NCBI GenBank assembly: GCA_009844425.1
Contig: VYBN01000037.1
Span: 1-64,000 of the forward strand
Reading direction: 5' to 3'
Length of the DNA: 64,000 nt
Source: Gammaproteobacteria bacterium
GTDB taxonomy: Bacteria > Pseudomonadota > Gammaproteobacteria > Steroidobacterales > Foliamicaceae
Within the stretch, counting starts at the first letter, position 1. Every line of letters begins with the position of its first letter. The notes under the pieces are model-generated. The model worked only from the letters and a program-made list of their open reading frames with translations. It was not told the DNA's origin and made no database searches. Positions 1 through 64,000 of the stretch are shown here, one piece after another. Position numbers and translations under genes: made by a program.

Positions 1-11
1 AGAGGGGTATA

Positions 12-93
12 TTCACACAGCGGCGCCCTGTTCCCGGGATTGGGGGGAGGTCTCTTGGAGGGGAGAACCGGGAACAGGGCGCCGCTGTGTGAA
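12..93. repeat. Perfect 26-bp inverted repeat with 30-nt G-rich loop
   Basis: The arms 12-37 and 68-93 are perfectly complementary over 26 bp (core GGCGCCCTGTTCCCGG), with a purine-rich loop between them. The structure lies directly after the stop codon of the small minus-strand gene at 101-217 and could end its transcript. It resembles the family-1 inverted repeats elsewhere in the window in arm length, but its loop does not carry their conserved CATCCATGG-type sequence. Confidence 0.85.
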
Positions 94-100
94 AGGTGGT

Positions 101-217
101 CTAGCTGCCCAGGATGGACGAGAAAGCGGCCAAGGGGGCGACAAGGGCGACCGCAAACAATACGGCCTCACCGATGACGCCCAGGCTGCCGGCGCCAGTT
201 CTTGAAATCAATGTCAT
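101..217 (-). CDS. Small hydrophobic peptide (38 aa), unknown function
   Basis: This short frame encodes 38 residues: a polar start (MTLISRTGAG) followed by a hydrophobic segment from about residue 12 to 35, consistent with one membrane span or an exported peptide. An AAGGAG ribosome site lies about 8 nt before the ATG, and the stop is followed by a strong inverted repeat. It diverges from the response-regulator gene and shares its promoter region, which holds three GTAAC boxes, so it may belong to that regulon. No family is recognised. It could be a chance frame, but the ribosome site and 3' hairpin argue for a real gene. Confidence 0.5.
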   Translation of the reverse strand: MTLISRTGAGSLGVIGEAVLFAVALVAPLAAFSSILGS

Positions 218-293
218 ATCTCTTGCTCCTTTGCATCTCTTCTTGATGCACTGCACAAGATACGGGCGAACCGGCTTTTTTCTTCTCGCCACG

Positions 294-318
294 GTAACGA
301 TTCGTAACATTTTGTAAC
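294..318. promoter_or_regulatory. Candidate OmpR-family operator: three GTAAC boxes
   Basis: GTAAC occurs at 294-298, 304-308 and 314-318, exactly 10 bp apart and so on one face of the helix. OmpR/PhoB-family regulators bind direct repeats at about one-turn spacing. The site lies 54 bp before an OmpR-type regulator gene and 77 bp before the divergent small gene, so autoregulation is the simplest reading. Confidence 0.6.
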
Positions 319-371
319 GTGGATTGAATTTCCCTCGAAATCGCCGAATCCACCCATAAAATCTGCACGCA

Positions 372-1067
372 ATGCCCTCCCGCATCTTCCTGATCGACGA
401 CGACGCAAAGCTCGCCATGCTTCTGCGGGCCTATTTCAGCCGTTTCGATCTCGAGCTCGAGTCCGCGCTGGAAGGCGATACCGGGCTCAGGAAGATGGCT
501 GCCTTCGAACCGGACCTCGTGATTCTCGACGTGATGCTGCCGGGGCGCGACGGCTTCGAGTTGTGCCGCGAGATCCGCAAGACCAGCAGCGTGCCGATCA
601 TCATGCTCACCGCGCGCGGCGACGTGACCGACCGTGTGGTGGGTCTGGAGGTGGGGGCCGACGATTACGTGCCCAAGCCTTTCGAGCCGCGCGAACTGGT
701 CGCCCGGATCCAGACCATTCTGCGGCGCGTGCAGCGTTCGTCAACGGCGTCGGGCGTGGCGGAACACGGTCCGCTGCGGCTTGACTTCGATCGCCGCGAA
801 GCGCACCTGAACGGCGGCCCGCTCGATCTCACCGCGATGGAGTTCAAGCTCCTGCAACTGCTCGCCGGCGAGCCGGGGCGCGTCTATACGCGAGACGAGA
901 TACTCTCGGAGCTGCGCGGCATCGAGCCGAACATATTTTCGCGTTCGGTGGACATCAATATCAGCCGGCTGCGTCAGAAGCTGGACGACGATCCATCCAA
1001 TCCGCGCTTCATCCGGACGATACGCGGCGCCGGCTACGTTTTCCTGAAAGGACAGGCAGAAGCATGA
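372..1067 (+). CDS. OmpR/PhoB-family response regulator
   Basis: This 231-aa DNA-binding regulator has an N-terminal receiver domain (about 4-115) with the acidic pocket near D10/D11, the phospho-acceptor D53 in ILDVMLPG and the conserved Lys in VPKPF. A winged-helix domain (about 135-227) ends in the typical IRTIRGAGYVF motif. Its stop overlaps the start of the histidine kinase by ATGA, so the two are co-translated. The relation to CpxR/ColR-like systems is only general; the signal sensed is unknown. The GTAAC boxes upstream suggest autoregulation. Confidence 0.95.
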   Translation: MPSRIFLIDDDAKLAMLLRAYFSRFDLELESALEGDTGLRKMAAFEPDLVILDVMLPGRDGFELCREIRKTSSVPIIMLTARGDVTDRVVGLEVGADDYVPKPFEPRELVARIQTILRRVQRSSTASGVAEHGPLRLDFDRREAHLNGGPLDLTAMEFKLLQLLAGEPGRVYTRDEILSELRGIEPNIFSRSVDINISRLRQKLDDDPSNPRFIRTIRGAGYVFLKGQAEA

Positions 1068-2176
1068 GCAGTCGTGATCATTGGAGCGAGGCCATGTCCC
1101 TCGCGGCATCCCGCCCTCGAATCATGAATAACCGATTCGTCCGCGCCCTCAAATGGCTGGCGCGCAAGCCGGTGAACGCCTGGCGCTCGCTTCCCGTTCG
1201 CCTGATCCTGATCTTCTTCGCGAGCTTTATCGTCATTTCGGCGGCCACGGCGGCCCTCTTCTGGATTTTCCCGGTCCAGGGGAGTCCGAGGAACATGAAT
1301 GTTGTGCGTGTCGTTGGTTACCCCACGATAGCGGTGGTTTTCGCCGGCTGCTACCTGGCGGTGCGGCGGCTGTTCTATCCGCTGGAGGACATCCGCATCG
1401 GGACCCGCCGCATCGGCGAGGGGCAGCTCGACTACCGGATCCCGATCCGCCGCCAGGACGAGTTCGGAAGGCTGTCGCAACGCATCAACCACATGGCGGA
1501 CCAGGTGAAGCGGATGCTGGAAGGCCAGCGCCAGTTGCTGCTGTCGCTGAGCCACGAGTTGCGCACGCCGCTGACCCGCGCCCGGCTTGCGCTGGAGTTC
1601 ATTCACGACAAGGAAGTGCGCTCGCACCTGGAATACGACCTTGCCAGCATGGAACGCATGATCACGGAATTGCTGGAAGGCGAGCGTCTGAATACCCAGG
1701 GCAGGCAGATGTCGCGCTCAAGGGTCAATCTGAACAAACTGATGACAGAAGTGCTGCGCGGCGATTTTCCCAACGATCGTCACCGGATATCCCTGAGCGT
1801 TCCGCCGGCCCCCGCGCATCTGAGCGTAAATGCCTTTCGGCTGCGGATGCTGGTGCGCAACCTGGTGGAGAACGCGTTGCGCTACAACCCCCAGGACGGC
1901 AAGCCGGTTGAGGTCAGCCTGCGCGTGGAGGACAAAACAGCGGCAATCCGGGTGCAGGACCACGGCCCCGGCATCGAGCCGGAGCACCTGGAACAGGTTA
2001 CAAGCGCGTTCTACCGGGCGGACCCGTCCCGCGGCGCAGGCACGGGACGCCATGGTCTCGGCCTTTACCTGTGCCGCGTGATCGCCGAGGCGCACGGCGG
2101 AGCGGTGGAAGTGGCCAGCCCTCCCGGAAGCGGCGCCTGCATTACCGCCCGCATTCCCGGCGAACCCCGGGGCTGA
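1064..2176 (+). CDS. Sensor histidine kinase (HAMP, HisKA, HATPase)
   Basis: This is the membrane kinase partner of the upstream regulator (370 aa). Hydrophobic segments lie at about 45-68 and 86-103 with only a very short periplasmic stretch between them. A HAMP linker follows (about 100-152), then the H-box SLSHELRTPL with the phosphorylated H164, and an ATPase domain with the N-box (NLVENALRY) and G-boxes (DHGPGI, HGLGLYL). The small extracytoplasmic part suggests sensing within or near the membrane, as in CpxA/ColS-like kinases with reduced sensors. No target beyond the adjacent regulator can be assigned, although the next gene is a TonB receptor. Confidence 0.93.
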   Translation: MSSRDHWSEAMSLAASRPRIMNNRFVRALKWLARKPVNAWRSLPVRLILIFFASFIVISAATAALFWIFPVQGSPRNMNVVRVVGYPTIAVVFAGCYLAVRRLFYPLEDIRIGTRRIGEGQLDYRIPIRRQDEFGRLSQRINHMADQVKRMLEGQRQLLLSLSHELRTPLTRARLALEFIHDKEVRSHLEYDLASMERMITELLEGERLNTQGRQMSRSRVNLNKLMTEVLRGDFPNDRHRISLSVPPAPAHLSVNAFRLRMLVRNLVENALRYNPQDGKPVEVSLRVEDKTAAIRVQDHGPGIEPEHLEQVTSAFYRADPSRGAGTGRHGLGLYLCRVIAEAHGGAVEVASPPGSGACITARIPGEPRG

Positions 2177-2231
2177 CCCTGGGAGAGAGGGCATCCCGCC
2201 CTCCGGGAAGACGGGACATTTTCCCTGCCTG
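2177..2231. repeat. Degenerate family-2 palindromic element
   Basis: The stretch after the kinase stop contains CTGGGAGAGAGGGCATCCCG and CGGGAAGACGGGAC, an eroded version of the element seen well preserved at 29842, 53964 and 55340. Stem pairing is partly lost. Confidence 0.55.
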
Positions 2232-2237
2232 GAAGCG

Positions 2238-2300
2238 TATTCCGGTTTTGCATAGCGGTATTCCGGTTGTGCATAGCGGTATGCCGGTTTTGCATCGCCG
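2238..2300. promoter_or_regulatory. Three 21-bp tandem repeats upstream of TonB receptor
   Basis: Units 2238-2258, 2259-2279 and 2280-2300 share the pattern TAT(T/G)CCGGTT(T/G)TGCATAGCGG (the last unit diverges at its end). The 21-bp period equals two helical turns, so identical protein sites would face the same side of the DNA. They end just upstream of a plausible -35/-10 pair and of the receptor gene, which suggests a multi-site operator. The cognate regulator is unknown. Confidence 0.6.
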
Positions 2301-2316
2301 CCCAATTGTGCATAAT
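2288..2316 (+). promoter_or_regulatory. Candidate sigma-70-like promoter
   Basis: TTTTGC (2288-2293) and CATAAT (2311-2316) are separated by 17 bp and lie 41 bp before the receptor ATG. The -10 region sits inside a short inverted repeat, CCAATT-N6-AATTGG (2302-2319). The -35 overlaps the third 21-bp repeat, so proteins bound there could block or activate this promoter. Confidence 0.45.
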
Positions 2317-2357
2317 TGGACAATTGTTGGCTGCTTGACCGACAAGGAGGACATCCA

Positions 2358-4871
2358 ATGAGATTCAGACTTGCCGTTATTTCCATTCTCTGTGCCGGCG
2401 TGATCGTGGCTCCGCGTCCTGTGATTGCGCAGGAGGGAGCGCTGGAAGAGATCATCGTTACCGCCCGCAAGCGCGAGGAATCCGTTCAGGACATTCCGAT
2501 CGCGGTGAGCGCCTTCAGCGCCAGCGACATCCGCGAACTGGGCATCAGATCCGTTGACGATATTGCGCTCTACACCCCGGGCTTCTCGTTCCAGTCCGGC
2601 TTCGGGCGCAGCTCCTCTCAGGACCGGCCGGCAATGCGCGGACAAACCACGATCATCAATGGCATTGCCAACGTGAAGGCGGTATCGACCTTTGTGGACG
2701 GCATCTACATGGGCGGCAAGGTTTCGTCCGTCGATATGGCTAACATTGAGCGCGTCGAAATAATCAAGGGCCCGCAATCCGCGCAATACGGGCGGGGCAC
2801 CTATGCCGGCGCCATCAACTATGTCACCCGGCGGCCTTCGGAAGAACTGGAAGGCGAAATCACGGTGGGCGGCGCCGAGCACGATTCGTATGAGGTGCAG
2901 GGCTGGATCAGCGGCCCTCTGGTTGAAGATACGGCCTGGTTCCGGCTTGCGGCGGGCTACGACCAGTACGGCGGCGAACACGTGAATACGCTCACCGGGG
3001 ATGAGGTCAACGAGCAAAAGACCACCAACATTTCCGGCAAACTGTTCTTCACGCCCAACGAGCGGTTCGAGGCCACGTTGGCGCTGTCCTACCAGAAGGT
3101 GGACGACAGCCACCCGGCCCTTGCCCTGCAAGCCCGCGAGCACAATAACTGCTGCTTTCGCGGCGAGCCTTCCGGAAGCCCGAACATTACCGGCGTGACC
3201 GGCCCGAGGGCTCGCGAGTACTACATTGGCGAGGCCCAGCGCAATCTGCCGGTGGCCCTGTATACCGCGGAGCTTGATTCCGACACCGGTGCGGGCAACC
3301 GCCTGGATCGGATTACTGCATCGCTGACCATGCACTACGACCTGGCCAACGACTGGCGCGTATCCAGCCTTACCGGACTTATCGACGACGAGTCCGAAAC
3401 GGGCCTTGACGGCACCTACGGCGGCTACGATTTCGGGGTTGCCTGGGTCAACGGGCTGCCGCCTCCTTGGCGCAGCGAAACTTTTGTTGCGCCGTTTCCG
3501 GGTGGCCCGCTGGTCATTCCCGGGGGGCGTTTCTTTTGCGTAAATCTCGGTTTCTGCGGCCAATTCAATCGCATACTTGGCGCCGACCAGTCCGACTTCT
3601 CCCAGGAGCTCCGGCTTTCGTCTCCGTCCGACCGCGCATTCCGTGCCACCGTCGGCCTGTACTATTACCGGGGCGAGCAACACGAAACCCGCGACGACAA
3701 GGTGATGACTGACGCGGCCGCGGCGCTGAGCGACCGGTACGGCTGGGGCCTGGTGGCCAGGGCAGTGTCGCCCAACTCCACCATCGACTACGACGACGTC
3801 ACCAACACGGCCGTTTTCGGCGCCCTCGAATGGGACTTGAACGACAAGTGGACCGCCACGGCGGAGGCGCGAGCCGCGACCGATGAAATATCGCTTGCCG
3901 TTTATGAACCCGGCGGGACCCCGCTTCGCGGCCAGTACGAAGCCGAGTTTGATTCCATCAATCCAAGATTCACGCTCAGCTACAAGGCGAATGAGAACGC
4001 GAATCTGTATCTGAATATCGCCAAGGGTTCCAAGCCCGGCGACTTCAACACACAGGTTCCGATCGGCGCGGACGGCAATCCCGATGAATCCTTCCGCGCC
4101 GTGGAAGAAGAGGTTGCCTGGAACTACGAAGCGGGCTACAAGGCGCTGCTGATGGACGGCAGGACGGCGCTCAATGTGGCCGCCTATCTGACTGAAGTGA
4201 CCGACCAGCAGTTCACGACCGTGATCGAGACGCCCACCGGGGGCAGCGCGTCGCTGCTCGACAATGTGGGCGAGACCCGCGTTGCCGGCCTGGAGGTCGA
4301 TCTTCAGATGGCGCTGTCCGACCAGTTGGTTGTGAATATCGGCTATGCCTGGACCAACGCGGAAATTCAGGAATACGTCAATATCGATCAGGCGGACCTT
4401 AACGGCGCCAACGGCTCACGCAGCGACCTGGCCCGCCTTGGCTCGGTGGCCGGCAAAAGAGTGCCGCGGATACCCGAGCACATGGCCTCTTTGGTGGCGC
4501 GCTATGGCGGCGACGCCATGGCGAATGGCTTTGCTTGGTTCTTCACCGGAGACGTTGTTTACGAAGGCTCGCGCTTTTCGCAAATCCACAACCTGATCGA
4601 AACCGGTGCGCTCACCCGGGTGGGCCTGCGGATAGGTATTCGTCGCGACAACCTGGAAATCGCCCTGTGGGGCAAGAACCTGTTCGATGACGACACTCCG
4701 CTCGACATCCTGCGCTACATCGACCGGCGCTCCGGCGGTTTGCCCAACAACGCACGCATCCCCGGCCATGTGTCCGGCGAACTGAGCAATCCTTCCAGCA
4801 CGCCGCGCGGCTTCGCCATCACGCTGCCCCGCGGGCGCCAGGTAGGCGTAACCCTCAACTACAGCTTCTGA
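2358..4871 (+). CDS. TonB-dependent outer-membrane receptor
   Basis: This 837-aa receptor imports a scarce ligand across the outer membrane using TonB energy. I chose the ATG at 2358 because AAGGAGG lies just before it and it opens a signal peptide (MRFRLAVISILCAG..., cleavage near AQEG); a longer in-frame start at 2316 would spoil the signal. A TonB-box-like stretch (EEIIVTARKREES) leads into the plug domain, with the VERVEIIKGPQSAQYG motif. A large beta-barrel follows and ends in aromatic F (LNYSF). Plugs of this type are abundant in marine proteobacteria, and the ligand cannot be read from sequence. A strong hairpin follows the stop. Confidence 0.95.
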   Translation: MRFRLAVISILCAGVIVAPRPVIAQEGALEEIIVTARKREESVQDIPIAVSAFSASDIRELGIRSVDDIALYTPGFSFQSGFGRSSSQDRPAMRGQTTIINGIANVKAVSTFVDGIYMGGKVSSVDMANIERVEIIKGPQSAQYGRGTYAGAINYVTRRPSEELEGEITVGGAEHDSYEVQGWISGPLVEDTAWFRLAAGYDQYGGEHVNTLTGDEVNEQKTTNISGKLFFTPNERFEATLALSYQKVDDSHPALALQAREHNNCCFRGEPSGSPNITGVTGPRAREYYIGEAQRNLPVALYTAELDSDTGAGNRLDRITASLTMHYDLANDWRVSSLTGLIDDESETGLDGTYGGYDFGVAWVNGLPPPWRSETFVAPFPGGPLVIPGGRFFCVNLGFCGQFNRILGADQSDFSQELRLSSPSDRAFRATVGLYYYRGEQHETRDDKVMTDAAAALSDRYGWGLVARAVSPNSTIDYDDVTNTAVFGALEWDLNDKWTATAEARAATDEISLAVYEPGGTPLRGQYEAEFDSINPRFTLSYKANENANLYLNIAKGSKPGDFNTQVPIGADGNPDESFRAVEEEVAWNYEAGYKALLMDGRTALNVAAYLTEVTDQQFTTVIETPTGGSASLLDNVGETRVAGLEVDLQMALSDQLVVNIGYAWTNAEIQEYVNIDQADLNGANGSRSDLARLGSVAGKRVPRIPEHMASLVARYGGDAMANGFAWFFTGDVVYEGSRFSQIHNLIETGALTRVGLRIGIRRDNLEIALWGKNLFDDDTPLDILRYIDRRSGGLPNNARIPGHVSGELSNPSSTPRGFAITLPRGRQVGVTLNYSF

Positions 4872-4880
4872 CCGACCGCA

Positions 4881-4916
4881 TTCCCGAGGGAGGGCGTTCG
4901 CGCCCTCCCTCGGGAA
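4881..4916. terminator. Perfect 16-bp hairpin with TTCG loop
   Basis: The arms 4881-4896 and 4901-4916 (TTCCCGAGGGAGGGCG and its complement) enclose a TTCG tetraloop, 9 bp after the receptor stop codon. There is no clear T-run, so it may act as an mRNA 3'-end stabiliser as much as an intrinsic terminator. Its sequence resembles one half of the family-2 elements. Confidence 0.75.
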
Positions 4917-5104
4917 TTAACCAAGTGCCACCCGGTCCGCTGGCGGCCTTGCTGAATCGTCGCATCATTCCCGCCTGGATCCGGACTGACCAGCGGCCTG
5001 CGCTCTGGCGAATTGGATCCACGCCAAGTGTTCCGGGATTGAAATTCACGAACCATTTGGGAATATAATCCGATTTAGACAAGCTGATTCGGAGAGTATT
5101 CCAA

Positions 5105-6262
5105 ATGAGCCTGTACTCGCGCGAGCTTGGGCTTGACCTTCCCGCCGGGCAATCCGCGTTCCTGTGGGGCCCGCGCAAGGTCGGAAAATCCACGCTTCTA
5201 TCGCAACGATTTCCGAACTCGGCCCGATTCGATCTGCTGGATACCCGCACCCTCGTGCGGTTCATTCGTGAACCCTGGCTCTTTGCCGAGCAGGTGCTTG
5301 CTCTCCCGGATGAGCAGCGCCAGCGTCCAATCGTTGTTGATGAGGTGCAGAAGGCGCCGGCGATTCTGGATGAGATTCATCGCCTCATCGAAACCGGGGG
5401 GCTTGCCTTCATTTTGTGCGGTTCCAGCGCCCGCAAGCTCAAGCGCGGAGGCGGCAACCTGCTAGGCGGCCGCGCGTGGCGCTTCAATTTGCATCCGCTT
5501 ACCTGGCAGGAATTGCCGGACTTTGATCTTTTGCGTGCTCTTGATCGCGGGCTGGTGCCCGCCCATTACGACAGCGCGCAACATCGCCGGGCGTTGAACG
5601 GCTATGTTTACGACTACCTCAAGGAGGAAGTATTCGACGAGGGCCTCACGCGCAATGCCGCAGCGTTCTCGCGCTTTTTTGACGCGCTGGGTTTCAGTCA
5701 CGGCGAAATCCTGAACTTTTCGAGTCTCGCCAGGGATTGCGGCGTGGAATCCAAGACGGTGCGGCAGTATTTCCGGATACTTGAGGACACCCTCCTCGGC
5801 TGCATGGTTGAGCCATTCGCCCGGCGCCGTTCGCGAGCCATCCTCACGCGCGCGCCGAAGTTCTACCTGTTCGACGTGGGCGTGGCTGGGAACCTGATTG
5901 GCCGGCGTATTGAACGGCAGCGGGGTGCGGATTTCGGCCGCGCCCTGGAGCATTTCATCCTGATGGAATTGCTGGCTTTTCGCAGCTACCAGGAAGCGGA
6001 TTTCCCGATCCGTTACTGGCGAACCAAGTCCGGTCTTGAGGTCGACTTTGTTCTCGGCGCTGCGGGCCAGGTCGCCATAGAGGTCAAGGGCTCTCGCGTC
6101 CGGCGGGAAGATATAAAGGGCATGCACGCCTATGTGGAGGAACACAAGCCGTCCGCCGCCTTGGCGGTTTGCGGCGAGCCGGCGGCCCGCCGGGCAGGAT
6201 CAGTGGAAGTGCTGCCGTGGGAAGCGTTTCTTGAGCGGCTTTGGTCCGGCAAACTGATGTGA
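5105..6262 (+). CDS. AAA-like ATPase with DUF4143 C-terminal domain
   Basis: This 385-aa protein has a P-loop at residues 21-30 (WGPRKVGKST) and a Walker B strand ending in PIVVDEVQK. The C-terminal part is typical of DUF4143 and carries a nuclease-like fold signature (EVDFVLG...VAIEVKGS). Members of this family are widespread single-gene modules with no settled function. They are often found beside mobile or toxin-antitoxin loci. The gene stands alone, with 233 bp before it and no operon partner. AT-richer upstream sequence (TATAATCCGA around 5063) may supply the promoter. Confidence 0.85.
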   Translation: MSLYSRELGLDLPAGQSAFLWGPRKVGKSTLLSQRFPNSARFDLLDTRTLVRFIREPWLFAEQVLALPDEQRQRPIVVDEVQKAPAILDEIHRLIETGGLAFILCGSSARKLKRGGGNLLGGRAWRFNLHPLTWQELPDFDLLRALDRGLVPAHYDSAQHRRALNGYVYDYLKEEVFDEGLTRNAAAFSRFFDALGFSHGEILNFSSLARDCGVESKTVRQYFRILEDTLLGCMVEPFARRRSRAILTRAPKFYLFDVGVAGNLIGRRIERQRGADFGRALEHFILMELLAFRSYQEADFPIRYWRTKSGLEVDFVLGAAGQVAIEVKGSRVRREDIKGMHAYVEEHKPSAALAVCGEPAARRAGSVEVLPWEAFLERLWSGKLM

Positions 6263-6352
6263 ATCTTCTCCTGAACCCGCTGAAAACACCTTCCTGTAAG
6301 CCTGCGCGCAGAGCAGTAATGGCAGTCAGGAGAGGGCTGTAACCCGCGGGCC

Positions 6353-7384
6353 ATGCTGGCGAAATTGTCCACGTCGCTGAAAAGCGCCTACCGAGGCTGG
6401 TCCGTGGCCAATCGCGTCGAGTCGTTTGAAGGCTGGCTCGACAGGCGGGAAGAAGGGGGCTCCGACGAGCGCAAATATGACCACGCCGAGACGGTCAACG
6501 ACTACTACTCGCTGTGCAGCGAGTTCATGCAGTTCGGGTGGAACGAATCGCTGCACTTCGCCCCCTTGAGGCCGGGCGAAAGCCTTGACGATTCGATCCT
6601 CCGGCATCAGCGGCTCATGATCGGCAAGCTCAGGCTGACGGAGGGAATGACGGTCATCGACGTGGGCTGCGGGGTCGGGGGGCCAATGCGCCGGGTAGCG
6701 CGTGAGTCAGGCGCCCGCGTCGTCTGCCTCAACAATAACGAACAGCAACTGGAAAAGGCGAAGCGGCGGAACGTCGAAGCGGGCCTGGATCACCTGGCGG
6801 ACTACGCCCACTGCAGCTTCATGGACATGAGCAGGTTCGAGCCTGATTCATTCGACGCGGGCTATGCGATCGAATCGACCTGCCATGCGCCGGACAAGAA
6901 GGGCGCCTTCGCCGAGATCTTCCGTGTCCTGAAGCCCGGAGCCTTCTTCTGGGGTCAGGAAATGTGCCTGACGAACGAGTTCGATCCGAACAGCGCCCGC
7001 CACCGGGCCATCGAGCGCGAACTCATGCACGGGATCGCATTGAACGGGATCGCAACCTTCGCCGAGGTCGATCGGGCGCTGGAGGCGGTGGGGTTCGAAG
7101 TGATCGAGGGAATCGACAGGGCCGTGCAGGAGGACCCGTACACACCCTGGTATCAGCCGATGGAGGGAGATACCGGCACATTCCGCAATCTCCTGCGCAG
7201 GACGCCTGCGGGCCGCAAGGCCATGATCGGCATGGTGAAGCTCACGGAGGCGATCGGGCTTTTCCCGAAGGGTTCGAACACCGTGATCCGGCTCATGGAT
7301 CGGACCGCGGAGGCTTATGTGGCCGGCGGCAAGACCGGGATATTCACTCCGCTTTACTGTTTTCTCGCACGCAAACCGGCGTAG
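6353..7384 (+). CDS. Sterol C-24 methyltransferase-like SAM methyltransferase
   Basis: This 343-aa enzyme has the overall layout of ERG6/SMT proteins: the substrate-binding segment YYSLCSEFMQFGWNESLHFA (51-70), the SAM motif VIDVGCGVGG (101-110), the second conserved block YAIESTCHAP, and an SMT-type C-terminal domain ending IFTPLYCFLARKP. In eukaryotes such enzymes add a methyl to C-24 of the sterol side chain. Homologues from uncultured bacteria have also been described. A close alternative is methylation of another isoprenoid such as a tocopherol or carotenoid. It lies next to a P450/RND operon, and two family-1 inverted repeats separate their convergent 3' ends. No clear ribosome site precedes the chosen ATG. 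Confidence 0.8.
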   Translation: MLAKLSTSLKSAYRGWSVANRVESFEGWLDRREEGGSDERKYDHAETVNDYYSLCSEFMQFGWNESLHFAPLRPGESLDDSILRHQRLMIGKLRLTEGMTVIDVGCGVGGPMRRVARESGARVVCLNNNEQQLEKAKRRNVEAGLDHLADYAHCSFMDMSRFEPDSFDAGYAIESTCHAPDKKGAFAEIFRVLKPGAFFWGQEMCLTNEFDPNSARHRAIERELMHGIALNGIATFAEVDRALEAVGFEVIEGIDRAVQEDPYTPWYQPMEGDTGTFRNLLRRTPAGRKAMIGMVKLTEAIGLFPKGSNTVIRLMDRTAEAYVAGGKTGIFTPLYCFLARKPA

Positions 7385-7398
7385 GCCGCATGATTCCG

Positions 7399-7538
7399 CC
7401 CGTTTGTGCGCCTTCCTCTCGCGGGGGCGCTTCGATCTCGCCCGTTTGTGCGCCTCCCTCTCGTTGGAGTCGCCATCCATGGCTCGGAATCGCTATCCTG
7501 CTTTTACGCTCCCACGAGAGGGAGGCGCACAAACGGGC
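7399..7538. repeat. Family-1 inverted repeat with an extra left arm
   Basis: Arms 7440-7469 and 7509-7538 pair over 30 bp with one mismatch. The 39-nt loop contains GCCATCCATGGCTCGGAATC. A second, slightly different copy of the left arm (GCCCGTTTGTGCGCCTTCC...) sits upstream at 7399-7423, so this site has two left arms and one right arm. It lies just after the methyltransferase stop, in a 323-bp gap between convergent genes that holds only this repeat and the next. Confidence 0.9.
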
Positions 7539-7577
7539 TACCGTCGGCGAGCAACCTGAAAGGAAGGCACTTGGTAA

Positions 7578-7685
7578 GCCGTCACCTCACCCCCTGCTCC
7601 CGGGAGTTTGTGAGCCATGGATGGCGGAACAAAGCTCCATGGATGGATTCATGCGTCTCCCGGGAGCAGGGGGTGAGGTGACGGC
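7578..7685. repeat. Family-1 inverted repeat, perfect 29-bp arms
   Basis: Arms 7578-7606 and 7657-7685 are perfectly complementary. The 50-nt loop, read on the minus strand, starts ACGCATGAATCCATCCATGG and is homologous to the loops at 30936, 37107 and 60306. It lies 23 bp past the 3' end of the adaptor gene of the RND operon. Confidence 0.93.
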
Positions 7686-7708
7686 GAATCGAAGCGCCGG
7701 CGGGAGGC

Positions 7709-8794
7709 TTACTTTGAGGTGTCGCGCTGGACCCTGACTTGCTGGCCGGGGCTGACCAATTCCTGGCCCACCGTGATCAACGTGACTTCGGCCGGCAATC
7801 CGGAAACCCACAGGCCGTCCGGATCTTCCCGCACCACGTCGATCGGGTAGAAGAGAACCCGCTGATCGTTGTCAACGGCGCGCACGCCCATTTCTCCGTT
7901 GGCGTCCAGAACCACGTAGGACATTCCCACCTTGTGCGCCGGCTGGGCATGCAGCGAGACTTCGACCTCCGCGCTCAACCCCGAGGAAATCGAAAAGTCC
8001 GGGTTGGGCGCCGTCACTTCGATGGGGTAGGTGCGTGACTGGTCCGCCGACTGCTTGCCGATAAAGGTAAGCGATCCGCGGGCCATGGCGCCGGTGGCCA
8101 TCGTGATTTCCACCTCGGCGCCCAGGTCCAGTTGCGGATACTGCTGTTCCGTGACGGCGGCCTCCACGTAGATCGGATCGAGATCGAGAATGGTGGCGCA
8201 GGGGCTGCCCATCTGCAGGTAGTCGCCCACCTCGGCATGCGTCTCTTCCACGAACCCGGCGAACGGCGCAACCACGGCGGTATTCTCGAGTTCCAGTTCG
8301 CTGGCCAGGAGCTGGCGGCGCGCGGAACTCAACTGGGCCTTGGCCCGGGCCACCGCGATCTCCTGCTGCAGGCCCCGTTCGCGCAGCGTCTTCATGCCTT
8401 CGTACTCCAGCGTCGCCAGCTCGACCGCGTCGCCGGCCTCGCGAACGCGCAGCTCGCGGTCATTGACTTCCACCTGGCAAAGCACATCGCCTGCCGACAC
8501 CTGCGCCCCGATATCGATCGGCCGGTCGTCCACGCGGCCGGACGTTTCGGCGCGCACCGTAACCGCGTGCCGGGTTCGCGTGCGGCCGCGCAGCGTCAGC
8601 GTCCTGGATTGCTCCGACGCACGGCTGGTTCGTACCCGCACGACGATTTCGTCCCGCGCTTCCGCGCGCGAAGCGACCGCCGTCTGCCCATCGTCGTCGT
8701 CGCTTCCCAGAATTCCGGACAGCAGCCACACGGCGCAAACTGCAAGGACCAGCCCGGCCCACAACGGCTTGCGCAGGGATTCCCTGATTTTCAT
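7709..8794 (-). CDS. RND efflux periplasmic adaptor (HlyD/AcrA family)
   Basis: This 361-aa membrane-fusion subunit has an N-terminal anchor (about 11-30) followed by an acidic stretch. Then come a biotinyl-lipoyl-like half-motif (VTVRAETSGRVDDRPIDIGAQVS), a short coiled-coil hairpin (about 125-165), and beta-barrel and membrane-proximal domains (VVAPFAGFVEE...). It would link the inner-membrane RND pump encoded at 10873-14106 to an outer-membrane channel, but no channel gene is present in the window. It is the last gene of the operon pump, P450, adaptor, and starts 35 bp after the P450 stop. Confidence 0.9.
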   Translation of the reverse strand: MKIRESLRKPLWAGLVLAVCAVWLLSGILGSDDDDGQTAVASRAEARDEIVVRVRTSRASEQSRTLTLRGRTRTRHAVTVRAETSGRVDDRPIDIGAQVSAGDVLCQVEVNDRELRVREAGDAVELATLEYEGMKTLRERGLQQEIAVARAKAQLSSARRQLLASELELENTAVVAPFAGFVEETHAEVGDYLQMGSPCATILDLDPIYVEAAVTEQQYPQLDLGAEVEITMATGAMARGSLTFIGKQSADQSRTYPIEVTAPNPDFSISSGLSAEVEVSLHAQPAHKVGMSYVVLDANGEMGVRAVDNDQRVLFYPIDVVREDPDGLWVSGLPAEVTLITVGQELVSPGQQVRVQRDTSK

Positions 8795-8829
8795 TGCTGC
8801 AGATTCCGCATCAGCCGTAGCCCCGCAGG

Positions 8830-10827
8830 TCAGAAGTCGTGACGCCTCTTGTCAATGGTAAAGCGAAACTTGCTGTTCGGTGCGCTGGTGGGAAATGGGT
8901 TGAATCCCATCTCGTAGTCCGGCGGGACGACGCTGATGTCGAAATAGTAGGCGATGAGGAGCAGGTTGATCGCCATTTGCAGTTCCACCCATCTAGACCC
9001 CAGGCAATGATGCGTCCCCAGCCCGAACGGCACGTACGCTCCCGGGCGCTTGTGCTCATCCCTGGGCGGCGCGTAGCGGCCGACGTCGAATCTGGAGGGA
9101 TCGGGGAAAGTCTCTTCCAGGTGGTGCGCGGCGGTGTGCGCGAACACCACGCGCGTGTCCTTCGGAATGTTGTAGCCCTCCACCACACAATGGTTCATCG
9201 TGGTGCGAATCTGCATCGGAATGACCGGATACAGGCGCTGGGACTCCAGGAACACCCGGTGCGTGACGTCGATTGCGGACCTCGTGAAGTCGTCCTTGCC
9301 CGGGTCGCCGTTGGCGAACAGCGCCTCGGCTTCCTCCCGGACCCGGCGGTAGATTTCGGGATGGCTGGCCATGCCGTACACGGCAAAGCCCAGGCCGCTG
9401 CCGAGGTAAATGCTGGCGATAAAGCCCGCGACCAGCATGAAGCTCAGATCGGTCTCCGGGAAATACTGCGGATCGCTGGCATGCAGGCTCAGAATATGAT
9501 CGACCAGGTCCTTGGGTTTGCCCTTGCGCTGCGCCGGCGTGTGCGCGTTCAGCACCCGGTTGAGCATCTCGAAAATGTGCTTCCTCTTCCTGGCCATGCC
9601 GGGCGTCTGCATCATGAATTTCGGCAAGGCTTTCTGCACGTGCGTAACGAGCGACCGGTGCTCGTACGTGAGCAGATCGTCGATATGGTCCGAAGCATCC
9701 ACACCCACCATGAGCTGCGACACCTGAACGCTCATCAGCTCCTGGCATGCGGCCGCGCCTGGAATCGGTTGCCCCGGAACCCATTTCTCCAGTGACGCGC
9801 GGCAGAATTTATAGACTTCGTCGAGCCTGGCCTCCAGCGTCGCGCGGGAGTAACCGGCGCGCAAGGCTTTCCTCATGCGGTAATGCTCCGCGCCGTCCAT
9901 GCCGGGCAAGGTGCGGGCCGCGCCGTACAGCCGCTCGAAGTCGGCCATGTGGTCGCGCGTGCGGAAATACTCGCGGCCGCTGCGGTTGATCCAGGCGTTG
10001 GTGTCCGGGCCTGCAAGCGCGACAACGCTCTTGTTCGAGAAAGGCTTCTTGATTCTGAAAACCGGACCGTATTCCCGGTACAGATCCGTCAGGGTCCTTG
10101 AAAGATTGCCTCGCCTCAGATTGCGATTCGGAATCAGCTTCAGCAGGTTGACGGCCGGAATCGGCTGTTCGCGCACCACGAGCGGCGGCACCGGCCGGCC
10201 CTGGCTTTCCTTGACTGCCGCGCCGATCGCCCGTCCCACCAGGTCCATCCTGCAGAGCAGATCGATGCGCTCGCGCGCTTGCTCGTGCTCTTCTTCGGTG
10301 AGAAACAGCGGCAGGGCGTCGCATGCGGCGATCAGGCTGATGAGGATCACGTCCCTGGGATCGGGAATCTCTTCGTCCAGGATGGCGCGAAGGACTCGCG
10401 TCTTGACCTGCAGTTTCGTCGAACCGTCGTCCGCGGAGTACGTTCCGGTGCGCGATACCCGGCGGCTGAGCGACCAGAATCCGCCCGAGTCGTGATCGAG
10501 AATGTTCTTCTTGACCAGCCGGTCGAGGATGATGTCCAGCGCGTCGCTCGATCGTGGCGCGGTCTTTTCGATCCAGTACTGGGCGTTATGCACCGGCGGG
10601 GGCGCCGAGGCGATTTCCTCCAGCACCGGATCCAGCAAGGGGTCGCCCGTTTCCGTGGCGTCCACAAGCGTGAGCGTTTCCGTATCGGTATCGATGCGGA
10701 ATTCGAGCGACAGGTCCGCGAGCACCGAGCCCGCGACCACGCAGGACAGGTTCCAGGCGCCGACGGGCTCGAAATAGCCGCTGTCGTCGTTCAGAAGAAC
10801 CAGCGCCAACTCTTCGGCTAATCTCAC
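8830..10827 (-). CDS. GPP34-cytochrome P450 fusion
   Basis: This 665-aa protein has two parts. Residues about 3-200 match the GPP34/GOLPH3 fold (LAEELALVLLND at the start, VDATETGDPLLDPVLEEIA, then winged-helix-like LDRLVKKNIL). Residues about 230-665 are a cytochrome P450 with the ExxR motif (ESQRLYP), the PERF-like region (DPSRFDVGRY) and the heme loop FGLGTHHCLG with its Cys near 607. The I-helix reads AGFIAS where most P450s have (A/G)GX(D/E)T, so the acid-alcohol pair used in oxygen activation is missing. I prefer the GTG at 10827, which has GGGG upstream and begins the GPP34 fold directly; a TTG at 10872 is possible. It lies between pump and adaptor genes, which is an unusual place for a P450. 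Confidence 0.85.
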   Translation of the reverse strand: MRLAEELALVLLNDDSGYFEPVGAWNLSCVVAGSVLADLSLEFRIDTDTETLTLVDATETGDPLLDPVLEEIASAPPPVHNAQYWIEKTAPRSSDALDIILDRLVKKNILDHDSGGFWSLSRRVSRTGTYSADDGSTKLQVKTRVLRAILDEEIPDPRDVILISLIAACDALPLFLTEEEHEQARERIDLLCRMDLVGRAIGAAVKESQGRPVPPLVVREQPIPAVNLLKLIPNRNLRRGNLSRTLTDLYREYGPVFRIKKPFSNKSVVALAGPDTNAWINRSGREYFRTRDHMADFERLYGAARTLPGMDGAEHYRMRKALRAGYSRATLEARLDEVYKFCRASLEKWVPGQPIPGAAACQELMSVQVSQLMVGVDASDHIDDLLTYEHRSLVTHVQKALPKFMMQTPGMARKRKHIFEMLNRVLNAHTPAQRKGKPKDLVDHILSLHASDPQYFPETDLSFMLVAGFIASIYLGSGLGFAVYGMASHPEIYRRVREEAEALFANGDPGKDDFTRSAIDVTHRVFLESQRLYPVIPMQIRTTMNHCVVEGYNIPKDTRVVFAHTAAHHLEETFPDPSRFDVGRYAPPRDEHKRPGAYVPFGLGTHHCLGSRWVELQMAINLLLIAYYFDISVVPPDYEMGFNPFPTSAPNSKFRFTIDKRRHDF

Positions 10828-10872
10828 AACTACCCCCGCACTCGAATCAGTTGCCTGTAGTGCACAGGCCAA

Positions 10873-13800
10873 TCATACGCCGGGAGAGCGGTTCGCGTAA
10901 CTTTTCCCGCCGCGAAGCCGGACCGGTCTCGGCGCCCTGTTGCGCAGTTCGGTCAGAACGCCCGGGAAACTTCCCTTGAGCCGGCTCGGCAGCACCAGCA
11001 GCGCCGGCGTGAGGATCAGCGTCAGGATCGTGGCGAAGGTCAGTCCGGACACAACGGCCTGGGCCAGAGGCACCCAGTAGCCCGAAAGTTCGCCTCCCGA
11101 TACCCACTTGCGGTTGATGAAATCCACCGATTGATGGCTGGCCAGGGGCAGCAGACCGATCACGGTGGTGACGGTGGTCAACAGCACCGGCCGCAGCCGC
11201 TGCAATCCGGTCAGCACGATGAGTTCGGCGATGTCCCGGCCGGGGAATTCCCTGCGCCCCACGTTGTAGGTGTCGATCAGCACAATGTTGTTGTTCACGA
11301 CGATGCCCGCCAGCGACACCACGCCCACCCCGCTCAATATCGCGCTGAAAGGCTGGTTGGTGATGACCAGCCCCAGAAACACGCCGGCGGTGGACAGCAC
11401 GATCGCCAGCATGATCAGGAAGCTCTGGTAAATGTTGTTGAATTGCGTGACCAGCAACGCGAACATGAGCAGCAGGGCAAAGGAAAAGGCCTTGGAAAGA
11501 AAGTCGATCGACTCCTCCTGCTCCTCGGTCGTGCCGCGGAAGCGGATGTCCACTTCCGAATCGAAGGTCTGGCTGTCCAGCCATGACTGGATTTCGCGGA
11601 TCTTGGCGTCGGGCAGCACGCCGGGCGCGACGCCGGCCCGGATCATGTGGATGTCCTCCTGGTCGGCCCGCTGGATGGTGTCCAGTCGCGGCGTTGCGCG
11701 CCGGGTGACGAAATTCGACAACGGTACCGGCCCGTTCCTTGTGACGATCCTCAGGTCGTCCAGTTCGTTGACGCCGCGGTCTTCGGTCGGGTAGCGGATC
11801 CTGATGTCCAGCGCGTCGTCCGCGTCGTCGGGGCGGTATTCGCCCAGCTTGGCGCCGTTGGTCACCAGTTGCGTGGCCAGTCCCACGGTCGAGACGTCGG
11901 CCCCGTACAAGCCTGCCAAGGCCCGGTCCACTTCCAGTTGCCATTCGATGCCGGGCACGGGAAGCGTGTCCTCGATGTCCCGCAGTCCCTCGACCTCGTT
12001 GACGATGTACTCGCGCACCCTTTCGACCACGGGAACAAGGCGCTCGCGCTCATTGGAGGAGAACTGCAGGGCGATCGGTTTGCCGGCGGTGATCTGGCTC
12101 TCGAACGGCCGCACTTCGATGATCACGCCGCCGAACCTCTCCGTGCGCCGGCGGACTTCCTCCAGGACTTCCATGCCGGTCGTGTCCCGCTGGCTGCTCT
12201 CGACCATCTCGATGAACATGGCGCCGATGCGGTCGGCGCTCGAACCGCCCTGGTATTGCATCCGCTGCCCCTGGGCCTGGCCCGCGCCGGTCGTCGTGAA
12301 CATGTTCAGGTTCCTGATGCCCGGGACCTCGAGGACCGCCGCCTCAACCTCGGCCACGAGCCGGTAGGCTTCCTCCACGTCCAGGTTGCCGCGGGCGCGC
12401 ACGAACACCTGGGCGTAGGTGGGGTCGTTCTCGTTGAAGAAAAGCACGCCCAGATCGCGCGAGCCATGCATGGTAAATATGCCCAGTACCAGCGCGATCA
12501 CGATGGCGACCGTAACCAGGGGACGGCTCACGGCCAGCGAAAGCAGCCGGCCGTAACCGCGCGCGAAACGGCCCAGCCGCGCCCAGTCCAGATCCCACAT
12601 GCCGTCCGCCGCCGCCGGGGCGGATACCCGACTGCGGCGCCGGAACGTCGTTCCCAGCACCGGCGCGAAAATCAACGCATAGAGCAGCGCTCCGATCAGC
12701 ACCCAGAGCAGGGTGATGGGCAGGTACCCCATGAAGGCGCCGGCCACGCCGGGCCAGAACATCAGCGGCACGAAGGCCGCCAGAGTGGTCGCGGTGGAGG
12801 CCAGCACGGGCAGGAACATTCGCTTGGCGGCCGCCCCGTAAGCCTCGAGTTCGGTTTCGCCTTCCGTGATTCTCCGTTCGGCATCCTCGGTGACCACGAT
12901 GGCGCCGTCGATCAGCATGCCCAGACCCAGCAGCATGCCGAACATGACCATGAAGTTGAACGAGTGGCCGAACAGCCACAGGAATATCAGCGCGAACAGG
13001 AAGGACACCGGGATGGCGCCGGCCACCAGCAGGCTGCTCCTCAGGCCCATGGCCGGAAATATGACCAGCATCACCAGCACCAGCGCGGTCACGATGTTGC
13101 CCTGCAGCTCGACGATCTGCTTGGCGGCGAACTGGGAGGTGTCCTGGGAATAGAACATGTTCACGCCCGCCGGCAGCCGATCGCGGAAACCGTCCGCCAC
13201 TTCACGGACCGCGGTGGCCGTTTCGATGCTGTTTGCGCCGGAGCGCCGGTAGACGAACACCGATATGGAACGCTCGCCGTTGGCGTGGGAGTAGCTGGCC
13301 CGGTCCTTGAACGTGCGCCTCACCGAAGCCACGTCGTTTAAGGTCACGACCGTGTCGCCCTCGATGCGCACCGGTATGTCGAGCAGGTCGTCGGTGGATT
13401 CGATGACGCTGGGCACCTTTACCGAGACGCTCCCCTGGGCGGAATCCATCGCGCCCGCCGCGATCAGCCGGTTGTTGCGCGTCAGCGCCCCGTACAGCTC
13501 CTCCACGGACATCCGGTAAGTCGCGAGCTGCTCCGGCCGGATGAGGATTTCCATGAATTCCTCGCGGTGCCCCTGCAGCGCCGCCAGCTGCACCTGGCCT
13601 ACCGTTTCGATCCGGTCGCGAAGGCGCCGCGCGCTGGCGTAAAGCGTTTCCTCCGGGGTGTTGCGTCCAACCAGGTTGATCTGCAGCACGGGGTAGTCGG
13701 TGGTCGCGGTTTCCTCGACAATCGGCTCCTCCGTCGTGGACGGGAACTCGGGCTTGGCCCGGTTCACGGCCTCGCGCACATCGCTCAGCGCTACGTCGAG

Positions 13801-14106
13801 GTCGATTCCCGTCGTGAACTCCACCCCCACCATGGCCATGTTCTCGGCGCCGGTGCCGGTTATTTCCCGGACGCCTTCCACGGCCTTCAGCTCGATTTCC
13901 AGCGGCAGGATCAGCAGCCGCCTGGCGTCTTCCGGAGAGATGCCCTCGTGAACGACGGTAATGACGTAGAACGGAATTTCGATGCGGGGCTCGCTCTCCA
14001 CCGGGATCGAAACGCGCGCGACGATCCCGAAGATCACGATGCCGATCATCGCCAGCAGCGTGGACCGCCGACGCTCAAGCGATAAGTCGATGATCCGGTC
14101 TTTCAT
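10873..14106 (-). CDS. RND efflux transporter permease (HAE-1-like)
   Basis: This 1077-aa inner-membrane proton antiporter of the AcrB superfamily has 12 expected spans in two halves with large periplasmic loops. The fourth-helix motif reads GMLIDGAIVVTED; one of the two adjacent aspartates of AcrB is retained and the second is glycine, as also happens in other RND branches. The start at 14106 (MKDRIIDLSLERR) is chosen because the longer open frame upstream runs antisense into moeA. It is the first gene of the operon followed by the P450 and adaptor. Substrates are unknown; the enclosed P450 suggests a lipid or isoprenoid cargo. Confidence 0.92.
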   Translation of the reverse strand: MKDRIIDLSLERRRSTLLAMIGIVIFGIVARVSIPVESEPRIEIPFYVITVVHEGISPEDARRLLILPLEIELKAVEGVREITGTGAENMAMVGVEFTTGIDLDVALSDVREAVNRAKPEFPSTTEEPIVEETATTDYPVLQINLVGRNTPEETLYASARRLRDRIETVGQVQLAALQGHREEFMEILIRPEQLATYRMSVEELYGALTRNNRLIAAGAMDSAQGSVSVKVPSVIESTDDLLDIPVRIEGDTVVTLNDVASVRRTFKDRASYSHANGERSISVFVYRRSGANSIETATAVREVADGFRDRLPAGVNMFYSQDTSQFAAKQIVELQGNIVTALVLVMLVIFPAMGLRSSLLVAGAIPVSFLFALIFLWLFGHSFNFMVMFGMLLGLGMLIDGAIVVTEDAERRITEGETELEAYGAAAKRMFLPVLASTATTLAAFVPLMFWPGVAGAFMGYLPITLLWVLIGALLYALIFAPVLGTTFRRRSRVSAPAAADGMWDLDWARLGRFARGYGRLLSLAVSRPLVTVAIVIALVLGIFTMHGSRDLGVLFFNENDPTYAQVFVRARGNLDVEEAYRLVAEVEAAVLEVPGIRNLNMFTTTGAGQAQGQRMQYQGGSSADRIGAMFIEMVESSQRDTTGMEVLEEVRRRTERFGGVIIEVRPFESQITAGKPIALQFSSNERERLVPVVERVREYIVNEVEGLRDIEDTLPVPGIEWQLEVDRALAGLYGADVSTVGLATQLVTNGAKLGEYRPDDADDALDIRIRYPTEDRGVNELDDLRIVTRNGPVPLSNFVTRRATPRLDTIQRADQEDIHMIRAGVAPGVLPDAKIREIQSWLDSQTFDSEVDIRFRGTTEEQEESIDFLSKAFSFALLLMFALLVTQFNNIYQSFLIMLAIVLSTAGVFLGLVITNQPFSAILSGVGVVSLAGIVVNNNIVLIDTYNVGRREFPGRDIAELIVLTGLQRLRPVLLTTVTTVIGLLPLASHQSVDFINRKWVSGGELSGYWVPLAQAVVSGLTFATILTLILTPALLVLPSRLKGSFPGVLTELRNRAPRPVRLRGGKSYANRSPGV

Positions 14107-14192
14107 CTTAAATTGGCGCCGCCACCCCCGCTGACTTCGCTCTTGAGTTGGAGTATAACGAAAAGGCTCAAAACCATTGTTCCGGCTGTTGA

Positions 14193-15407
14193 ATGAAATT
14201 GATCCCCTATCGAGAAGCTTGCGCCACCCTTGCCGCGGCCTGTACGCCGGGTCCCGAGGAGTCGGTTCCCGCCCGCCGGGCCCTTGGCGCGGTTGCGTCC
14301 CGGCCCGCAATCGGAGCCTTTGCCTCGCCGGCGTTCAACAACGCGGCCATGGACGGCTTCGCCATATGCGCCGCGGACACGGCGGGCGCCGCGGAAGGTT
14401 CTCCGGTGGAGCTTCCCATTGCCGGCGAGCTGAAGGTCGGTGCGTACGCGGAAGCGGCGATGCCCGGGTCCGCGTGCGCGCTGCGGGTCGCCACGGGCGC
14501 CCTGACGCCGCCCCCATTGGACACGGTCGTGCCACTGGAGCAGGCGGCGGTGATCAAGCGTCCCGGCGCGACGGTATTGCGCTTTCTGAAGCCGGTGGAA
14601 GAAGGGCGCAACCTGCGCATGGAGGGCGAGGAGTATTCGGCCGGCGCCGCGTTCGATTTCACCGGCGAGCGCCTTCACGCCGGGCATATCGCGCTGTTGT
14701 CCGCCGCCGGAATCGACGAGTTGTACCTACGCAGGCCGCCCCCGCTGGGCCTTCTCACGACGGGCGACGAGGTGCGCCCTCCCGGCGCCGCGCTTGCGCC
14801 AGGAGAGATAGCCAACGTCAATGCGGCCTGGATGGCTGCCTGGTGCGCCGAACGGCGGGTCCCCGTGGCGCACGCGCAACACGTTCGGGACGATCCCGGC
14901 GATCTGGCGCGCGGGTTTCAGGATGCCCGCGAGTCCGGCGCCCGGATCCTGGTCTCAAGCGGTTCCGCTTCGGCCGGTAGGCACGATGTCCTGCGGCAGG
15001 CCCTGAAGGAACTGGGAGCCCGGATCGTCTTTCACGGCGTCGCGATGCGCCCCGGCAAACCGGCCCTGTTCGCGCTGCTGCACGACGGGACCCCGGTATT
15101 CGGTCTTCCCGGCAATCCGCTGGCCACCGCCGCGGGCATGCGTTTCCTGGTCTGGCCCGGCATTCGCGCAATCCTGGCAATGAAGCCCGAAAAACCCCAA
15201 CGCAAGCCGCTCGCACACTCCTGCGACCTGCGCGAAGGCCACACACACTTCCTGCTGGCCCACCACGACAACGAAATAGGAGCGCTGAAGCTCGTACGCC
15301 CCCAACGCCCCGGCCAGGCCGGCGCCCTCGCCGCCGCCCACTGCTGGCTCCGCCTCGACGGCGGCCGCCACGGAGCCGGCGCCCTCGCCGGCTCCTACCC
15401 CCTCTGA
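14193..15407 (+). CDS. moeA: Molybdopterin molybdenumtransferase
   Basis: This 404-aa MoeA inserts molybdate into adenylylated molybdopterin, the last step of molybdenum-cofactor assembly. Typical features are the N-terminal NNAAMDGFA motif (about 49-57), the LTTGDEV strand at the start of the MogA-like domain, and the GLPGNP loop. It stands alone, diverging from the RND operon, without other moa/mog genes nearby. It is relevant to the molybdenum enzyme at 56462. The end of the gene is rich in GCC repeats. Confidence 0.95.
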   Translation: MKLIPYREACATLAAACTPGPEESVPARRALGAVASRPAIGAFASPAFNNAAMDGFAICAADTAGAAEGSPVELPIAGELKVGAYAEAAMPGSACALRVATGALTPPPLDTVVPLEQAAVIKRPGATVLRFLKPVEEGRNLRMEGEEYSAGAAFDFTGERLHAGHIALLSAAGIDELYLRRPPPLGLLTTGDEVRPPGAALAPGEIANVNAAWMAAWCAERRVPVAHAQHVRDDPGDLARGFQDARESGARILVSSGSASAGRHDVLRQALKELGARIVFHGVAMRPGKPALFALLHDGTPVFGLPGNPLATAAGMRFLVWPGIRAILAMKPEKPQRKPLAHSCDLREGHTHFLLAHHDNEIGALKLVRPQRPGQAGALAAAHCWLRLDGGRHGAGALAGSYPL

Positions 15408-15414
15408 AGCAGTG

Positions 15415-16734
15415 TTATGCGTTGCGGGCTGCGGCGCGGAAGTGCTTGAGGCCGAAAAAGAGGAACAGGCCGGCTATGGGCGCAGCGATTGCGCCGACCA
15501 GCGCGATTGAACTGCCCACGGCCTCGTTGTAGCCGAACACACTGTCGATGACGAAGCCCACCGCGGTGGGTCCGGCGATCGCCGAAAGGATATTCAGCGC
15601 CAGCATCCAGACTGCCGAGACTGTGGCGCGCAACTGGTTGGGCGTCACCAGTTGCAGTGCCGCCGGGCCGCTGGCCACCGCGAAGCATCCGAAGAAGGCG
15701 TAGGGACAGAACAGCACCATCGTCCAGAACGGGCTGTCGAGCTGCGTCGTGACAATGCACAGCGGAGTCAGCGCCGCCGCCGCGATGATCCCCACCCAGA
15801 GCGGGGCGTCGACGCGCCCGCGCCTCCTCAGGAAATCGGTGAACCAGCCGCCGGCAAACACCGCCGCCGGGGAGCAGATCAGGAGAATCCAGCCCAGGTA
15901 CTGGCCGGCCTCGGACGCGGTGTAGCCGAGGTTGCGGATCAGGTGCGTCGGTCCCCAAAGCAGCAGGTTGGCGATCGGCGCGGCCAGTATGGCGAAGCCG
16001 AAGAAGTGCGCCAGGAACATGCGCCAGCGCTTCGAGAAGAACTCGATCACGACCGGCCAGGGAATTTTCTGTTCCACGCCCTCCATCAGGCCCTGGCGCG
16101 GAGGCTCGCGCATCGTCAGCGCCAACAGCGCCACCAGCACGCCCGGCAGGCCCACGATGATGAACGCAAGCTGCCAGGGCTTGAACTGCGCCAACAGGTC
16201 GGCGAGCCCCGCGGGGAGACGCTCGAAGGGGATCGCCGCGACCAGTTCGATGACCTGTGCGCCCACCAGGAACGCGACGCCCGCGCCGATGAAGGCGGCG
16301 CACTGGAACACGCCCAGCGCCGTGCCGATCCGGTCCTTCGGAAAGAAGTCGCTGATGAGCGAGTAGGCACAGGGCGACAGCGTGGCTTCTCCGACGCCCA
16401 CGCCGACCCGCGCCAGCGCCAGGTGCCAGAAGTTGCGCGCCAGTCCGCAGGCGGCCGTCATCAGGCTCCAGAGGAATATTCCCGCGGCCACGATCAGCCG
16501 CCGGCTGCTGCGGTCCGCCAGCCGCCCGATCGGCAGGCCCATCAGCGCGTAAAAAACCGCGAAATACAGTCCTCCCAACAGGCCGATGGCGAAGTTGTCG
16601 ATTTCGAGGTCCCGCATGATGGGCGGAACCAGAAGCGAAAGGATCAGCCGGTCCAGGAACGAGAAGATGAAGGCGATCATCAGCACGCCAACGGCGTACC
16701 AGGCCACCAGCGGACTGGGCCGACTACGATTCAT
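15415..16734 (-). CDS. MFS transporter (spinster/hexuronate-like)
   Basis: This 439-aa major-facilitator protein has 12 predicted spans. The first half carries the loop motif GLPIGRLADRSSRR and a proline/glycine-rich RVGVGVGEATLSPCAYSL segment typical of the Spns-like branch, whose members move lipids or organic acids. Its 3' end is 7 bp from the convergent moeA stop. Upstream lies a flavin monooxygenase gene on the same strand, with a family-1 inverted repeat between them. The substrate cannot be assigned. Confidence 0.9.
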   Translation of the reverse strand: MNRSRPSPLVAWYAVGVLMIAFIFSFLDRLILSLLVPPIMRDLEIDNFAIGLLGGLYFAVFYALMGLPIGRLADRSSRRLIVAAGIFLWSLMTAACGLARNFWHLALARVGVGVGEATLSPCAYSLISDFFPKDRIGTALGVFQCAAFIGAGVAFLVGAQVIELVAAIPFERLPAGLADLLAQFKPWQLAFIIVGLPGVLVALLALTMREPPRQGLMEGVEQKIPWPVVIEFFSKRWRMFLAHFFGFAILAAPIANLLLWGPTHLIRNLGYTASEAGQYLGWILLICSPAAVFAGGWFTDFLRRRGRVDAPLWVGIIAAAALTPLCIVTTQLDSPFWTMVLFCPYAFFGCFAVASGPAALQLVTPNQLRATVSAVWMLALNILSAIAGPTAVGFVIDSVFGYNEAVGSSIALVGAIAAPIAGLFLFFGLKHFRAAARNA

Positions 16735-16804
16735 GCGAATTCACACGCCGGGAGGCAAGAAAGCGCTTCGATCTCTCCTTCCTCCGGGCCTGCGCCTGCC
16801 GTAG

Positions 16805-16902
16805 CCCCTTTGTGTGCCTTCCTCTCGAGGGAGCGTTGGAGCAGGGACAGCGAGAATCGAGCCAGGATGGCGCCTCCCACGAGAGGAAGGCACACAAAGG
16901 GG
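16805..16902. repeat. Family-1 inverted repeat (29-bp arms, 40-nt loop)
   Basis: Arms 16805-16833 and 16874-16902 pair with one mismatch. The loop, read on the minus strand, contains GCCATCCTGGCTCG and CCTGCTCCAACG and is homologous to the loop at 7470. It follows the 3' end of the flavin monooxygenase gene and precedes the MFS gene on the same strand, the only copy with a conserved loop that is not between convergent genes. Confidence 0.9.
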
Positions 16903-16919
16903 CGGGATCGAAGCGCCCA

Positions 16920-18167
16920 CTAGGGCTTTTCAAGGTCAACGTCGGTGAGCGGGTCGCCGGTGGGCACGCCCAGCAGCAGCTTGCCCGTGGGCATCATTCC
17001 GGTGTCCCAGTTGAGGCCGCCATGGGTCGAGATCGTGCGCATGTCCCGGTAATGGCGCTGAACGGCGTTGTTGCCGGTCTGCCCGGTCACGCCCATCATG
17101 TTGGCCACCCGGGTGATGGCGCTCAGGCAGAGCTTGGCCGCCATGGCCGGTTCCCGGCGGATGCGCAGGCGATCGATACCGCGAATCCGTTTGCCCGAGC
17201 TGCCGGCCTCGTGCAGGAACTGCATCAGGTTGTCGGTGATCAGGTCGGCTACCCGCAGTTCCTCGAAGGATTCCGCGACCCGGATCTGCACGGGGACCTG
17301 CTCGACGATGCTCTCGCCGAACATCTGTCCCGTGCGTTCCCGGGTCTGCTCCAGGTAGTGTTCCAGGCCGCCTCGGGTCGCCCCCAGCATCGGCCCGCAC
17401 AGCAGCGTATAGAAAAGCTGTCCCAGCTCGGTGCGATAGATATAGCTCTCGTGCAGCTTCGCTCCCGGGGGTTCCTTGCCGGCCAGTTCCTCCGATCGCA
17501 CGGTCCGGTACTCCGGCACGAAACGGTCCTTGACCAGTATGTCCTTGCTTCCGGTGCCCTTCAGCCCCTCCGCATGCCAGGTGTCGACAATCTCATAATC
17601 TTCCGGCAACAGGTGCGCCATGCGGTATCTCAACCTGCCCTCGGAAGTGCGATTCTTGATGTTGTAGCGGCCGCCCACGACGGCGCAGTTCGCATGGTCC
17701 ACGCCGCTGGCGAAACGCCACTGGCCGTTCAGCACGAAGCCGCCGTCCACCGGCTCCATCGTGCCGCCGCCGGCAAAGGCGGTCGCGATGATCGCATCGG
17801 GCCTGTCCGGCCAGAATTCCTCCTGCGCGCGCACCGGAAAGCGGCCGAGTATCCAGGTGTGGGACATCACCACGGACGACACCCATGACGTGGACCCGCA
17901 GCCGCGGCCGAGTTCGCGGGACACGTCCACGTGCGCGCCCCAGTCCATCTCGAATCCGCCGTAGCGCCTGGGCGTGAAGATCTTGTGGATTCCCGCCGCC
18001 TTCAGATCGGCCACGGTTTCGTCAGGCAGCGTACGAAGCTCGTCGGTAGCCTGGGCGCGCTCGCGGAGTACCGGCACCAGCTTGCGCGCCTCGAGTACCA
18101 GTTCCTCGCGTGTCGGAATGTAGCTGGGTTGCGCCGCGGCCGCGCTCGTGCTCTTGGTCTGCGCCAC
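16920..18167 (-). CDS. HsaA/DszC-like flavin-dependent monooxygenase
   Basis: This 415-aa protein belongs to the acyl-CoA-dehydrogenase superfamily, in the branch of two-component FMNH2 or FADH2 hydroxylases (HsaA, HpaB-like, DszC). The N-terminal helical domain (LPDETVADLKAAGIHKIFTPRRYGGFEMDW) and the central strand block (GGFVLNGQWRFASGVDHA) are clear. In steroid catabolism HsaA hydroxylates a phenolic seco-steroid, but other members act on phenols or thiophenes, so the substrate is open. I chose GTG 18167, which has AGGAG 8 nt upstream. A flavin reductase partner is not seen nearby. Confidence 0.8.
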   Translation of the reverse strand: MAQTKSTSAAAAQPSYIPTREELVLEARKLVPVLRERAQATDELRTLPDETVADLKAAGIHKIFTPRRYGGFEMDWGAHVDVSRELGRGCGSTSWVSSVVMSHTWILGRFPVRAQEEFWPDRPDAIIATAFAGGGTMEPVDGGFVLNGQWRFASGVDHANCAVVGGRYNIKNRTSEGRLRYRMAHLLPEDYEIVDTWHAEGLKGTGSKDILVKDRFVPEYRTVRSEELAGKEPPGAKLHESYIYRTELGQLFYTLLCGPMLGATRGGLEHYLEQTRERTGQMFGESIVEQVPVQIRVAESFEELRVADLITDNLMQFLHEAGSSGKRIRGIDRLRIRREPAMAAKLCLSAITRVANMMGVTGQTGNNAVQRHYRDMRTISTHGGLNWDTGMMPTGKLLLGVPTGDPLTDVDLEKP

Positions 18168-18352
18168 TGTGAAGACTCCTGTGAGAACTCCCGTCAATCG
18201 CCGCCCGCGGGAAGCTCCAGGCCGGGCGGAATAGGCAAGTTTAGCCCCAAACTTCCGTAATGACCCGCCGCCGGCTTGGCTTACAATGCGGCTAACGCCC
18301 TGTCAAGCTCATGCTGTTGCATCAGCTTGATACGGCTGGAGGAGGATTGCGC

Positions 18353-19201
18353 ATGAATCGACTTCGCAGAATGGCGGCGTGGGGCAGGTCCACTGCGCCG
18401 TTGCCGGTCCTGGCCTTGGGGCTGGCGCTCAGTTTGCCAGGCACGGCTGCCGCTGAACAGCAGGCACAAGCGGCGCAGGCCGCGGAAGGCGCTCCGCCGA
18501 CCGTCGTGATTACCGGCTCGAATCGCGGAATCGGACTGGCCTTCGCACAGTGGTATGCGGAGGAGGGCTGGAACGTTGTCGCGACCTGCCGGAGTCCGGA
18601 CCGGGCCGACGATCTGAACGCCCTGGCCGCCGAATACGCTAACCTGAGCGTCGAGCAGCTCGACGTGACCCGGGAGGACCATATAAGCGCCTTGGCCGAT
18701 CGCCATGCGGGCCAGCCCATCGACCTGCTGATCAACAACGCGGCCGTCCTTGGCCCCCTGCCCGAACAAAGCCTGGGCGGACTGGACTACGACCGGTTCG
18801 AGCAGACCATGGCCGTGAACGTTTACGCTCCGCTGCGCCTGTCGGAGGCGCTGGCGGACAACGTCGCCGCCGCCGGAGGAAAAATCGTCGCGATTACCAG
18901 CGGCGTCGCTTCGCTGACACTGATGGGCCGCATGCGGGGCATGTACTTTTATCGCATGAGCAAGTCGGCGCTGAACATGGGCTGGCGGGCCCTGCGCACC
19001 GACCTGAAGCCGCGCGGCGTTGCCGTGCTGCTGATTTCGCCCGGCATGGTCGATACCCGGCTGCTGCGCGAATCCGGCTACACCGGCGAGGCGCTGACGA
19101 CGGAAGAAAGCGCGGCGGGAATGGCGGAAATCATCGCCAGCGCTACGCTTGACGATCCTGGACTGCCGATTAACGTCGACGGCCGGGTTCTGCCCTGGTA
19201 G
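18353..19201 (+). CDS. Short-chain dehydrogenase with N-terminal signal-like segment
   Basis: This 282-aa SDR carries the Rossmann motif TGSNRGIG, the NNAAVLG motif and the catalytic YRMSK. Unusually, about 45 residues precede the fold, including a hydrophobic stretch (PLPVLALGLALSLPGTAAAEQQ) that looks like a signal peptide with an Ala-X-Ala site. GGAGGAGG upstream supports the ATG at 18353. An NAD(P)-dependent enzyme in the periplasm would be odd, so the segment may instead be an anchor. The next gene, 10 bp downstream, also encodes an exported protein, which favours export or co-function. Confidence 0.85.
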   Translation: MNRLRRMAAWGRSTAPLPVLALGLALSLPGTAAAEQQAQAAQAAEGAPPTVVITGSNRGIGLAFAQWYAEEGWNVVATCRSPDRADDLNALAAEYANLSVEQLDVTREDHISALADRHAGQPIDLLINNAAVLGPLPEQSLGGLDYDRFEQTMAVNVYAPLRLSEALADNVAAAGGKIVAITSGVASLTLMGRMRGMYFYRMSKSALNMGWRALRTDLKPRGVAVLLISPGMVDTRLLRESGYTGEALTTEESAAGMAEIIASATLDDPGLPINVDGRVLPW

Positions 19202-19211
19202 GAGAGAACCA

Positions 19212-19853
19212 ATGAAAAAGACCACTGTTTCCCTGTTTGCCTGCGCCGTCATGGCGGTTTCCTCGCTGTGCGGCGCGGAACCCAGCGGCGATTCGCAGTT
19301 CGCCGGCGCCAGCAGCGGGCTGGAAGGGCGCGAGCAAGAACTGGGCATGGCGATCAGCGTTGTGCTCAAGACCATGAACGAGGACGAGTCCTACGTGCAT
19401 GAGATCAATGACGCACTGGTGAAGGCGCTGCTGTCGCAGATGCAGTTCGCCAAGGACCGCGACATGATCGACGACCTGATCGAGCACGAGGTCAAGACGC
19501 TGCAGCCGCTGCTGAAGCGCATCCGCTCGCACTACGAGCGCACCGGCGACCTCGAGATGGTGATGGTGGGGATGATCGACCGCACGTCCTGCCATTACCA
19601 GCTGATCTTCGAGACCGAGAGCAAGCCCGGCTATCGCGCCTGGCAGTCGCCCTGGTCGCGCGTGCTGACGCAGACCCGGCGGCTTGGCCAGCACGACATG
19701 ACCGAAGCGGAAGTCCACGACATCTGGGTGCGGCAGCGCCTGCAGGCCTATGCCAACGTGATCGGAGTGGGCCTTGAAGTATCCGAACTCGGTGACGACG
19801 GCCGCGTCTGGGTGCGCGCCGTCGAACGCGACGCCCTCACCGCCGGCCAGTAA
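19212..19853 (+). CDS. Exported protein of unknown function
   Basis: This 213-aa protein starts with a signal peptide (MKKTTVSLFACAVMAVSSLCGAEPS). The mature part is helical and charged (about 40-130), followed by a mixed alpha/beta region; no domain is recognised. GGAGAGAA before the ATG and the 10-bp gap after the SDR suggest one transcript. The start at 19212 is preferred over an in-frame ATG inside the SDR gene, because only it gives a clean signal peptide. Confidence 0.75.
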   Translation: MKKTTVSLFACAVMAVSSLCGAEPSGDSQFAGASSGLEGREQELGMAISVVLKTMNEDESYVHEINDALVKALLSQMQFAKDRDMIDDLIEHEVKTLQPLLKRIRSHYERTGDLEMVMVGMIDRTSCHYQLIFETESKPGYRAWQSPWSRVLTQTRRLGQHDMTEAEVHDIWVRQRLQAYANVIGVGLEVSELGDDGRVWVRAVERDALTAGQ

Positions 19854-19856
19854 CCC

Positions 19857-19898
19857 TCGGAGTGGGGGCATGTCCCCGCAGCGTGCCGCCCTCCCCGG
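19857..19898. repeat. Partial family-2 palindromic element
   Basis: TCGGAGTGGGGGCATGTCCC followed by GCCGCCCTCCCC resembles the left part of the element at 46184. It fills the gap between the convergent 3' ends of the exported protein and the giant metzincin. Confidence 0.5.
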
Positions 19899-19900
19899 TG

Positions 19901-22900
19901 TTACGGGGTGCGGTCAAGGTTGTCGAGTTCGATAGTGCGGTCTGATTTCTTGTCCAGAGCGTCAAGGTGCGGTAGGTCCGCGACAGACAGCAGATAGGTT
20001 GACCGGGTGTCCTCGCCCCCTGCCTCAATCGCGGTAGGCAGAATCAATTCGAGGATGCCGTCGCCGTCCAGATCGCCGATCGACGCCTTCCTGGCGGACC
20101 CATATGAGCGATCCGTATCGCCGAATTCGCGATCCGGTTCGCTCAGCTTGAACCGCCAGGATGAGGCCGGAGGAGCGAAGGGATCGGCGGCGAAGTCCAC
20201 AATGCTCCCCAGTGCGTGCATATCGCGACCGGAAATCAAATACGCGCTCGCCTCGCCCACCAGGAGCATGTCGGCAAGCTTGTCGCCATCCACATCGCCT
20301 AGCCCCAGCCCGTAATCAAGCCCGTCGAACCGGATCGATACCGCCGCCATTGCATCGCCGCCGCCCAATGCCAGCAGGCCGGCGCCGGTAATCAGATGCA
20401 CGCGCCGGCTGGAGGACCAGTCTGGGTGGCCACGCGATGAGACAAGAATGTCGTCCAGTCCGTCCCCGTCCACATCCCCTGCCGCAGAAGCGTACTCGCC
20501 CGTAAGGAAATCAGCGCCTCCCAGCCTCCAAGTACCCGCCTGCCGCGCCTGCGTAATCCTGATGCCGCCGTCCCTCGTTCCATCGGAGGCGTCCAGCATG
20601 GCCATCGACACGCCCGAGATGATGATTACGGCCCCGGACCGGGGATTCGCGCCGAAACCCATGTCCGGTGCGCCAATCATCAGGTCGTGGCGCCCGTCGC
20701 CGTTCACGTCGCCCGCAAGTCCCACGTTCGCGCCGAATCCCACGTCCGTCTCGCTGGTGAGCTTCCAAGAGCCGGGGCGCGAGGCCAGCTTGTCGAGATC
20801 GATATCGTCGTCCTCGTTTCCGTCGAGCATGTCCGCGTGCAGTAGATCTGCGCCCGACACCACATACACGGCCACTTCGGGATCGCGATCCCTGGCCCTG
20901 TAGTTGGCCCCGATCATAAGATCCTCCCGCAGGTCGGCGTTGAGATCGCCAGTCGAAAAAACGCCCCATCCCAGCTGTTCGCCAACAATCCGCGATACCC
21001 CCGGTTGCGTCCACCATCGGTCGAAGCTGACGACGCGGTTCTCGGAAACGATCGCCGAATCCCGGATCGAAAGGGCGGAGGCGGGCAACAGGAGCTTGTT
21101 CCTGATCAGGTCGCCCTTGCCGTCGGCGTCGATGTCGCCCGCCGGGAACACCAGGTCAAGGCGGGTGGAGTCCAGCTTCCGGGAACGGGCGGGCGTGGTG
21201 ATTTGGTCGAGGTCGATGGCCCGGTCCTTCATCCCGTCCGAGAGGTCGGCGGCACCGAGATCGGCGGCGGATAGCAGGAAAGTCTGTTCGCCGGGCGTGC
21301 CGGCCAACAGGTCCTCCTTTCCGTCGCCGTCAAAGTCGGTTCGCCCCACGACGCGCACCGTGCCTGCGATTCGATAGAAGAAGTCATCGGATCGGGCCGG
21401 ATTCAGAGGATAAACGTCTTCGGAATCGGAAACGCCGTCGCCATCATCGTCGCTATCCTCGGAATCGACAATTCCATCGCCGTCCGTATCTATGGCGGCA
21501 TTGTTGGGATCAGTGTCGGCATTGTCGCCAATCCCGTCGCCGTCGGAATCCAGACTCTCGGACGCATCCAGCGGGAAAGCGTCGTTTAAGTCGAGGGCCC
21601 CATCGTTATCGTCATCCGTATCGGCGTTGTCGCCGGTTCCATCGCCATCGCTGTCAAGCGTCTCATAAGGATCCAGCGGAAAGACATCGAACAGATCGGG
21701 AGTCCCGTCGTTGTCGTCGTCGGCATCGGCGTTATCACCTGTCCCGTCGTGGTCGTTATCGGCGGTTTCCATAGGGTTGAATGGGAACGCATCTTCCGTA
21801 TCGGCCACACCGTCGTTATCGTCGTCGGTATCCAACGCGTTTTCAGCGCCGTCGAAGTCGGAGTCCAGCTGGTAGCGCGCTTCGCGGAATGCCTCGAAAT
21901 CCACCACGCCGTCTTCGGCCCCGTCGAAGCGGTCGATAACGGCCAGGTCAGCGCTGGAAACCATCATCGCGATACCCGTTCCGAAGGTGCTGCCGCAGTC
22001 CGCGGCGCGCCGGAATTGATCGGGGCCGCCCAAAAGCAGGTCGGCCCGCCCGTCGCCGTCCAGATCGGCTGCCGCGGAAATGCTCCCGCCAAGGCTGTCG
22101 GTCGGTTCTCCCAGCAACTTCCAGGAGTTCGTTAGGCCGGCGATATTGGCCAGCTGGCCTACGCCGTCGGTGTCGCCATCCGATCTGTCTGCAGCACCGA
22201 GCTGTGCGCCCGAGATTACGTACACCGCGCCAGACCGCCGCTGATCGCCAAGGGCGGGACACCACTGCCCGCCCCGCGTGTAATCCGGAGAACCTACCAC
22301 CAGGTCCACCTTCCCGTCTCCGTCCAGGTCTCCTGCCGCCAAAGTCAGGCCGGCGCTGGCGCCTTTGCCGAACATCCCTACCGAAGCCAAATCGCCGTTG
22401 AATTTGTACGCGTTTGCGAGTACCGCAACCTTGCCGAGACTCACTACGCGGTCGCGCGTTCCGTCAGCGTCGTCGGCCATGTCCAGGCTGGAAACCGGTA
22501 TGACGTAAACGGCGCCCCGGCCGGAATTGTTTCCGGGCGCGCCCACGACCAGTTCGAGGGTCCCGTCGCCATTGAGGTCCGCTGTCAGCGCCGCCCATCC
22601 CGCGTAGTTGCCGCTTGCTTCGCCCACCAACTTCCATGATGCGGTTCCGGCGGAAATACGGCCGAGGCTGATGGCGCCGTCGGCTGTGCTATCCGCCTCG
22701 TCAGCGGCTGCCAGATCCGCGGCAGCGATCAGGTACACGGCGCCGAGGTGTTTTTGATCGGTGGAGTAATGCGGCGCCGTGATGATGATGTCGTTCCTCC
22801 CGTCATTGTCCGTATCCCCAGCGGTGGCCACGTGCGAGCCGGCGAGATCTCCATTCTTCTCGCCTTCGAACTTCCAGTTGGCTTCAGCGTCGGAAAGCGC

Positions 22901-25900
22901 TTCGAGATCGATGACACCGTCCTCGTCACCGTCGTTAGCGTCCATCGAATCAAGATGGGCGCCAGAGACAAGGTACACAGCTCCGGCTGTTTGGTCCGTG
23001 TGTGGGGCGCCGATCAGGAAGTCCAAGCTGCCGTCTGCATCCACATCGCCCGCTGCAGCCACCCTCGAGCCTGCCCGCCCGCCCTGCGAATCACCCGGAA
23101 AGCGCCAGGAATTTGATCCGTCAATCACGTCCAGAAGCCGCGCCGCGCCGTCAAGTCCATTGGCGGAGTCGGCCGCGTCAAGGTCCGCGTGGGAAACCAG
23201 GTAGGTGCCGCCCCGCTGGCTCTCGGACATCGGGTTGCCCACAACCCATTCGGCTCTACCGTCGCCGTTCATGTCACCGACGACCGACACAGAGAAGCCC
23301 GCTGCTTCGGCTACATCATGGCCGCTTATCACGTAAGAGGCCGGCTGCGCGGCAATGTTGCCGAGTTCAATTGTCTGGTCCGCCGCTCCATCTGCGGTGT
23401 CGGCGCCAACAAAGTCCGTGCCGGACACCGCATAGACGGCGCCGAAGGGACTCTCTTTGCCAGAGGAACTGATTGCGTTGCTGGCGCCCGGCGCGCCGAT
23501 CAGAATGTCCGCCTTCCCATCGCCGTCAAGGTCGCCTGCGGCTACGGAGCGGCCCGCCTGAGCGCGCAAATGTTCACCGGAAAGCCGGTAGTGGAAAACA
23601 CGGGCGCGGGACGCGTCCAGAGGGAACAGGTCTATGCCATCCGTGTGCATATCGCCGTCGTCGTCCGCGTCGGCATTGTTTCCGGCGCCGTCTTTGTCCG
23701 TGTCCGCCCATTCCGAGGAGTTGTGCGGGAACGCGTCGGCGTTATCTCCCACGCCGTCGCCGTCCGCGTCCACTGTTTCGGACGCATCGGTGGGGAATGC
23801 GTCTGCCGTATCGAGCGTCCCATCGCCGTCGTCGTCGGTGTCGGCGTTGTTCCCGATCCCGTCCCCGTCGGTGTCGACAGACTCGGCCGCATCGTTCGGA
23901 AAGGCATCGGAATTGTTCCCAACCCCGTCGCCGTCATCGTCGGCCGTCTCATGCGGATCCAGCGGCAGAGCGTCATCGATATCCGCCGTTCCGTCGTTGT
24001 CGTCGTCCGTATCGGCGTTGTCGCCTGCACCGTCGCCGTCGCTGTCGATCCACTCCGAGCCGTTTTCCGGGAAGGCATCGCGATTGTCGCCTACGCCATC
24101 ATGGTCGGTATCCAACGTCTCGGTGGGGTCGTTCGGGAAAGCATCGGCGTTGTTACCTACGCCGTCCCCATCGTCGTCGGACGATTCTCCGGGATCGCGG
24201 GGAAACGCGTCGGAGGCGTCAGGGACCCCGTCTCCATCGTCGTCGGTATCGGCGTTATCGCCGGTGCCGTCGCGGTCTGTATCAGCCGACTCGGTAGCAT
24301 CGTTCGGGAACGCGTCCGCAAAGTCGCCCACTCCGTCGCTGTCTGTATCGGATGTTTCATCCGGATTCAGAGGTAGCGCATCCTCGATATCCGGGACCCC
24401 GTCACCGTCGTCGTCGGCATCGGCATTGTTCCCTGTACCGTCTCCGTCGGTGTCCGCCCATTCGGTGGAATCCCGGGGGAAGGCATCCTGCATGTCCGCT
24501 ACCCCGTCGCCATCGTCGTCGGTGTCTGCGTTGTCCCCTGTGCCGTCTCCGTCGGTGTCGAGCCATTCGCGCGTGTCGTAGGGGAAAGCGTCGCCGTTGT
24601 TGCCTACGCCGTCGTTATCGGTATCGATCGTTTCGGTGGGATCGTTCGGGAATAGGTCCGCGTTGTCACCCACGCCATCGCCATCCGTGTCGGCCGCTTC
24701 AAAACGGTCATAGGGGAAGGCATCGGCGTTGTCGCCCAGACCGTCTCCGTCGGTGTCCGCCCATTCGGTGGCGTCCAGGGGGAACGGGTCGATTTCGTCC
24801 ATGACGCCGTCGTTGTCGTCATCGGTATCCGCGTTGTCGCCGGTCCCATCGCCATCGCTATCGATCTGTTCCGTTGCGTCGTTGGGGAAAGCGTCTACTG
24901 GATCGACGAAGCCGTCATTATCGGAGTCGGGTTTCGGCTCGGCGAAGTTGGCCACCTGAAAACGCGTAGTATTGAGGGCGGTGACCGCGTCGGCGCCATC
25001 CACGCGTTCTTTTTCAACGCCGCAGGGCAGGCCTTTGCACTGGCCCTCAGGCGTGGAGAACCTGTCGATTTCGGGCGCATTCCCGAAGAATCTCTCGTAG
25101 GCCATGATAGTGGCGAACTGATTCGTTACGCCGTAGCCGCGCGCCCACCGGAAAGTGCCGACTTCCTTCTGGGCGTAGGAGTGCGCCAGACCCATTAGGT
25201 GCCCGATCTCGTGGGCCATCGTATCGGCGCCGCAATCGCCATACACATGCGCTAAACGCCGTTTCGATCCATCGTATATCCCGGTCCCCTGAGTCCGAAA
25301 GCCGTTGAGCGACGCACGGCCGCAAAACCCATCGCTGTCCGCTACATATGGCGTGAAGATCACTGCGAGGTCCGCTCCGTGCCGGTCGATCGATTCTTGC
25401 GCTTCGGTGTCGCTGATGCTCGGGAATACGGATTCTTCGTCTATGTCGGCAAGCGCAATGCCCACCAGCCGCAGGTTCAGATCAACGCCGCTGTCGGAAA
25501 AGATTGCGTCGGCCAGCGTAGTCACGTGACGAATGCGTGTGCTGGGGTCTCCGTCATACAGATCCGCCAAGTTGGAACTGTAGAAAGTCAGCAGGTCGAT
25601 TGTGGGATCCGCGGGTTTCGACTCGGCGTCTTTCGGGTCCGTGTTCATCAGGCGTTCGTTGACATCCGACACGCCGTCTTCATCGATATCCACGAGGATA
25701 TCGGCATCGCCGGTGGCGATTTCGGTGCTGCCTTCAATGTCCACAGGCTCGGACAGCCAGTAGATCGAGTCCAGCCAAGGTTGATCTTCACCGTGGAGAG
25801 CGAGGCGCAGTTCGTAGGCGCCCGGCTCGCGCGGCGCCCTGTAGCGCATGGAATGGGTCTTCGGGCTCAGCGTCGCATTAGCCGCCAGCGACGGCAGCTC

Positions 25901-26737
25901 CACTTCTCCCAACACAAACCACGAATCGGACTGGCTGTGCTTTAGCCGGCGCAACAGCTTGGCTTCCAGTGGCCCCGTGCTGCGATCATCCTTCAGATTT
26001 CGGATACCGAATCGCACGTCTATGGACGATGAGCCGGATGTCTCCACCCGGCACGGGCACACCAGCTCGGCCTGGATTTCCGCGCTGGCTTCCAGTGGCC
26101 GGGCGGCGGCAAGCCCTGGAGCAAGGGTTTCGGTTGCGCTGGGAATGATGTAGTCCGGCACGCTGTAATCGACGTGCTGATCCATACCGGCGGTGGGCAT
26201 GAGCCAGCCCAATTCACCTTTGGCTACGAGTTCGTAGGTTCCGCGCGAGGTGGTGATATGGGCAAAAGTGTTGCGCGCGCCAGCCGTGATGATGAATCGG
26301 TAGTCCCGTCCATCCGCTTCCGTGAGCAAGCCGACATACGAGACATTTCCGTAGGAGTCCGTTTCTAAACGCTCAACGATACCTTCGAAGATCGCTCCCA
26401 GCTGCGGCACTTCGAAAGCGATCCGAGCGCCGACCGTTCCCAGGCGCAGCGCCTCTGAAACTCTCACCAGCACCCGTCCCGGGACCACTTCCTTGTAAGG
26501 CGGCACTTGGTACACCACATCGGGACCTACGATCTGCCAGGCACTCTCCAGACTCGGGCCCGAAGCGTGCGCCGGCTCTGCGATGGCCTGATCCTGTGCA
26601 GCGCTTGTTTCCATCTTCGCCGTGGCGGCTTCTCCATCGCTCTCCGGTTCCCGTCCCGCGAAGTACGCCAGCAGCACCGCTACCGCAAGTCCAGATATTG
26701 CGGTAACTATCCAGCGTAAACTGTTACGGAGATTCAC
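19901..26737 (-). CDS. Giant secreted metzincin with TSP3 and FG-GAP repeats
   Basis: This 2278-aa protein has, in order: an N-terminal hydrophobic anchor or signal (about 9-27); a beta-rich region (40-360); a zinc-protease domain with HEIGHLMGLAH (H509, E510, H513, H519), the full metzincin HEXXHXXGXXH pattern; about 15 calcium-binding thrombospondin type-3-like repeats (602-1032, DxDGDGxGDNAD); a first set of FG-GAP/integrin-alpha-like propeller repeats (1045-1630); a short second TSP3 array (1632-1780); and a second FG-GAP set (1790-2260). The start is GTG with GGGAGG upstream. Such layouts suit a calcium-stabilised surface or secreted protease acting on matrix proteins. No secretion system gene is nearby. 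The function is inferred from domains only. Confidence 0.9.
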   Translation of the reverse strand: MNLRNSLRWIVTAISGLAVAVLLAYFAGREPESDGEAATAKMETSAAQDQAIAEPAHASGPSLESAWQIVGPDVVYQVPPYKEVVPGRVLVRVSEALRLGTVGARIAFEVPQLGAIFEGIVERLETDSYGNVSYVGLLTEADGRDYRFIITAGARNTFAHITTSRGTYELVAKGELGWLMPTAGMDQHVDYSVPDYIIPSATETLAPGLAAARPLEASAEIQAELVCPCRVETSGSSSIDVRFGIRNLKDDRSTGPLEAKLLRRLKHSQSDSWFVLGEVELPSLAANATLSPKTHSMRYRAPREPGAYELRLALHGEDQPWLDSIYWLSEPVDIEGSTEIATGDADILVDIDEDGVSDVNERLMNTDPKDAESKPADPTIDLLTFYSSNLADLYDGDPSTRIRHVTTLADAIFSDSGVDLNLRLVGIALADIDEESVFPSISDTEAQESIDRHGADLAVIFTPYVADSDGFCGRASLNGFRTQGTGIYDGSKRRLAHVYGDCGADTMAHEIGHLMGLAHSYAQKEVGTFRWARGYGVTNQFATIMAYERFFGNAPEIDRFSTPEGQCKGLPCGVEKERVDGADAVTALNTTRFQVANFAEPKPDSDNDGFVDPVDAFPNDATEQIDSDGDGTGDNADTDDDNDGVMDEIDPFPLDATEWADTDGDGLGDNADAFPYDRFEAADTDGDGVGDNADLFPNDPTETIDTDNDGVGNNGDAFPYDTREWLDTDGDGTGDNADTDDDGDGVADMQDAFPRDSTEWADTDGDGTGNNADADDDGDGVPDIEDALPLNPDETSDTDSDGVGDFADAFPNDATESADTDRDGTGDNADTDDDGDGVPDASDAFPRDPGESSDDDGDGVGNNADAFPNDPTETLDTDHDGVGDNRDAFPENGSEWIDSDGDGAGDNADTDDDNDGTADIDDALPLDPHETADDDGDGVGNNSDAFPNDAAESVDTDGDGIGNNADTDDDGDGTLDTADAFPTDASETVDADGDGVGDNADAFPHNSSEWADTDKDGAGNNADADDDGDMHTDGIDLFPLDASRARVFHYRLSGEHLRAQAGRSVAAGDLDGDGKADILIGAPGASNAISSSGKESPFGAVYAVSGTDFVGADTADGAADQTIELGNIAAQPASYVISGHDVAEAAGFSVSVVGDMNGDGRAEWVVGNPMSESQRGGTYLVSHADLDAADSANGLDGAARLLDVIDGSNSWRFPGDSQGGRAGSRVAAAGDVDADGSLDFLIGAPHTDQTAGAVYLVSGAHLDSMDANDGDEDGVIDLEALSDAEANWKFEGEKNGDLAGSHVATAGDTDNDGRNDIIITAPHYSTDQKHLGAVYLIAAADLAAADEADSTADGAISLGRISAGTASWKLVGEASGNYAGWAALTADLNGDGTLELVVGAPGNNSGRGAVYVIPVSSLDMADDADGTRDRVVSLGKVAVLANAYKFNGDLASVGMFGKGASAGLTLAAGDLDGDGKVDLVVGSPDYTRGGQWCPALGDQRRSGAVYVISGAQLGAADRSDGDTDGVGQLANIAGLTNSWKLLGEPTDSLGGSISAAADLDGDGRADLLLGGPDQFRRAADCGSTFGTGIAMMVSSADLAVIDRFDGAEDGVVDFEAFREARYQLDSDFDGAENALDTDDDNDGVADTEDAFPFNPMETADNDHDGTGDNADADDDNDGTPDLFDVFPLDPYETLDSDGDGTGDNADTDDDNDGALDLNDAFPLDASESLDSDGDGIGDNADTDPNNAAIDTDGDGIVDSEDSDDDGDGVSDSEDVYPLNPARSDDFFYRIAGTVRVVGRTDFDGDGKEDLLAGTPGEQTFLLSAADLGAADLSDGMKDRAIDLDQITTPARSRKLDSTRLDLVFPAGDIDADGKGDLIRNKLLLPASALSIRDSAIVSENRVVSFDRWWTQPGVSRIVGEQLGWGVFSTGDLNADLREDLMIGANYRARDRDPEVAVYVVSGADLLHADMLDGNEDDDIDLDKLASRPGSWKLTSETDVGFGANVGLAGDVNGDGRHDLMIGAPDMGFGANPRSGAVIIISGVSMAMLDASDGTRDGGIRITQARQAGTWRLGGADFLTGEYASAAGDVDGDGLDDILVSSRGHPDWSSSRRVHLITGAGLLALGGGDAMAAVSIRFDGLDYGLGLGDVDGDKLADMLLVGEASAYLISGRDMHALGSIVDFAADPFAPPASSWRFKLSEPDREFGDTDRSYGSARKASIGDLDGDGILELILPTAIEAGGEDTRSTYLLSVADLPHLDALDKKSDRTIELDNLDRTP

Positions 26738-26931
26738 ATTTGTCCTCCCAAGGGAGCGGACATTATAGTTGGTTGAGCGAATGCTGTTATTTCAATCCTC
26801 GCTTACCTTACTGCCAATTGGCGGCTGCCTGCCAAGGAAAAAACGGGAGTTTTGGAGCGCAACGGTAGCGCTGCTACGCATTGACGGAAGGCATAATCCA
26901 TACTGCCAAGCGTGACGGAAAGGGAGGCAGC

Positions 26932-27177
26932 ATGGATCATACCTATTTTGCGGAGATTTCCTGGGATGATGATGCGGGTGTATGGTATGTCTCGGACACG
27001 GACTTTCCGGGACTGGTGGCGGAAGCAGCCTCGGAGAGCGTGCTACTGGAGAAGATTCGCGATCTGATTCCGGAGCTTTACGAACTCAACCAGCATCTCT
27101 TCGATCAGCCGGCGCCGGAAGCGATCCCGTTGCGTATGACATCCAGGCGGCTGGAGACCATTCGACTGGCAGGCTGA
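26932..27177 (+). CDS. HicB-like/DUF1902 antitoxin
   Basis: This 81-aa protein has the partial RNase-H-like fold of HicB-type antitoxins (YFAEISWDDDAGVWYVSDTDFPGLVAEA). AAGGGAGG precedes the ATG at 26932. Its TGA overlaps the ATG of a 12-codon frame that looks like the start of a HicA toxin, so the module seems to have lost its toxin. The surrounding 194 bp (26738-26931) hold no other gene. Confidence 0.75.
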   Translation: MDHTYFAEISWDDDAGVWYVSDTDFPGLVAEAASESVLLEKIRDLIPELYELNQHLFDQPAPEAIPLRMTSRRLETIRLAG

Positions 27178-27215
27178 TGGCTGGCTATACGGCCGGACTG
27201 AAGAAAGCCTTCTGA
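27177..27215 (+). pseudogene. HicA toxin remnant (start only)
   Basis: A 12-codon frame (MAGYTAGLKKAF) starts inside the antitoxin stop codon (TGATG overlap), where a HicA/YcfA toxin gene would normally begin, and its sequence resembles the first helix of those toxins. It then hits TGA. The following 100 bp do not restore an obvious double-stranded-RNA-binding fold in another frame. A chance frame cannot be excluded. Confidence 0.4.
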
Positions 27216-27312
27216 TATATCCACATGCGGTGGAGAAGCGTGGGCAATTGAACCATTGTCCACATGATTACGGTTCAAGGTTGCTTTTGGTAGCAACTGT
27301 TTCGAGCGGGCT

Positions 27313-29703
27313 TCAGAATTGGCGCGACAGGGCAAGGAACAGCGTGTTTTCCGGGCGGGCAGCGGCGCGATGACCGGGTTGCAGCGAGCGCCAGAACTCC
27401 GCTCGGATGCGCCACGCGGGAGTCCCACTCACGTTCGGGTGCAAAGTGGTTTCGTAGCCCATCGTCAGGTCGATCTGCCGGCCGCTCGGTTCAACGCCCA
27501 GCCATGCCGTTTCCCGCAGCACCGCGCCCGCGCGCGTCCTGCCGATCGGATAGTCCAGTTCCAGGCCTCCCGACTCGTTCCTGAGCGGTTGTGACGCCAT
27601 GAGCCAGGCGCGCTCGTGTTTTCCTTCCCGCCTGCCGCCCCATTCGAGCCCTGCGCTGTACGCGCTGCTCAACACGCCCCGCGTTTCCCGGAACAGCCCC
27701 CGGCCGGCCTCGCCCGAGGTATGGCCCGCCTGCGCCACGGCGATAAGCCTGAGCCCCTTCGCGATGTCCCGCTCCACCAGGAATCGTGAAAACCAGGTGC
27801 GGCCCGCGAACCGCCCGTAGGCTCCTTCCGCGCCCGCTCCCAGCAGCCGCTCCGACTCGCTGAGCAGACCGAATTCCGCGAAGAGCCTTTGGGCGCCGCC
27901 GCCGAGGTCCAGGTTCAGGAAAGCGCCCTGCGCCCGTCCGGGCGCCGCCAGCCGCTCGCCGCGCGCAACCCCCGGGTTCTGAAGGAACAAACCGCTGCGA
28001 AGCGTTCCCCGATCGCCCAGTCTCAGCAGATCGCGCGCCACGCCGACCCCCGGTGTTCCCAGCGCCACCCAGGCGTTCCGCAATTGCGCCGGCGGGTCCC
28101 AAAACTGTTGCGCGTTCTCCCGGTCGTAGAGCGCGCGGGCAAGGCCTTCGGCGGACGAAACCGTCCAGCCGCCCGACAGCGCGGCCGCCCCCGGCCCGGT
28201 TTCCGAGGTTCGCTCGACAAATCGGGCGAACTGCCGGTCAGCCCGATATGCATCATCCAGAGGCCAATGCGCGTTGAAGCCTTCCATGGGGATGAAGAAC
28301 GGTGCGTTGAGGCTGTCGAATACCGCCAGTTCGCGTCCGGCCAGACCTCTTTGCAAGGCGTCGCCCCAGGACGGACCCGCTGCGATAGTCGTGCGCTGCA
28401 AGACGACGGCCGGCTCGTCCAGGCTGTGGCCGAGCGAGGCGCTCATGGCGCCAATCGGCCGGGTGGCTTTCTCAACGTCCAACAGTCCTTGTCCGTAAAT
28501 GTCCTGATCGGCGTAGATACCGGACTTGTCCGCCGCCGCGAACAGCCGGCTGACCATCTCGGTAGAGCCCAGTTGACCGCGGAATGCCTCTTCCATCAGC
28601 GCGAGCGCGCCCGTCACCTGGGGCGTGGCGAGCGATGTTCCCGCCCAGTTCCCGTAGCTGTCCGTGCTGCCGGCGGCCGGCCCGTATATTCCCGAGCCCG
28701 GCGCGGCAATGCAGTAATCCGCCGCTACTCCGCAGCGATTGGAGTAACTGGTTATATCACCGTTCGAGCCTGTAGCCACGACCGTAATGAAATGGCCTCT
28801 CAACTCCGGGAAGTAGTGGGGGGTGGCGGCGGTCAGGTTGGGCGATGAAGCGTCGGCCAGGTTCCCGTTGGCGTCGCGCCTGCCGTTGGAGTTGCCCGCC
28901 GCCCATACCAGGATGGTCTTTTCCGAATCCGGTGTGCCAGCCTGAATCAGGCTGTCCACCGTGCGCCCGAAGGCGGCCCGGTATTCGGCGGCCGTGTAGT
29001 CGGTCACCACGCCTTCATAGCCGAAACTGTGGTTGATGATCCGCGTGGCGCTGCCGATTCTCCGGTACAGGCCCTGACCCTGCTCGTCCAGGCTGCGGAA
29101 TGATGCCGGGTTGATCAAATCCACGGGACGGTACACGGGCGGGGCAGTCCCCAACTGGATCCCCAGCGCCAGCAACTGCGCGTTGTAGGCAACGCCATGC
29201 ATGCGACCGCCGTTCCTTGCCGCGGCAAGGATGCCGCTCACCGCCGTGCCATGCGAACCGGTGTCGCGAATGGGGCCGAAGGAACAGGCGCCGCCGGGGC
29301 AACTCTGCGAGGCGACCCCCGAACTGGAGTGGAGCTTTCCGCTGAATGCGCTGTGATTGGGATCGACGCCGGTATCGATGATTCCCACTGTCACGCCCTG
29401 GCCGCTGTAGCCGCGGGCATATGCATAGTCCGCTCCGATTTCCGCAAGGCTCCACTGGTTTGCGAACTCCGTCGAGCCGGCGAAGGAGTTGCGTTCGCTT
29501 TCCTGCGCTGGCGTCAATCCCGGCTCGTCGGGAAAACTCAGCGGATCCGGTCCATCGGGATCGGGCGCGACAACGACCAGGGGAGGTGCAGGAGGCGGCG
29601 GAGTCTGGTTCCCGCCGCTGCTCCCGCAGGCAGCAACGGCGATAGCCGATAGCAACAGGCAAACCGTGGAAATTTTGTTCTTCACCATAAGCGCTGAATG
29701 CAT
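27313..29703 (-). CDS. S8 subtilisin-like protease lipoprotein with barrel-like C-terminus
   Basis: This 796-aa protein begins with a lipoprotein signal (LLLSAIAVAAC, lipid Cys at 26) and a Pro-rich linker. The subtilisin domain carries the Asp (GIIDTGVDPN, D110), His (GSHGTAVSG, H151) and Ser (GTSLATPQ, near 357) motifs. About 380 C-terminal residues are rich in alternating strands and end in aromatic F (LFLALSRQF), as in autotransporter barrels, so the protease may be displayed on or released from the outer membrane. An alternative start is Met at 29688. The pairing of a lipobox with a barrel-like tail is unusual. Confidence 0.85.
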   Translation of the reverse strand: MHSALMVKNKISTVCLLLSAIAVAACGSSGGNQTPPPPAPPLVVVAPDPDGPDPLSFPDEPGLTPAQESERNSFAGSTEFANQWSLAEIGADYAYARGYSGQGVTVGIIDTGVDPNHSAFSGKLHSSSGVASQSCPGGACSFGPIRDTGSHGTAVSGILAAARNGGRMHGVAYNAQLLALGIQLGTAPPVYRPVDLINPASFRSLDEQGQGLYRRIGSATRIINHSFGYEGVVTDYTAAEYRAAFGRTVDSLIQAGTPDSEKTILVWAAGNSNGRRDANGNLADASSPNLTAATPHYFPELRGHFITVVATGSNGDITSYSNRCGVAADYCIAAPGSGIYGPAAGSTDSYGNWAGTSLATPQVTGALALMEEAFRGQLGSTEMVSRLFAAADKSGIYADQDIYGQGLLDVEKATRPIGAMSASLGHSLDEPAVVLQRTTIAAGPSWGDALQRGLAGRELAVFDSLNAPFFIPMEGFNAHWPLDDAYRADRQFARFVERTSETGPGAAALSGGWTVSSAEGLARALYDRENAQQFWDPPAQLRNAWVALGTPGVGVARDLLRLGDRGTLRSGLFLQNPGVARGERLAAPGRAQGAFLNLDLGGGAQRLFAEFGLLSESERLLGAGAEGAYGRFAGRTWFSRFLVERDIAKGLRLIAVAQAGHTSGEAGRGLFRETRGVLSSAYSAGLEWGGRREGKHERAWLMASQPLRNESGGLELDYPIGRTRAGAVLRETAWLGVEPSGRQIDLTMGYETTLHPNVSGTPAWRIRAEFWRSLQPGHRAAARPENTLFLALSRQF

Positions 29704-29805
29704 ATACCGTTACACGATCCGATTATCATTGATTGCCGAGTATAGCAATCGGCCGATTGCGCCCCGCTAACGGTCGTCCGGCCCACACTCGGGAGGCTTT
29801 ACCTT

Positions 29806-30894
29806 ATGCAAGCATTCACCTTGAGGCGCCTTACGCCGGGGCTGGGAGCGAGGGCGTCCCGCCCTCGTCGAAGGCGAGACGCCTTCGCTCCCGGAGCGTT
29901 TGCCGCGAAGCGCCTGATGCTGACTATTGGCATTTTCTGTATCGCCAATTTGGCGACGGCCGGCGAGGCGCCCGCGGCCTACAAGAGTGCGTGGGGGCCG
30001 CACGGCGTTCACGTGATCGAGAATCACGTGCTGCCCGCGGAGCCCGGACAGCGCAGCCTGCGCGCAAGGATCGCCTACCCCGACGCCGAGGGCCCGTTTC
30101 CGCTGGTGGTGTATTCGCACGGTTTCAATTGCTACCGCGAGAGCTACGCGGGGCTGACCGATCACTGGGCCTCGCACGGCTACGCGGTGGTGTTGCCGGA
30201 GCATCCCGACTGCCCGACCTCGGAAGGCAAACTGAGCCCCGAAGATGCCCGCAACCTCCTGTATATCCGTATATCCGACGTGGGGCGCGTATTGGATGCG
30301 CTTTTTGCGCCCGGCCAGGACATTCCCGGGCTGACGGGCCGGATCGACTACGGCCGCAAGGCGATTGCCGGACACTCTTTCGGCGGAATGATCGCCCAGG
30401 TCGTATGGGGTCAGCCGCTCAAGGATCTGCACAGTACGGAGAGCGTCAGTTACGCCCTCGGATTCGATGCCGCCATCGTCATGAGCGGCGTCGGCGAGAT
30501 GGAGCAGATGGCCGACGGCTCCTTTGACCGGGTGCCGGGGCCGGTGCTCGTTACGGGCGGCACGCTGGACCTGGGGAACATCGGCGGACCGACGATTTAT
30601 CCCTGGGAGTGGCGGATGTCGGCGTTCGGCCTGACCCCGCCCGGCGGCAAGTACTCCGTGGTGCTGGAGGAAGGCGATCACTACCTCGGAGGGCTGATCT
30701 GCCGGGACGACCGCGGCGGGCCGGACAATCGCGGCGGCGCCCACGATGAGGACGGGCTGGAGATTCTGGCCGGCGTCACGACCGCCTTCCTGGACGCGTG
30801 GCTTAACGGCAATTCAGACGCGAAGCGGTTCTTCGAGGAATTCGAGGCCAACGCCGGCATCACCGCCGGCCGCGCCCGCTTCGCCCGGAAATAG
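29806..30894 (+). CDS. Exported alpha/beta hydrolase with in-frame palindromic insertion
   Basis: This 362-aa hydrolase carries the nucleophile elbow GHSFGG (Ser near residue 193) and an oxyanion region after VVYSHGFNCYRES; chlorophyllase- or acetylhydrolase-like members are the nearest recognised group. A signal peptide starts only at about residue 38 (MLTIGIFCIANLATAGEA). The ribosome site GGGAGG, however, precedes the ATG at 29806, and the intervening residues 12-31 are the translation of a family-2 element (29842-29894). Either the element was inserted between start and signal, or translation starts at 29917. The substrate is unknown. Confidence 0.8.
   Translation: MQAFTLRRLTPGLGARASRPRRRRDAFAPGAFAAKRLMLTIGIFCIANLATAGEAPAAYKSAWGPHGVHVIENHVLPAEPGQRSLRARIAYPDAEGPFPLVVYSHGFNCYRESYAGLTDHWASHGYAVVLPEHPDCPTSEGKLSPEDARNLLYIRISDVGRVLDALFAPGQDIPGLTGRIDYGRKAIAGHSFGGMIAQVVWGQPLKDLHSTESVSYALGFDAAIVMSGVGEMEQMADGSFDRVPGPVLVTGGTLDLGNIGGPTIYPWEWRMSAFGLTPPGGKYSVVLEEGDHYLGGLICRDDRGGPDNRGGAHDEDGLEILAGVTTAFLDAWLNGNSDAKRFFEEFEANAGITAGRARFARK
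29842..29894. repeat. Family-2 element inside coding sequence
   Basis: The copy has an outer stem (GGGAGCGA pairing with TCGCTCCC) and two inner hairpins, GAGGGCG-TCC-CGCCCTC and GAAGGCG-AGA-CGCCTTC. It contributes Arg/Ala/Pro-rich residues ahead of the signal peptide of the hydrolase at 29806. Nearly the same sequence occurs, read in another frame, at 55340-55390. Confidence 0.9.
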
Positions 30895-30905
30895 CTTTAC
30901 TCTCG

Positions 30906-31015
30906 CGCCTGCTATTACCCCACCCCTCGGTGGAGACGCGGCAAGCACATCCCTGTGGCTCGTTTCCGGCATCCTGCCTCCAACGCTCCACCCAGGGGTG
31001 GGGTAATAGCAGGCG
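30906..31015. repeat. Family-1 inverted repeat between convergent genes
   Basis: Arms 30906-30935 and 30986-31015 pair over 30 bp with one mismatch. The 50-nt loop starts ACGCGGCAAG and ends CGGCATCCTGCCTCCAACG, matching the loops at 7607 (reverse) and 37107. It lies between the hydrolase and FAD monooxygenase 3' ends and could serve both transcripts. Confidence 0.93.
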
Positions 31016-31036
31016 AATAGCGTTAGTTTCTGCTGG

Positions 31037-32245
31037 TCAGGATTGGCCGAGGGCGACGCTGTCGCGCCAGGCCTCGATCATGCTGGTGCGAAGCAGGAAG
31101 GCGCGCGCTTTTGCCGGATCGGCGGCGACGCGCATGAACTCCGCCTGGCGCTTGCGCTGCGCGTCGGGATCCAGCGATTCCATGCGCTCCTTGTTCTCTA
31201 TCGTCTGCTTCTGAACGAACTCGCTGGCTATGGTACGGCGCTGGTGGTCATAGACGTCCAGCAGATCCTCGCTTGCGCCTTCGCGCAGCATCGCGACCAG
31301 TTTCTCCGCGAGCACGATCGAATCGTGTATGCCGCCGTTCATTCCCATGCCGCCCAGGGGGTTGTTGATGTGGGCGGCGTCGCCCGCGATCAGCAGGTTG
31401 CCCTGCCGGTAGGTCTCGGCAACGCGCTGGTGCACCCAGTACAACGTGCGGTGCGCCACTTCGTACGGCTCGTCCCGGGGGACTATCGCGTTCAGCCGGT
31501 CCTCCGCATAATCCGGCGCCAGGAACTTTTCGTCCGGCTCGCCGGGCGCGGTGGGGAGAAGCACCCGCCACAGGTCCACGGTCCGCAGCAGCACGCACCA
31601 TTCGTCGGGATCGGCCACGTAGTTCACGTTGCTCAATTGCGGCATGTGGGCGGCGAAGTCGAACGGCGTGCTCAGGACCAGGAATTTCTCCGGGTAGGTG
31701 AATCCTTCGTAGCGCACCGTCATGCTCTTGCGCACGCAACTGTTGGCGCCGTCGGCCCCGATCAGGTAGCGGCCCGTGTACAGCTCCTCCTGTTCGCCGG
31801 TGAAGCACAGCATCCGGACGCCGTCGCCGTCCTGCCTCGCGCCGATCACCTCCCGTCCGAACAGGACCTGGGCGTTGGGGTAGTCCTGGAGCATTTCGCA
31901 GACGACCTGCGTGAGCTTGTATTGCTCGCACTGCAGGCGGTAGGGATGCCCGGTGTCGCCGGACAGCAGTCCCAGGTCGAAAATCGCCGCCTCGCCCGTC
32001 GTCCGGTCGCGGTACTGGTAGTCGCGCGTGATCAGCCCCAAAGGAATCAGACGTCGGGTGAGGTCCAGGTCCTCCAGCAGATCCAGCGTGGGCGGGTGGA
32101 AGGTCGAAGCCCGCAGTTCCAGCGGCAGCGTGCCGCAACCCTCGACCATGATGACGGAGACGCCGGCGCGCGCCAGCGCCAGGGCCGCCGTGCAGCCCAC
32201 CGGGCCGGCGCCGGCAATCAGTACTTCGGCGTGTCGCTCGGGCAT
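31037..32245 (-). CDS. FAD-dependent aromatic hydroxylase (PHBH/UbiH superfamily)
   Basis: This 402-aa class-A flavoprotein monooxygenase has the ADP-binding GAGPVGCTAALALARAG near the N-terminus, the DG motif region (LIGADGANSCVRKS) and the GD motif (LLIAGDAAHINNPLGGMGMNGG). The family hydroxylates phenols and polyketide-like aromatics using NAD(P)H. It is divergent from an operon of MFS transporter, double hydrolase, propeller and SDR, so it probably opens a catabolic route. Its exact substrate is unknown. Confidence 0.9.
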   Translation of the reverse strand: MPERHAEVLIAGAGPVGCTAALALARAGVSVIMVEGCGTLPLELRASTFHPPTLDLLEDLDLTRRLIPLGLITRDYQYRDRTTGEAAIFDLGLLSGDTGHPYRLQCEQYKLTQVVCEMLQDYPNAQVLFGREVIGARQDGDGVRMLCFTGEQEELYTGRYLIGADGANSCVRKSMTVRYEGFTYPEKFLVLSTPFDFAAHMPQLSNVNYVADPDEWCVLLRTVDLWRVLLPTAPGEPDEKFLAPDYAEDRLNAIVPRDEPYEVAHRTLYWVHQRVAETYRQGNLLIAGDAAHINNPLGGMGMNGGIHDSIVLAEKLVAMLREGASEDLLDVYDHQRRTIASEFVQKQTIENKERMESLDPDAQRKRQAEFMRVAADPAKARAFLLRTSMIEAWRDSVALGQS

Positions 32246-32321
32246 GGCGCGCGTATCTTACCCGCTTGCGTTTCCGGCGTTGCGGGCATAATGCCCGGTG
32301 TTTTTCGCCGGGTCCCGGTCT

Positions 32322-33599
32322 ATGTTCATTATTTTTGCACTTGTGCTGCTGGGCGCGATGGGCTTCAGCATCGTGCTGCCTTCCATCATGTTCGTGGCCG
32401 AGGACTTCGGCGGGGGAGAGGCCATGGCCGGCTGGATCGTCGCCAGCTACGCGATCGGCCAGCTCATCGCCACGCCGGTATGGGGCCGGCTCAGCGACCG
32501 TTACGGGCGCAAGCTGATTCTGGCCGCCTGCTCGGCCTGCACCATGATCGCGTTCCTGGGCCTTGCCTTCGCCTACGACGCGCTTACGCTGTTCCTGTCG
32601 CGTCTGGCGGGCGGCCTGGCCGGCGGGCTGTTCTCCGTGAGTCAGGCCTGGGTGGCGGACACCACCACGCCGAGGAACCGCGCCAAGGGCATGGGCATCA
32701 TGGGCGCCGGGATCAGCCTGGGATTCATTCTGGGCCCGTTTGTGGGCGGCTTGCTGGGCGGCGGCAGCGTGGAAACGGCCAGCCTGCTGCAGCCGGGCCT
32801 GCTGGGCGCCGCGCTGGCGGCCGTTCTGCTGATTGTCATTCTCGTGTTCATGCGCGAGAGCCTGCCACCCGAAAAAAGGATGGCGGCTCAGCCGTTCGCC
32901 GCGGAGATGCGCCAGTGGGGCGCCGTAAGCAAGCGCCCGGCCGTTTCGCGCCTGCTGGTCCTCGGCCTCTTGTGGATGACGGCGGCCGGCATGTTCGAGG
33001 TGATGATGCCGCTTTGGGTGGGGGACAAGCTCGATTGGGGGCCGCGCCACGTGGGGGCGCAGTTCCTGTATCTGGGGCTCCTGGTCGCGGTTATCCAGGG
33101 TTTTGTGGCCGGGAGGCTGTCGCAGCGCTTTGGCGAGGTTCCCGTGATCGGCGCGGGCATCGTGTTCTATGCCGCAGGCCTCTTGATCATCGCCAATTTT
33201 GGCATGGTGGCGGCGGGGCCTTTTGCGCCGGACCCTTTGCGCGATGCGGTGGGCGCCTTGTCCATGGGCGACGTGCTGGCGGACCTGGCCGGGCGTCCCT
33301 GGCTGCTGCTTGGACTCGGTTCGCTGGCGGGCGGCAGTTCTCTGCTGGTGCCCAACATCAGCAGCCTGGTATCGAAGTACGCGTCGGTGTCCGAGCGCGG
33401 CACGGTGCTGGGGCTGTTCCAGTCCTCGCAGTGGCTGGGCAGGACGGTGTCGCCGCCCATCGGGGGTGCGTTGTTCCAGGAGCAGGGCGCCAACGCGCCG
33501 CTGTACGGCTCAGTGCTGGTTCTGATCCCCTGCCTTGCGGGACTGCTTGTATGGTTTGGCGGCTCGCGGGCGCAGCCGCATAAGGAGGTCGAAGCATGA
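32322..33599 (+). CDS. MFS transporter (TetA/DHA1-like)
   Basis: This transporter of about 425 aa has 12 predicted spans and the DHA1 loop motif GRLSDRYGRK after helix 2. An earlier GTG (32298) adds eight residues; I prefer the ATG because helix 1 begins right there (MFIIFALVLLGAMGF). It overlaps the next gene by ATGA and is the first gene of a four-gene operon. It probably imports or exports the compound processed by the neighbouring hydrolase and SDR. Confidence 0.88.
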   Translation: MFIIFALVLLGAMGFSIVLPSIMFVAEDFGGGEAMAGWIVASYAIGQLIATPVWGRLSDRYGRKLILAACSACTMIAFLGLAFAYDALTLFLSRLAGGLAGGLFSVSQAWVADTTTPRNRAKGMGIMGAGISLGFILGPFVGGLLGGGSVETASLLQPGLLGAALAAVLLIVILVFMRESLPPEKRMAAQPFAAEMRQWGAVSKRPAVSRLLVLGLLWMTAAGMFEVMMPLWVGDKLDWGPRHVGAQFLYLGLLVAVIQGFVAGRLSQRFGEVPVIGAGIVFYAAGLLIIANFGMVAAGPFAPDPLRDAVGALSMGDVLADLAGRPWLLLGLGSLAGGSSLLVPNISSLVSKYASVSERGTVLGLFQSSQWLGRTVSPPIGGALFQEQGANAPLYGSVLVLIPCLAGLLVWFGGSRAQPHKEVEA

Positions 33600-35305
33600 G
33601 TGATGGCAACGTAACGATTACCCGGCATTTCGTCAGCATCCGCGGCAAGTACGGCGAGCGCCAGGTGCACTATCGGCGCGCGGGCGATGGACCGTCGCTG
33701 GTGCTGCTGCACCAGTCGCCGCAGTCGTCGCTTGAATACGTGCCGCTGATGAAGGAGTGGGGCCGGCATTTCACCGTGATTGCGCCGGACACGCCCGGCT
33801 ACGGAGCATCGGACCCACCCGAGGGAGATGACCTGACCATGGCCGATTTCGCAGACTGCGTGGCGGAATTCATCCGTGCTCTGGGCATCACGAAGACGGG
33901 TCTGTACGGCTTCCATACCGGCGCCGCGATGTCGGCCGAGACGGCGGCCCGGCATCCGGACCTCGTGACAGCGGTGGCGGTCAACGGCTACGGCGCCTTC
34001 AACGAAGAGGAACAGGCGGAACTGCTGGCCAACTACCTGCCGGCCTTCGTTCCGGCCTGGGACGGCTCCCATCTCACCTGGCTGTGGAGCCGCCTGCGCC
34101 AGCAACTGATGTTCTTCCCCTGGTACGACCTGCGCGCCGCCTCCCGGATGTCGTACGACCTGCCGTCGGCCGACCATCTGCAGAACGAGGTCCTGGAGTT
34201 CCTGCGCGCCGGCGACAACTACCGCAAGGCCTACGGCTGCGCGTTCTCGCACGACGGCGCGGAAACCGTGGTGGAACTCAAGGTGCCGGGCCTGATTACC
34301 TGCTGGGTCGGCGACGTTCTGGCGTCCCAGCTCGAACGCATCCCGCCGCCGCCCGACGGCGTCCAGGTGTATTCCAGCCCGACTCCCCAGGCGGCGCGTG
34401 ACAATTGCTTTGAGCTGCTGGCCGCCCATCCCGCTCCGGTCCCGCCGGCCTCGCCGCCGGCGCAGGCGCTTCAAGGACGCCTGTGGAGCGAGATGATTTC
34501 GATTCCCGGCGGTCAGGTCCGCGTTTACCGCAACACCGACGCCGACGGCACGACGGTCGTCGTGCAGCATGACGCGGCCGGTTCCGGCCGCACGGTGCAG
34601 GGAATTGCCGAGTCCCTGATCGGATCGCACCCGGTGCTCGCCGTGGAGCTGCCGGGTCACGCCGATTCGGACAACACCATCGGCGAGGGCGACGTAAGCG
34701 TCGCGGATTACCGCGAGGCACTGGCGCAGGTTCTGGACGCGCTGGGCCTTGAGCAGGTGAACGGTTACGGCGTCTGGGGCGGCGGGTCGGTTCTTCTCGA
34801 CCTGGCCATCGAGAATCCCGGCCGGGTAGGGCGGCTGATCATCACCGGACTGATCGATCACACCCCGGAGGAGCAGGCCGATCTGCTGGCGAATTACACG
34901 CCGGAAATCGTTCCCCAATGGCACGGCGGGCACCTGCTGGAAGCCTGGCACATGATGCGCGACCAGGGCATCTACTTCCCCTGGTACGCGCGCACGGCGG
35001 AGTCGATGCTGAAAGGCGAGCCGTACCTGGATCCGGACATGGTGCACCGCCGCGTGGTCGAGGTGCTGCGGGCGCCGGTGATGTGGCGCAAGGCGTACCA
35101 TGCGCACTTCAGGTATCGCGCCGGACAGCGCCTGGCGGACGCGGAGATCCCGGTGCTGCTGGCCACGGCGGAATGGGACGTCGCCCGCGAGTTGAGCGAA
35201 GGCCTCGCCGGCCGGCACGCGCATTGCGACTCGCTGCTGTTGCCCGACAACCCGGCGCAATGGGGCCAGGCGGTCACGCCGTTCCTGAAAGGAGCCGCAA
35301 TATGA
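33596..35305 (+). CDS. Tandem duplicated alpha/beta-hydrolase-fold protein
   Basis: This 569-aa protein consists of two homologous alpha/beta-hydrolase folds (about 1-285 and 300-569). The halves share a distinctive block: EEQAELLANYLPAFVPAW...FFPWY in the first and EEQADLLANYTPEIVPQW...YFPWY in the second. At the nucleophile elbow, normally GxSxG, the first half reads GFHTG and the second GVWGG, so neither has the usual Ser. The function could be non-hydrolytic (lyase, cofactor-free oxygenase) or binding only. It overlaps both neighbours by 4 bp, so it is tightly co-translated. Confidence 0.82.
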   Translation: MSDGNVTITRHFVSIRGKYGERQVHYRRAGDGPSLVLLHQSPQSSLEYVPLMKEWGRHFTVIAPDTPGYGASDPPEGDDLTMADFADCVAEFIRALGITKTGLYGFHTGAAMSAETAARHPDLVTAVAVNGYGAFNEEEQAELLANYLPAFVPAWDGSHLTWLWSRLRQQLMFFPWYDLRAASRMSYDLPSADHLQNEVLEFLRAGDNYRKAYGCAFSHDGAETVVELKVPGLITCWVGDVLASQLERIPPPPDGVQVYSSPTPQAARDNCFELLAAHPAPVPPASPPAQALQGRLWSEMISIPGGQVRVYRNTDADGTTVVVQHDAAGSGRTVQGIAESLIGSHPVLAVELPGHADSDNTIGEGDVSVADYREALAQVLDALGLEQVNGYGVWGGGSVLLDLAIENPGRVGRLIITGLIDHTPEEQADLLANYTPEIVPQWHGGHLLEAWHMMRDQGIYFPWYARTAESMLKGEPYLDPDMVHRRVVEVLRAPVMWRKAYHAHFRYRAGQRLADAEIPVLLATAEWDVARELSEGLAGRHAHCDSLLLPDNPAQWGQAVTPFLKGAAI

Positions 35306-36231
35306 GCAGAGAATCGACCATTCAGCCCTTCAGCGCCGGCGACGTGTTCGTCGGCGCGACGCTTCTCAATGATCCGGACGACGATCACGCCGGGCCGGGA
35401 CGCATCATCCAGTACGACGCCGGCCTGAATGAAAAGGGCGTGCTCTGGATCGATGACAGCACGCACCTGGTGGGCGGTCTGAAATTCGATCCGGACGGGG
35501 TCCTGTGGGCCTTTGACAGCAATGCCCACCTGGTGATCCGGGTGGGCCCCGACGGGCAGCGATTGCCGCAGATGGAATTCGCCAAACGCTCGTTCTCGAA
35601 CGTGAACTTCGGCCCGGAGGGGCAGATTTACCTGGCCGAGCACATGGTCGGTTCGGAGATCCGCTATCCGCTCAAGACCGTGCTCACGCGGATGCCCGGG
35701 ACCGACAGCCTGGGCGACGGCCACGTGTTCGAATACAACGCGGACGGCCGGCTGGTTGCGGAGCACGCCACCGAAACGACCGGCGGGATGGGCGGTTTCC
35801 TCGGGGTAACGCATTCCACGCTGGCTCCGGACGGCAGGACGCTCGTGTATGTGTCCGAGACCGGCAAGCGGATCATGCGCTTCGACCTCGAGGCTTCCGG
35901 GCAGTTGCCCGACGTGCTGAATCTGCCGGAGGAAGACCGCGCCGCGATGTGTTTCGCGGTGGGATACGCACACGACGGCGCGCTGCTTCACATGCGCGGG
36001 AACGCCGTGGAAGTCCTGAGCGAACAGGGCCAGCGGCTGCGGGAACTGCCCATGCCCGGATTCGGCTGGGCTTCGATGTGCGTGTCGGCGGACGGGGAGC
36101 ATGTGCTCGGCGGCAATTTCTTTACCGGCGAGGTCGTACGGATGAGCCTGGAGTCTGGCGAGATCACGGCGAGCGCAAACGTGGGCGTCGAGCGCTCGCT
36201 GGCCGGAATCGCCGAGTTCGCCGGCGCCTGA
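35302..36231 (+). CDS. SMP-30/gluconolactonase-like beta-propeller
   Basis: This 309-aa protein with repeated beta strands (GGLKFDPDGVLWAFDS, FGPEGQIYLAEH, STLAPDGRTLVYVSET) is typical of six-bladed SMP-30/lactonase propellers. The ATG at 35302 overlaps the previous stop; a longer open frame upstream is a shadow of that gene. In catabolic operons such proteins often open lactones or esters. No signal peptide is seen. Confidence 0.8.
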   Translation: MSRESTIQPFSAGDVFVGATLLNDPDDDHAGPGRIIQYDAGLNEKGVLWIDDSTHLVGGLKFDPDGVLWAFDSNAHLVIRVGPDGQRLPQMEFAKRSFSNVNFGPEGQIYLAEHMVGSEIRYPLKTVLTRMPGTDSLGDGHVFEYNADGRLVAEHATETTGGMGGFLGVTHSTLAPDGRTLVYVSETGKRIMRFDLEASGQLPDVLNLPEEDRAAMCFAVGYAHDGALLHMRGNAVEVLSEQGQRLRELPMPGFGWASMCVSADGEHVLGGNFFTGEVVRMSLESGEITASANVGVERSLAGIAEFAGA

Positions 36232-36263
36232 CCGCAACCGCGCGGCCCGCGCAGGAGTAGGTC

Positions 36264-37064
36264 ATGAGCATGATGGACCGGCACGTCGCGATTGCCGGCG
36301 GCGGAAGGGGGATTGGCGAGGCCCTGTGCCGGTCGTTCATCCGCCAGGGCGCGAAATTGCTCGTGATCGACAAGCTGGACGCAAGGAGCCTGGAGTTCGG
36401 CTTCCGGCCCCTCGAAGAAGCGGACGCCGGCCAGCTGCGTTACCGCCAGTGCGACGTGACCCGCAGCGACCAGGTCCGGGAATTCGCCGCGGAGTCGCAG
36501 GATTTCTTCGGCGGACAAATCGACGTGTTCGTCAACTGCGTGGGCATCAACATGCCCAGGTCCATGCTCGAGCTGGCGGAGGACGACTGGGACCGGGTCA
36601 TGGACACCAACGTGAAGGGCGCGTTTCTGCTGTCTTCCGCGGTCGCGCCGATGATGAAGGCCGGCGGCGCGATGGTGTTTCTGTCCAGCGCAACCGCCTT
36701 GCAGCCCGGCAGGGCCGATGCCGCTTATGCCCTGAGCAAGATGACGCTGAACCGCCTGACCACGCTGCTGGCCGCGGAAGTCGCCGAGCGCGGAATCCGT
36801 CTGAACGCCGTCTGCCCGGGCCCGATCCTATCCGACCGGGTGATGGACGAGCGCCTGATCGACCCCATCACTTCCGGGCACCGCACCGCAGAGGAGGTCA
36901 GGGAAGAAATACTGTCCGAAATGCCGCTGGCGCGTTTCCACCAGACCATACCGCCGGTCGAGTCCGTCGTGGACGCCGTCAACTTCCTGATCGGCGACGA
37001 GGCCCGCTTCATCACCGGCGCCGTCCTGCCCGTGGACGCCGGCAAGTCACTGTCGGGCATATAA
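36264..37064 (+). CDS. Short-chain dehydrogenase/reductase
   Basis: This 266-aa classical SDR has the cofactor motif GGGRGIGE, the NCVG strand, a catalytic Ser in FLSSATALQ and YALSK, and a C-terminal DAGKSLSGI. CAGGAG precedes the start. It is the last gene of the MFS-hydrolase-propeller-SDR operon, 32 bp after the propeller gene, and likely oxidises an alcohol made by the upstream steps. A family-1 inverted repeat follows immediately. Confidence 0.9.
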   Translation: MSMMDRHVAIAGGGRGIGEALCRSFIRQGAKLLVIDKLDARSLEFGFRPLEEADAGQLRYRQCDVTRSDQVREFAAESQDFFGGQIDVFVNCVGINMPRSMLELAEDDWDRVMDTNVKGAFLLSSAVAPMMKAGGAMVFLSSATALQPGRADAAYALSKMTLNRLTTLLAAEVAERGIRLNAVCPGPILSDRVMDERLIDPITSGHRTAEEVREEILSEMPLARFHQTIPPVESVVDAVNFLIGDEARFITGAVLPVDAGKSLSGI

Positions 37065-37077
37065 GGCGCTTCGATCC

Positions 37078-37184
37078 GCCGTCTTCTCACCCCCTGCTCC
37101 CGGGAGACGCATAAATCCATCCATGGAGCTTGGTTCCGGCATCCTGCCTCCAACACTCCCGGGAGCAGGGGGTGAGAAGACGGC
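37078..37184. repeat. Family-1 inverted repeat, perfect 29-bp arms
   Basis: Arms 37078-37106 and 37156-37184 are perfectly complementary. The 49-nt loop contains AATCCATCCATGGAGCT and CGGCATCCTGCCTCCAAC. The arms match those at 7578 except for a two-base change (CACC versus CTTC) that is compensated on the other arm. It lies between the convergent SDR and porin genes. Confidence 0.94.
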
Positions 37185-37195
37185 TTACGGGATCG

Positions 37196-38287
37196 TCAGA
37201 AAGCCCAGGAAAGCTGAGCCGTTACGAAAGTGCTGCTTTCGCCGCTTCCGCCGATTCCCGCCGCGTAGTCGCTGTCGCGCCCCCATTCCACGGCAAGCGT
37301 GAACGGCTCGGCGAGTTGCACGGACACGACGGCAATCAGGCGCCGGGCGGGCAGTTCCAGCGCGAGCGCTTCCCGGGTGGCCTGGTAGCCTAGCGCCGCA
37401 GTGGCGTTCATGCCGCCTGCTTCAAAGTCGTAGGCCGCTTCGAGCAGCCAGCTTGCCGGCTGGGCTCCGCGCCCGGCAAACTCCATTTCACCGACGGCGT
37501 ACGAATCGAGCGCGCCCAGGTATTCCGCGATCAGCGTGGCGGCGCCGTAGCGCAGGGCGGCATGCGCCGACAGGCCGGCGATCCGGTCGGCGGGCCCTTC
37601 ATCTCCGGTCGTATCCGCAAGCACGCCCTGCACGTTCGCGGAATAGCTGAAATCGCTGGTGAGCGCCAGGTTCAGGGCCAGGCCGGTTTCCTCGCGCTCG
37701 GACGTATAGGAAACCGCCGCTCCGTATCCGGCGATGCCGCCGGCCGATTCGAGATCGTCGTTCTTGCCGAAACCGAACAGGGTTGTCGTTAGCCCGCCGG
37801 AACTCCACCCGAGGCTAACGGCAATCTCATTGGTTTCGCCGAGCTCAAGCGTCAGCGGCTCTGAAAACATGCGCGTGTCGAAAACGCCGAATGGCAGAAA
37901 CTGCTGGCCTGCGGTCAGGGACCACGGCCCGTCCGGGTGACCGAAGCGGAGGGTTGCGGTCTCCAGAAAGGTCGCTTCGCTGCCGGGCACATTCTCCCTG
38001 TCGCCCAGGTCCGTGTGCTCGTAAAGGAAACCGGCCTCCACCGCAGCCCAGTCGGTGACCGCCGCCGCCAGGCTCAAACCGACCTCCGATATAGCGGTAT
38101 TGGTATATCCGCCCTCGTTTTCCGGGCGCGAGTGCACCGAGTCCAGGTCGACATGGCCCCCGATTTCCAGCCATTCCCCGCCGGCCCGTTCGTCTTCCCC
38201 GGCGGATGCGCCGCCCGATGCGTCCGCGCCCTTCGCAGCGCCAAGGCACAGCAGCAAACCAAGACAGGCCAGAACAGGGTGCTTCAA
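37196..38287 (-). CDS. LbtU-family outer-membrane porin
   Basis: This 363-aa protein has a signal peptide (MKHPVLACLGLLLCLGAAKGADA) and a beta-barrel with alternating strands ending in F (TAQLSWAF). The segment GQQFLPFGVFDTRMFSEPLTLELGET is typical of the LbtU siderophore-porin family. The start is TTG with GGAGG about 8 nt before it. It probably admits ligands for the adjacent catabolic cluster. It is convergent with the SDR and diverges from the dienelactone hydrolase. Confidence 0.85.
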   Translation of the reverse strand: MKHPVLACLGLLLCLGAAKGADASGGASAGEDERAGGEWLEIGGHVDLDSVHSRPENEGGYTNTAISEVGLSLAAAVTDWAAVEAGFLYEHTDLGDRENVPGSEATFLETATLRFGHPDGPWSLTAGQQFLPFGVFDTRMFSEPLTLELGETNEIAVSLGWSSGGLTTTLFGFGKNDDLESAGGIAGYGAAVSYTSEREETGLALNLALTSDFSYSANVQGVLADTTGDEGPADRIAGLSAHAALRYGAATLIAEYLGALDSYAVGEMEFAGRGAQPASWLLEAAYDFEAGGMNATAALGYQATREALALELPARRLIAVVSVQLAEPFTLAVEWGRDSDYAAGIGGSGESSTFVTAQLSWAF

Positions 38288-38451
38288 CTTCGTCGCCTCC
38301 GCGTAAAGCGCGGTACCGTACCACGCCCGCTACGCGTGCGTGAATCCAGGGCGTATGTTCAATTCGCGTTCGACCGAAGTCCTCATCCGGAACCGGAGGG
38401 GCAGGGGATAAAATTCGCGCTCCGATTGGGAGCTTGCCGGGAGAAAGGCGG

Positions 38452-39165
38452 ATGGCGATACGCACGCGGGACGTGGAATACAGCCACGGGGACAAGGTTT
38501 TCGAGGCGCGGATGTACTGGGACGACGCGCGCGGGCCGGCGCCGGCCGTGGCGGTGGCGCATGCCTGGAGCGGGCGCGCCGAGCATGAATGCGAGGCGGC
38601 GGAGAAGCTGGCGGGCGAAGGCTACGTCGGGATTGCGCTGGACGTGTACGGCAAGGGCGTTCTCGGCCAGAGCGTGGAAGAAAACATGGCGCTGATGAAC
38701 CCGCTGATCGAGGACCGGGCGCTTCTGCAGGCGCGCCTGCTGGCCGGGCTGGAATGCGCGGCGGCGCAGCCGGAAGTGGACGGCGCGAACATGGCCGTGA
38801 TCGGCTACTGCTTCGGCGGCCTGTGCGTGCTGGACCTGGCGCGGGTCGGCGCCCCGGTGAAGGGCGTCGTGAGCCTGCACGGCCTGTTCAATCCGCCCGG
38901 GAACACGGAGGGCAATTCGATCGGTTCCAAGGTGCTGGTGCTGCACGGCTGGGCCGACCCGATGGTCCCGCCCGACACGGTGGTCGGACTGGCCACTGAA
39001 ATGACCGAAGCGGGAGCGGACTGGCAGATCCATGCCTATGGACATGCCTTGCACGGCTTCACGCACGACGCCCCCGCGCTGGCCGACGGGATCGGCTACA
39101 GCGAGTCGGCCGACCGGCGCTCGTGGCAGTCGGTGCTGAACTTCATGGCGGAACTGTTTGATTGA
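38452..39165 (+). CDS. Dienelactone hydrolase family protein
   Basis: This 237-aa alpha/beta hydrolase has the Cys nucleophile elbow GYCFGG, and the Asp (HGWADPMVPP) and His (HALHGFTH) of the triad expected for dienelactone hydrolases. It probably cleaves a lactone or ester in aromatic breakdown. The ATG at 38452 follows GGAGAAAGG; a TTG at 38434 is possible. It is a single gene between the porin and efp. Confidence 0.88.
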   Translation: MAIRTRDVEYSHGDKVFEARMYWDDARGPAPAVAVAHAWSGRAEHECEAAEKLAGEGYVGIALDVYGKGVLGQSVEENMALMNPLIEDRALLQARLLAGLECAAAQPEVDGANMAVIGYCFGGLCVLDLARVGAPVKGVVSLHGLFNPPGNTEGNSIGSKVLVLHGWADPMVPPDTVVGLATEMTEAGADWQIHAYGHALHGFTHDAPALADGIGYSESADRRSWQSVLNFMAELFD

Positions 39166-39177
39166 GGAGGACGCTAG

Positions 39178-39233
39178 CCTGGGTGGGAAGACTTCCCGTC
39201 TTCCCTGAGGGCGAGACGCCCTCTTTCCCAGGG
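39178..39233. repeat. Family-2 element with compensated stem changes
   Basis: Here the first inner hairpin is GAAGAC-TTCCC-GTCTTC and the second GAGGGCG-AGA-CGCCCTC. Both differ from the copy at 29842 but still pair. The outer CCTGGGTGGGA pairs with TTTCCCAGG. It sits 11 bp before the efp start. Confidence 0.85.
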
Positions 39234-39244
39234 TCCGAAAGTAG

Positions 39245-39808
39245 ATGGCTTCGTATTCGACCAACGAGTTCAAGAACGGGCTCAAGGTGATGCTGGGCGA
39301 CGAGCCCTGCGCGATCCTCGGGACCGAGTTCGTGAAGCCCGGCAAGGGCCAGGCGTTCACGCGCGTCAAGCTGCGCTACCTCCGCACCGGCCGCGTGATC
39401 GAACGCAACTTCCGCTCCGGCGAATCGATTCCCGCCGCCGACGTGGTCGACCGCGAAATGGAATACCTGTACAGCACCGGGGACGAATGGGTATTCATGG
39501 ACTCGGAGACGTACGAGCAGTACGAAGCGAACGAAGCGGCCATGGGCGGCTGCGAACGCTGGCTGGTGGATCAGAGCCGCTGCCGCGTCACGCTGTTCAA
39601 CGGCGCGCCGCTGACGGTCACGCCGCCGAATTTCGTCGAGCTGAAGGTCACGCAGTCCGATCCGGGAATGAAGGGCGACACCGCGACAGGGGGCGTAAAG
39701 CCGGCGACCCTGGAGACGGGGGCCGTCGTACGCGTGCCGCTGTTCGTGGAAGAAGGCGCGGTCATCAAGGTGGACACGCGCACCGGGGAATACATGGGCC
39801 GCGCCTAG
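39245..39808 (+). CDS. efp: Elongation factor P
   Basis: This 187-aa translation factor relieves ribosome stalling at polyproline stretches. Its N-terminal KOW-like domain carries the modification loop VKPGKGQAF with the Lys that EpmA-type enzymes lysylate, and the two OB domains follow. A family-2 element occupies the 5' region immediately before the gene. The length is close to the usual 185-190 aa. Confidence 0.97.
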
Positions 39809-39829
39809 TGCCGTGAAACGGCGCCGGGG

Positions 39830-40738
39830 TCAGACTTCCAGGGGCAACCGTTGCCCCAGGGCCTGGCCGCAGCGGACTTCTTCCACGGGTTTGCGCTCCG
39901 GCAGCCAGGCAAGCAGGTCCCGCGTGGCCACGAGCACTACCGTGGAGCCGAGATTGAAGTGTGCAAGGTAGTCGCCGCGTTCGCACTTCGCGCCGCGCGG
40001 GCCGTGAAACCTCCAGCGGGTGGGCACCGGCGGAATGCTTGCGTCGGTGCGGATATCGAATGCGGTGCTGATGGAGCCGACATTGAGTGCGCCGATCATG
40101 ACCACGCAGAACTTCCCTGCGCCGGTGTCGAAGTGCAGCGCCACCCGCTCGTTGGTCGCCAGCACCGCGGGCGCCGCATCGATGATCGCGGGGTTGACCG
40201 ACAGCCGCCTTCCGGGCAGGTATGCGACTTCGCGCAACTGGCCCGCAAGAGGCATGCGCACCCTGTGATAATCCGACGGTCGCAGGTAGATGACCGCCAG
40301 ATGACCGTCCTCGTAAGGCGCGGCGCAACGCACGCCGCCCAGCAACTCCTCGATGGAATAGCCGGCTCCCTTCGCCTGCGGGTGTGACGTGCCGTTGATC
40401 TCCCCGATCCGCGTCAACAATCCGTCGGCGGGACAGGCGACGCACTCCTCGCCGTTCTCCGGAATCCGGGCGCCTTCCTTGAGTTCGCGCGAGAAGAACT
40501 CGGACAGGCTGGCGTATCCCTGGGGCACGGGACTGGCGGCCTCCTCCCTGTCGATGGAAAAGAGCCAGGCGAAGGCCCGAATCAAGATTCCTCCCGGCCC
40601 CCTGAAGCGCGAAACGCGCGCCGCCAGACGGCTGAGCGTCAGCAGCGGCAGAATGAAGTGCAGGCGTACAAGCAGTCGGGCAAGCAAGGTCGGTCGCCTC
40701 AAACGGGACGTTCGATTGTAGCCTTGGCGAGCCGACAC
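39830..40738 (-). CDS. psd: Phosphatidylserine decarboxylase proenzyme
   Basis: This 302-aa enzyme makes phosphatidylethanolamine from phosphatidylserine at the inner membrane. It has the self-cleavage motif LGST near the C-terminus, which forms the pyruvoyl group, and the conserved SLSEFFSRELKEG and HPQAKG regions. The start is a GTG; an internal TTG at the RRPTLLARLL segment is an alternative. It is convergent with efp and diverges from prmB, 22 bp away. Confidence 0.95.
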   Translation of the reverse strand: MSARQGYNRTSRLRRPTLLARLLVRLHFILPLLTLSRLAARVSRFRGPGGILIRAFAWLFSIDREEAASPVPQGYASLSEFFSRELKEGARIPENGEECVACPADGLLTRIGEINGTSHPQAKGAGYSIEELLGGVRCAAPYEDGHLAVIYLRPSDYHRVRMPLAGQLREVAYLPGRRLSVNPAIIDAAPAVLATNERVALHFDTGAGKFCVVMIGALNVGSISTAFDIRTDASIPPVPTRWRFHGPRGAKCERGDYLAHFNLGSTVVLVATRDLLAWLPERKPVEEVRCGQALGQRLPLEV

Positions 40739-40760
40739 CTTTTGAAAATTTCGTTATCCG

Positions 40761-41624
40761 ATGATGCGCTTTTGTGACCTTGTGGACGAATTGGCGAACC
40801 GCCTGGCGGGCGGGCGGGTCCATTTCGGCCACGGCATGGGCAGCGCGGAGGAAGAGGCCCTGGCGCTCGCAAATTTCGTTTGCCGGTCGGGCTTGTGGCA
40901 GCGTCGTTCCCTGCTCGGGCGGCGCGTGTCGGCGGGCGCGCAGGCGCGGGCGCGGGCAATGGTCCTTGCGCGTGTGTCGCGCCGTCTGCCGCTGGCCTAC
41001 CTGACCCGCGAGGCCTGGTTTGCCGGGATGCGGTTTTACGTCGACAAGCGCGTCTGCATTCCGCGCTCGCCGCTGGCCGAACTGATTGAGGCGGGTTTCG
41101 CACCCTGGCTGAATCCGGGCGGAGCGCGCCGGATCATCGATCTCTGCACCGGTTCGGGCTGCATCGCCGCCGCCTGCGCGTTCGCCTTCACCGATGCCGA
41201 AGTCGTGGCGACCGACCTGTCGCCGGCCGCCCTGTGCGTGGCGGAGCGCAACACGAGCCGGCTCGGCCTGGCGGGGCGCGTCGAGCTTCGCAGGGGAGAC
41301 CTTTTCGCCGGCGCGCAGGGGAAATTCGATCTCATTGTCGCCAATCCGCCCTATGTGCCTGCCGGCGCGTGCGGTTCCCTGCCGCGTGAATACCGGCATG
41401 AGCCGCGAATGGCGCTGGCGGCCGGCGCCGACGGGCTCGCGATCGCGTCCCGCATCCTCGAGGAAGCGCCCCGCTACCTCGCCGAGGGCGGGCTGTTGGC
41501 GCTGGAGGTCGGCGAGGTGGCGGGCGAACTTGCGGCGTCGCACCCGGAACTGCCGTTCCTCTGGCCTTCGCTGGAACGGGGCGGCGAAGGCGTGCTGCTG
41601 CTTCGCGCGGAAGACCTGAGTTAG
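40761..41624 (+). CDS. prmB: Ribosomal protein L3 glutamine methyltransferase
   Basis: This 287-aa SAM-dependent methyltransferase has the NPPY motif (VANPPYVPAG) that binds the glutamine amide, motif I (IIDLCTGSGCIAAACA), and the PrmB-type sequence LAYLTREAWFAGMRFYVDKRV...PRSPLAELI, which separates it from PrmC. In gammaproteobacteria prmB is commonly next to aroC; here they are 3.4 kb apart. Confidence 0.94.
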   Translation: MMRFCDLVDELANRLAGGRVHFGHGMGSAEEEALALANFVCRSGLWQRRSLLGRRVSAGAQARARAMVLARVSRRLPLAYLTREAWFAGMRFYVDKRVCIPRSPLAELIEAGFAPWLNPGGARRIIDLCTGSGCIAAACAFAFTDAEVVATDLSPAALCVAERNTSRLGLAGRVELRRGDLFAGAQGKFDLIVANPPYVPAGACGSLPREYRHEPRMALAAGADGLAIASRILEEAPRYLAEGGLLALEVGEVAGELAASHPELPFLWPSLERGGEGVLLLRAEDLS

Positions 41625-41700
41625 CCTGGGTGGGAAGGCGTCTCCCTGGGTGGGAGGGCGTCCCGCCCTCCGCGAAGGCGAGACGCTTTCCCACCCAGGG
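41625..41700. repeat. Long family-2 element between prmB and accD
   Basis: The element begins CCTGGGTGGGA and ends TCCCACCCAGG. It contains a duplicated left flank (CCTGGGTGGGAAGGCGTCTC then CCTGGGTGGGAGGGCG) followed by GAGGGCG-TCC-CGCCCTC-like and GAAGGCG-AGA-CGCTTTC hairpins. It fills the whole gap between the convergent genes. Confidence 0.88.
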
Positions 41701-41702
41701 GG

Positions 41703-42569
41703 TTATTCCGGAGGTGGTTTCTTGAGCAGCTTGGCGAGCAGCCGGGCGATCTCCAGGCGCATCACGCGCCGGTCCAGGATCATGTCCAGGGCGCCATGCT
41801 CGAGAAGGAACTCGGCGCGCTGAAATCCTTCCGGGAGGTCTTCGCGGACGGTTTGCTTGATTACGCGCGGGCCGGCGAAACCGATAAGCGCGCCCGGCTC
41901 GGCGATCACGATATCGCCCTGCATCGCCAGACTGGCGGACACGCCGCCCATCGTGGGGTTGGTGAGAACCGAAACATACGGAAGGCCGGACTGGGCGAGA
42001 GCATGCAAAGCGGCGGTCACCTTGGACAACTGCATCAGCGAGAACAGCGCCTCCTGCATGCGCGCGCCCCCGGAGGCGGAAAAGTTGACCAGGGGCATGC
42101 GATGTTCGCGGCAATAGCTTGCGGCGCGGACGAACTTTTCGCCCACTACCGAACCCATGGAACCTCCCATGAAGCCGAACTCGAACGCGCTGGCTACCAG
42201 CGGCTGCCCATACAGCTTGCCGCTCATGGTCACCAGGGCTTCAAGCTCGCCGCTGTTGTCTCTTGCCTGCGCGACCCGGTCCGGGTAACGCTTGGTGTCC
42301 CTGAACTTCAGCGGGTCCCTGGGCTGAAGCCGGGGGGAAAGCTCTCTGGCCGAGTCGCTGTCCAGGAACAACTCGAGCCTTCGCCTGGCCCCGAGGCGCA
42401 TGTGATGCTCGCACTTGGGGCACACATGCTGTATTCGCTCCACCTCGGTTCGATACAGTTGCGTCCCGCATGAATCGCACTTGACCCAGACGCCTTCCGG
42501 CACGCTCTTCTTCGGCCGTCGCGTCGTGATCCGCGACGGCATTAATCTCCGCAGCCAGGAAATCGCCAT
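41703..42569 (-). CDS. accD: Acetyl-CoA carboxylase carboxyltransferase beta subunit
   Basis: This 288-aa subunit of the enzyme makes malonyl-CoA, the first step of fatty-acid synthesis. The N-terminal zinc ribbon has Cys31, 34, 50 and 53. The crotonase-like domain carries the [11 protein letters not shown] and GGVSAS motifs that hold the CoA and biotin substrates. It follows truA by 17 bp on the same strand. The usual neighbours trpF and folC are not present here. Confidence 0.97.
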
Positions 42570-42586
42570 AAGACTTTGATTTTAGC

Positions 42587-43396
42587 CTAAATATCTTTCA
42601 GAATCGGCGGAAACGTTTCAAGACCTACCGGGTTTCGTTCAGGCAGCAGGTCCGGCGGATAGCCAATCTCCTGAAGGTACAGGCCCTGGGGAGGCGCGGC
42701 CGGTCCCGCGGCCTCCCGGCTGCGCGCCTCGAGAATTCCGGCAATCCAGGCGGCCGCCTGCCGGCCGCGCCCGACGAGCGCCAGCGAGCCGGCGATGTTC
42801 CTCACCATGCGCTGCAGGAAGCCGTTTGCCCGGCAAATGATCCATACGCGTTGTCCGCTGCGGCGCACACGGATGTCCATGATCCTGCGCACCGGCGACC
42901 GGGCCTGGCAATCGGCGGCCCGAAACGAGCTGAAGTCGTGCTCGCCGGCCAGCGCCTGCGCCGCGCGGTTCATCGCCTCGTCGTCGAGCGGGTCTCGGAT
43001 AAGCCAGGCGCGATTGCGCTCCAGCGCCGAGCGCACGCTGCGGTTCAGGATCAGGTAGGCGTAGGTGCGCGAGAGCGCCGAGTGGCGCGCATGGAAATCG
43101 CCCGGCACTTCCCGAACCCAGAGCAGGCTGACGTCGTCGGGCAGGTAGGTATTGGCGCCGAACAGCCAGTCGCGCCGGCTCCGCCGGGCGCCGGTATCGA
43201 AATGCGCTACCTGTTCGATGGCGTGAACACCGGCGTCGGTCCGCCCGGCGCCCATGCATCGCACCTCTTCGTCGGCCACCCGGCTGAGCGCCCGGTTGAC
43301 GGCGTCCTGAACGTTGGTGCTGCCGCTTTGCGACTGCCAGCCGTGGAAACCGCTGCCGTCGTATTCCAGCCCCACGGCGAGCCGTGCGCGGCTCAT
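42587..43396 (-). CDS. truA: tRNA pseudouridine(38-40) synthase
   Basis: This 269-aa enzyme modifies the anticodon arm at positions 38-40. The catalytic Asp lies in GRTDAGVHA, and the LEYDGSGFHGWQSQ start and the FLQRMVRNIAGSL block are typical. It overlaps the upstream FimV-like gene by 4 bp (ATGA), so it is part of the asd-hypothetical-truA-accD run. Confidence 0.97.
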   Translation of the reverse strand: MSRARLAVGLEYDGSGFHGWQSQSGSTNVQDAVNRALSRVADEEVRCMGAGRTDAGVHAIEQVAHFDTGARRSRRDWLFGANTYLPDDVSLLWVREVPGDFHARHSALSRTYAYLILNRSVRSALERNRAWLIRDPLDDEAMNRAAQALAGEHDFSSFRAADCQARSPVRRIMDIRVRRSGQRVWIICRANGFLQRMVRNIAGSLALVGRGRQAAAWIAGILEARSREAAGPAAPPQGLYLQEIGYPPDLLPERNPVGLETFPPILKDI

Positions 43397-43899
43397 GCTT
43401 CCCCGGAATTCTCCGGCCCGAGTCTTTGGCGCATCCGGCGCAGCGCCTCGGCTAGTTCCTCGGCGTTCTCGCCCTCGCGGGCTTCGACGATATGGGCGAG
43501 AACCTCGAGCGCGTCGGCGTCCCGGCCCATTTCCTCAAGCGCCCGCGCCAGGTCCATGTAGTTCTCCGGATCGAGTTCGCTCATGGCATCCGCCAGGGCG
43601 GCGTCCGGCGCCACCGCGATGGCGTCGGCGGATCGCTCCGGCTCCCCGGATTCCCCCTTCCCGCCATCCCGGCCCTGCGACGTTTCGTCCTTCTTCTTCG
43701 AACCGCCGCCTGAAAATATCCGCACCAGGCGCGGCGGGCCGAGGACAATCGCCGAAAGGACCGAAAAGACCAGCGCGGCCGAAAGCAGCGGCGCGCCCCA
43801 GAGCACCCATGACGAGAACAGGCCTTCCTGAGGAACCGCGGGCGAGACCAAAAGCGCAATGAACAGCGAAACGGCCAGCGGCGCGATTCTGCCTTTCAT
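43393..43899 (-). CDS. FimV C-terminal-like membrane protein
   Basis: This 168-aa protein occupies the place of fimV, between asd and truA, but is far shorter than FimV/TspA proteins. It has two hydrophobic segments (about 6-24 and 30-52), a Lys/Asp/Glu-rich linker, and a C-terminal helical part (MDLARALEEMGRDADALEVLAHIV) resembling the small TPR-like FimV C-terminal domain. It may be a reduced FimV lacking the periplasmic LysM part. Assignment rests on position and a weak motif. Confidence 0.6.
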   Translation of the reverse strand: MKGRIAPLAVSLFIALLVSPAVPQEGLFSSWVLWGAPLLSAALVFSVLSAIVLGPPRLVRIFSGGGSKKKDETSQGRDGGKGESGEPERSADAIAVAPDAALADAMSELDPENYMDLARALEEMGRDADALEVLAHIVEAREGENAEELAEALRRMRQRLGPENSGEA

Positions 43900-43927
43900 G
43901 CTAGTGCTAACACGCCCTAGAGCTCCA

Positions 43928-45007
43928 TCAAGCCGATGCGTCGTCGCGAATCAGGAGCTCGGCGATCTGCACGGCGTTGAGCGCGGCCCCCTTGCGCACG
44001 TTGTCCGCCACAACCCAGAAACTGAGGCCCTGGTCATGCGAGATGTCCTCGCGCACCCGGCCCACGAACACGGCGTCCGACCGGCTCGCGTCGATCCCGG
44101 GAGTGGGGTAGCCGCCGGCCCGGTCCTGGCTCATGACGACCACCCCGCGGGCGGCCCGAAACAGCGTGAGCGCTTCCTCCACGGCGACCTTGCGCTTCAG
44201 CTCCACGTTCACGACCTCGGAATGTCCGAAGAACACGGGCACGCGCACGGCCGTGGCGCTGATCCGCAGCTCTTCGTCGCCCAGGATCTTGCGGGTCTCC
44301 CAGACCATCTTCATTTCTTCCTTCGTATAGCCGTTGGCCTGAAAATCGTCGATATGCGGCACCGCGTTGAAGGCCGCGCTGGGCGCCGACGCCGCGGGAA
44401 GCTGCCCCCCGTTTGCGGGCGGTTCCGCCTCCCCGTCTTCGGCTGGTTCTTCCGGGCGGCCCTTGCCGGCCATCATGTCGGCCGTGTGCCTGACCAGGTC
44501 CTCCATCGCCCGTCGGCCCGCGCCGGAAACCGCCTGGTAGGTGGCCACGCTGATCCTGTCGATACCGATCGCGTCGTACAGGGGCTTCAGCGCAACGACG
44601 AGCTGGATCGTGGAGCAGTTCGGATTGGCCACGATGCCGCGCGCGCGGCATTCGGCCAGGGCCGAGGGATTGACCTCGGGCACGACCAGCGGCACGTCGT
44701 CGTCATAGCGAAAGGCCGACGAGTTGTCGATCACGATCGCTCCCCGGGCGGCGGCGCGCGGCGCATGCTCGATCGCGGTTCCCGCGCCGGCCGAGAACAG
44801 CGCGAAGTGCACGCCGGAGAAGTCGAAGTCGTTCAGCGCCTGAACCGCAACCTGGCGTTCGCCGAATTCCACGGTCTTGCCGACCGACCGTTCGCTGGCG
44901 ACCGCGTGTAGCTGGTCCACGGGAAACTCGCGCTGCGCGAGGATCTGCATCATGGTCTCGCCCACGAGCCCTGTGGCGCCGACCACAGCGACGTTGTAAC
45001 CGTTCAT
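43928..45007 (-). CDS. asd: Aspartate-semialdehyde dehydrogenase
   Basis: This 359-aa NADPH enzyme sits at the branch to lysine, threonine and methionine. It has the N-terminal [10 protein letters not shown] motif, the catalytic Cys131 in NPNCSTIQ, and the conserved [19 protein letters not shown]. Residues about 186-217 form a Pro/Glu/Ala-rich insertion ([15 protein letters not shown]...) not usual in this family, probably a surface loop. It starts 1 bp after the aroC stop. Confidence 0.96.
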
Positions 45008-45008
45008 G

Positions 45009-46130
45009 TCAGCCCCGCGCGGTCCGCGCCGCGGCGGCCGGGCGAGCGCCCGCGGCAGCCTGCCGGTCGACGTCGCCGCATTGCGCGCGGTCGCGGAGGT
45101 AATGGTCCATGAGCGTGATCGCCAGCATCGCTTCGGCGATCGGCGTGGCGCGCAGTCCCACGCAGGGATCGTGCCGCCCGCCGGTGCTGATCTCGGTGGC
45201 CGCGCCGCCGCGGGTGACCGTGGCGCCCTTCTTGCGGATGCTGGAGGTGGGCTTCATCGCGATGCTCACCAGCAGGTCCTGTCCGGACGAAATGCCGCCC
45301 AGCGTGCCCCCGGCGTCGTTCTTGAGGAAGCCGCCGGGCGCAATCTCGTCGCGATGCTCCGAACCGCGCTGTTCCACTGCCGCGAAGCCGGCGCCGAATT
45401 CCACGCCCTTGACCGCGTTGATGCTCATCAGCGCGTGCGCGATCACGGCCTCGAGCTTGTCGAACACGGGTTCGCCGAGCCCGGGCGGCACTCCGCGGGC
45501 GCACACGTTGATCCGCGCGCCGATCGAGTCGCCCGCCAGCCTCAGTTCGTCCATGAATGACTCCAGTTCCTTCAGGCGGGCGGGGTCGCCGCAGAAGAAC
45601 GGGTTGTCGTTGATGATCTCGGGATTCGGGCACTCCAGCCGGATCGGTCCAAGTTGCGCCACGTAGCCGAAAATCGTGATGCCCGTTCGCTCGCTCAAGC
45701 ACTTGCGGGCGATCGCTCCGCCGGCGACCCGCATGGCCGTCTCGCGGGCCGAGGCGCGTCCCCCTCCGCGGTAGTCGCGGATGCCGTACTTCTGCTGGTA
45801 GCTGAAATCGGCGTGACCGGGACGGAACTTGTCCTTGATGGCGGAGTAGTCGCGGGGCCGCTGATCGGTGTTCTCGATCATCAGCCCGATCGGCGTGCCG
45901 GTGGTCACGCCCTCGAAGACCCCCGACAGGATCCGCACCTGGTCCGCCTCCTTGCGTTGCGAAGTATGGCGCGAGCGCCCGGGACGCCGCCGGTCCAGGT
46001 CCACCTGTATGTCCGCCTCGCACAATTCCATGCCGGGCGGGCAGCCGTCCACGATGGCGCCCAGCGCCGGGCCGTGGCTTTCGCCGTAAGTCGTGACGCT
46101 GAACAGGCGTCCTATGGTGTTGCCGGACAT
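45009..46130 (-). CDS. aroC: Chorismate synthase
   Basis: This 373-aa reduced-FMN enzyme makes chorismate from EPSP. Signatures include [18 protein letters not shown] at the start, the [18 protein letters not shown] block, and the late [19 protein letters not shown]. It is the first gene of the asd-FimV-like-truA-accD run. Its 5' flank carries a family-2 element and then the integrase, so it marks the left edge of the island. Confidence 0.97.
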
Positions 46131-46183
46131 GCCGTAATCCGCTGGCGGTGGGCGAAAAACCCTATTTTACGCTCGCCTGTAAT

Positions 46184-46264
46184 CCTGGGAGTGGGGGCAT
46201 GTTCCCCACAGCGTCCCGCCCTCCGCGAAGGCGGGACGCCTTCGCTCCCAGGCTTGCTCCCAGG
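46184..46264. repeat. Family-2 element at the island edge
   Basis: CCTGGGAGTGGGGGCATG begins the copy and CGCTCCCAGG ends it, with the hairpin GAAGGCG-GGA-CGCCTTC inside. A short duplication (CTTGCTCCCAGG) extends the right end. It lies between the aroC start and the integrase 3' end. Confidence 0.82.
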
Positions 46265-46286
46265 CTTGCGGCCGAAGGTTCGCAGG

Positions 46287-47483
46287 TTATCTGCCGCCGG
46301 ATTCGCCTCGGGAATCGGGGCCGACAAGATACTGCGCCCACTCCTCCATCAGTTGCCGCCGGCGATCAAAAAGATCGCTGCGGCGATAAGCTCGCTCCAC
46401 GCGGTTGGAATTGACGTGCGCGAGCGCGAGTTCGCACACTTCGCGCGGCGCGTCCGAACGTTCCGCGCACCAGTCTCTAAAACTGCTGCGCATGCCGTGC
46501 GGAACACAGTCCAGGCCCAGTTTCCTGCACAGTCTTGTAAGGGAGTTTTGGCCCAAAGGCCGCCCGGTCGCGGACGGGAATACAAATCCGCTTGCGTCCG
46601 CCAGCTTCCGCGCCAACGACAACACCTGCAACGCCCGCGCGGACAGTGGCACACGATGCGTGCGGTTTGCCTTCATACGCTCGGCCGGTATTGTCCAGAT
46701 GGCGTTCTCCTCATCAATCTCGGACCAGCGGGCAAACCTGGCCTCGGAGCTTCGGACCGCGCAAAGGGCAAGAAACTCAAAGCACAGCGCCCGCGCCGGA
46801 TGGGCGCCCGAGGCCCTTACCCTGCACAGCGCGCCGGCCACTCGAACGTAAGGCAGCGCCCGCATATGATTGTCCGCGCTCGCAATCCGGGGGAGCGCCA
46901 CGGCCAGCGCATCGCCTGCCGGATTGTCGGTTCTGTAGCCTTGCGCTATCGCCCACCGCATTATGATGCTGATGCGCTGGCGAATGCGCCGCGCCGATTC
47001 CGGCAGCGTGGCCCAGATCGGCAGCAATACGCGCATCACGTCCCGCGGCTGGATCTTATCCACCGGCTGGCCGCCCAACTGGGCGAGCACGTATTTTTTC
47101 AGGGTTGAACGCCATTGCCCTTCGCTTTTGCTTCCCTTCTTCCATGCCTGGGACTGAATCTCAATCGTCCGTTCGGCTGCTTCCGCAAAAGTTGGCACTG
47201 CGCGCGATTTTGCCCGCGGGTCGCCACCGTGTTCGATCGCGCGGCGATTGCTCAACGCCCGGCTGCGGGCTTCGGTCAGGTTCACCACGGGGTACGAGCC
47301 CAAACCGATGTTTGTCGGTTTGCCTCCCAGGATCACTCGCTGCGCCCAGGTCTTGGAGAGTCCGCCCGCCCGCCTGGGTCTCACGAGAAGACTGAGGCCA
47401 AGCCCGCCATGGCCGTCGCCATACCGGCCTGGACGTTTGATGGCGCTCACGAAGGATGGGGAAAGTCTGCGTGGACGTTTCAT
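46287..47483 (-). CDS. P4-type tyrosine recombinase (integrase)
   Basis: This 398-aa integrase has an N-terminal DUF4102-like arm-binding domain (GLSLLVRPRRAGGLSKTWAQRV...), a core-binding SAM-like domain, and a catalytic domain with Arg (AVRSSEAR), HxxR (HGMRSSFRDW), His (LAHVNSNRVERAY) and the Tyr nucleophile in AYRRSD. The full length suggests activity. Such integrases usually insert islands in tRNA genes, but no intact tRNA is adjacent. Two 18-bp direct repeats lie directly upstream. It opens the hipBA/VapBC island. Confidence 0.93.
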   Translation of the reverse strand: MKRPRRLSPSFVSAIKRPGRYGDGHGGLGLSLLVRPRRAGGLSKTWAQRVILGGKPTNIGLGSYPVVNLTEARSRALSNRRAIEHGGDPRAKSRAVPTFAEAAERTIEIQSQAWKKGSKSEGQWRSTLKKYVLAQLGGQPVDKIQPRDVMRVLLPIWATLPESARRIRQRISIIMRWAIAQGYRTDNPAGDALAVALPRIASADNHMRALPYVRVAGALCRVRASGAHPARALCFEFLALCAVRSSEARFARWSEIDEENAIWTIPAERMKANRTHRVPLSARALQVLSLARKLADASGFVFPSATGRPLGQNSLTRLCRKLGLDCVPHGMRSSFRDWCAERSDAPREVCELALAHVNSNRVERAYRRSDLFDRRRQLMEEWAQYLVGPDSRGESGGR

Positions 47484-47488
47484 GAATT

Positions 47489-47584
47489 ATCACTTTTGCT
47501 ATTACAGGATTTGAGTTGGCCCATTCACAAACACATGTATTTGCTCCTGAATCCCGCCTGCGGTGTATCACATTTGCTATTACA
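47489..47584. repeat. 18-bp direct repeats upstream of integrase
   Basis: ATCACTTTTGCTATTACA (47489-47506) and ATCACATTTGCTATTACA (47567-47584) differ at one base and lie 78 bp apart, immediately before the integrase start. They are markedly AT-richer than the surroundings. Arm-type integrase binding sites or an autoregulatory operator are the likely roles, so the attachment region may be here. The rest of the 47484-47909 gap holds only the small frame and terminator listed separately. Confidence 0.7.
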
Positions 47585-47745
47585 AATGGGCCGAAAAACA
47601 ATGAAAGGGCCTGGACGGCCCTCCGGGAATACGCTCAATGAAAATCGGCGTTTATTCAATTATATGAGTTGCTTAAGCTCATTTTTCAGCCCTTCGGAAA
47701 GCGGTTCAAACCCTCGGTAGGCCGAATGAGTCTCCGCCTCCGGGA

Positions 47746-47856
47746 ATGTCACTCGGCGGGATCATCGAAGACTTCATCGATAACATGGACCAAGGCGAAC
47801 AGGACCTGCTCGAAGATTTTCTCCTCACGATCGACGACGGGCTTGATATCGTCTAA
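47746..47856 (+). CDS. Possible 36-aa acidic peptide
   Basis: A short frame from ATG 47746 encodes a very acidic peptide (MSLGGIIEDFIDNMDQGEQD...IDDGLDIV). The frame is open from 47677 with plausible residues (AHFSALRKAVQTLGRP) but has no start codon there, so it may be the tail of a broken gene. A perfect terminator hairpin with six T's follows on the same strand, which suggests that something is transcribed here. No family is recognised. Confidence 0.3.
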   Translation: MSLGGIIEDFIDNMDQGEQDLLEDFLLTIDDGLDIV

Positions 47857-47862
47857 TCCAAC

Positions 47863-47890
47863 CAGCAACTAGCGTTGCAGCGAGGCGGGC
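47863..47890. repeat. 28-bp direct repeat, copy 1 (hip module left edge)
   Basis: CAGCAACTAGCGTTGC followed by AGCGAGGCGGGC matches the copy at 49665-49692 in 26 of 28 positions. Its first part is itself palindromic (GCAAC-TAGC-GTTGC). The two copies bracket the hipBA genes. Confidence 0.85.
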
Positions 47891-47911
47891 TACATGCCCG
47901 CCTCGTTTTTT
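47881..47911 (+). terminator. Intrinsic terminator
   Basis: A perfect 10-bp stem (CGAGGCGGGC with its complement, loop TACAT) is followed by six T's. It would stop plus-strand transcription from the small frame upstream, and it overlaps the hipA stop codon on the other strand. Confidence 0.8.
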
Positions 47912-49214
47912 ATGGCACCAGCGCCCTGGTTCTGTGTGTCGCGCCGATCCGGCGAATGTCGCTTTGCGGGACATCGGCTTCCCTGGCGTGCCGTGGCCAA
48001 TCCGCTACCGCTGCGATCACTTCGTTGGCCATCCGGTTCGCAGACACGCGACGGATGCCGGATGAATGGGCGAACTGCAGAAGGTCGCTGCGCTCGAAAT
48101 TGTCCTGCTTGCCGACAACGCTCATCTGATGCTTGCCGGTCCAGGCGCCGCCGGGATTGTAGGAGTAGGCGATGTCGTAGGCGGGAGACAGCATCCACTT
48201 GCCGTCGGGTGTCATCAGAAACGAGATGTTCTTCACGTGATCATCCTGGTTGCGGGCTGCAATATTGAACACCGTGCGCCGATACTGCTGTTCAACCGCG
48301 GCCATGCCCAGGCCAAGCCGGTGAATCGTTTCCATTGCCTGTTCGTAGGCATAGGCGCCAGGCTGATAGTAGTCGAAATGCCGCAGCGCGCCGAGTGACT
48401 GCATGTGGATCTTGCGGCCCTCCGCGTCGCGGTCGAACCGGCGGGTTATGAAATGGCTGCGCCCGCCCTCATGGTGCAACCGGCACTCCGACATCACGAT
48501 CCCGGCATCCCGCGCCATCCGGTGGTAGGCGTACTCGATCTTTCCGTAACCCTGCGGGTCGGCGAGTTCTCGATCGCGGTTGTTGCCGACCCCGTCAAAC
48601 TTCAGAATCCAGTGCTCGAATCCCTTCTTCGTCTCGACCTGACCGGACCGAAACTCTCCGGTTCCGGGGTTCCAGGCCAGCAAGGCCTTGGCGCGGGCGC
48701 CGCCGGCCGATGTTCCCACGGTCAGTATGTCTTCGAGCGCGGCATGGTCGTCGACTCCGTCCAAAGCGCCCTGAAGCTGCGCTCGGGACTTCAACACGCG
48801 ATTCGCCAGATCGACCAGCTCGGCGACTTCCACTTCCCCATCCTTGCCGCTGCGCGCTATTGCAGGCTCGAACTCGAGGGCGCCCATGCCGCGCGAACCG
48901 ATATAGCAGAGCCGGTCGACCGGACTGAAATCCTCCACGCGCCGTCCGGTCGTCGCCAGCCAGACATCGATCAGCCGGTTCCCGAAATCGTCCGGAAGCG
49001 CGTCCGCCAGCAGCCCGGGCAGTCCCTTGAACGCGTCGCGCCCCAAAGCCGGGAATTCATACGGCGCCTCGCGGGCCGGCATCACAAAAGGGGCAAGCTC
49101 GATCCCGGCCGCGGCGAAGGCGGGGTCGTGCTGGAATACGCCAAGGGCGCGCTCGGCATCCCAGGACACAGCCCCGATACGCCGACCCCACAGTTTTACG
49201 GAGGCATCAGTCAC
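47910..49214 (-). CDS. hipA: HipA-family serine/threonine kinase toxin
   Basis: This 434-aa kinase toxin family (HipA phosphorylates glutamyl-tRNA synthetase in E. coli) shows an N-terminal HipA_N domain (LWGRRIGAVSWD), the GTSAGGARAKALL ATP loop, the catalytic NQDDHVKN and the metal-binding SPAYDIAYSY motif. The start is GTG at 49214, overlapping the end of hipB by 8 bp, the usual order for this module. All active-site residues seem intact. It is bracketed by 28-bp direct repeats. Confidence 0.92.
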   Translation of the reverse strand: MTDASVKLWGRRIGAVSWDAERALGVFQHDPAFAAAGIELAPFVMPAREAPYEFPALGRDAFKGLPGLLADALPDDFGNRLIDVWLATTGRRVEDFSPVDRLCYIGSRGMGALEFEPAIARSGKDGEVEVAELVDLANRVLKSRAQLQGALDGVDDHAALEDILTVGTSAGGARAKALLAWNPGTGEFRSGQVETKKGFEHWILKFDGVGNNRDRELADPQGYGKIEYAYHRMARDAGIVMSECRLHHEGGRSHFITRRFDRDAEGRKIHMQSLGALRHFDYYQPGAYAYEQAMETIHRLGLGMAAVEQQYRRTVFNIAARNQDDHVKNISFLMTPDGKWMLSPAYDIAYSYNPGGAWTGKHQMSVVGKQDNFERSDLLQFAHSSGIRRVSANRMANEVIAAVADWPRHAREADVPQSDIRRIGATHRTRALVP

Positions 49215-49560
49215 GGGACGGCTGGTTCCAGGTCCACGGCGCGTTCGACGCTTCGGCGTGCTTCGGGCGGGCGCGGCGCCGTTCTGAGCCGCGGCGTTCC
49301 ACGCGCTCGATCGGCCGGATGCCGTGCGAGGGCAGAGCCGCCAGCAGGGCGTCGCCCAGCCCCAGCGCGAGTGCGGTCCGCAGGAAGCTGTCGAGGCTGG
49401 TGGGCTGCCCGGCTTCCAGCCGGCGAAGCGTTCGCAGTCCAATTCCGGCTTCGCGGGCCAGGGTCTTTTGGGTAACGTTTCTTGCAAGGCGCAGCTGCGC
49501 CAGGCGCTGGCCCAGCTCAGCGGCTACTTCGGGCGCCGTCGTATTGTATAAAGCAGCCAT
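49207..49560 (-). CDS. hipB: HipB-like helix-turn-helix antitoxin
   Basis: This 117-aa Xre-type regulator has the HTH at about residues 15-70 (LGQRLAQLRLARNVTQKTLAREAGIGLRTLRRLE). The tail is Arg-rich and longer than in E. coli HipB. AGAGG 6 nt before the ATG at 49560 sets the start; an upstream in-frame ATG at 49629 is less likely. The region before it is AT-rich and probably contains the module promoter. Confidence 0.88.
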   Translation of the reverse strand: MAALYNTTAPEVAAELGQRLAQLRLARNVTQKTLAREAGIGLRTLRRLEAGQPTSLDSFLRTALALGLGDALLAALPSHGIRPIERVERRGSERRRARPKHAEASNAPWTWNQPSRD

Positions 49561-49664
49561 ATATGGCCTCTTAATATTTGATAGAGATTTTATAGGCCAG
49601 ATATTGCCTTTAGTATGAATACTAGTCAAGATCGCTGCTTACTGGCTAGCGATCTCATCCCAGG

Positions 49665-49692
49665 CAGCAACTAGCGTTGCGGCTAGGCGGGC
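49665..49692. repeat. 28-bp direct repeat, copy 2 (hip module right edge)
   Basis: CAGCAACTAGCGTTGC followed by GGCTAGGCGGGC, 26/28 identical to 47863-47890. It overlaps the stop codon of the PIN-domain gene (49683-49685). Confidence 0.85.
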
Positions 49693-50090
49693 AGACGGCT
49701 CAAGGCTTGCGCGGGTGTGATGGCCGGGATAGGGGAGCGTTGGTAGTCCCTGACGTTGCGGGTGACGATGCGCGAAGCGCCGCAGGACCTTGCAGCGGCT
49801 ACCTGCATCGCGTCCTCAAAGTCCTTCATGGGCAAGGAAGCAGCGTAACGAATTGCCTCCGCGTCACCCGCCGCTACGCCGATGAAGCGGGTCAATTCGG
49901 CGATAAAGTTGCGTGCGCTTTTCCGTCCGCGCGACGGGGACACCAGGTAGTGGAAATTGGCGACGGAATGCCACGCAATGAACGCGGTTTGCCCGGTTGC
50001 CTCGATACGATCGAGAAGGGCCGCGGCGGTTTCCGAATGGGGGCGCCGATCCAGCGCCAGGTCGATGAGGACATCCGTGTCCAGCAGTAT
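49683..50090 (-). CDS. PIN-domain VapC-like toxin without canonical start
   Basis: The frame begins immediately after the antitoxin TAA and encodes a full 135-residue PIN domain: first Asp in LLDTDVLIDLAL, then SETAAALLDR, the DFEDAMQ Asp, and the late TRNVRDY. No ATG, GTG or TTG occurs before the catalytic Asp motif; the first codons are ATA CTG CTG. It is in the same frame as the antitoxin, so either an ATA/CTG start, readthrough of the TAA, or loss of the start codon applies. The next canonical start (GTG 49943) would remove the active site. Confidence 0.7.
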   Translation of the reverse strand: MLLDTDVLIDLALDRRPHSETAAALLDRIEATGQTAFIAWHSVANFHYLVSPSRGRKSARNFIAELTRFIGVAAGDAEAIRYAASLPMKDFEDAMQVAAARSCGASRIVTRNVRDYQRSPIPAITPAQALSRLPA

Positions 50091-50312
50091 TTACAGATAT
50101 TTCCTGGCCAGGGCCTCGTATCGCCCATCGTCGCGCCCGGCCGACTGCAGCCGGCCGCGCCAGCGCGTGGCGAATGACTGAGTGTGGCCCGCGGCCATTG
50201 CGCGCAGCGCGCCTTCCACGAGAGAAGAAAGCGATACGCCCCGCGAGCGCGCATATTGCTTGGCGACAGGCAGCAGCTCCGCATCCACTGTGAGGGTAAG
50301 TTTCCTTTTCAT
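50091..50312 (-). CDS. DUF6364-like/ribbon-helix antitoxin
   Basis: This 73-aa protein has an N-terminal LTLTVDAELLPVAKQYARSRGVSLSSLVEGAL, typical of DUF6364 antitoxins that pair with PIN toxins. The C-terminus would wrap the toxin. Its TAA directly abuts the toxin frame. Two ATACGTAT palindromes lie just upstream, so autorepression is likely. Confidence 0.8.
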   Translation of the reverse strand: MKRKLTLTVDAELLPVAKQYARSRGVSLSSLVEGALRAMAAGHTQSFATRWRGRLQSAGRDDGRYEALARKYL

Positions 50313-50330
50313 GGCTTCAGTACCACAAAG

Positions 50331-50359
50331 ATACGTATAGCATAGTCATCAATACGTAT
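50331..50359. promoter_or_regulatory. Twin ATACGTAT operator of the VapBC-like module
   Basis: The palindrome ATACGTAT occurs at 50331-50338 and 50352-50359, 21 bp (two turns) apart and 19 bp before the antitoxin start. The pair overlaps the likely promoter, as is usual for antitoxin autorepression. Confidence 0.5.
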
Positions 50360-50616
50360 ATGTCAATGAGTCGCGTACACGAGCTCTATTCGCTTATCTT
50401 TTGTTCGGCAGTCTGGGCTGTGTGACCCTGATCATCGCCGCCATAAGATTCCTCTGAATTACAGCGTGCTCGCCCGCCTCGCTCCCGGGATAGTTTCCTC
50501 CCTCCAGAGCCCATCCATTGCTCTTTCGTTTGACATTGCCTGCTGGAATCGGCTAAAACAGAACGTGGATGGACCGCCGCTGGGGCGTTCCAGAAAATCG
50601 TTCAAGGAGGATCAAT
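50360..50616. other. Intergenic region with no gene seen
   Basis: No coding frame with a ribosome site was found. The sequence is somewhat AT-richer than average and should hold the promoter of the coiled-coil gene. CAAGGAGGATC at its end is the ribosome site of that gene. Confidence 0.5.
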
Positions 50617-51069
50617 ATGCCGCAGCCCGCTCTCGACACTCACGCGGAAGTACGGAAACTCAAACAGGCTGGCTGCCCGGAGGAGCAAGCAGAAGCCATG
50701 GTTGAATTGGTCAGCCGAGCTCCCCTGAACGCGCAGATCGTCAGCCGCCTCGAGCGGCTGGAATCGAAAGTTGACGATATCGAAGCCAACATGGCCACCA
50801 GGGCTGATTTGGCCTCTCTGCGCGCCGACATGGTGGAGCGCGTCGAGTCGCTGCGCGCTGACATGACGGAGCGCGTCGAGTCGCTGCGCGCCGGCATGAC
50901 GGAGCGTGTCGAGTCGCTGCGCGCTGACGGCGTGGAATTGAACATGTCCGCCAAGGTCAGCGTTGAAGCTCTGCGGGCGCAAATGGTACGCATGATGTGG
51001 GTTCAGAGCCTGGCGCTGGCCACGCTCATCATCAGCATGACCGGCATCATGATCAGCCTTGCGGGCTGA
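50617..51069 (+). CDS. DUF1640-like coiled-coil membrane protein
   Basis: This 150-aa protein starts with a THAEVRKLKQAGCPEEQAEAMVELV segment as in DUF1640/CCDC90-like proteins, followed by a long coiled coil and a C-terminal membrane span (about 127-147). Within the coil three exact-length 33-bp units (50827-50925) encode 11-residue repeats of the type DMTERVESLRA. A strong AAGGAGG precedes the ATG at 50617. The family is often found beside toxin-antitoxin or phage genes; its function is unknown. Confidence 0.8.
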   Translation: MPQPALDTHAEVRKLKQAGCPEEQAEAMVELVSRAPLNAQIVSRLERLESKVDDIEANMATRADLASLRADMVERVESLRADMTERVESLRAGMTERVESLRADGVELNMSAKVSVEALRAQMVRMMWVQSLALATLIISMTGIMISLAG

Positions 51070-51239
51070 CGACCCTCAACCCTGCCTCACCGTTCCAGGG
51101 AATTCGTAAGGTTCCTCTGATCCACGCCAGCCCGCCCGGCGTGGAAGACAATTGAAGCGGGCTGGCTGACGCCGGCGCTTGCTCCCGGGCGTGAGGCGGG
51201 GGCGCCTTTGCTCGCCCGGCCCGCATATAATTCAAAGCG

Positions 51240-51842
51240 ATGCAATCACCGGTGCTTGAGCGGCTGGTGGGCGGGGCGGTCCTGGTGGGACTGCTCCTGT
51301 TGCTGGCCCTGGCAATCGGCCCGCGGGAAGGGGTCCGCATGCCGGACGAAGAGGGTTCTGAACGCCCTGTGGCTGACGTCGCACCTCAACCCGCCGAACC
51401 GGACATCGCCGCGTCGGACGAAACCCGCCTGGAACCCGGTCCGCGCACCGTCGCCCAATGGGTGCCGCCGGGTTCGGTGCCCCACGCGCCGCAGCCCGCC
51501 AGGGCTTTCGTTGCACCACCGGAAACGAGCGAACAAGCCGCGCCCTTGCCGAGCCCAAGCGAAGCTTCAGAAACGCCCGTGGCCGGGGCCGCGGGCGCGC
51601 TTCAGTGGGCCGTGCAGCTCGGCAGTTTCTCCTCGCGCGCGAACGCCGATGCGCTGTCCGAATGGTGCCGTGAACAGGGATATGGCGTGCAGGTCGTGAC
51701 CGGGCAGGACGGCGACCAGACCCTGCACAAGGTACGCGTGGGCCCCTATGCAGCCAGGGGCGACGCCGATTCGGCGGTCGCCGAGCTGGCTCTTCTGGGA
51801 CGTGACGGTTTCGTTTCGGATTGGGAGAATGCATCGCCGTGA
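51240..51842 (+). CDS. SPOR-domain protein
   Basis: This 200-aa inner-membrane protein has one N-terminal span (about 11-28), a Pro/Glu-rich periplasmic linker, and a C-terminal SPOR domain (about 118-195: WAVQLGSFSSRANADAL...KVRVGPYA) that binds glycan strands at the division septum. In related genomes it lies between folC and cvpA. It overlaps cvpA by 4 bp. Confidence 0.9.
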   Translation: MQSPVLERLVGGAVLVGLLLLLALAIGPREGVRMPDEEGSERPVADVAPQPAEPDIAASDETRLEPGPRTVAQWVPPGSVPHAPQPARAFVAPPETSEQAAPLPSPSEASETPVAGAAGALQWAVQLGSFSSRANADALSEWCREQGYGVQVVTGQDGDQTLHKVRVGPYAARGDADSAVAELALLGRDGFVSDWENASP

Positions 51843-52375
51843 CCCTGTTCGACTGGATCGTATTGGTGATTTTCATTTCCGCCGCCTGGCTCGGAATGAA
51901 ACGCGGTTTCCTGTCCGCCGCCCTGAGCCTTGCGACCTGGGTTGCGGGCGTGTTTCTGGCCTTTGCCTTCGGCGACATGGTCGTGGACACGCTGCTGTCC
52001 GGGTGGCCGGCGAAGATCGAGGTCTGGCTCGCGAACAATCCGCTCGCCGGCGCAATTTTTCGCGGTCCGTCGGTCGCCGAGTCCGTGGCGCTCTGGGCGG
52101 CCAGGCTGGGCGTGCTCGTGGTCGTGCTCGTGATCGGCTCGACCCTGGCGGGCCTGGCCTCCCGGGCCGTGGAAAACAGCGTGCTGGCTTCCGCGAATCG
52201 CGCCTTGGGCGTATTATTGGGCGCAGCCAAAGGCTGGCTGATTGCAGGTGGACTTCTGCTCTTGTGCATACACGTGGGGCCCGAGACCTGGGTGCGGGAT
52301 TCGATGAGCCTGCCTGTCCTTGAACCGGTCAGCGACGCCCTGAGCCTGCTGCTCAAGGCACTGGGTGGCCGCTGA
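51839..52375 (+). CDS. cvpA: CvpA family membrane protein
   Basis: This 178-aa protein has four expected spans, starting TLFDWIVLVIFISAAWLGMKRGFL, the typical CvpA opening. In E. coli it is needed for colicin V production and envelope stress tolerance. The GTG start at 51839 overlaps the SPOR stop (GTGA), and its stop overlaps purF by one base, so the three genes are translated together. Confidence 0.93.
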   Translation: MTLFDWIVLVIFISAAWLGMKRGFLSAALSLATWVAGVFLAFAFGDMVVDTLLSGWPAKIEVWLANNPLAGAIFRGPSVAESVALWAARLGVLVVVLVIGSTLAGLASRAVENSVLASANRALGVLLGAAKGWLIAGGLLLLCIHVGPETWVRDSMSLPVLEPVSDALSLLLKALGGR

Positions 52376-53958
52376 TGTGCGGGATCGTCGGCCTGATGGG
52401 TCACGGCGCGGCGGCGCCGGAAATCTACGACGCGCTCATCATGCTCCAGCACCGGGGCCAGGACGCCGCCGGCATCCTCACCGACGATGAAGGCATGTGC
52501 CGCAAGCGCCGCGCCCGCGGACTCGTGCGCGAGACGTTCCGCACCCGCCACATGCAGAACCTGCGGGGCTCGGCCGGCCTGGGCCATGTGCGCTATCCGA
52601 CCGCCGGGTCCGACAAGAACTCGGAAACCCAGCCGTTCTTCGTCAACAGCCCCTACGGGATCGCCCTGGCGCATAACGGCAATCTGACCAATGCGCACGA
52701 GCTGGCCGGCGAGATGCGCCAGCGCGACCGCCGCTATCTGAATACCGATTCCGACAGCGAGCTGCTGCTCAACGTGTTCGCCCACGAGCTGCTGCGCACC
52801 TCGCGCCGGTCGATGGACACCGAAGCCGTCTTTCGTGCGGTGCGCGGCGTGCACAAGCGCTGCAAGGGCGCCTACTCGGTCGTCTGCATGATCCTGGGCT
52901 TCGGGCTGGTCGCTTTCCGCGATCCCTACGGCATCCGGCCGATGGTCGTCGGCCGGCGGGAAAGCGGCAAGGGGCCGGAATACCTGGTGGCTTCGGAAAG
53001 CGTTGCCCTGCAGCAGCTCGGCTTCGAACTGGAGCGCGACGTGATGCCGGGCGAGGCCTGGGTCTTCCCCTACGGCGAGGAAGCGGTGACCCGCCAGTGC
53101 GCGGCCCGCACGCAATACACACCCTGCATCTTCGAATACGTCTATTTCGCCCGCCCGGACTCGCTCATGGACCGCATTTCGGTGCACAAGGCGCGCCTGA
53201 GAATGGGCGAGCGCCTGGTGGAGAAGATCCAGCGCGAGCACGACACCAGCGACGTGGACGTCGTGATTCCGATCCCGGACACCAGCCGCACCAGCGCCAT
53301 GGAAGTTGCGAACCGGCTGAACGTAAAGTACCGCGAGGGCTTCATCAAGAACCGCTACATAGGCCGCACCTTCATCATGCCGGGCCAGGACGAGCGCAAG
53401 CGCTCGGTGCGCCAGAAGCTCAACCCCATCAACCTGGAATTCCGCGGCAAGAACGTGCTGCTGGTGGACGATTCCATCGTGCGCGGCACGACTTCGCGGC
53501 AGATCGTCGAGATGTCGCGGGAGGCGGGCGCCAGGAAGGTGTACTTCGCTTCGGCCGCCCCGCCGGTCCGCTACCAGAACGTTTACGGCATCGACATGCC
53601 GGCGCCGGAGGAGTTGATCGCGGCCAACCGCACGGTGGAGGAAGTCGAGGAAAGAATCGGCGCCGACTGGCTGGTTTACCAGGACCTGGGCGATCTGATC
53701 TCGGCGGTCAACTTCCGGCGTGCGGAGATCACGGGTTTCGACGTTTCATGCTTCAACGGCCAGTACGTGACCGGCGGCGTGGACGGCAAGCTGCTCCGAC
53801 GGGTCGCCAGGGAGCGCGCTGACAAGGTGCGGGCCAAGCGCAAATCGCGCAAGCGGAAGGCCAGGAAGGCCGCGCGGGTGGCCGGCGCCGAACCGGTGGC
53901 CGCCGCCCGCCCGCCGAAGATGGCCGAGCTGCCCGCCCTCGAAGTCAAAAGCAGCTAA
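52375..53958 (+). CDS. purF: Amidophosphoribosyltransferase
   Basis: This 527-aa enzyme makes phosphoribosylamine from PRPP and glutamine, the first committed step of purine synthesis. Cys2 after the initiator Met is the glutaminase nucleophile (MCGIVGLMGHG), and the PRPP loop is VLLVDDSIVRGTTS. The C-terminus has an extra Lys/Arg-rich tail (RAKRKSRKRKARKAARV) of about 25 residues. A family-2 element follows. Confidence 0.97.
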   Translation: MCGIVGLMGHGAAAPEIYDALIMLQHRGQDAAGILTDDEGMCRKRRARGLVRETFRTRHMQNLRGSAGLGHVRYPTAGSDKNSETQPFFVNSPYGIALAHNGNLTNAHELAGEMRQRDRRYLNTDSDSELLLNVFAHELLRTSRRSMDTEAVFRAVRGVHKRCKGAYSVVCMILGFGLVAFRDPYGIRPMVVGRRESGKGPEYLVASESVALQQLGFELERDVMPGEAWVFPYGEEAVTRQCAARTQYTPCIFEYVYFARPDSLMDRISVHKARLRMGERLVEKIQREHDTSDVDVVIPIPDTSRTSAMEVANRLNVKYREGFIKNRYIGRTFIMPGQDERKRSVRQKLNPINLEFRGKNVLLVDDSIVRGTTSRQIVEMSREAGARKVYFASAAPPVRYQNVYGIDMPAPEELIAANRTVEEVEERIGADWLVYQDLGDLISAVNFRRAEITGFDVSCFNGQYVTGGVDGKLLRRVARERADKVRAKRKSRKRKARKAARVAGAEPVAAARPPKMAELPALEVKSS

Positions 53959-53963
53959 ACGAA

Positions 53964-54018
53964 CCTGGGAACGAGGACGTCTCGTCCTCGCGGAGGGCGG
54001 GACGCCCTCGCTCCCAGG
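53964..54018. repeat. Family-2 element between purF and lpxH
   Basis: Outer CCTGGGA pairs with TCCCAGG; inner hairpins are GAGGACG-TCT-CGTCCTC and GAGGGCG-GGA-CGCCCTC. The first hairpin differs from other copies at a compensated base pair. It lies between two convergent genes. Confidence 0.9.
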
Positions 54019-54030
54019 GGGAATTACCGG

Positions 54031-54753
54031 CTAAAGGTCGAACGCCTCGAGCCGGAACTCCTTCCCGTCGTGTTCCAGCGCCCAGCCGCGCTCGAACCAG
54101 TCGCCCAGTACGATCCGCGTGGCGGGTCCGCCGTCCAGTTCGAATTCGTGCACATCGGGACGGTGCGTGTGGCCGTGAATGAAGCGCCGCACTTCGCTCG
54201 CGCGCATCGCCTCGGCCACCGCGTCCGCGTTGACGTCCATGATCTCCATCGGCTTGCCGCCGGTTGAAATGCGGCTGGCGTCACGCGCCTGGGTGGCCAG
54301 CGCACGCCTGGCGGCCAGCGGCAGGGCCAGGAACTGCGCCTGCCACTTCGGATCGCGGACCATGGCGCGAAACTCCTGGTAGTCATGATCGTCGGTGCAC
54401 AGGCTGTCGCCGTGCATCAGGAGCACGTTTTCTCCGCCCAGGTTCACGACGCTGGTTTCCGGAAGCAGCGTCACCCCCGTGCGGCCGCAAAAGCCGTCCC
54501 CAACCAGGAAGTCCCGGTTGCCGTGCACGAACCACGCCGGGACCCCGTCTGAAGTCAGTTCCGCCAGCGCGTCCATGATCCCGCCGGCATGCGGATCGTC
54601 GTCGTCGTCGCCCACCCAGGCCTCGAAGAGATCGCCCAGGATATAGAGCGCCTCCGCTTCGGCGGCGCGATGCTTCAGGAATTCGCGGAAGGCTTGGGTT
54701 GCGGCGGGTCGGGTGGCGTCCAGGTGGAGATCGGAGATGAAAAGGGTGCTCAT
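54031..54753 (-). CDS. lpxH: UDP-2,3-diacylglucosamine diphosphatase
   Basis: This 240-aa metallophosphoesterase of lipid-A synthesis shows the metal motifs DLHLDA, GDLFEAW, GNRDF, HGD and GHTH in the normal order. It overlaps the upstream cyclophilin gene by 4 bp, the common arrangement in gammaproteobacteria. Its presence shows that the organism makes lipid A by the LpxH route. Confidence 0.96.
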   Translation of the reverse strand: MSTLFISDLHLDATRPAATQAFREFLKHRAAEAEALYILGDLFEAWVGDDDDDPHAGGIMDALAELTSDGVPAWFVHGNRDFLVGDGFCGRTGVTLLPETSVVNLGGENVLLMHGDSLCTDDHDYQEFRAMVRDPKWQAQFLALPLAARRALATQARDASRISTGGKPMEIMDVNADAVAEAMRASEVRRFIHGHTHRPDVHEFELDGGPATRIVLGDWFERGWALEHDGKEFRLEAFDL

Positions 54754-55418
54754 TCAGTCACGCGCAGGACCCGTTCGATAATCACCGGCGCCGCCGGCAC
54801 GTCGCGATCGAACGGGCCGCCCGGCCCGGTGGCCCGGTTCCCGATCTCGTCCACGACCTCCATGCCGCTGACTACCTGTCCGAACACGGCATATCCCCAG
54901 CGACCCGGGCGCGGATTGAGCGCCACGTTGTCCTGAAGATTGATGTAGAACTGGTTTTTCGCCGAATGCGGATCGCCGGTACGGGCCATGGCGATCGTGC
55001 CGCGCACGTTGGAGCGGCCGTTGCCGGATTCGTTGGGCAGGGTTTCGTCGATCAGGCGCTCCTGGAAATCCACCGACCATCCGCCGCCCTGGATCACGAA
55101 GTCCTGGACCACGCGATGGAAGATCGTGCCTTCGTAGAAGCGGCTGCCGGCCAGGAGCAGGAACTGCTGTACCGTGAGCGGGGCGTCGTTGGCGAACAGC
55201 TCCAGCGTGAAGGCGCCCGCGGTCGTTTCCACCCGCACCCGCGGGAAGGGATCCATTTCCGCCTCCGCTTCGGCCGGTTCCTGCGCGCCGGCGGCGCCGG
55301 CGCCCAGCGCCAGCACGCACAGCGCGGCGGCCCACACGTGGGAGCGAAGGCGTCTCGCCTTCGCCGAGGGCGGGACGCCCTCGCTCCCAGGGGGGGTTGG
55401 AATTCTCGTATATCTCAT
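54750..55418 (-). CDS. Cyclophilin-type peptidyl-prolyl isomerase, with palindrome-encoded N-terminus
   Basis: This 222-aa isomerase is probably periplasmic. The cyclophilin domain (about 63-220) has FHRVVQDFVIQGG, the active-site Arg and the NQFYINLQDN strand. The signal peptide (VWAAALCVLALGAGAAGAQE) begins at residue 28; residues 11-27 are encoded by a family-2 element (55340-55390). AGGA lies 10 nt before the ATG at 55418, while a GTG at 55337 would start right at the signal. This repeats the situation in the hydrolase at 29806. Confidence 0.88.
   Translation of the reverse strand: MRYTRIPTPPGSEGVPPSAKARRLRSHVWAAALCVLALGAGAAGAQEPAEAEAEMDPFPRVRVETTAGAFTLELFANDAPLTVQQFLLLAGSRFYEGTIFHRVVQDFVIQGGGWSVDFQERLIDETLPNESGNGRSNVRGTIAMARTGDPHSAKNQFYINLQDNVALNPRPGRWGYAVFGQVVSGMEVVDEIGNRATGPGGPFDRDVPAAPVIIERVLRVTE
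55340..55390. repeat. Family-2 element inside ppi coding sequence
   Basis: Outer GGGAGCGA pairs with TCGCTCCC; inner hairpins are GAAGGCG-TCT-CGCCTTC and GAGGGCG-GGA-CGCCCTC. On the minus strand it is read as a Gly/Ser/Lys/Arg-rich segment before the signal peptide. It is almost the same sequence as at 29842 but translated in a different frame. Confidence 0.9.
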
Positions 55419-55435
55419 TTCGGTTGGTCCTGCGA

Positions 55436-56290
55436 TTACGTCATGTTGAAAATGGCGGCATCGAGCGTGTTCTGCAACAGCATGGCGACGGTCATCGGCC
55501 CCACTCCGCCCGGCACCGGCGCAATCCAGGCCGCACGCTTGCGCGCCGCCTCGAATTCTACGTCGCCGCGCAGCTTCCCGTCGCTCATTCTGGTAATGCC
55601 GATGTCCAGCACAATGGCGCCCTCGCGCACCCAGGCGCCCGGAATGAGCCCCGGCTTGCCCACCGCGCTGCAGAGGATTTCCGCCTGCCGGACGTGTTCT
55701 TCAAGGCGGGTCGTGAACCGGTGGCAGACCGTGACCGTCGCGCCGGCCAGCAGCAGCTCCAGCGCCAGCGGGCGCCCCACCAGGTTCGACGCGCCGACCA
55801 CAACGCAGTGCTTCCCCTTCGGATCGACGCCGATCTTCTCCAGCATGCGGATCACCCCGACCGCGGTGCAGGGCCGCAATCGGGGCGTGCGCAGCGCCAG
55901 CAGTCCGAAGGTCAGCGGATGAAACCCGTCCACATCCTTGCCCGGGTCGATGCGCTGGATGACGTTCAGCGAGTTGATGCGCTCGGGCAGGGGCAGCTGC
56001 ACCAGGATGCCGTCCACGTTCGGGTCCGCGTTGAATTCGTCGATCAGGGCCAGCAGGGTCGGCTCGTCCGTATCCGCCGGAAGGTTGTGATCCAGCGACG
56101 CGATGCCGGCGCCGGCGCAGGCCCGCCGCTTGTTCCGCACGTAAACCTGCGAGGCCGGGTCCGCTCCCACCAGCACCGTGGCCAGCGCCGGCGCCCGGTG
56201 GCCCTCGGCAAGCCGCTCGATGACCGTCTGCCGGATTTCCTCACGGATCGCGGACGCTATGGCCTTGCCGTCAATCAGTTGCGCGGTCAT
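55436..56290 (-). CDS. folD: Methylenetetrahydrofolate dehydrogenase/cyclohydrolase
   Basis: This 284-aa bifunctional enzyme of one-carbon metabolism has the catalytic Tyr/Lys region ([18 protein letters not shown]), [10 protein letters not shown], the cofactor motif GASNLVGRP and the C-terminal [14 protein letters not shown] prefer the ATG at 56290 ([12 protein letters not shown]), the family's usual start; an in-frame ATG at 56335 would add 15 residues. It lies just upstream of the ppi-lpxH pair on the same strand. Confidence 0.95.
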
Positions 56291-56461
56291 CAGGATCCGG
56301 TTGGCCGTGAACAGAGGAGATTTTACCGACTGCATCGCGTGCTCACCAGCACGGCCGCCATCAAGTTCCGCTCCCCGTTCAGGTGACGGCGGCCTGCAAG
56401 GTTGCTATCATCCGGGGCCTCTTGAGCGGTCTGCCAGACCCCGCATCCGGGAGAGGACTAC

Positions 56462-59419
56462 ATGCGATTTTCGATCATTCTCTGGGCCATGGTGCAGGCA
56501 TTGCGGTTCACCAGGCTCCGCTACGCCGAGTTCAGGGACCGCCTGAAGGAAAGAAACGTCATTGCGCAGTTCAAGCTGCAAAACAATTCCGCCGGGCGCT
56601 GGGTGCAGATCGAAAACGGCAGGATCCGCTCGGGGACGGGCATTCACGAGAACCCCGACTTCGCCGTGGTCTTCAAGAACCGGGCGATCGCCGAGGAATT
56701 CCTGACGCCTCCATTCGACCAGCTCGTGCGCGTGGACGCGGCCAAGAACTTCAAGCTGACCGTGGAAGGATCGGACGAGGCGTCGGTGTGGTTCATGATC
56801 ACGCTGAACCGCATGCAGTCGATCCGCTGGAAGATCGGCACCGACATGGGCAACGGCGTGACCCGCTACACCAACGGCACCAACGGCGGTCCTATCTTCG
56901 TCTATGTCAAGGAAGGCAAGATCATCCGCATTACCCCGGTGGATTTCGACAAGGACGACGCGCCCTCATGGACCATCAAGGCCCGGGGCAAGGAATTCAC
57001 GCCGCCGCGGCGCACCACCCTGGCCGCGCACGGCCTGTGCCAGAAATCCATGGTCTATTCGAAGAACCGCATCCTCCATCCGATGAAGCGGGTGGACTTC
57101 GACGTCGACGGCGAGCGCAACATCCAGAACCGCGGCAAGTCGGAATTCGTGCGCATCAGTTGGGACGAGGCGCTGGACATCGTGGTCAAGGAAATCAAGC
57201 GCTCCAAGGCGCATGGCCCGGGCGCGGTGCTGGTCACGCACGGCTCGCACCACCAGTGGGGCAACCTGGGGCATTACCTGAGCGCCTTCAACCGCTTCTG
57301 GAACCTGATCGGCTGCTCCAAACTGCACAACAATCCCGATAGCTGGGAGGGCTGGTACTGGGGCGCAATGCACCACTGGGGCAACAGCCTGCGGCTGGGC
57401 ACCCCGGAGTTCTACGGCACCGTGGAGGACTGCCTCAAGGAAGCCGAGCTGATGGTGTTCTGGTCGAGCGACCCGGACGCCAGCTACGGCTACGAGGGCA
57501 CGGTCCGGCGCGAGTGGGCCAGGGAGCTGGGCATCCCCATGGTCCATATCGACCCGTTTTTGAACCACACGGCCGCGCACCTGGGCGGCAAGTGGATCTC
57601 GCCCAAGCCGGGCACCGATTCGGCGCTGGCCCAGGCGCTCTGCTACGTCTGGATCACCGAGGACCTCTACGACAAGGAGTTCGTCGAGAAGCGCACCACC
57701 GGCTTCGACGAATGGAAGGCCTACATCCTCGGGGAGTCCGACGGCACGGCGAAGACGCCCGAATGGCAGGAGGCGGAGACCCGGGTGCCGGCGCGCGAAG
57801 TCCGGGCGCTGGCCCGCCAATGGGGCAGCAAGAAGACCTATCTGGGCGCCGGCGGCTGGGGTTGCGGCCTGGGCGGCGCAGGGCGCGGCCCCATGGGCGT
57901 GCAATGGGCGCGGATGATGACCATCCTGGGCGCGATGCAGGGCTTCGGCCGGGCAGGCGTGAACTTCGGCAATCTGCAGTTCGGGGCCCCGCTGGACTTC
58001 TCCTTCTACTTCCCCGGCTATGCCGAAGGCAGCATGTCGGGCGAACTGACCTACAGCGCCAATGCGGCCAACAACTACCAGCGTATGCCGCATGTCGTGA
58101 CGATGAACTCGTCGCGCCAGAACATCCCCAAGATCCGGCTGCCCGAGGCGATCATGGAGGGCAGCGCGATGGGTTTCCTCACCGACGTTTCCTCGGTGCG
58201 CGGCCAGTTCCTGCGCTACGGCTATCCGGCGCCCGGTCACGCGAAGATCCAGATGATGTACAAGTACGGCAGCCCCAACTTCGGCACGATGGTCGATTCC
58301 AACCGCTGGGTGCAGATGTACCAGTCGGAGAACCTGCCGTTCGTCGTGAACCAGTCGATCTGGTGGGAGGGCGAGACGCCGTACTCGGACGTCATTCTTC
58401 CGGCCTGCACCGTATTCGAGCGCTGGGACATCGGCGAGTACTACAACGTCGGCGCGGGCTACGTGCACCATATGTTCTCGATGGTCAACCACCGCGTGGT
58501 GTCGCTGCAGCACAAGTGCATCGAACCGCTGGGCGAGTCGAAGTCCGACTACGACATCTTCCTGGCCGTGATCGAGCGCCTGGGGCTCGGCGCGATGTAC
58601 TCGGAGGGCGGCAACACCGAACTGGACTGGTGCAAGCGCGTGTTCGATTCCTCCGACGTGGCCAAGCACACCACCTGGAAGGAGTTCCTGAAGAAGGGCT
58701 ATTTCGTCGTGCCGGCGGATCCGGAGGACGCGCGCGCTCCCACCGCCAACCGCTGGTACTACGAAGGCCGGAAGAAGGACACGCCCGAGCCCTATCCGCT
58801 GCCGGCGGACTACGTGGGCGAGTTCGGCGAAGGACTGCAGACGACGTCCGGCAAGTTCGAGTTCCTGCCCGATACGCTGAACCAGATCGACGACCCGGCG
58901 CGGCCGCCGCTCAACAAGTACCAGAAGAGCTACGAGAACGCCGAGGCCGACCCGGCCCTGGCGGACTTTCCGTTGCAACTGCTGACGCCGCACACGCGCT
59001 ATCCGTTCCACATCATGGGGGACGACGAGGGCTGCACGCTGCAGGACATCCGTGAGCACCGCGTCACGGTGAACGGCCATTCCTACCTGGTGGCGCGCGT
59101 CAATCGCGAGGACGCTGAAGAACGAGGGGTCCAGGACGACGACCTCATACGCCTGTGGAACCTCAGGGGCTCGGTGGTCTGCGCTGCCCAGGTGACGGAC
59201 CGGCTGCGTCCCGGCGTGGTCAGCGCCTGCACCGGGTCGGCGCAGTACCGGCCCGTCGGGGAGCCCGGCAACTCGACCGACCTGGGCGGCTGCGTGAACA
59301 TGCTCAATCCCAAGAAAACCATTACCGAGCAGGCCAGCGGCATGGCGCCCAACACGTCGCTGATCCAGTTCGAGAAATGGACCGGCGTCGATACCTGGCA
59401 ACGGTCGGAGGCGGCGTGA
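56462..59419 (+). CDS. Transhydroxylase-like molybdopterin enzyme with SCP2-like N-terminal domain
   Basis: This 985-aa catalytic subunit belongs to the DMSO-reductase superfamily. Residues about 20-120 look like an SCP2 lipid-binding fold (WVQIENGRIRSGTG, PDFAVVFKNRAIAEEFL, NFKLTVEG). The molybdopterin part begins near 125 and lacks an N-terminal iron-sulfur Cys motif. It carries SHHQWG (H263/H264) and NPDSWEG, whose D293-S294 fits the Asp and Mo-ligating Ser of pyrogallol transhydroxylase. GGAGAGG precedes the ATG. It has no twin-arginine signal, so it should be cytoplasmic. The substrate is unknown; the lipid-like domain hints at a hydrophobic phenol or sterol. It overlaps the small subunit by one base. 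Confidence 0.8.
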   Translation: MRFSIILWAMVQALRFTRLRYAEFRDRLKERNVIAQFKLQNNSAGRWVQIENGRIRSGTGIHENPDFAVVFKNRAIAEEFLTPPFDQLVRVDAAKNFKLTVEGSDEASVWFMITLNRMQSIRWKIGTDMGNGVTRYTNGTNGGPIFVYVKEGKIIRITPVDFDKDDAPSWTIKARGKEFTPPRRTTLAAHGLCQKSMVYSKNRILHPMKRVDFDVDGERNIQNRGKSEFVRISWDEALDIVVKEIKRSKAHGPGAVLVTHGSHHQWGNLGHYLSAFNRFWNLIGCSKLHNNPDSWEGWYWGAMHHWGNSLRLGTPEFYGTVEDCLKEAELMVFWSSDPDASYGYEGTVRREWARELGIPMVHIDPFLNHTAAHLGGKWISPKPGTDSALAQALCYVWITEDLYDKEFVEKRTTGFDEWKAYILGESDGTAKTPEWQEAETRVPAREVRALARQWGSKKTYLGAGGWGCGLGGAGRGPMGVQWARMMTILGAMQGFGRAGVNFGNLQFGAPLDFSFYFPGYAEGSMSGELTYSANAANNYQRMPHVVTMNSSRQNIPKIRLPEAIMEGSAMGFLTDVSSVRGQFLRYGYPAPGHAKIQMMYKYGSPNFGTMVDSNRWVQMYQSENLPFVVNQSIWWEGETPYSDVILPACTVFERWDIGEYYNVGAGYVHHMFSMVNHRVVSLQHKCIEPLGESKSDYDIFLAVIERLGLGAMYSEGGNTELDWCKRVFDSSDVAKHTTWKEFLKKGYFVVPADPEDARAPTANRWYYEGRKKDTPEPYPLPADYVGEFGEGLQTTSGKFEFLPDTLNQIDDPARPPLNKYQKSYENAEADPALADFPLQLLTPHTRYPFHIMGDDEGCTLQDIREHRVTVNGHSYLVARVNREDAEERGVQDDDLIRLWNLRGSVVCAAQVTDRLRPGVVSACTGSAQYRPVGEPGNSTDLGGCVNMLNPKKTITEQASGMAPNTSLIQFEKWTGVDTWQRSEAA

Positions 59420-60270
59420 TGGCGAAGAAATGGAACATGATCGTCGATATCGAGCGCTGCGATAACTGCCGCAACTGCTTCCTGGCGACAAAAGACGAGC
59501 ACATCGGCAACGAGTTCCCCGGCTATTCGGCCCCGCAGCCGGACCGCGGGCACAGCTGGGTGGACATCAAGCGCCACGAGCGCGGCAATTGGCCGGCGGT
59601 CGAGGCGCACTTCATGCCGGTGATGTGCAACCATTGCGACGACGCGCCCTGCATGAAGGCGGCGAAGGACGGCGCCATCACCAAGCGCGCCGACGGCATC
59701 GTGCTCATCGATCCGGTCAAGTCGAAGGGCCAGAAGGAGATCGTGGACGCCTGCCCGTACGGCGCGATCTACTGGAACGAGGAGGAGCAGGTGCCGCAGG
59801 CCTGGTTCTTCGATGCGCACCTGCTCGACGGGGGCTGGGACAAGACCCGCGTGGAGCAGGCCTGCCCCACCAACGTGTTCCGCTCGCTGAAGGTCGAGGA
59901 CAAGGAAATGCAGCGGATCGCCGAGGAAGAGGACCTGGAGGTCCTGAAGCCCGAGTTGGGCTCACGGCCGCGCGTGTATTACAAGAACATGCACCTGATG
60001 ACCCACTGCTTCGTGGCCGGGTCGGTCGTGGTCGATGTGAATGGCGTCGAGGAGTGCGCCGGCGACGTCGAAGTCGTACTCAGCCGGGACGGCTCGGAGG
60101 TGGCGCGAACGGCCACCGACATGTTTGGCGACTTCCGCTTCGACAGGCTGGAAACGGATAGCGGTTCGTACCAACTGGAATTCAAGGCGGATTCAGGCGC
60201 CGCATCCGCGCAGTTCGAACTGGGCGAGGAAAGCCTTTATCTCGGCGCCATAGCACTGGCCGGCGCTTAA
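59419..60270 (+). CDS. Iron-sulfur small subunit of the molybdenum enzyme, reduced cluster set
   Basis: This 283-aa electron-transfer subunit resembles the small subunit of pyrogallol-phloroglucinol transhydroxylase: RGHSWVDIKRHERGNWP, CPYGAIYWNEEEQVPQ, PELGSRPRVYYKN, then a C-terminal transthyretin/Cna-B-like beta domain (about 200-283). The ferredoxin part has only eight Cys (14, 17, 20, 70, 73, 78, 112, 149), enough for two [4Fe-4S] clusters. The transhydroxylase subunit carries three and most related subunits four. The segment AWFFDAHLLD replaces the expected Cys pair. Translational coupling (TGATG) to the large subunit supports one complex. Confidence 0.85.
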   Translation: MAKKWNMIVDIERCDNCRNCFLATKDEHIGNEFPGYSAPQPDRGHSWVDIKRHERGNWPAVEAHFMPVMCNHCDDAPCMKAAKDGAITKRADGIVLIDPVKSKGQKEIVDACPYGAIYWNEEEQVPQAWFFDAHLLDGGWDKTRVEQACPTNVFRSLKVEDKEMQRIAEEEDLEVLKPELGSRPRVYYKNMHLMTHCFVAGSVVVDVNGVEECAGDVEVVLSRDGSEVARTATDMFGDFRFDRLETDSGSYQLEFKADSGAASAQFELGEESLYLGAIALAGA

Positions 60271-60274
60271 CTTC

Positions 60275-60386
60275 CGGTCTTTTCGCTCCCCCGTCCTGTG
60301 CGGAGCGTCGGCGGCAGGACAGCCGCCGCCGAGCCCCATGGATGGGTTCATGCGTCTCCGCACAGGACGGGGGAGCGAAAAGACCG
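60275..60386. repeat. Family-1 inverted repeat, perfect 31-bp arms
   Basis: Arms 60275-60305 and 60356-60386 are perfectly complementary. The 50-nt loop, read on the minus strand, starts ACGCATGAACCCATCCATGG. It lies between the convergent iron-sulfur subunit and BVMO genes; the last 13 or so BVMO codons and its stop codon fall within the right arm and loop. Confidence 0.94.
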
Positions 60387-62021
60387 CAGCGCAAAGCCCG
60401 CGTAGCCGTTTTCGACGACCTGATCGCATCGCTCCACGTAGGCCGGGAAGCCGCCCACGTACGGTAGGAAGCCGCCCGGTTTGCCGGGGATATTCGCGCC
60501 CGTGTACCAGGACGCGCAATCGCCGCGTATCGAGCGTTGCGCGACCTCGTCGTTGTGGACCGCCCAGGCGTCCTCGTGTTGCGCCTCGGCTTCGATCGCA
60601 TCCAGTCCGCGCTCGCGCATGTGCACCAGGCAATCGGCGATCCAGTCCACGTGCTGCTCCACGCCCGTGACCATGTTGATCAGCACCGACGGGCTGCCCG
60701 GGCCGTTCACCATGAACAGGTTGGGGAAGCCGTGGGTCGCCAGGCCGAGATAAACGCGCGGGCCGTCCGTCCACTTCTCGCGCAGTAACAGGCCGTTGCG
60801 GCCGCGCAGATCCATGGCCAGCAGCGCGCCCGTGATCGCGTCGTAGCCGGTCGCGAACACGATGGCATCCACCGCGTGCACGGTTTCGCCAACGCGAATG
60901 CCCTCGGGCACGATGCCGTCGATCGGATCCCGGCTGATGTCCACCAGGGTCACGTTGTCGCGGTTGTAGGTGGGGTAGTAATCGGTATCCACGCACATGC
61001 GCTTGCAGCCCAGCGGGAAGTCGGGAGTCAGAAGTTCGGCCAGTTCTTCGTCGTCCACGAGTTCGCGGATCTTGCGGCGCACGAAGTCGGACGCCGTCCG
61101 GTTGGCTTGCGCGTCGAACAACAGGTCGGCGAACGCGCCCTGGAACGCCAGCCCGAAGTCCCCCCACCAGCGCTCGTACACGTCGTCGCGCTCCTGTTCG
61201 GAAACGGCCAGCGCGGACCGGCCCGCCGGTTTGAACGGCAGCGCGGTGAAGCCCTTCTTCGATGCAGCCCGAATCTCGCCGTAGCGGGACTTCACGTCGT
61301 TCAGTTCATCCGTCTCCAGCGGCCGGTTGCTGGCCGGAACGGCGTAGTTGGGCGTGCGCTGGAACACCGACACATGCCCGGCCTGCGCCGCGATCAGCGG
61401 AATGCACTGGATGCCGGACGATCCGGTGCCGATCACGGCCACCTTCAGGCCAGAGAAATCGACCTGCTCATGCGGCCACTGGCCGGTGTGATACGTGGCG
61501 CCGGCGAACGTGTCGCGCCCCGGAATATCCGGCAGATTCGGCGTTGACAGCACGCCGCTCGCCATGATGCAGAAGCGCGCCCTGTGCGTTTGCCCGTCGT
61601 CGGTCGTCACCATCCAGTGCGAGGGGGCCTGGTCGGCAGCCTCCTCGAAGGTGGCCGCCGTGACGCGCGTGTTGAATCGTATGTCGCGGCGCAGGTCGAA
61701 CCGGTCGGCCACGTGGCGGATGTAGGAGAGGATTTCCGGCTGCGACGCATATCGCTCCGTCCACTCCCAGTCCTGCTGAAGGTCGTCGTCGAACTGGTAC
61801 GAGTAATAGATGCTCTCGATATCGCAGCGGCACCCCGGATAGCGGTTCCAGTACCAGGTGCCCCCCACGTCGCCGCCCGCTTCGAAGGCCCGCACGGAAA
61901 AACCCAGCCGGCGGAATTTGTACAGCGCGTAGACGCCGGCGAACCCGGCGCCGACCACGATCACGTCCAGCAGCGCTCCGGACGAGCCGCTTGCCGTGGA
62001 CCGCTCAGGCACTTTGCTCAC
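60348..62021 (-). CDS. Baeyer-Villiger-type flavin monooxygenase
   Basis: This 557-aa class-B monooxygenase has the first Rossmann motif GAGFAG, the BVMO fingerprint FAGATYHTGQWP, and the second nucleotide motif GTGSSGIQ. DVGGTWYWNRYPGCRCD matches cyclohexanone and steroid monooxygenases. It would insert oxygen next to a ketone. The GTG at 62021 overlaps the upstream amidohydrolase stop by 4 bp (GTGA). The stop codon lies in the loop of a family-1 inverted repeat, so the C-terminus (SFRSPVLCGDA) is repeat-encoded and may be an acquired extension. Confidence 0.9.
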   Translation of the reverse strand: MSKVPERSTASGSSGALLDVIVVGAGFAGVYALYKFRRLGFSVRAFEAGGDVGGTWYWNRYPGCRCDIESIYYSYQFDDDLQQDWEWTERYASQPEILSYIRHVADRFDLRRDIRFNTRVTAATFEEAADQAPSHWMVTTDDGQTHRARFCIMASGVLSTPNLPDIPGRDTFAGATYHTGQWPHEQVDFSGLKVAVIGTGSSGIQCIPLIAAQAGHVSVFQRTPNYAVPASNRPLETDELNDVKSRYGEIRAASKKGFTALPFKPAGRSALAVSEQERDDVYERWWGDFGLAFQGAFADLLFDAQANRTASDFVRRKIRELVDDEELAELLTPDFPLGCKRMCVDTDYYPTYNRDNVTLVDISRDPIDGIVPEGIRVGETVHAVDAIVFATGYDAITGALLAMDLRGRNGLLLREKWTDGPRVYLGLATHGFPNLFMVNGPGSPSVLINMVTGVEQHVDWIADCLVHMRERGLDAIEAEAQHEDAWAVHNDEVAQRSIRGDCASWYTGANIPGKPGGFLPYVGGFPAYVERCDQVVENGYAGFALRSFRSPVLCGDA

Positions 62022-63580
62022 GGCTGCAGGGATGCGCGTGTCCGCAGGGCGCACTTCACCTGGTTGGGAAAGGGTTGATGGTCTTCACGATAGAGCGGCA
62101 CGATATCTTCTTTCCGGTTGGCTTGCAGCACCTCCCCGAATTCGAAAGGGAGTCCTTTGGCGGCGTCCGGCAATTCGGCACAAACGAAATGGGCGCCAAC
62201 CGCAAACCGGCAGTCGTTCGGCAAGGCTCCGGCGAAGCCTTCGCGGTTTCCGCTGCGCAGCCGACCGTCGACGAACGTGGCCAGCACTTCCCGCGCCGTG
62301 CTGCGCAGCAGGTCGTCGAAGGGATCGTCGGATTGCTTCCGGAACACCATGATGTCCGCCGCCAGCCCCGCTTCCAGTTCGCCCGTGACCGCCTCGAGCC
62401 CCAGCGCGTAGGCGCCGTTGCCTGTGGCCATTTGCCACAGGTCCGCCGAAGACAGGGCCGGGCTGCCCGACCCGCTCCCGTGGAGGTCGTTCGCACATCG
62501 CAGTTCCTCAAGCATGTTGTACGACCCCGAGAGCGACCAGTCCGTGCCGATCGCGATCTGCACGTTCTCGCGAAGCAGCGCGGGAATGTCCGCCGTTTCG
62601 CCGTACAGGGCGACGTTGGAGCGCGGCGACCAGATCAGCGTCACGTCCATCTCGCCCAGTCTTGCAATGTCACCGGAATCCAGGCCTACGCCGTGGATTA
62701 CCGAGAAGCGCCGACCGGAATTGCGCGTCGCGACATAGTCCAGAAAGAACCGGCCTTCCAACCGGGCGACGAGGTCCGTGCCCTCCGCCACATGCGGGAC
62801 GTAGGGCGCGTGCGCGGGAAGATCCTCGGTCAACTCCGGGCTGAAGGCCTCCTCGCCGTCGTAGGCAAAAGACGGCAACCGGCGGATGCGCTGCATCGCT
62901 TCCTGGCCGAAGGGAAACGTCCTCATGTCGGCGGCATACTCGTATCCTGGTCGCCGCCGGGAACCGGCGTTCTTTGCCAGACCCTGCACTGCGCCCGACC
63001 CGGCGATCAGCGTCGTGCCGGCAATCAGGTGCCGAAGCTCGATCCAGAAGAGCGTCTTCGCATCGTTCGTGCCGTCCTTGTAACGAATCTTGTCCTCGCC
63101 GTCCCCGACGCCGGACTCGGGAATCCATTCGTCGCGATGCGCATAAACGGGCAGCTTCGCCCGGTCCCGCGCCGTCAGCATCTGGAAACTGTAGCGCGTG
63201 TGCGCGTGCGGATTGATCAGCCCCGGGGACACGTAGTTCCCCCCGCAGTCGAATACCGCGGCGCTGCCCGCCGCGGACCCGATTCCGTCTTCTGAAACCA
63301 GCTCGACGATCCTGCCCCTGGAGATGAGCACCGCGCCATACTGCGCGCCGTCCATGCCCGTCAGCAGGTTGCCGATGATCAGCGTCCTCTCCGATTCGGA
63401 GCCGCCCGCCGTGAACCGACACGTCCCCGCGGGAGCCGAGCTTGCGTGTTCACTCGAATCGGACTCCCGGGCGGCAGAAGAACCAGGCGCCGCGCCCAAC
63501 AGCATCGTCCAAAAGAGCACTGCTGCCGCCAGCGAAGAAGTCGCCGGTACGCCTTCGGCCCCGATCCTTGATCCATTCAT
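62018..63580 (-). CDS. Exported metal-dependent amidohydrolase
   Basis: This 520-aa protein carries an N-terminal hydrophobic segment (SLAAAVLFWTMLLGAAPGSSAA) that looks like a signal, then a cytosine-deaminase/chlorohydrolase-like barrel with NPHAHTRYSF, the late His and GTDWSLSGS. The Met at 63580 is preferred; an upstream ATG at 63637 adds 19 residues. It precedes the BVMO in the same operon and follows an NCS1 transporter gene, suggesting use of a nitrogen-containing ring compound. Confidence 0.85.
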   Translation of the reverse strand: MNGSRIGAEGVPATSSLAAAVLFWTMLLGAAPGSSAARESDSSEHASSAPAGTCRFTAGGSESERTLIIGNLLTGMDGAQYGAVLISRGRIVELVSEDGIGSAAGSAAVFDCGGNYVSPGLINPHAHTRYSFQMLTARDRAKLPVYAHRDEWIPESGVGDGEDKIRYKDGTNDAKTLFWIELRHLIAGTTLIAGSGAVQGLAKNAGSRRRPGYEYAADMRTFPFGQEAMQRIRRLPSFAYDGEEAFSPELTEDLPAHAPYVPHVAEGTDLVARLEGRFFLDYVATRNSGRRFSVIHGVGLDSGDIARLGEMDVTLIWSPRSNVALYGETADIPALLRENVQIAIGTDWSLSGSYNMLEELRCANDLHGSGSGSPALSSADLWQMATGNGAYALGLEAVTGELEAGLAADIMVFRKQSDDPFDDLLRSTAREVLATFVDGRLRSGNREGFAGALPNDCRFAVGAHFVCAELPDAAKGLPFEFGEVLQANRKEDIVPLYREDHQPFPNQVKCALRTRASLQP

Positions 63581-63675
63581 GACGATGCTGCGTTGGTATG
63601 CGCGCGCAATAGTGCGCCAGGCGCCGGCAACGATCAAGCGGTAACCGAAGTCGAGTGCGGGGAAGGGATCGGCCT

Positions 63676-64000
63676 TCAGCGCTTACCCTTCAGGACCCAT
63701 CGCGACAGTACGGCGTGGAGTACGAAGGCCGAGATCATGCCGTCGGCTGCCGGGACCGTCGTCAGCGCCAGCAGCTCCTGGTTGGCGGCAGCGGCCACAC
63801 CGGTTCCGGCTATCCATGCGAGCAAGGCGGAGTAGCCGACCGGCGGTCGCGCGGACAGGCGCTCCAGCCTGTAGTCAGAGCCGCTCAACAGGAAGAAGTC
63901 GGCGATATAGACGCCGGCAATCGGGGTAGCGGCGATTCCGAGAATCAGTACGAAGGGCAGGAACACGTCCATGATGCCCAGCACCGCACCCAGTGTGCCC
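63676..64000 (-). CDS. NCS1-family (cytosine permease-like) transporter, C-terminal part
   Basis: The frame is open to the window edge, so only the last 108 residues are present. They contain spans with FVLILGIAATPIAGVYIADFFLL, the signature before the last helices of CodB/NCS1 nucleobase-cation symporters. It lies upstream of the amidohydrolase on the same strand, 95 bp away, and could import its substrate. Confidence 0.75.
   Translation of the reverse strand, partial: GTLGAVLGIMDVFLPFVLILGIAATPIAGVYIADFFLLSGSDYRLERLSARPPVGYSALLAWIAGTGVAAAANQELLALTTVPAADGMISAFVLHAVLSRWVLKGKR

Follow-up and report, generated by a model that had tools for sequence, protein, structure and literature searches.

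Across many symbiont phyla, a protein joining a GPP34 domain to a cytochrome P450 was repeatedly encoded beside transporters of the RND superfamily, sterol methyltransferases (SMTs) and Rieske oxygenases. The locus appears to represent a conserved, lipid-linked association of an enzyme with a pump, the lipids most likely being sterols. The window (the whole stretch of 64,000 nucleotides analysed here, from a gammaproteobacterial genome) carried one such fusion gene, and the following features were considered around it.

372..2176, plus strand: genes for a response regulator and a histidine kinase, in synteny with the locus within the genus
2316..4871, plus strand: TonB-dependent receptor (TonB receptor 129 bits, Plug 70 bits), syntenic with the locus in the genus
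5105..6262, plus strand: AAA_14/DUF4143 ATPase gene, at the site of a KshA-like Rieske oxygenase in sister genomes
6353..7384, plus strand: SMT-like gene, convergent with the likely operon (Sterol_MT_C 65 bits, cut-off 21.7)
7709..8794, minus strand: periplasmic adaptor of the RND type (membrane fusion protein), encoded third in the likely operon (RND_mfp TIGR01730 145 bits, HlyD_D23 72 bits)
8830..10827, minus strand: GPP34-P450 fusion protein of 665 aa, GTG start (Pfam p450 147 bits, GPP34 122 bits)
8923..10128, minus strand: cytochrome P450 domain, aa 234-635 (haem ligand Cys608; ExxR residues Glu528 and Arg531; Tyr474 at the usual position of the I-helix threonine)
10207..10821, minus strand: GPP34 (GOLPH3/Vps74) domain, aa 3-207 (profile match and fold match; Trp25 invariant)
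10873..14106, minus strand: RND inner-membrane transporter of the AcrB/AcrD/AcrF family, first gene of the likely operon (ACR_tran 505 bits)

Organization of the locus

The genes for pump, fusion protein and adaptor were separated by gaps of 45 bases (pump to fusion) and 35 bases (fusion to adaptor), so that, judging from their spacing, they likely form a single operon. An earlier reading of this DNA, made from the letters alone and hereafter called the sequence-only reading, had placed an oxygenase gene between pump and adaptor, and this was borne out on the minus strand. Residues of the fusion protein were numbered from the likely GTG codon at 10827, located 15 codons inside a 680-aa open reading frame.

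Both an ACR_tran transporter and an RND-type adaptor, as expected of a tripartite RND pump, were present, the TIGR01730 score of the adaptor exceeding the cut-off of that model. No outer-membrane channel was encountered among the operon genes and annotated neighbours, and a tblastn search of the window with the OEP protein of a related locus detected none, unlike many fusion loci of relatives, which did include one. The genome contained five full-length ACR_tran genes, that of the operon among them. The pump (10873-14106) displayed the stretches LIDGAIV near residue 398 and NNNIVLID near residue 938. AcrB has two aspartates and one lysine in these regions, and the proton relay of the window's pump may differ from that of AcrB.

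The product of the convergent SMT-like gene combined a Methyltransferase and a Sterol_MT_C domain, in agreement with the identity given to it by the sequence-only reading. Within the genus this gene stayed adjacent to the operon, and in other phyla an SMT gene was often encountered close to the fusion. The site occupied by the AAA_14/DUF4143 ATPase gene was taken by a KshA-like Rieske gene in sister genomes G002, G003 and G007, and no close copy of that oxygenase was present in the window's genome. The ATPase is probably foreign to the system; a gene of the same kind was also seen near the fusion at locus L081 (15838-17019). The response regulator and histidine kinase possibly regulate the locus. 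An M50 (site-2-protease-like) peptidase gene directly adjoined the fusion at gammaproteobacterial loci L032, L072, L078, L090 and L092.

The GPP34 and P450 domains

Structure prediction gave a pLDDT of 86 for the whole fusion protein and of 91 for the isolated GPP34 domain. The N-terminal domain matched PF05719 with 122 bits (cut-off 29), and its model resembled human GOLPH3 (9qpq) with Z 18.8 (2.7 Å over 193 residues) and yeast Vps74 with Z 17.6, unrelated rows reaching 3.7 or less. As modelled, the domain has the GOLPH3/Vps74 fold, and the possibility that it does not fold as GPP34, which the sequence-only reading had named as fatal to its proposal, was thereby set aside.

Phosphoinositide binding, carried over by the same reading from eukaryotic GPP34 proteins, was not supported. 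The residues of GOLPH3 that contact PI4P are Trp81, Arg90, Arg171 and Arg174. Only the tryptophan was kept in the aligned domain of the window, as Trp25, which did not vary among 59 fusions; Arg90 was replaced by alanine, Arg171 by a gap and Arg174 by a hydrophobic residue.

GPP34 was also joined to other partners. A second GPP34 protein of the window's own genome (L036:7312-10008, contig C5) had a hydrophobic C-terminal region that apparently spans the membrane, and the next gene downstream encoded a multihaem cytochrome c. In a related genome (L035:7462-9327) GPP34 was fused to an MFS transporter, beside a putative methyltransferase gene. These fusions make it plausible that GPP34 serves as a membrane or transporter module. 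For GOLPH3 itself, insertion of a loop into the bilayer has been described (PMC7037725).

The P450 part matched solved P450s in structure (Foldseek E 3e-16) and displayed the family's haem motif FxxGxxxCxG as FGLGTHHCLG and its ExxR motif as ESQR; Cys608, Glu528 and Arg531 were invariant in 59 aligned fusion sequences. The nearest solved P450s by sequence were CYP120A1 and CYP51 (73-78 bits). An assignment to CYP51 was rejected, since the fusion scored at most 76 bits against CYP51 (78 against CYP120) and the same genome encodes a separate, true CYP51 scoring 377 bits against that of M. capsulatus (Methylococcus).

The acid and the threonine of the P450 I helix normally help to split oxygen. 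The window's fusion lacked this canonical pair (D/E-T) and carried Ile473-Tyr474 instead; a hydrophobic residue thus stood for the acid, and the tyrosine was invariant in all 59 aligned fusions. Threonine was found at the Tyr474 position in the closest stand-alone P450s (about 31 % identity), which are devoid of GPP34. The fused P450s form a natural family that lacks the usual oxygen-activating pair; they may handle oxygen in an atypical way, use peroxide, or perform chemistry other than hydroxylation.

Distribution and genomic neighbourhood

When about 85,000 species genomes were scanned, about 65 further records of the fusion emerged from at least seven phyla, namely Pseudomonadota, Acidobacteriota, Rhodothermota/Bacteroidota, Nitrospinota, Nitrospirota, Chloroflexota and Actinomycetota. 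One extra record from Latescibacterota may be mis-binned, since the tree placed its sequence beside an Acidobacteria one. Orthologues from different phyla shared 41-92 % identity. Eight of the nine genomes of the window's genus carried the fusion, as did 14 of the 147 genomes of the order. In a class sample of 369 genomes the full-length fusion was restricted to the window's genome and one other, two further genomes displaying the P450 part only. An assembly artefact was ruled out by these intact copies across many assemblies.

The arrangement was therefore not unique to this genome, an outcome that would have spoken against the sequence-only reading. Pump, fusion and adaptor followed one another in exactly this order, with the SMT gene adjoining, in six of the nine genus genomes; the order was seen in this genus only, other lineages having the same partners in other arrangements. 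Loci L054, L073, L079 and L030/L034 displayed two GPP34-P450 genes, either close together or on contig ends; such pairs could be paralogues with different substrates.

All fusion records of checkable origin came from sponge symbionts. The jk18x records originate from Ircinia sponges (PMC9531527), and the COS, RHO, CAR, IRC and APA bins fit, to judge from their initials, the seven-sponge set of PMC8163846. Phyla were intermixed in the fusion tree, which is compatible with transfer between symbionts and is no proof of it. The open-access literature searched contained no earlier description of a GPP34-P450 fusion; papers naming GPP34 together with P450 were confined to insect-toxin studies sharing the abbreviation.

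Neighbours within 6 kb of the fusion were counted at the 42 loci flanked by 6 kb or more on each side. Of these loci, 28 had a transporter of the ACR-type RND group, eight an MMPL/sterol-sensing RND transporter, and 36 one or other of the two. As background, 25 of the fusion genomes had about 162 matches to ACR_tran in a total of about 90 Mb, from which an ACR-type pump is expected by chance at about 3 % of loci; chance neighbourhood was thus excluded by the cross-genome counts. After collapsing fusions at 70 % identity, an ACR pump remained near 11 of 20 representatives (binomial probability about 3e-12). Six of the 42 loci lacked an RND gene within this distance; at four of these six, the neighbours inspected were not transporters.

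Gene order and strand varied among lineages, and at least three pump groups accompanied the fusion: the window's type; a second type, only about 25 % identical to it, that comes with an adaptor and an outer-membrane channel of its own; and MMPL proteins bearing a sterol-sensing domain, the partners in some Actinomycetota and Chloroflexota (L075, L080, L100). In genome G004 the pump and adaptor were orthologous to those of the window (67 % and 58 % identical), while the fusion was just 49 % identical and reversed. Shifting order and strand, together with three transporter types, indicate that the link to pumps is not one frozen block; a vertically inherited block was likewise excluded by the changing gene order and the phylum-mixed tree.

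A putative sterol module and its closest relatives

KshA-like Rieske oxygenases (3-ketosteroid-hydroxylase type) were found within 6 kb of the fusion at 23 of the 42 loci, and SMT genes at 18 (absent at 24). Elsewhere in the window's genome, contig C19 carried an apparently complete set of sterol synthesis genes: a 3beta-HSD-like gene, a Rieske gene, ERG24, CYP51, a squalene epoxidase-oxidosqualene cyclase fusion and a second SMT. The epoxidase-cyclase, a single protein of 1135 aa with the DCTAE motif (L112:10190-13597), is like the product of the msbE gene of a Melophlus symbiont. SMTs of sponge symbionts are functional on sterols (PMC10070321), and steroid clusters are shared among Ircinia symbionts through horizontal transfer (PMC9531527).

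The most direct genetic tie of the fusion locus to sterols is provided by G004, whose sole CYP51 gene lies within the GPP34-P450/adaptor/pump locus (L032:5223-6587; L125 corresponds to contig C37 of G004) and is absent from the sterol cluster, where it would stand between ERG24 and the cyclase. ERG24 exceeded the cut-off in 36 of 50 fusion genomes. Within the order (147 genomes), 12 genomes had ERG24 above cut-off and 11 had both genes, i.e. ERG24 accompanied 11 of the 14 fusion genomes versus one of the 133 fusion-free ones; the genomes that combine fusion and ERG24 being clustered by family and habitat, these counts are not independent. G006 displayed a sterol cluster and no fusion, while OSC, ERG24 and CYP51 were undetected in the fusion-bearing genomes G001, G002 and G008 (G002 being just 66 % complete). 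The module is thus not strictly tied to de novo sterol synthesis.

From the recurrence of the fusion beside RND-superfamily transporters, SMTs and Rieske oxygenases in many symbiont phyla, together with the host genome's sterol cluster, we lean slightly towards reading the three genes as a module for modification and transport of a sterol or closely related triterpenoid. Sterols reside in membranes, so a soluble P450 acting on them would gain from being held there. GPP34 would anchor the enzyme to the cytosolic side of the inner membrane or to the pump, through a lipid or through a protein tail. The substrate would be a membrane-resident sterol, supplied by the OSC/CYP51/ERG24 cluster or by the sponge, which the SMT and, in many relatives, the Rieske oxygenase could alter further. 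Pump and adaptor would then extract the product from the inner membrane, presumably towards the outer membrane or the host. Such an extraction step is possible in view of the RND protein BstA, which binds C-4 methylated sterols through its periplasmic domain (PMC10942540). Weighing against this reading, SMT genes were lacking near the fusion at 24 of the 42 loci, no outer-membrane channel was detected at the window's locus, RND genes are widespread and ACR-type pumps frequently transport drugs. The lipid modify-and-export system proposed by the sequence-only reading was supported in part, by context, and can be narrowed to sterols, given the SMT and Rieske neighbours, the MMPL replacements, the sterol clusters and the relocated CYP51; its phosphoinositide part was not supported.

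The docking partner may differ within this sterol module. GPP34 could grip a protein, for instance the cytosolic tail of the pump, in place of a lipid, a variant which we regard as possible though somewhat doubtful. GOLPH3 is known to grip the basic, membrane-proximal tails of Golgi enzymes (PMC8421267), the arginines of the PI4P site are absent from the fusion, and the MFS and hydrophobic fusions of GPP34 point in the same direction; the accompanying pumps, however, differ in type and have unlike N-termini. A bolder extension of the sterol module is tentative and rather unlikely in its full form: a sterol oxidation-export unit exchanged among phyla within sponges, in which a GOLPH3 domain would park a P450 of unusual chemistry (tyrosine for the oxygen-activating threonine) on membrane or pump, and an RND-superfamily transporter suited to each envelope would deliver modified sterols for symbiosis.

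Detoxification is an improbable alternative, according to which the P450 would oxidise toxic chemicals of the sponge or its symbionts for export by the RND pump, the nearby sterol genes being coincidental. It draws on the frequent role of ACR-type RND pumps as drug pumps, on the pairing of differing RND subfamilies with the fusion and on the general richness of sponges in bioactive compounds. Coincidence is difficult to reconcile, however, with SMT and KshA-type Rieske genes recurring beside the fusion across phyla, with MMPL/sterol-sensing transporters substituting for the pump, or with the position of the sole CYP51 of G004. Least probable of all is uptake of host sterols, whereby TonB receptors would import sponge sterols, Rieske, P450 and SMT would change or degrade them and the pump would serve lipid balance of the envelope or removal of by-products: the TonB receptors (often in tandem) and two-component system syntenic with the locus in the genus, the match of the Rieske KshA_C domain to ketosteroid hydroxylase and the existence of fusion genomes without OSC, ERG24 and CYP51 would suit it, but the window's genome carries its own sterol-making genes, genes for ring degradation were not encountered in the locus, and beyond the genus the TonB receptor did not generally accompany the fusion.

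The ways in which bacteria transport and tailor sterols are still mostly open, and it is disputed which organisms make the unusual sterols of sponges that serve as animal biomarkers. For both questions the locus offers a candidate that can be tested, in which a P450 is fused to a putative membrane-binding domain, linked genetically to a pump and conserved across unrelated symbionts. It also gives the almost unexplored GOLPH3-like proteins of bacteria a role to study.

Among known systems, BstABC of Methylococcus (PMC10942540) likewise has an RND-superfamily transporter genetically linked to sterol enzymes, and at some related fusion loci the transporter is an MMPL protein that has a sterol-sensing domain. 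The window's pump differs in being of the ACR_tran type with an adaptor, not MMPL-type, and its operon includes a P450. The steroid clusters of sponge symbionts (CSG, PMC9531527; msb locus, PMC7074536) have their counterpart on contig C19; the available portions of these papers mention no GPP34 protein or RND pump, and the fusion locus is separate from that cluster. SCO4440 of Streptomyces (PMC12402492) is a bacterial GPP34 protein studied by mutation. No P450 partner was described for it; its gene adjoins a carboxypeptidase gene, and it affects the cell wall and wall-deficient cells. CYP120A1 and CYP51 share the P450 fold, haem cysteine and ExxR motif with the fusion at about 20 % identity, whereas the hydrophobic residue and invariant tyrosine of the I helix and the N-terminal GPP34 domain set the fusion apart. 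GOLPH3/Vps74 (PF05719) differs from the window's bacterial, P450-fused domain at Arg90 (alanine in the fusion) and in the arginines 171 and 174, for which the fusion has no counterpart; the two agree in fold along almost the entire domain (Z 17-19) and share the tryptophan equivalent to Trp81, the invariant Trp25.
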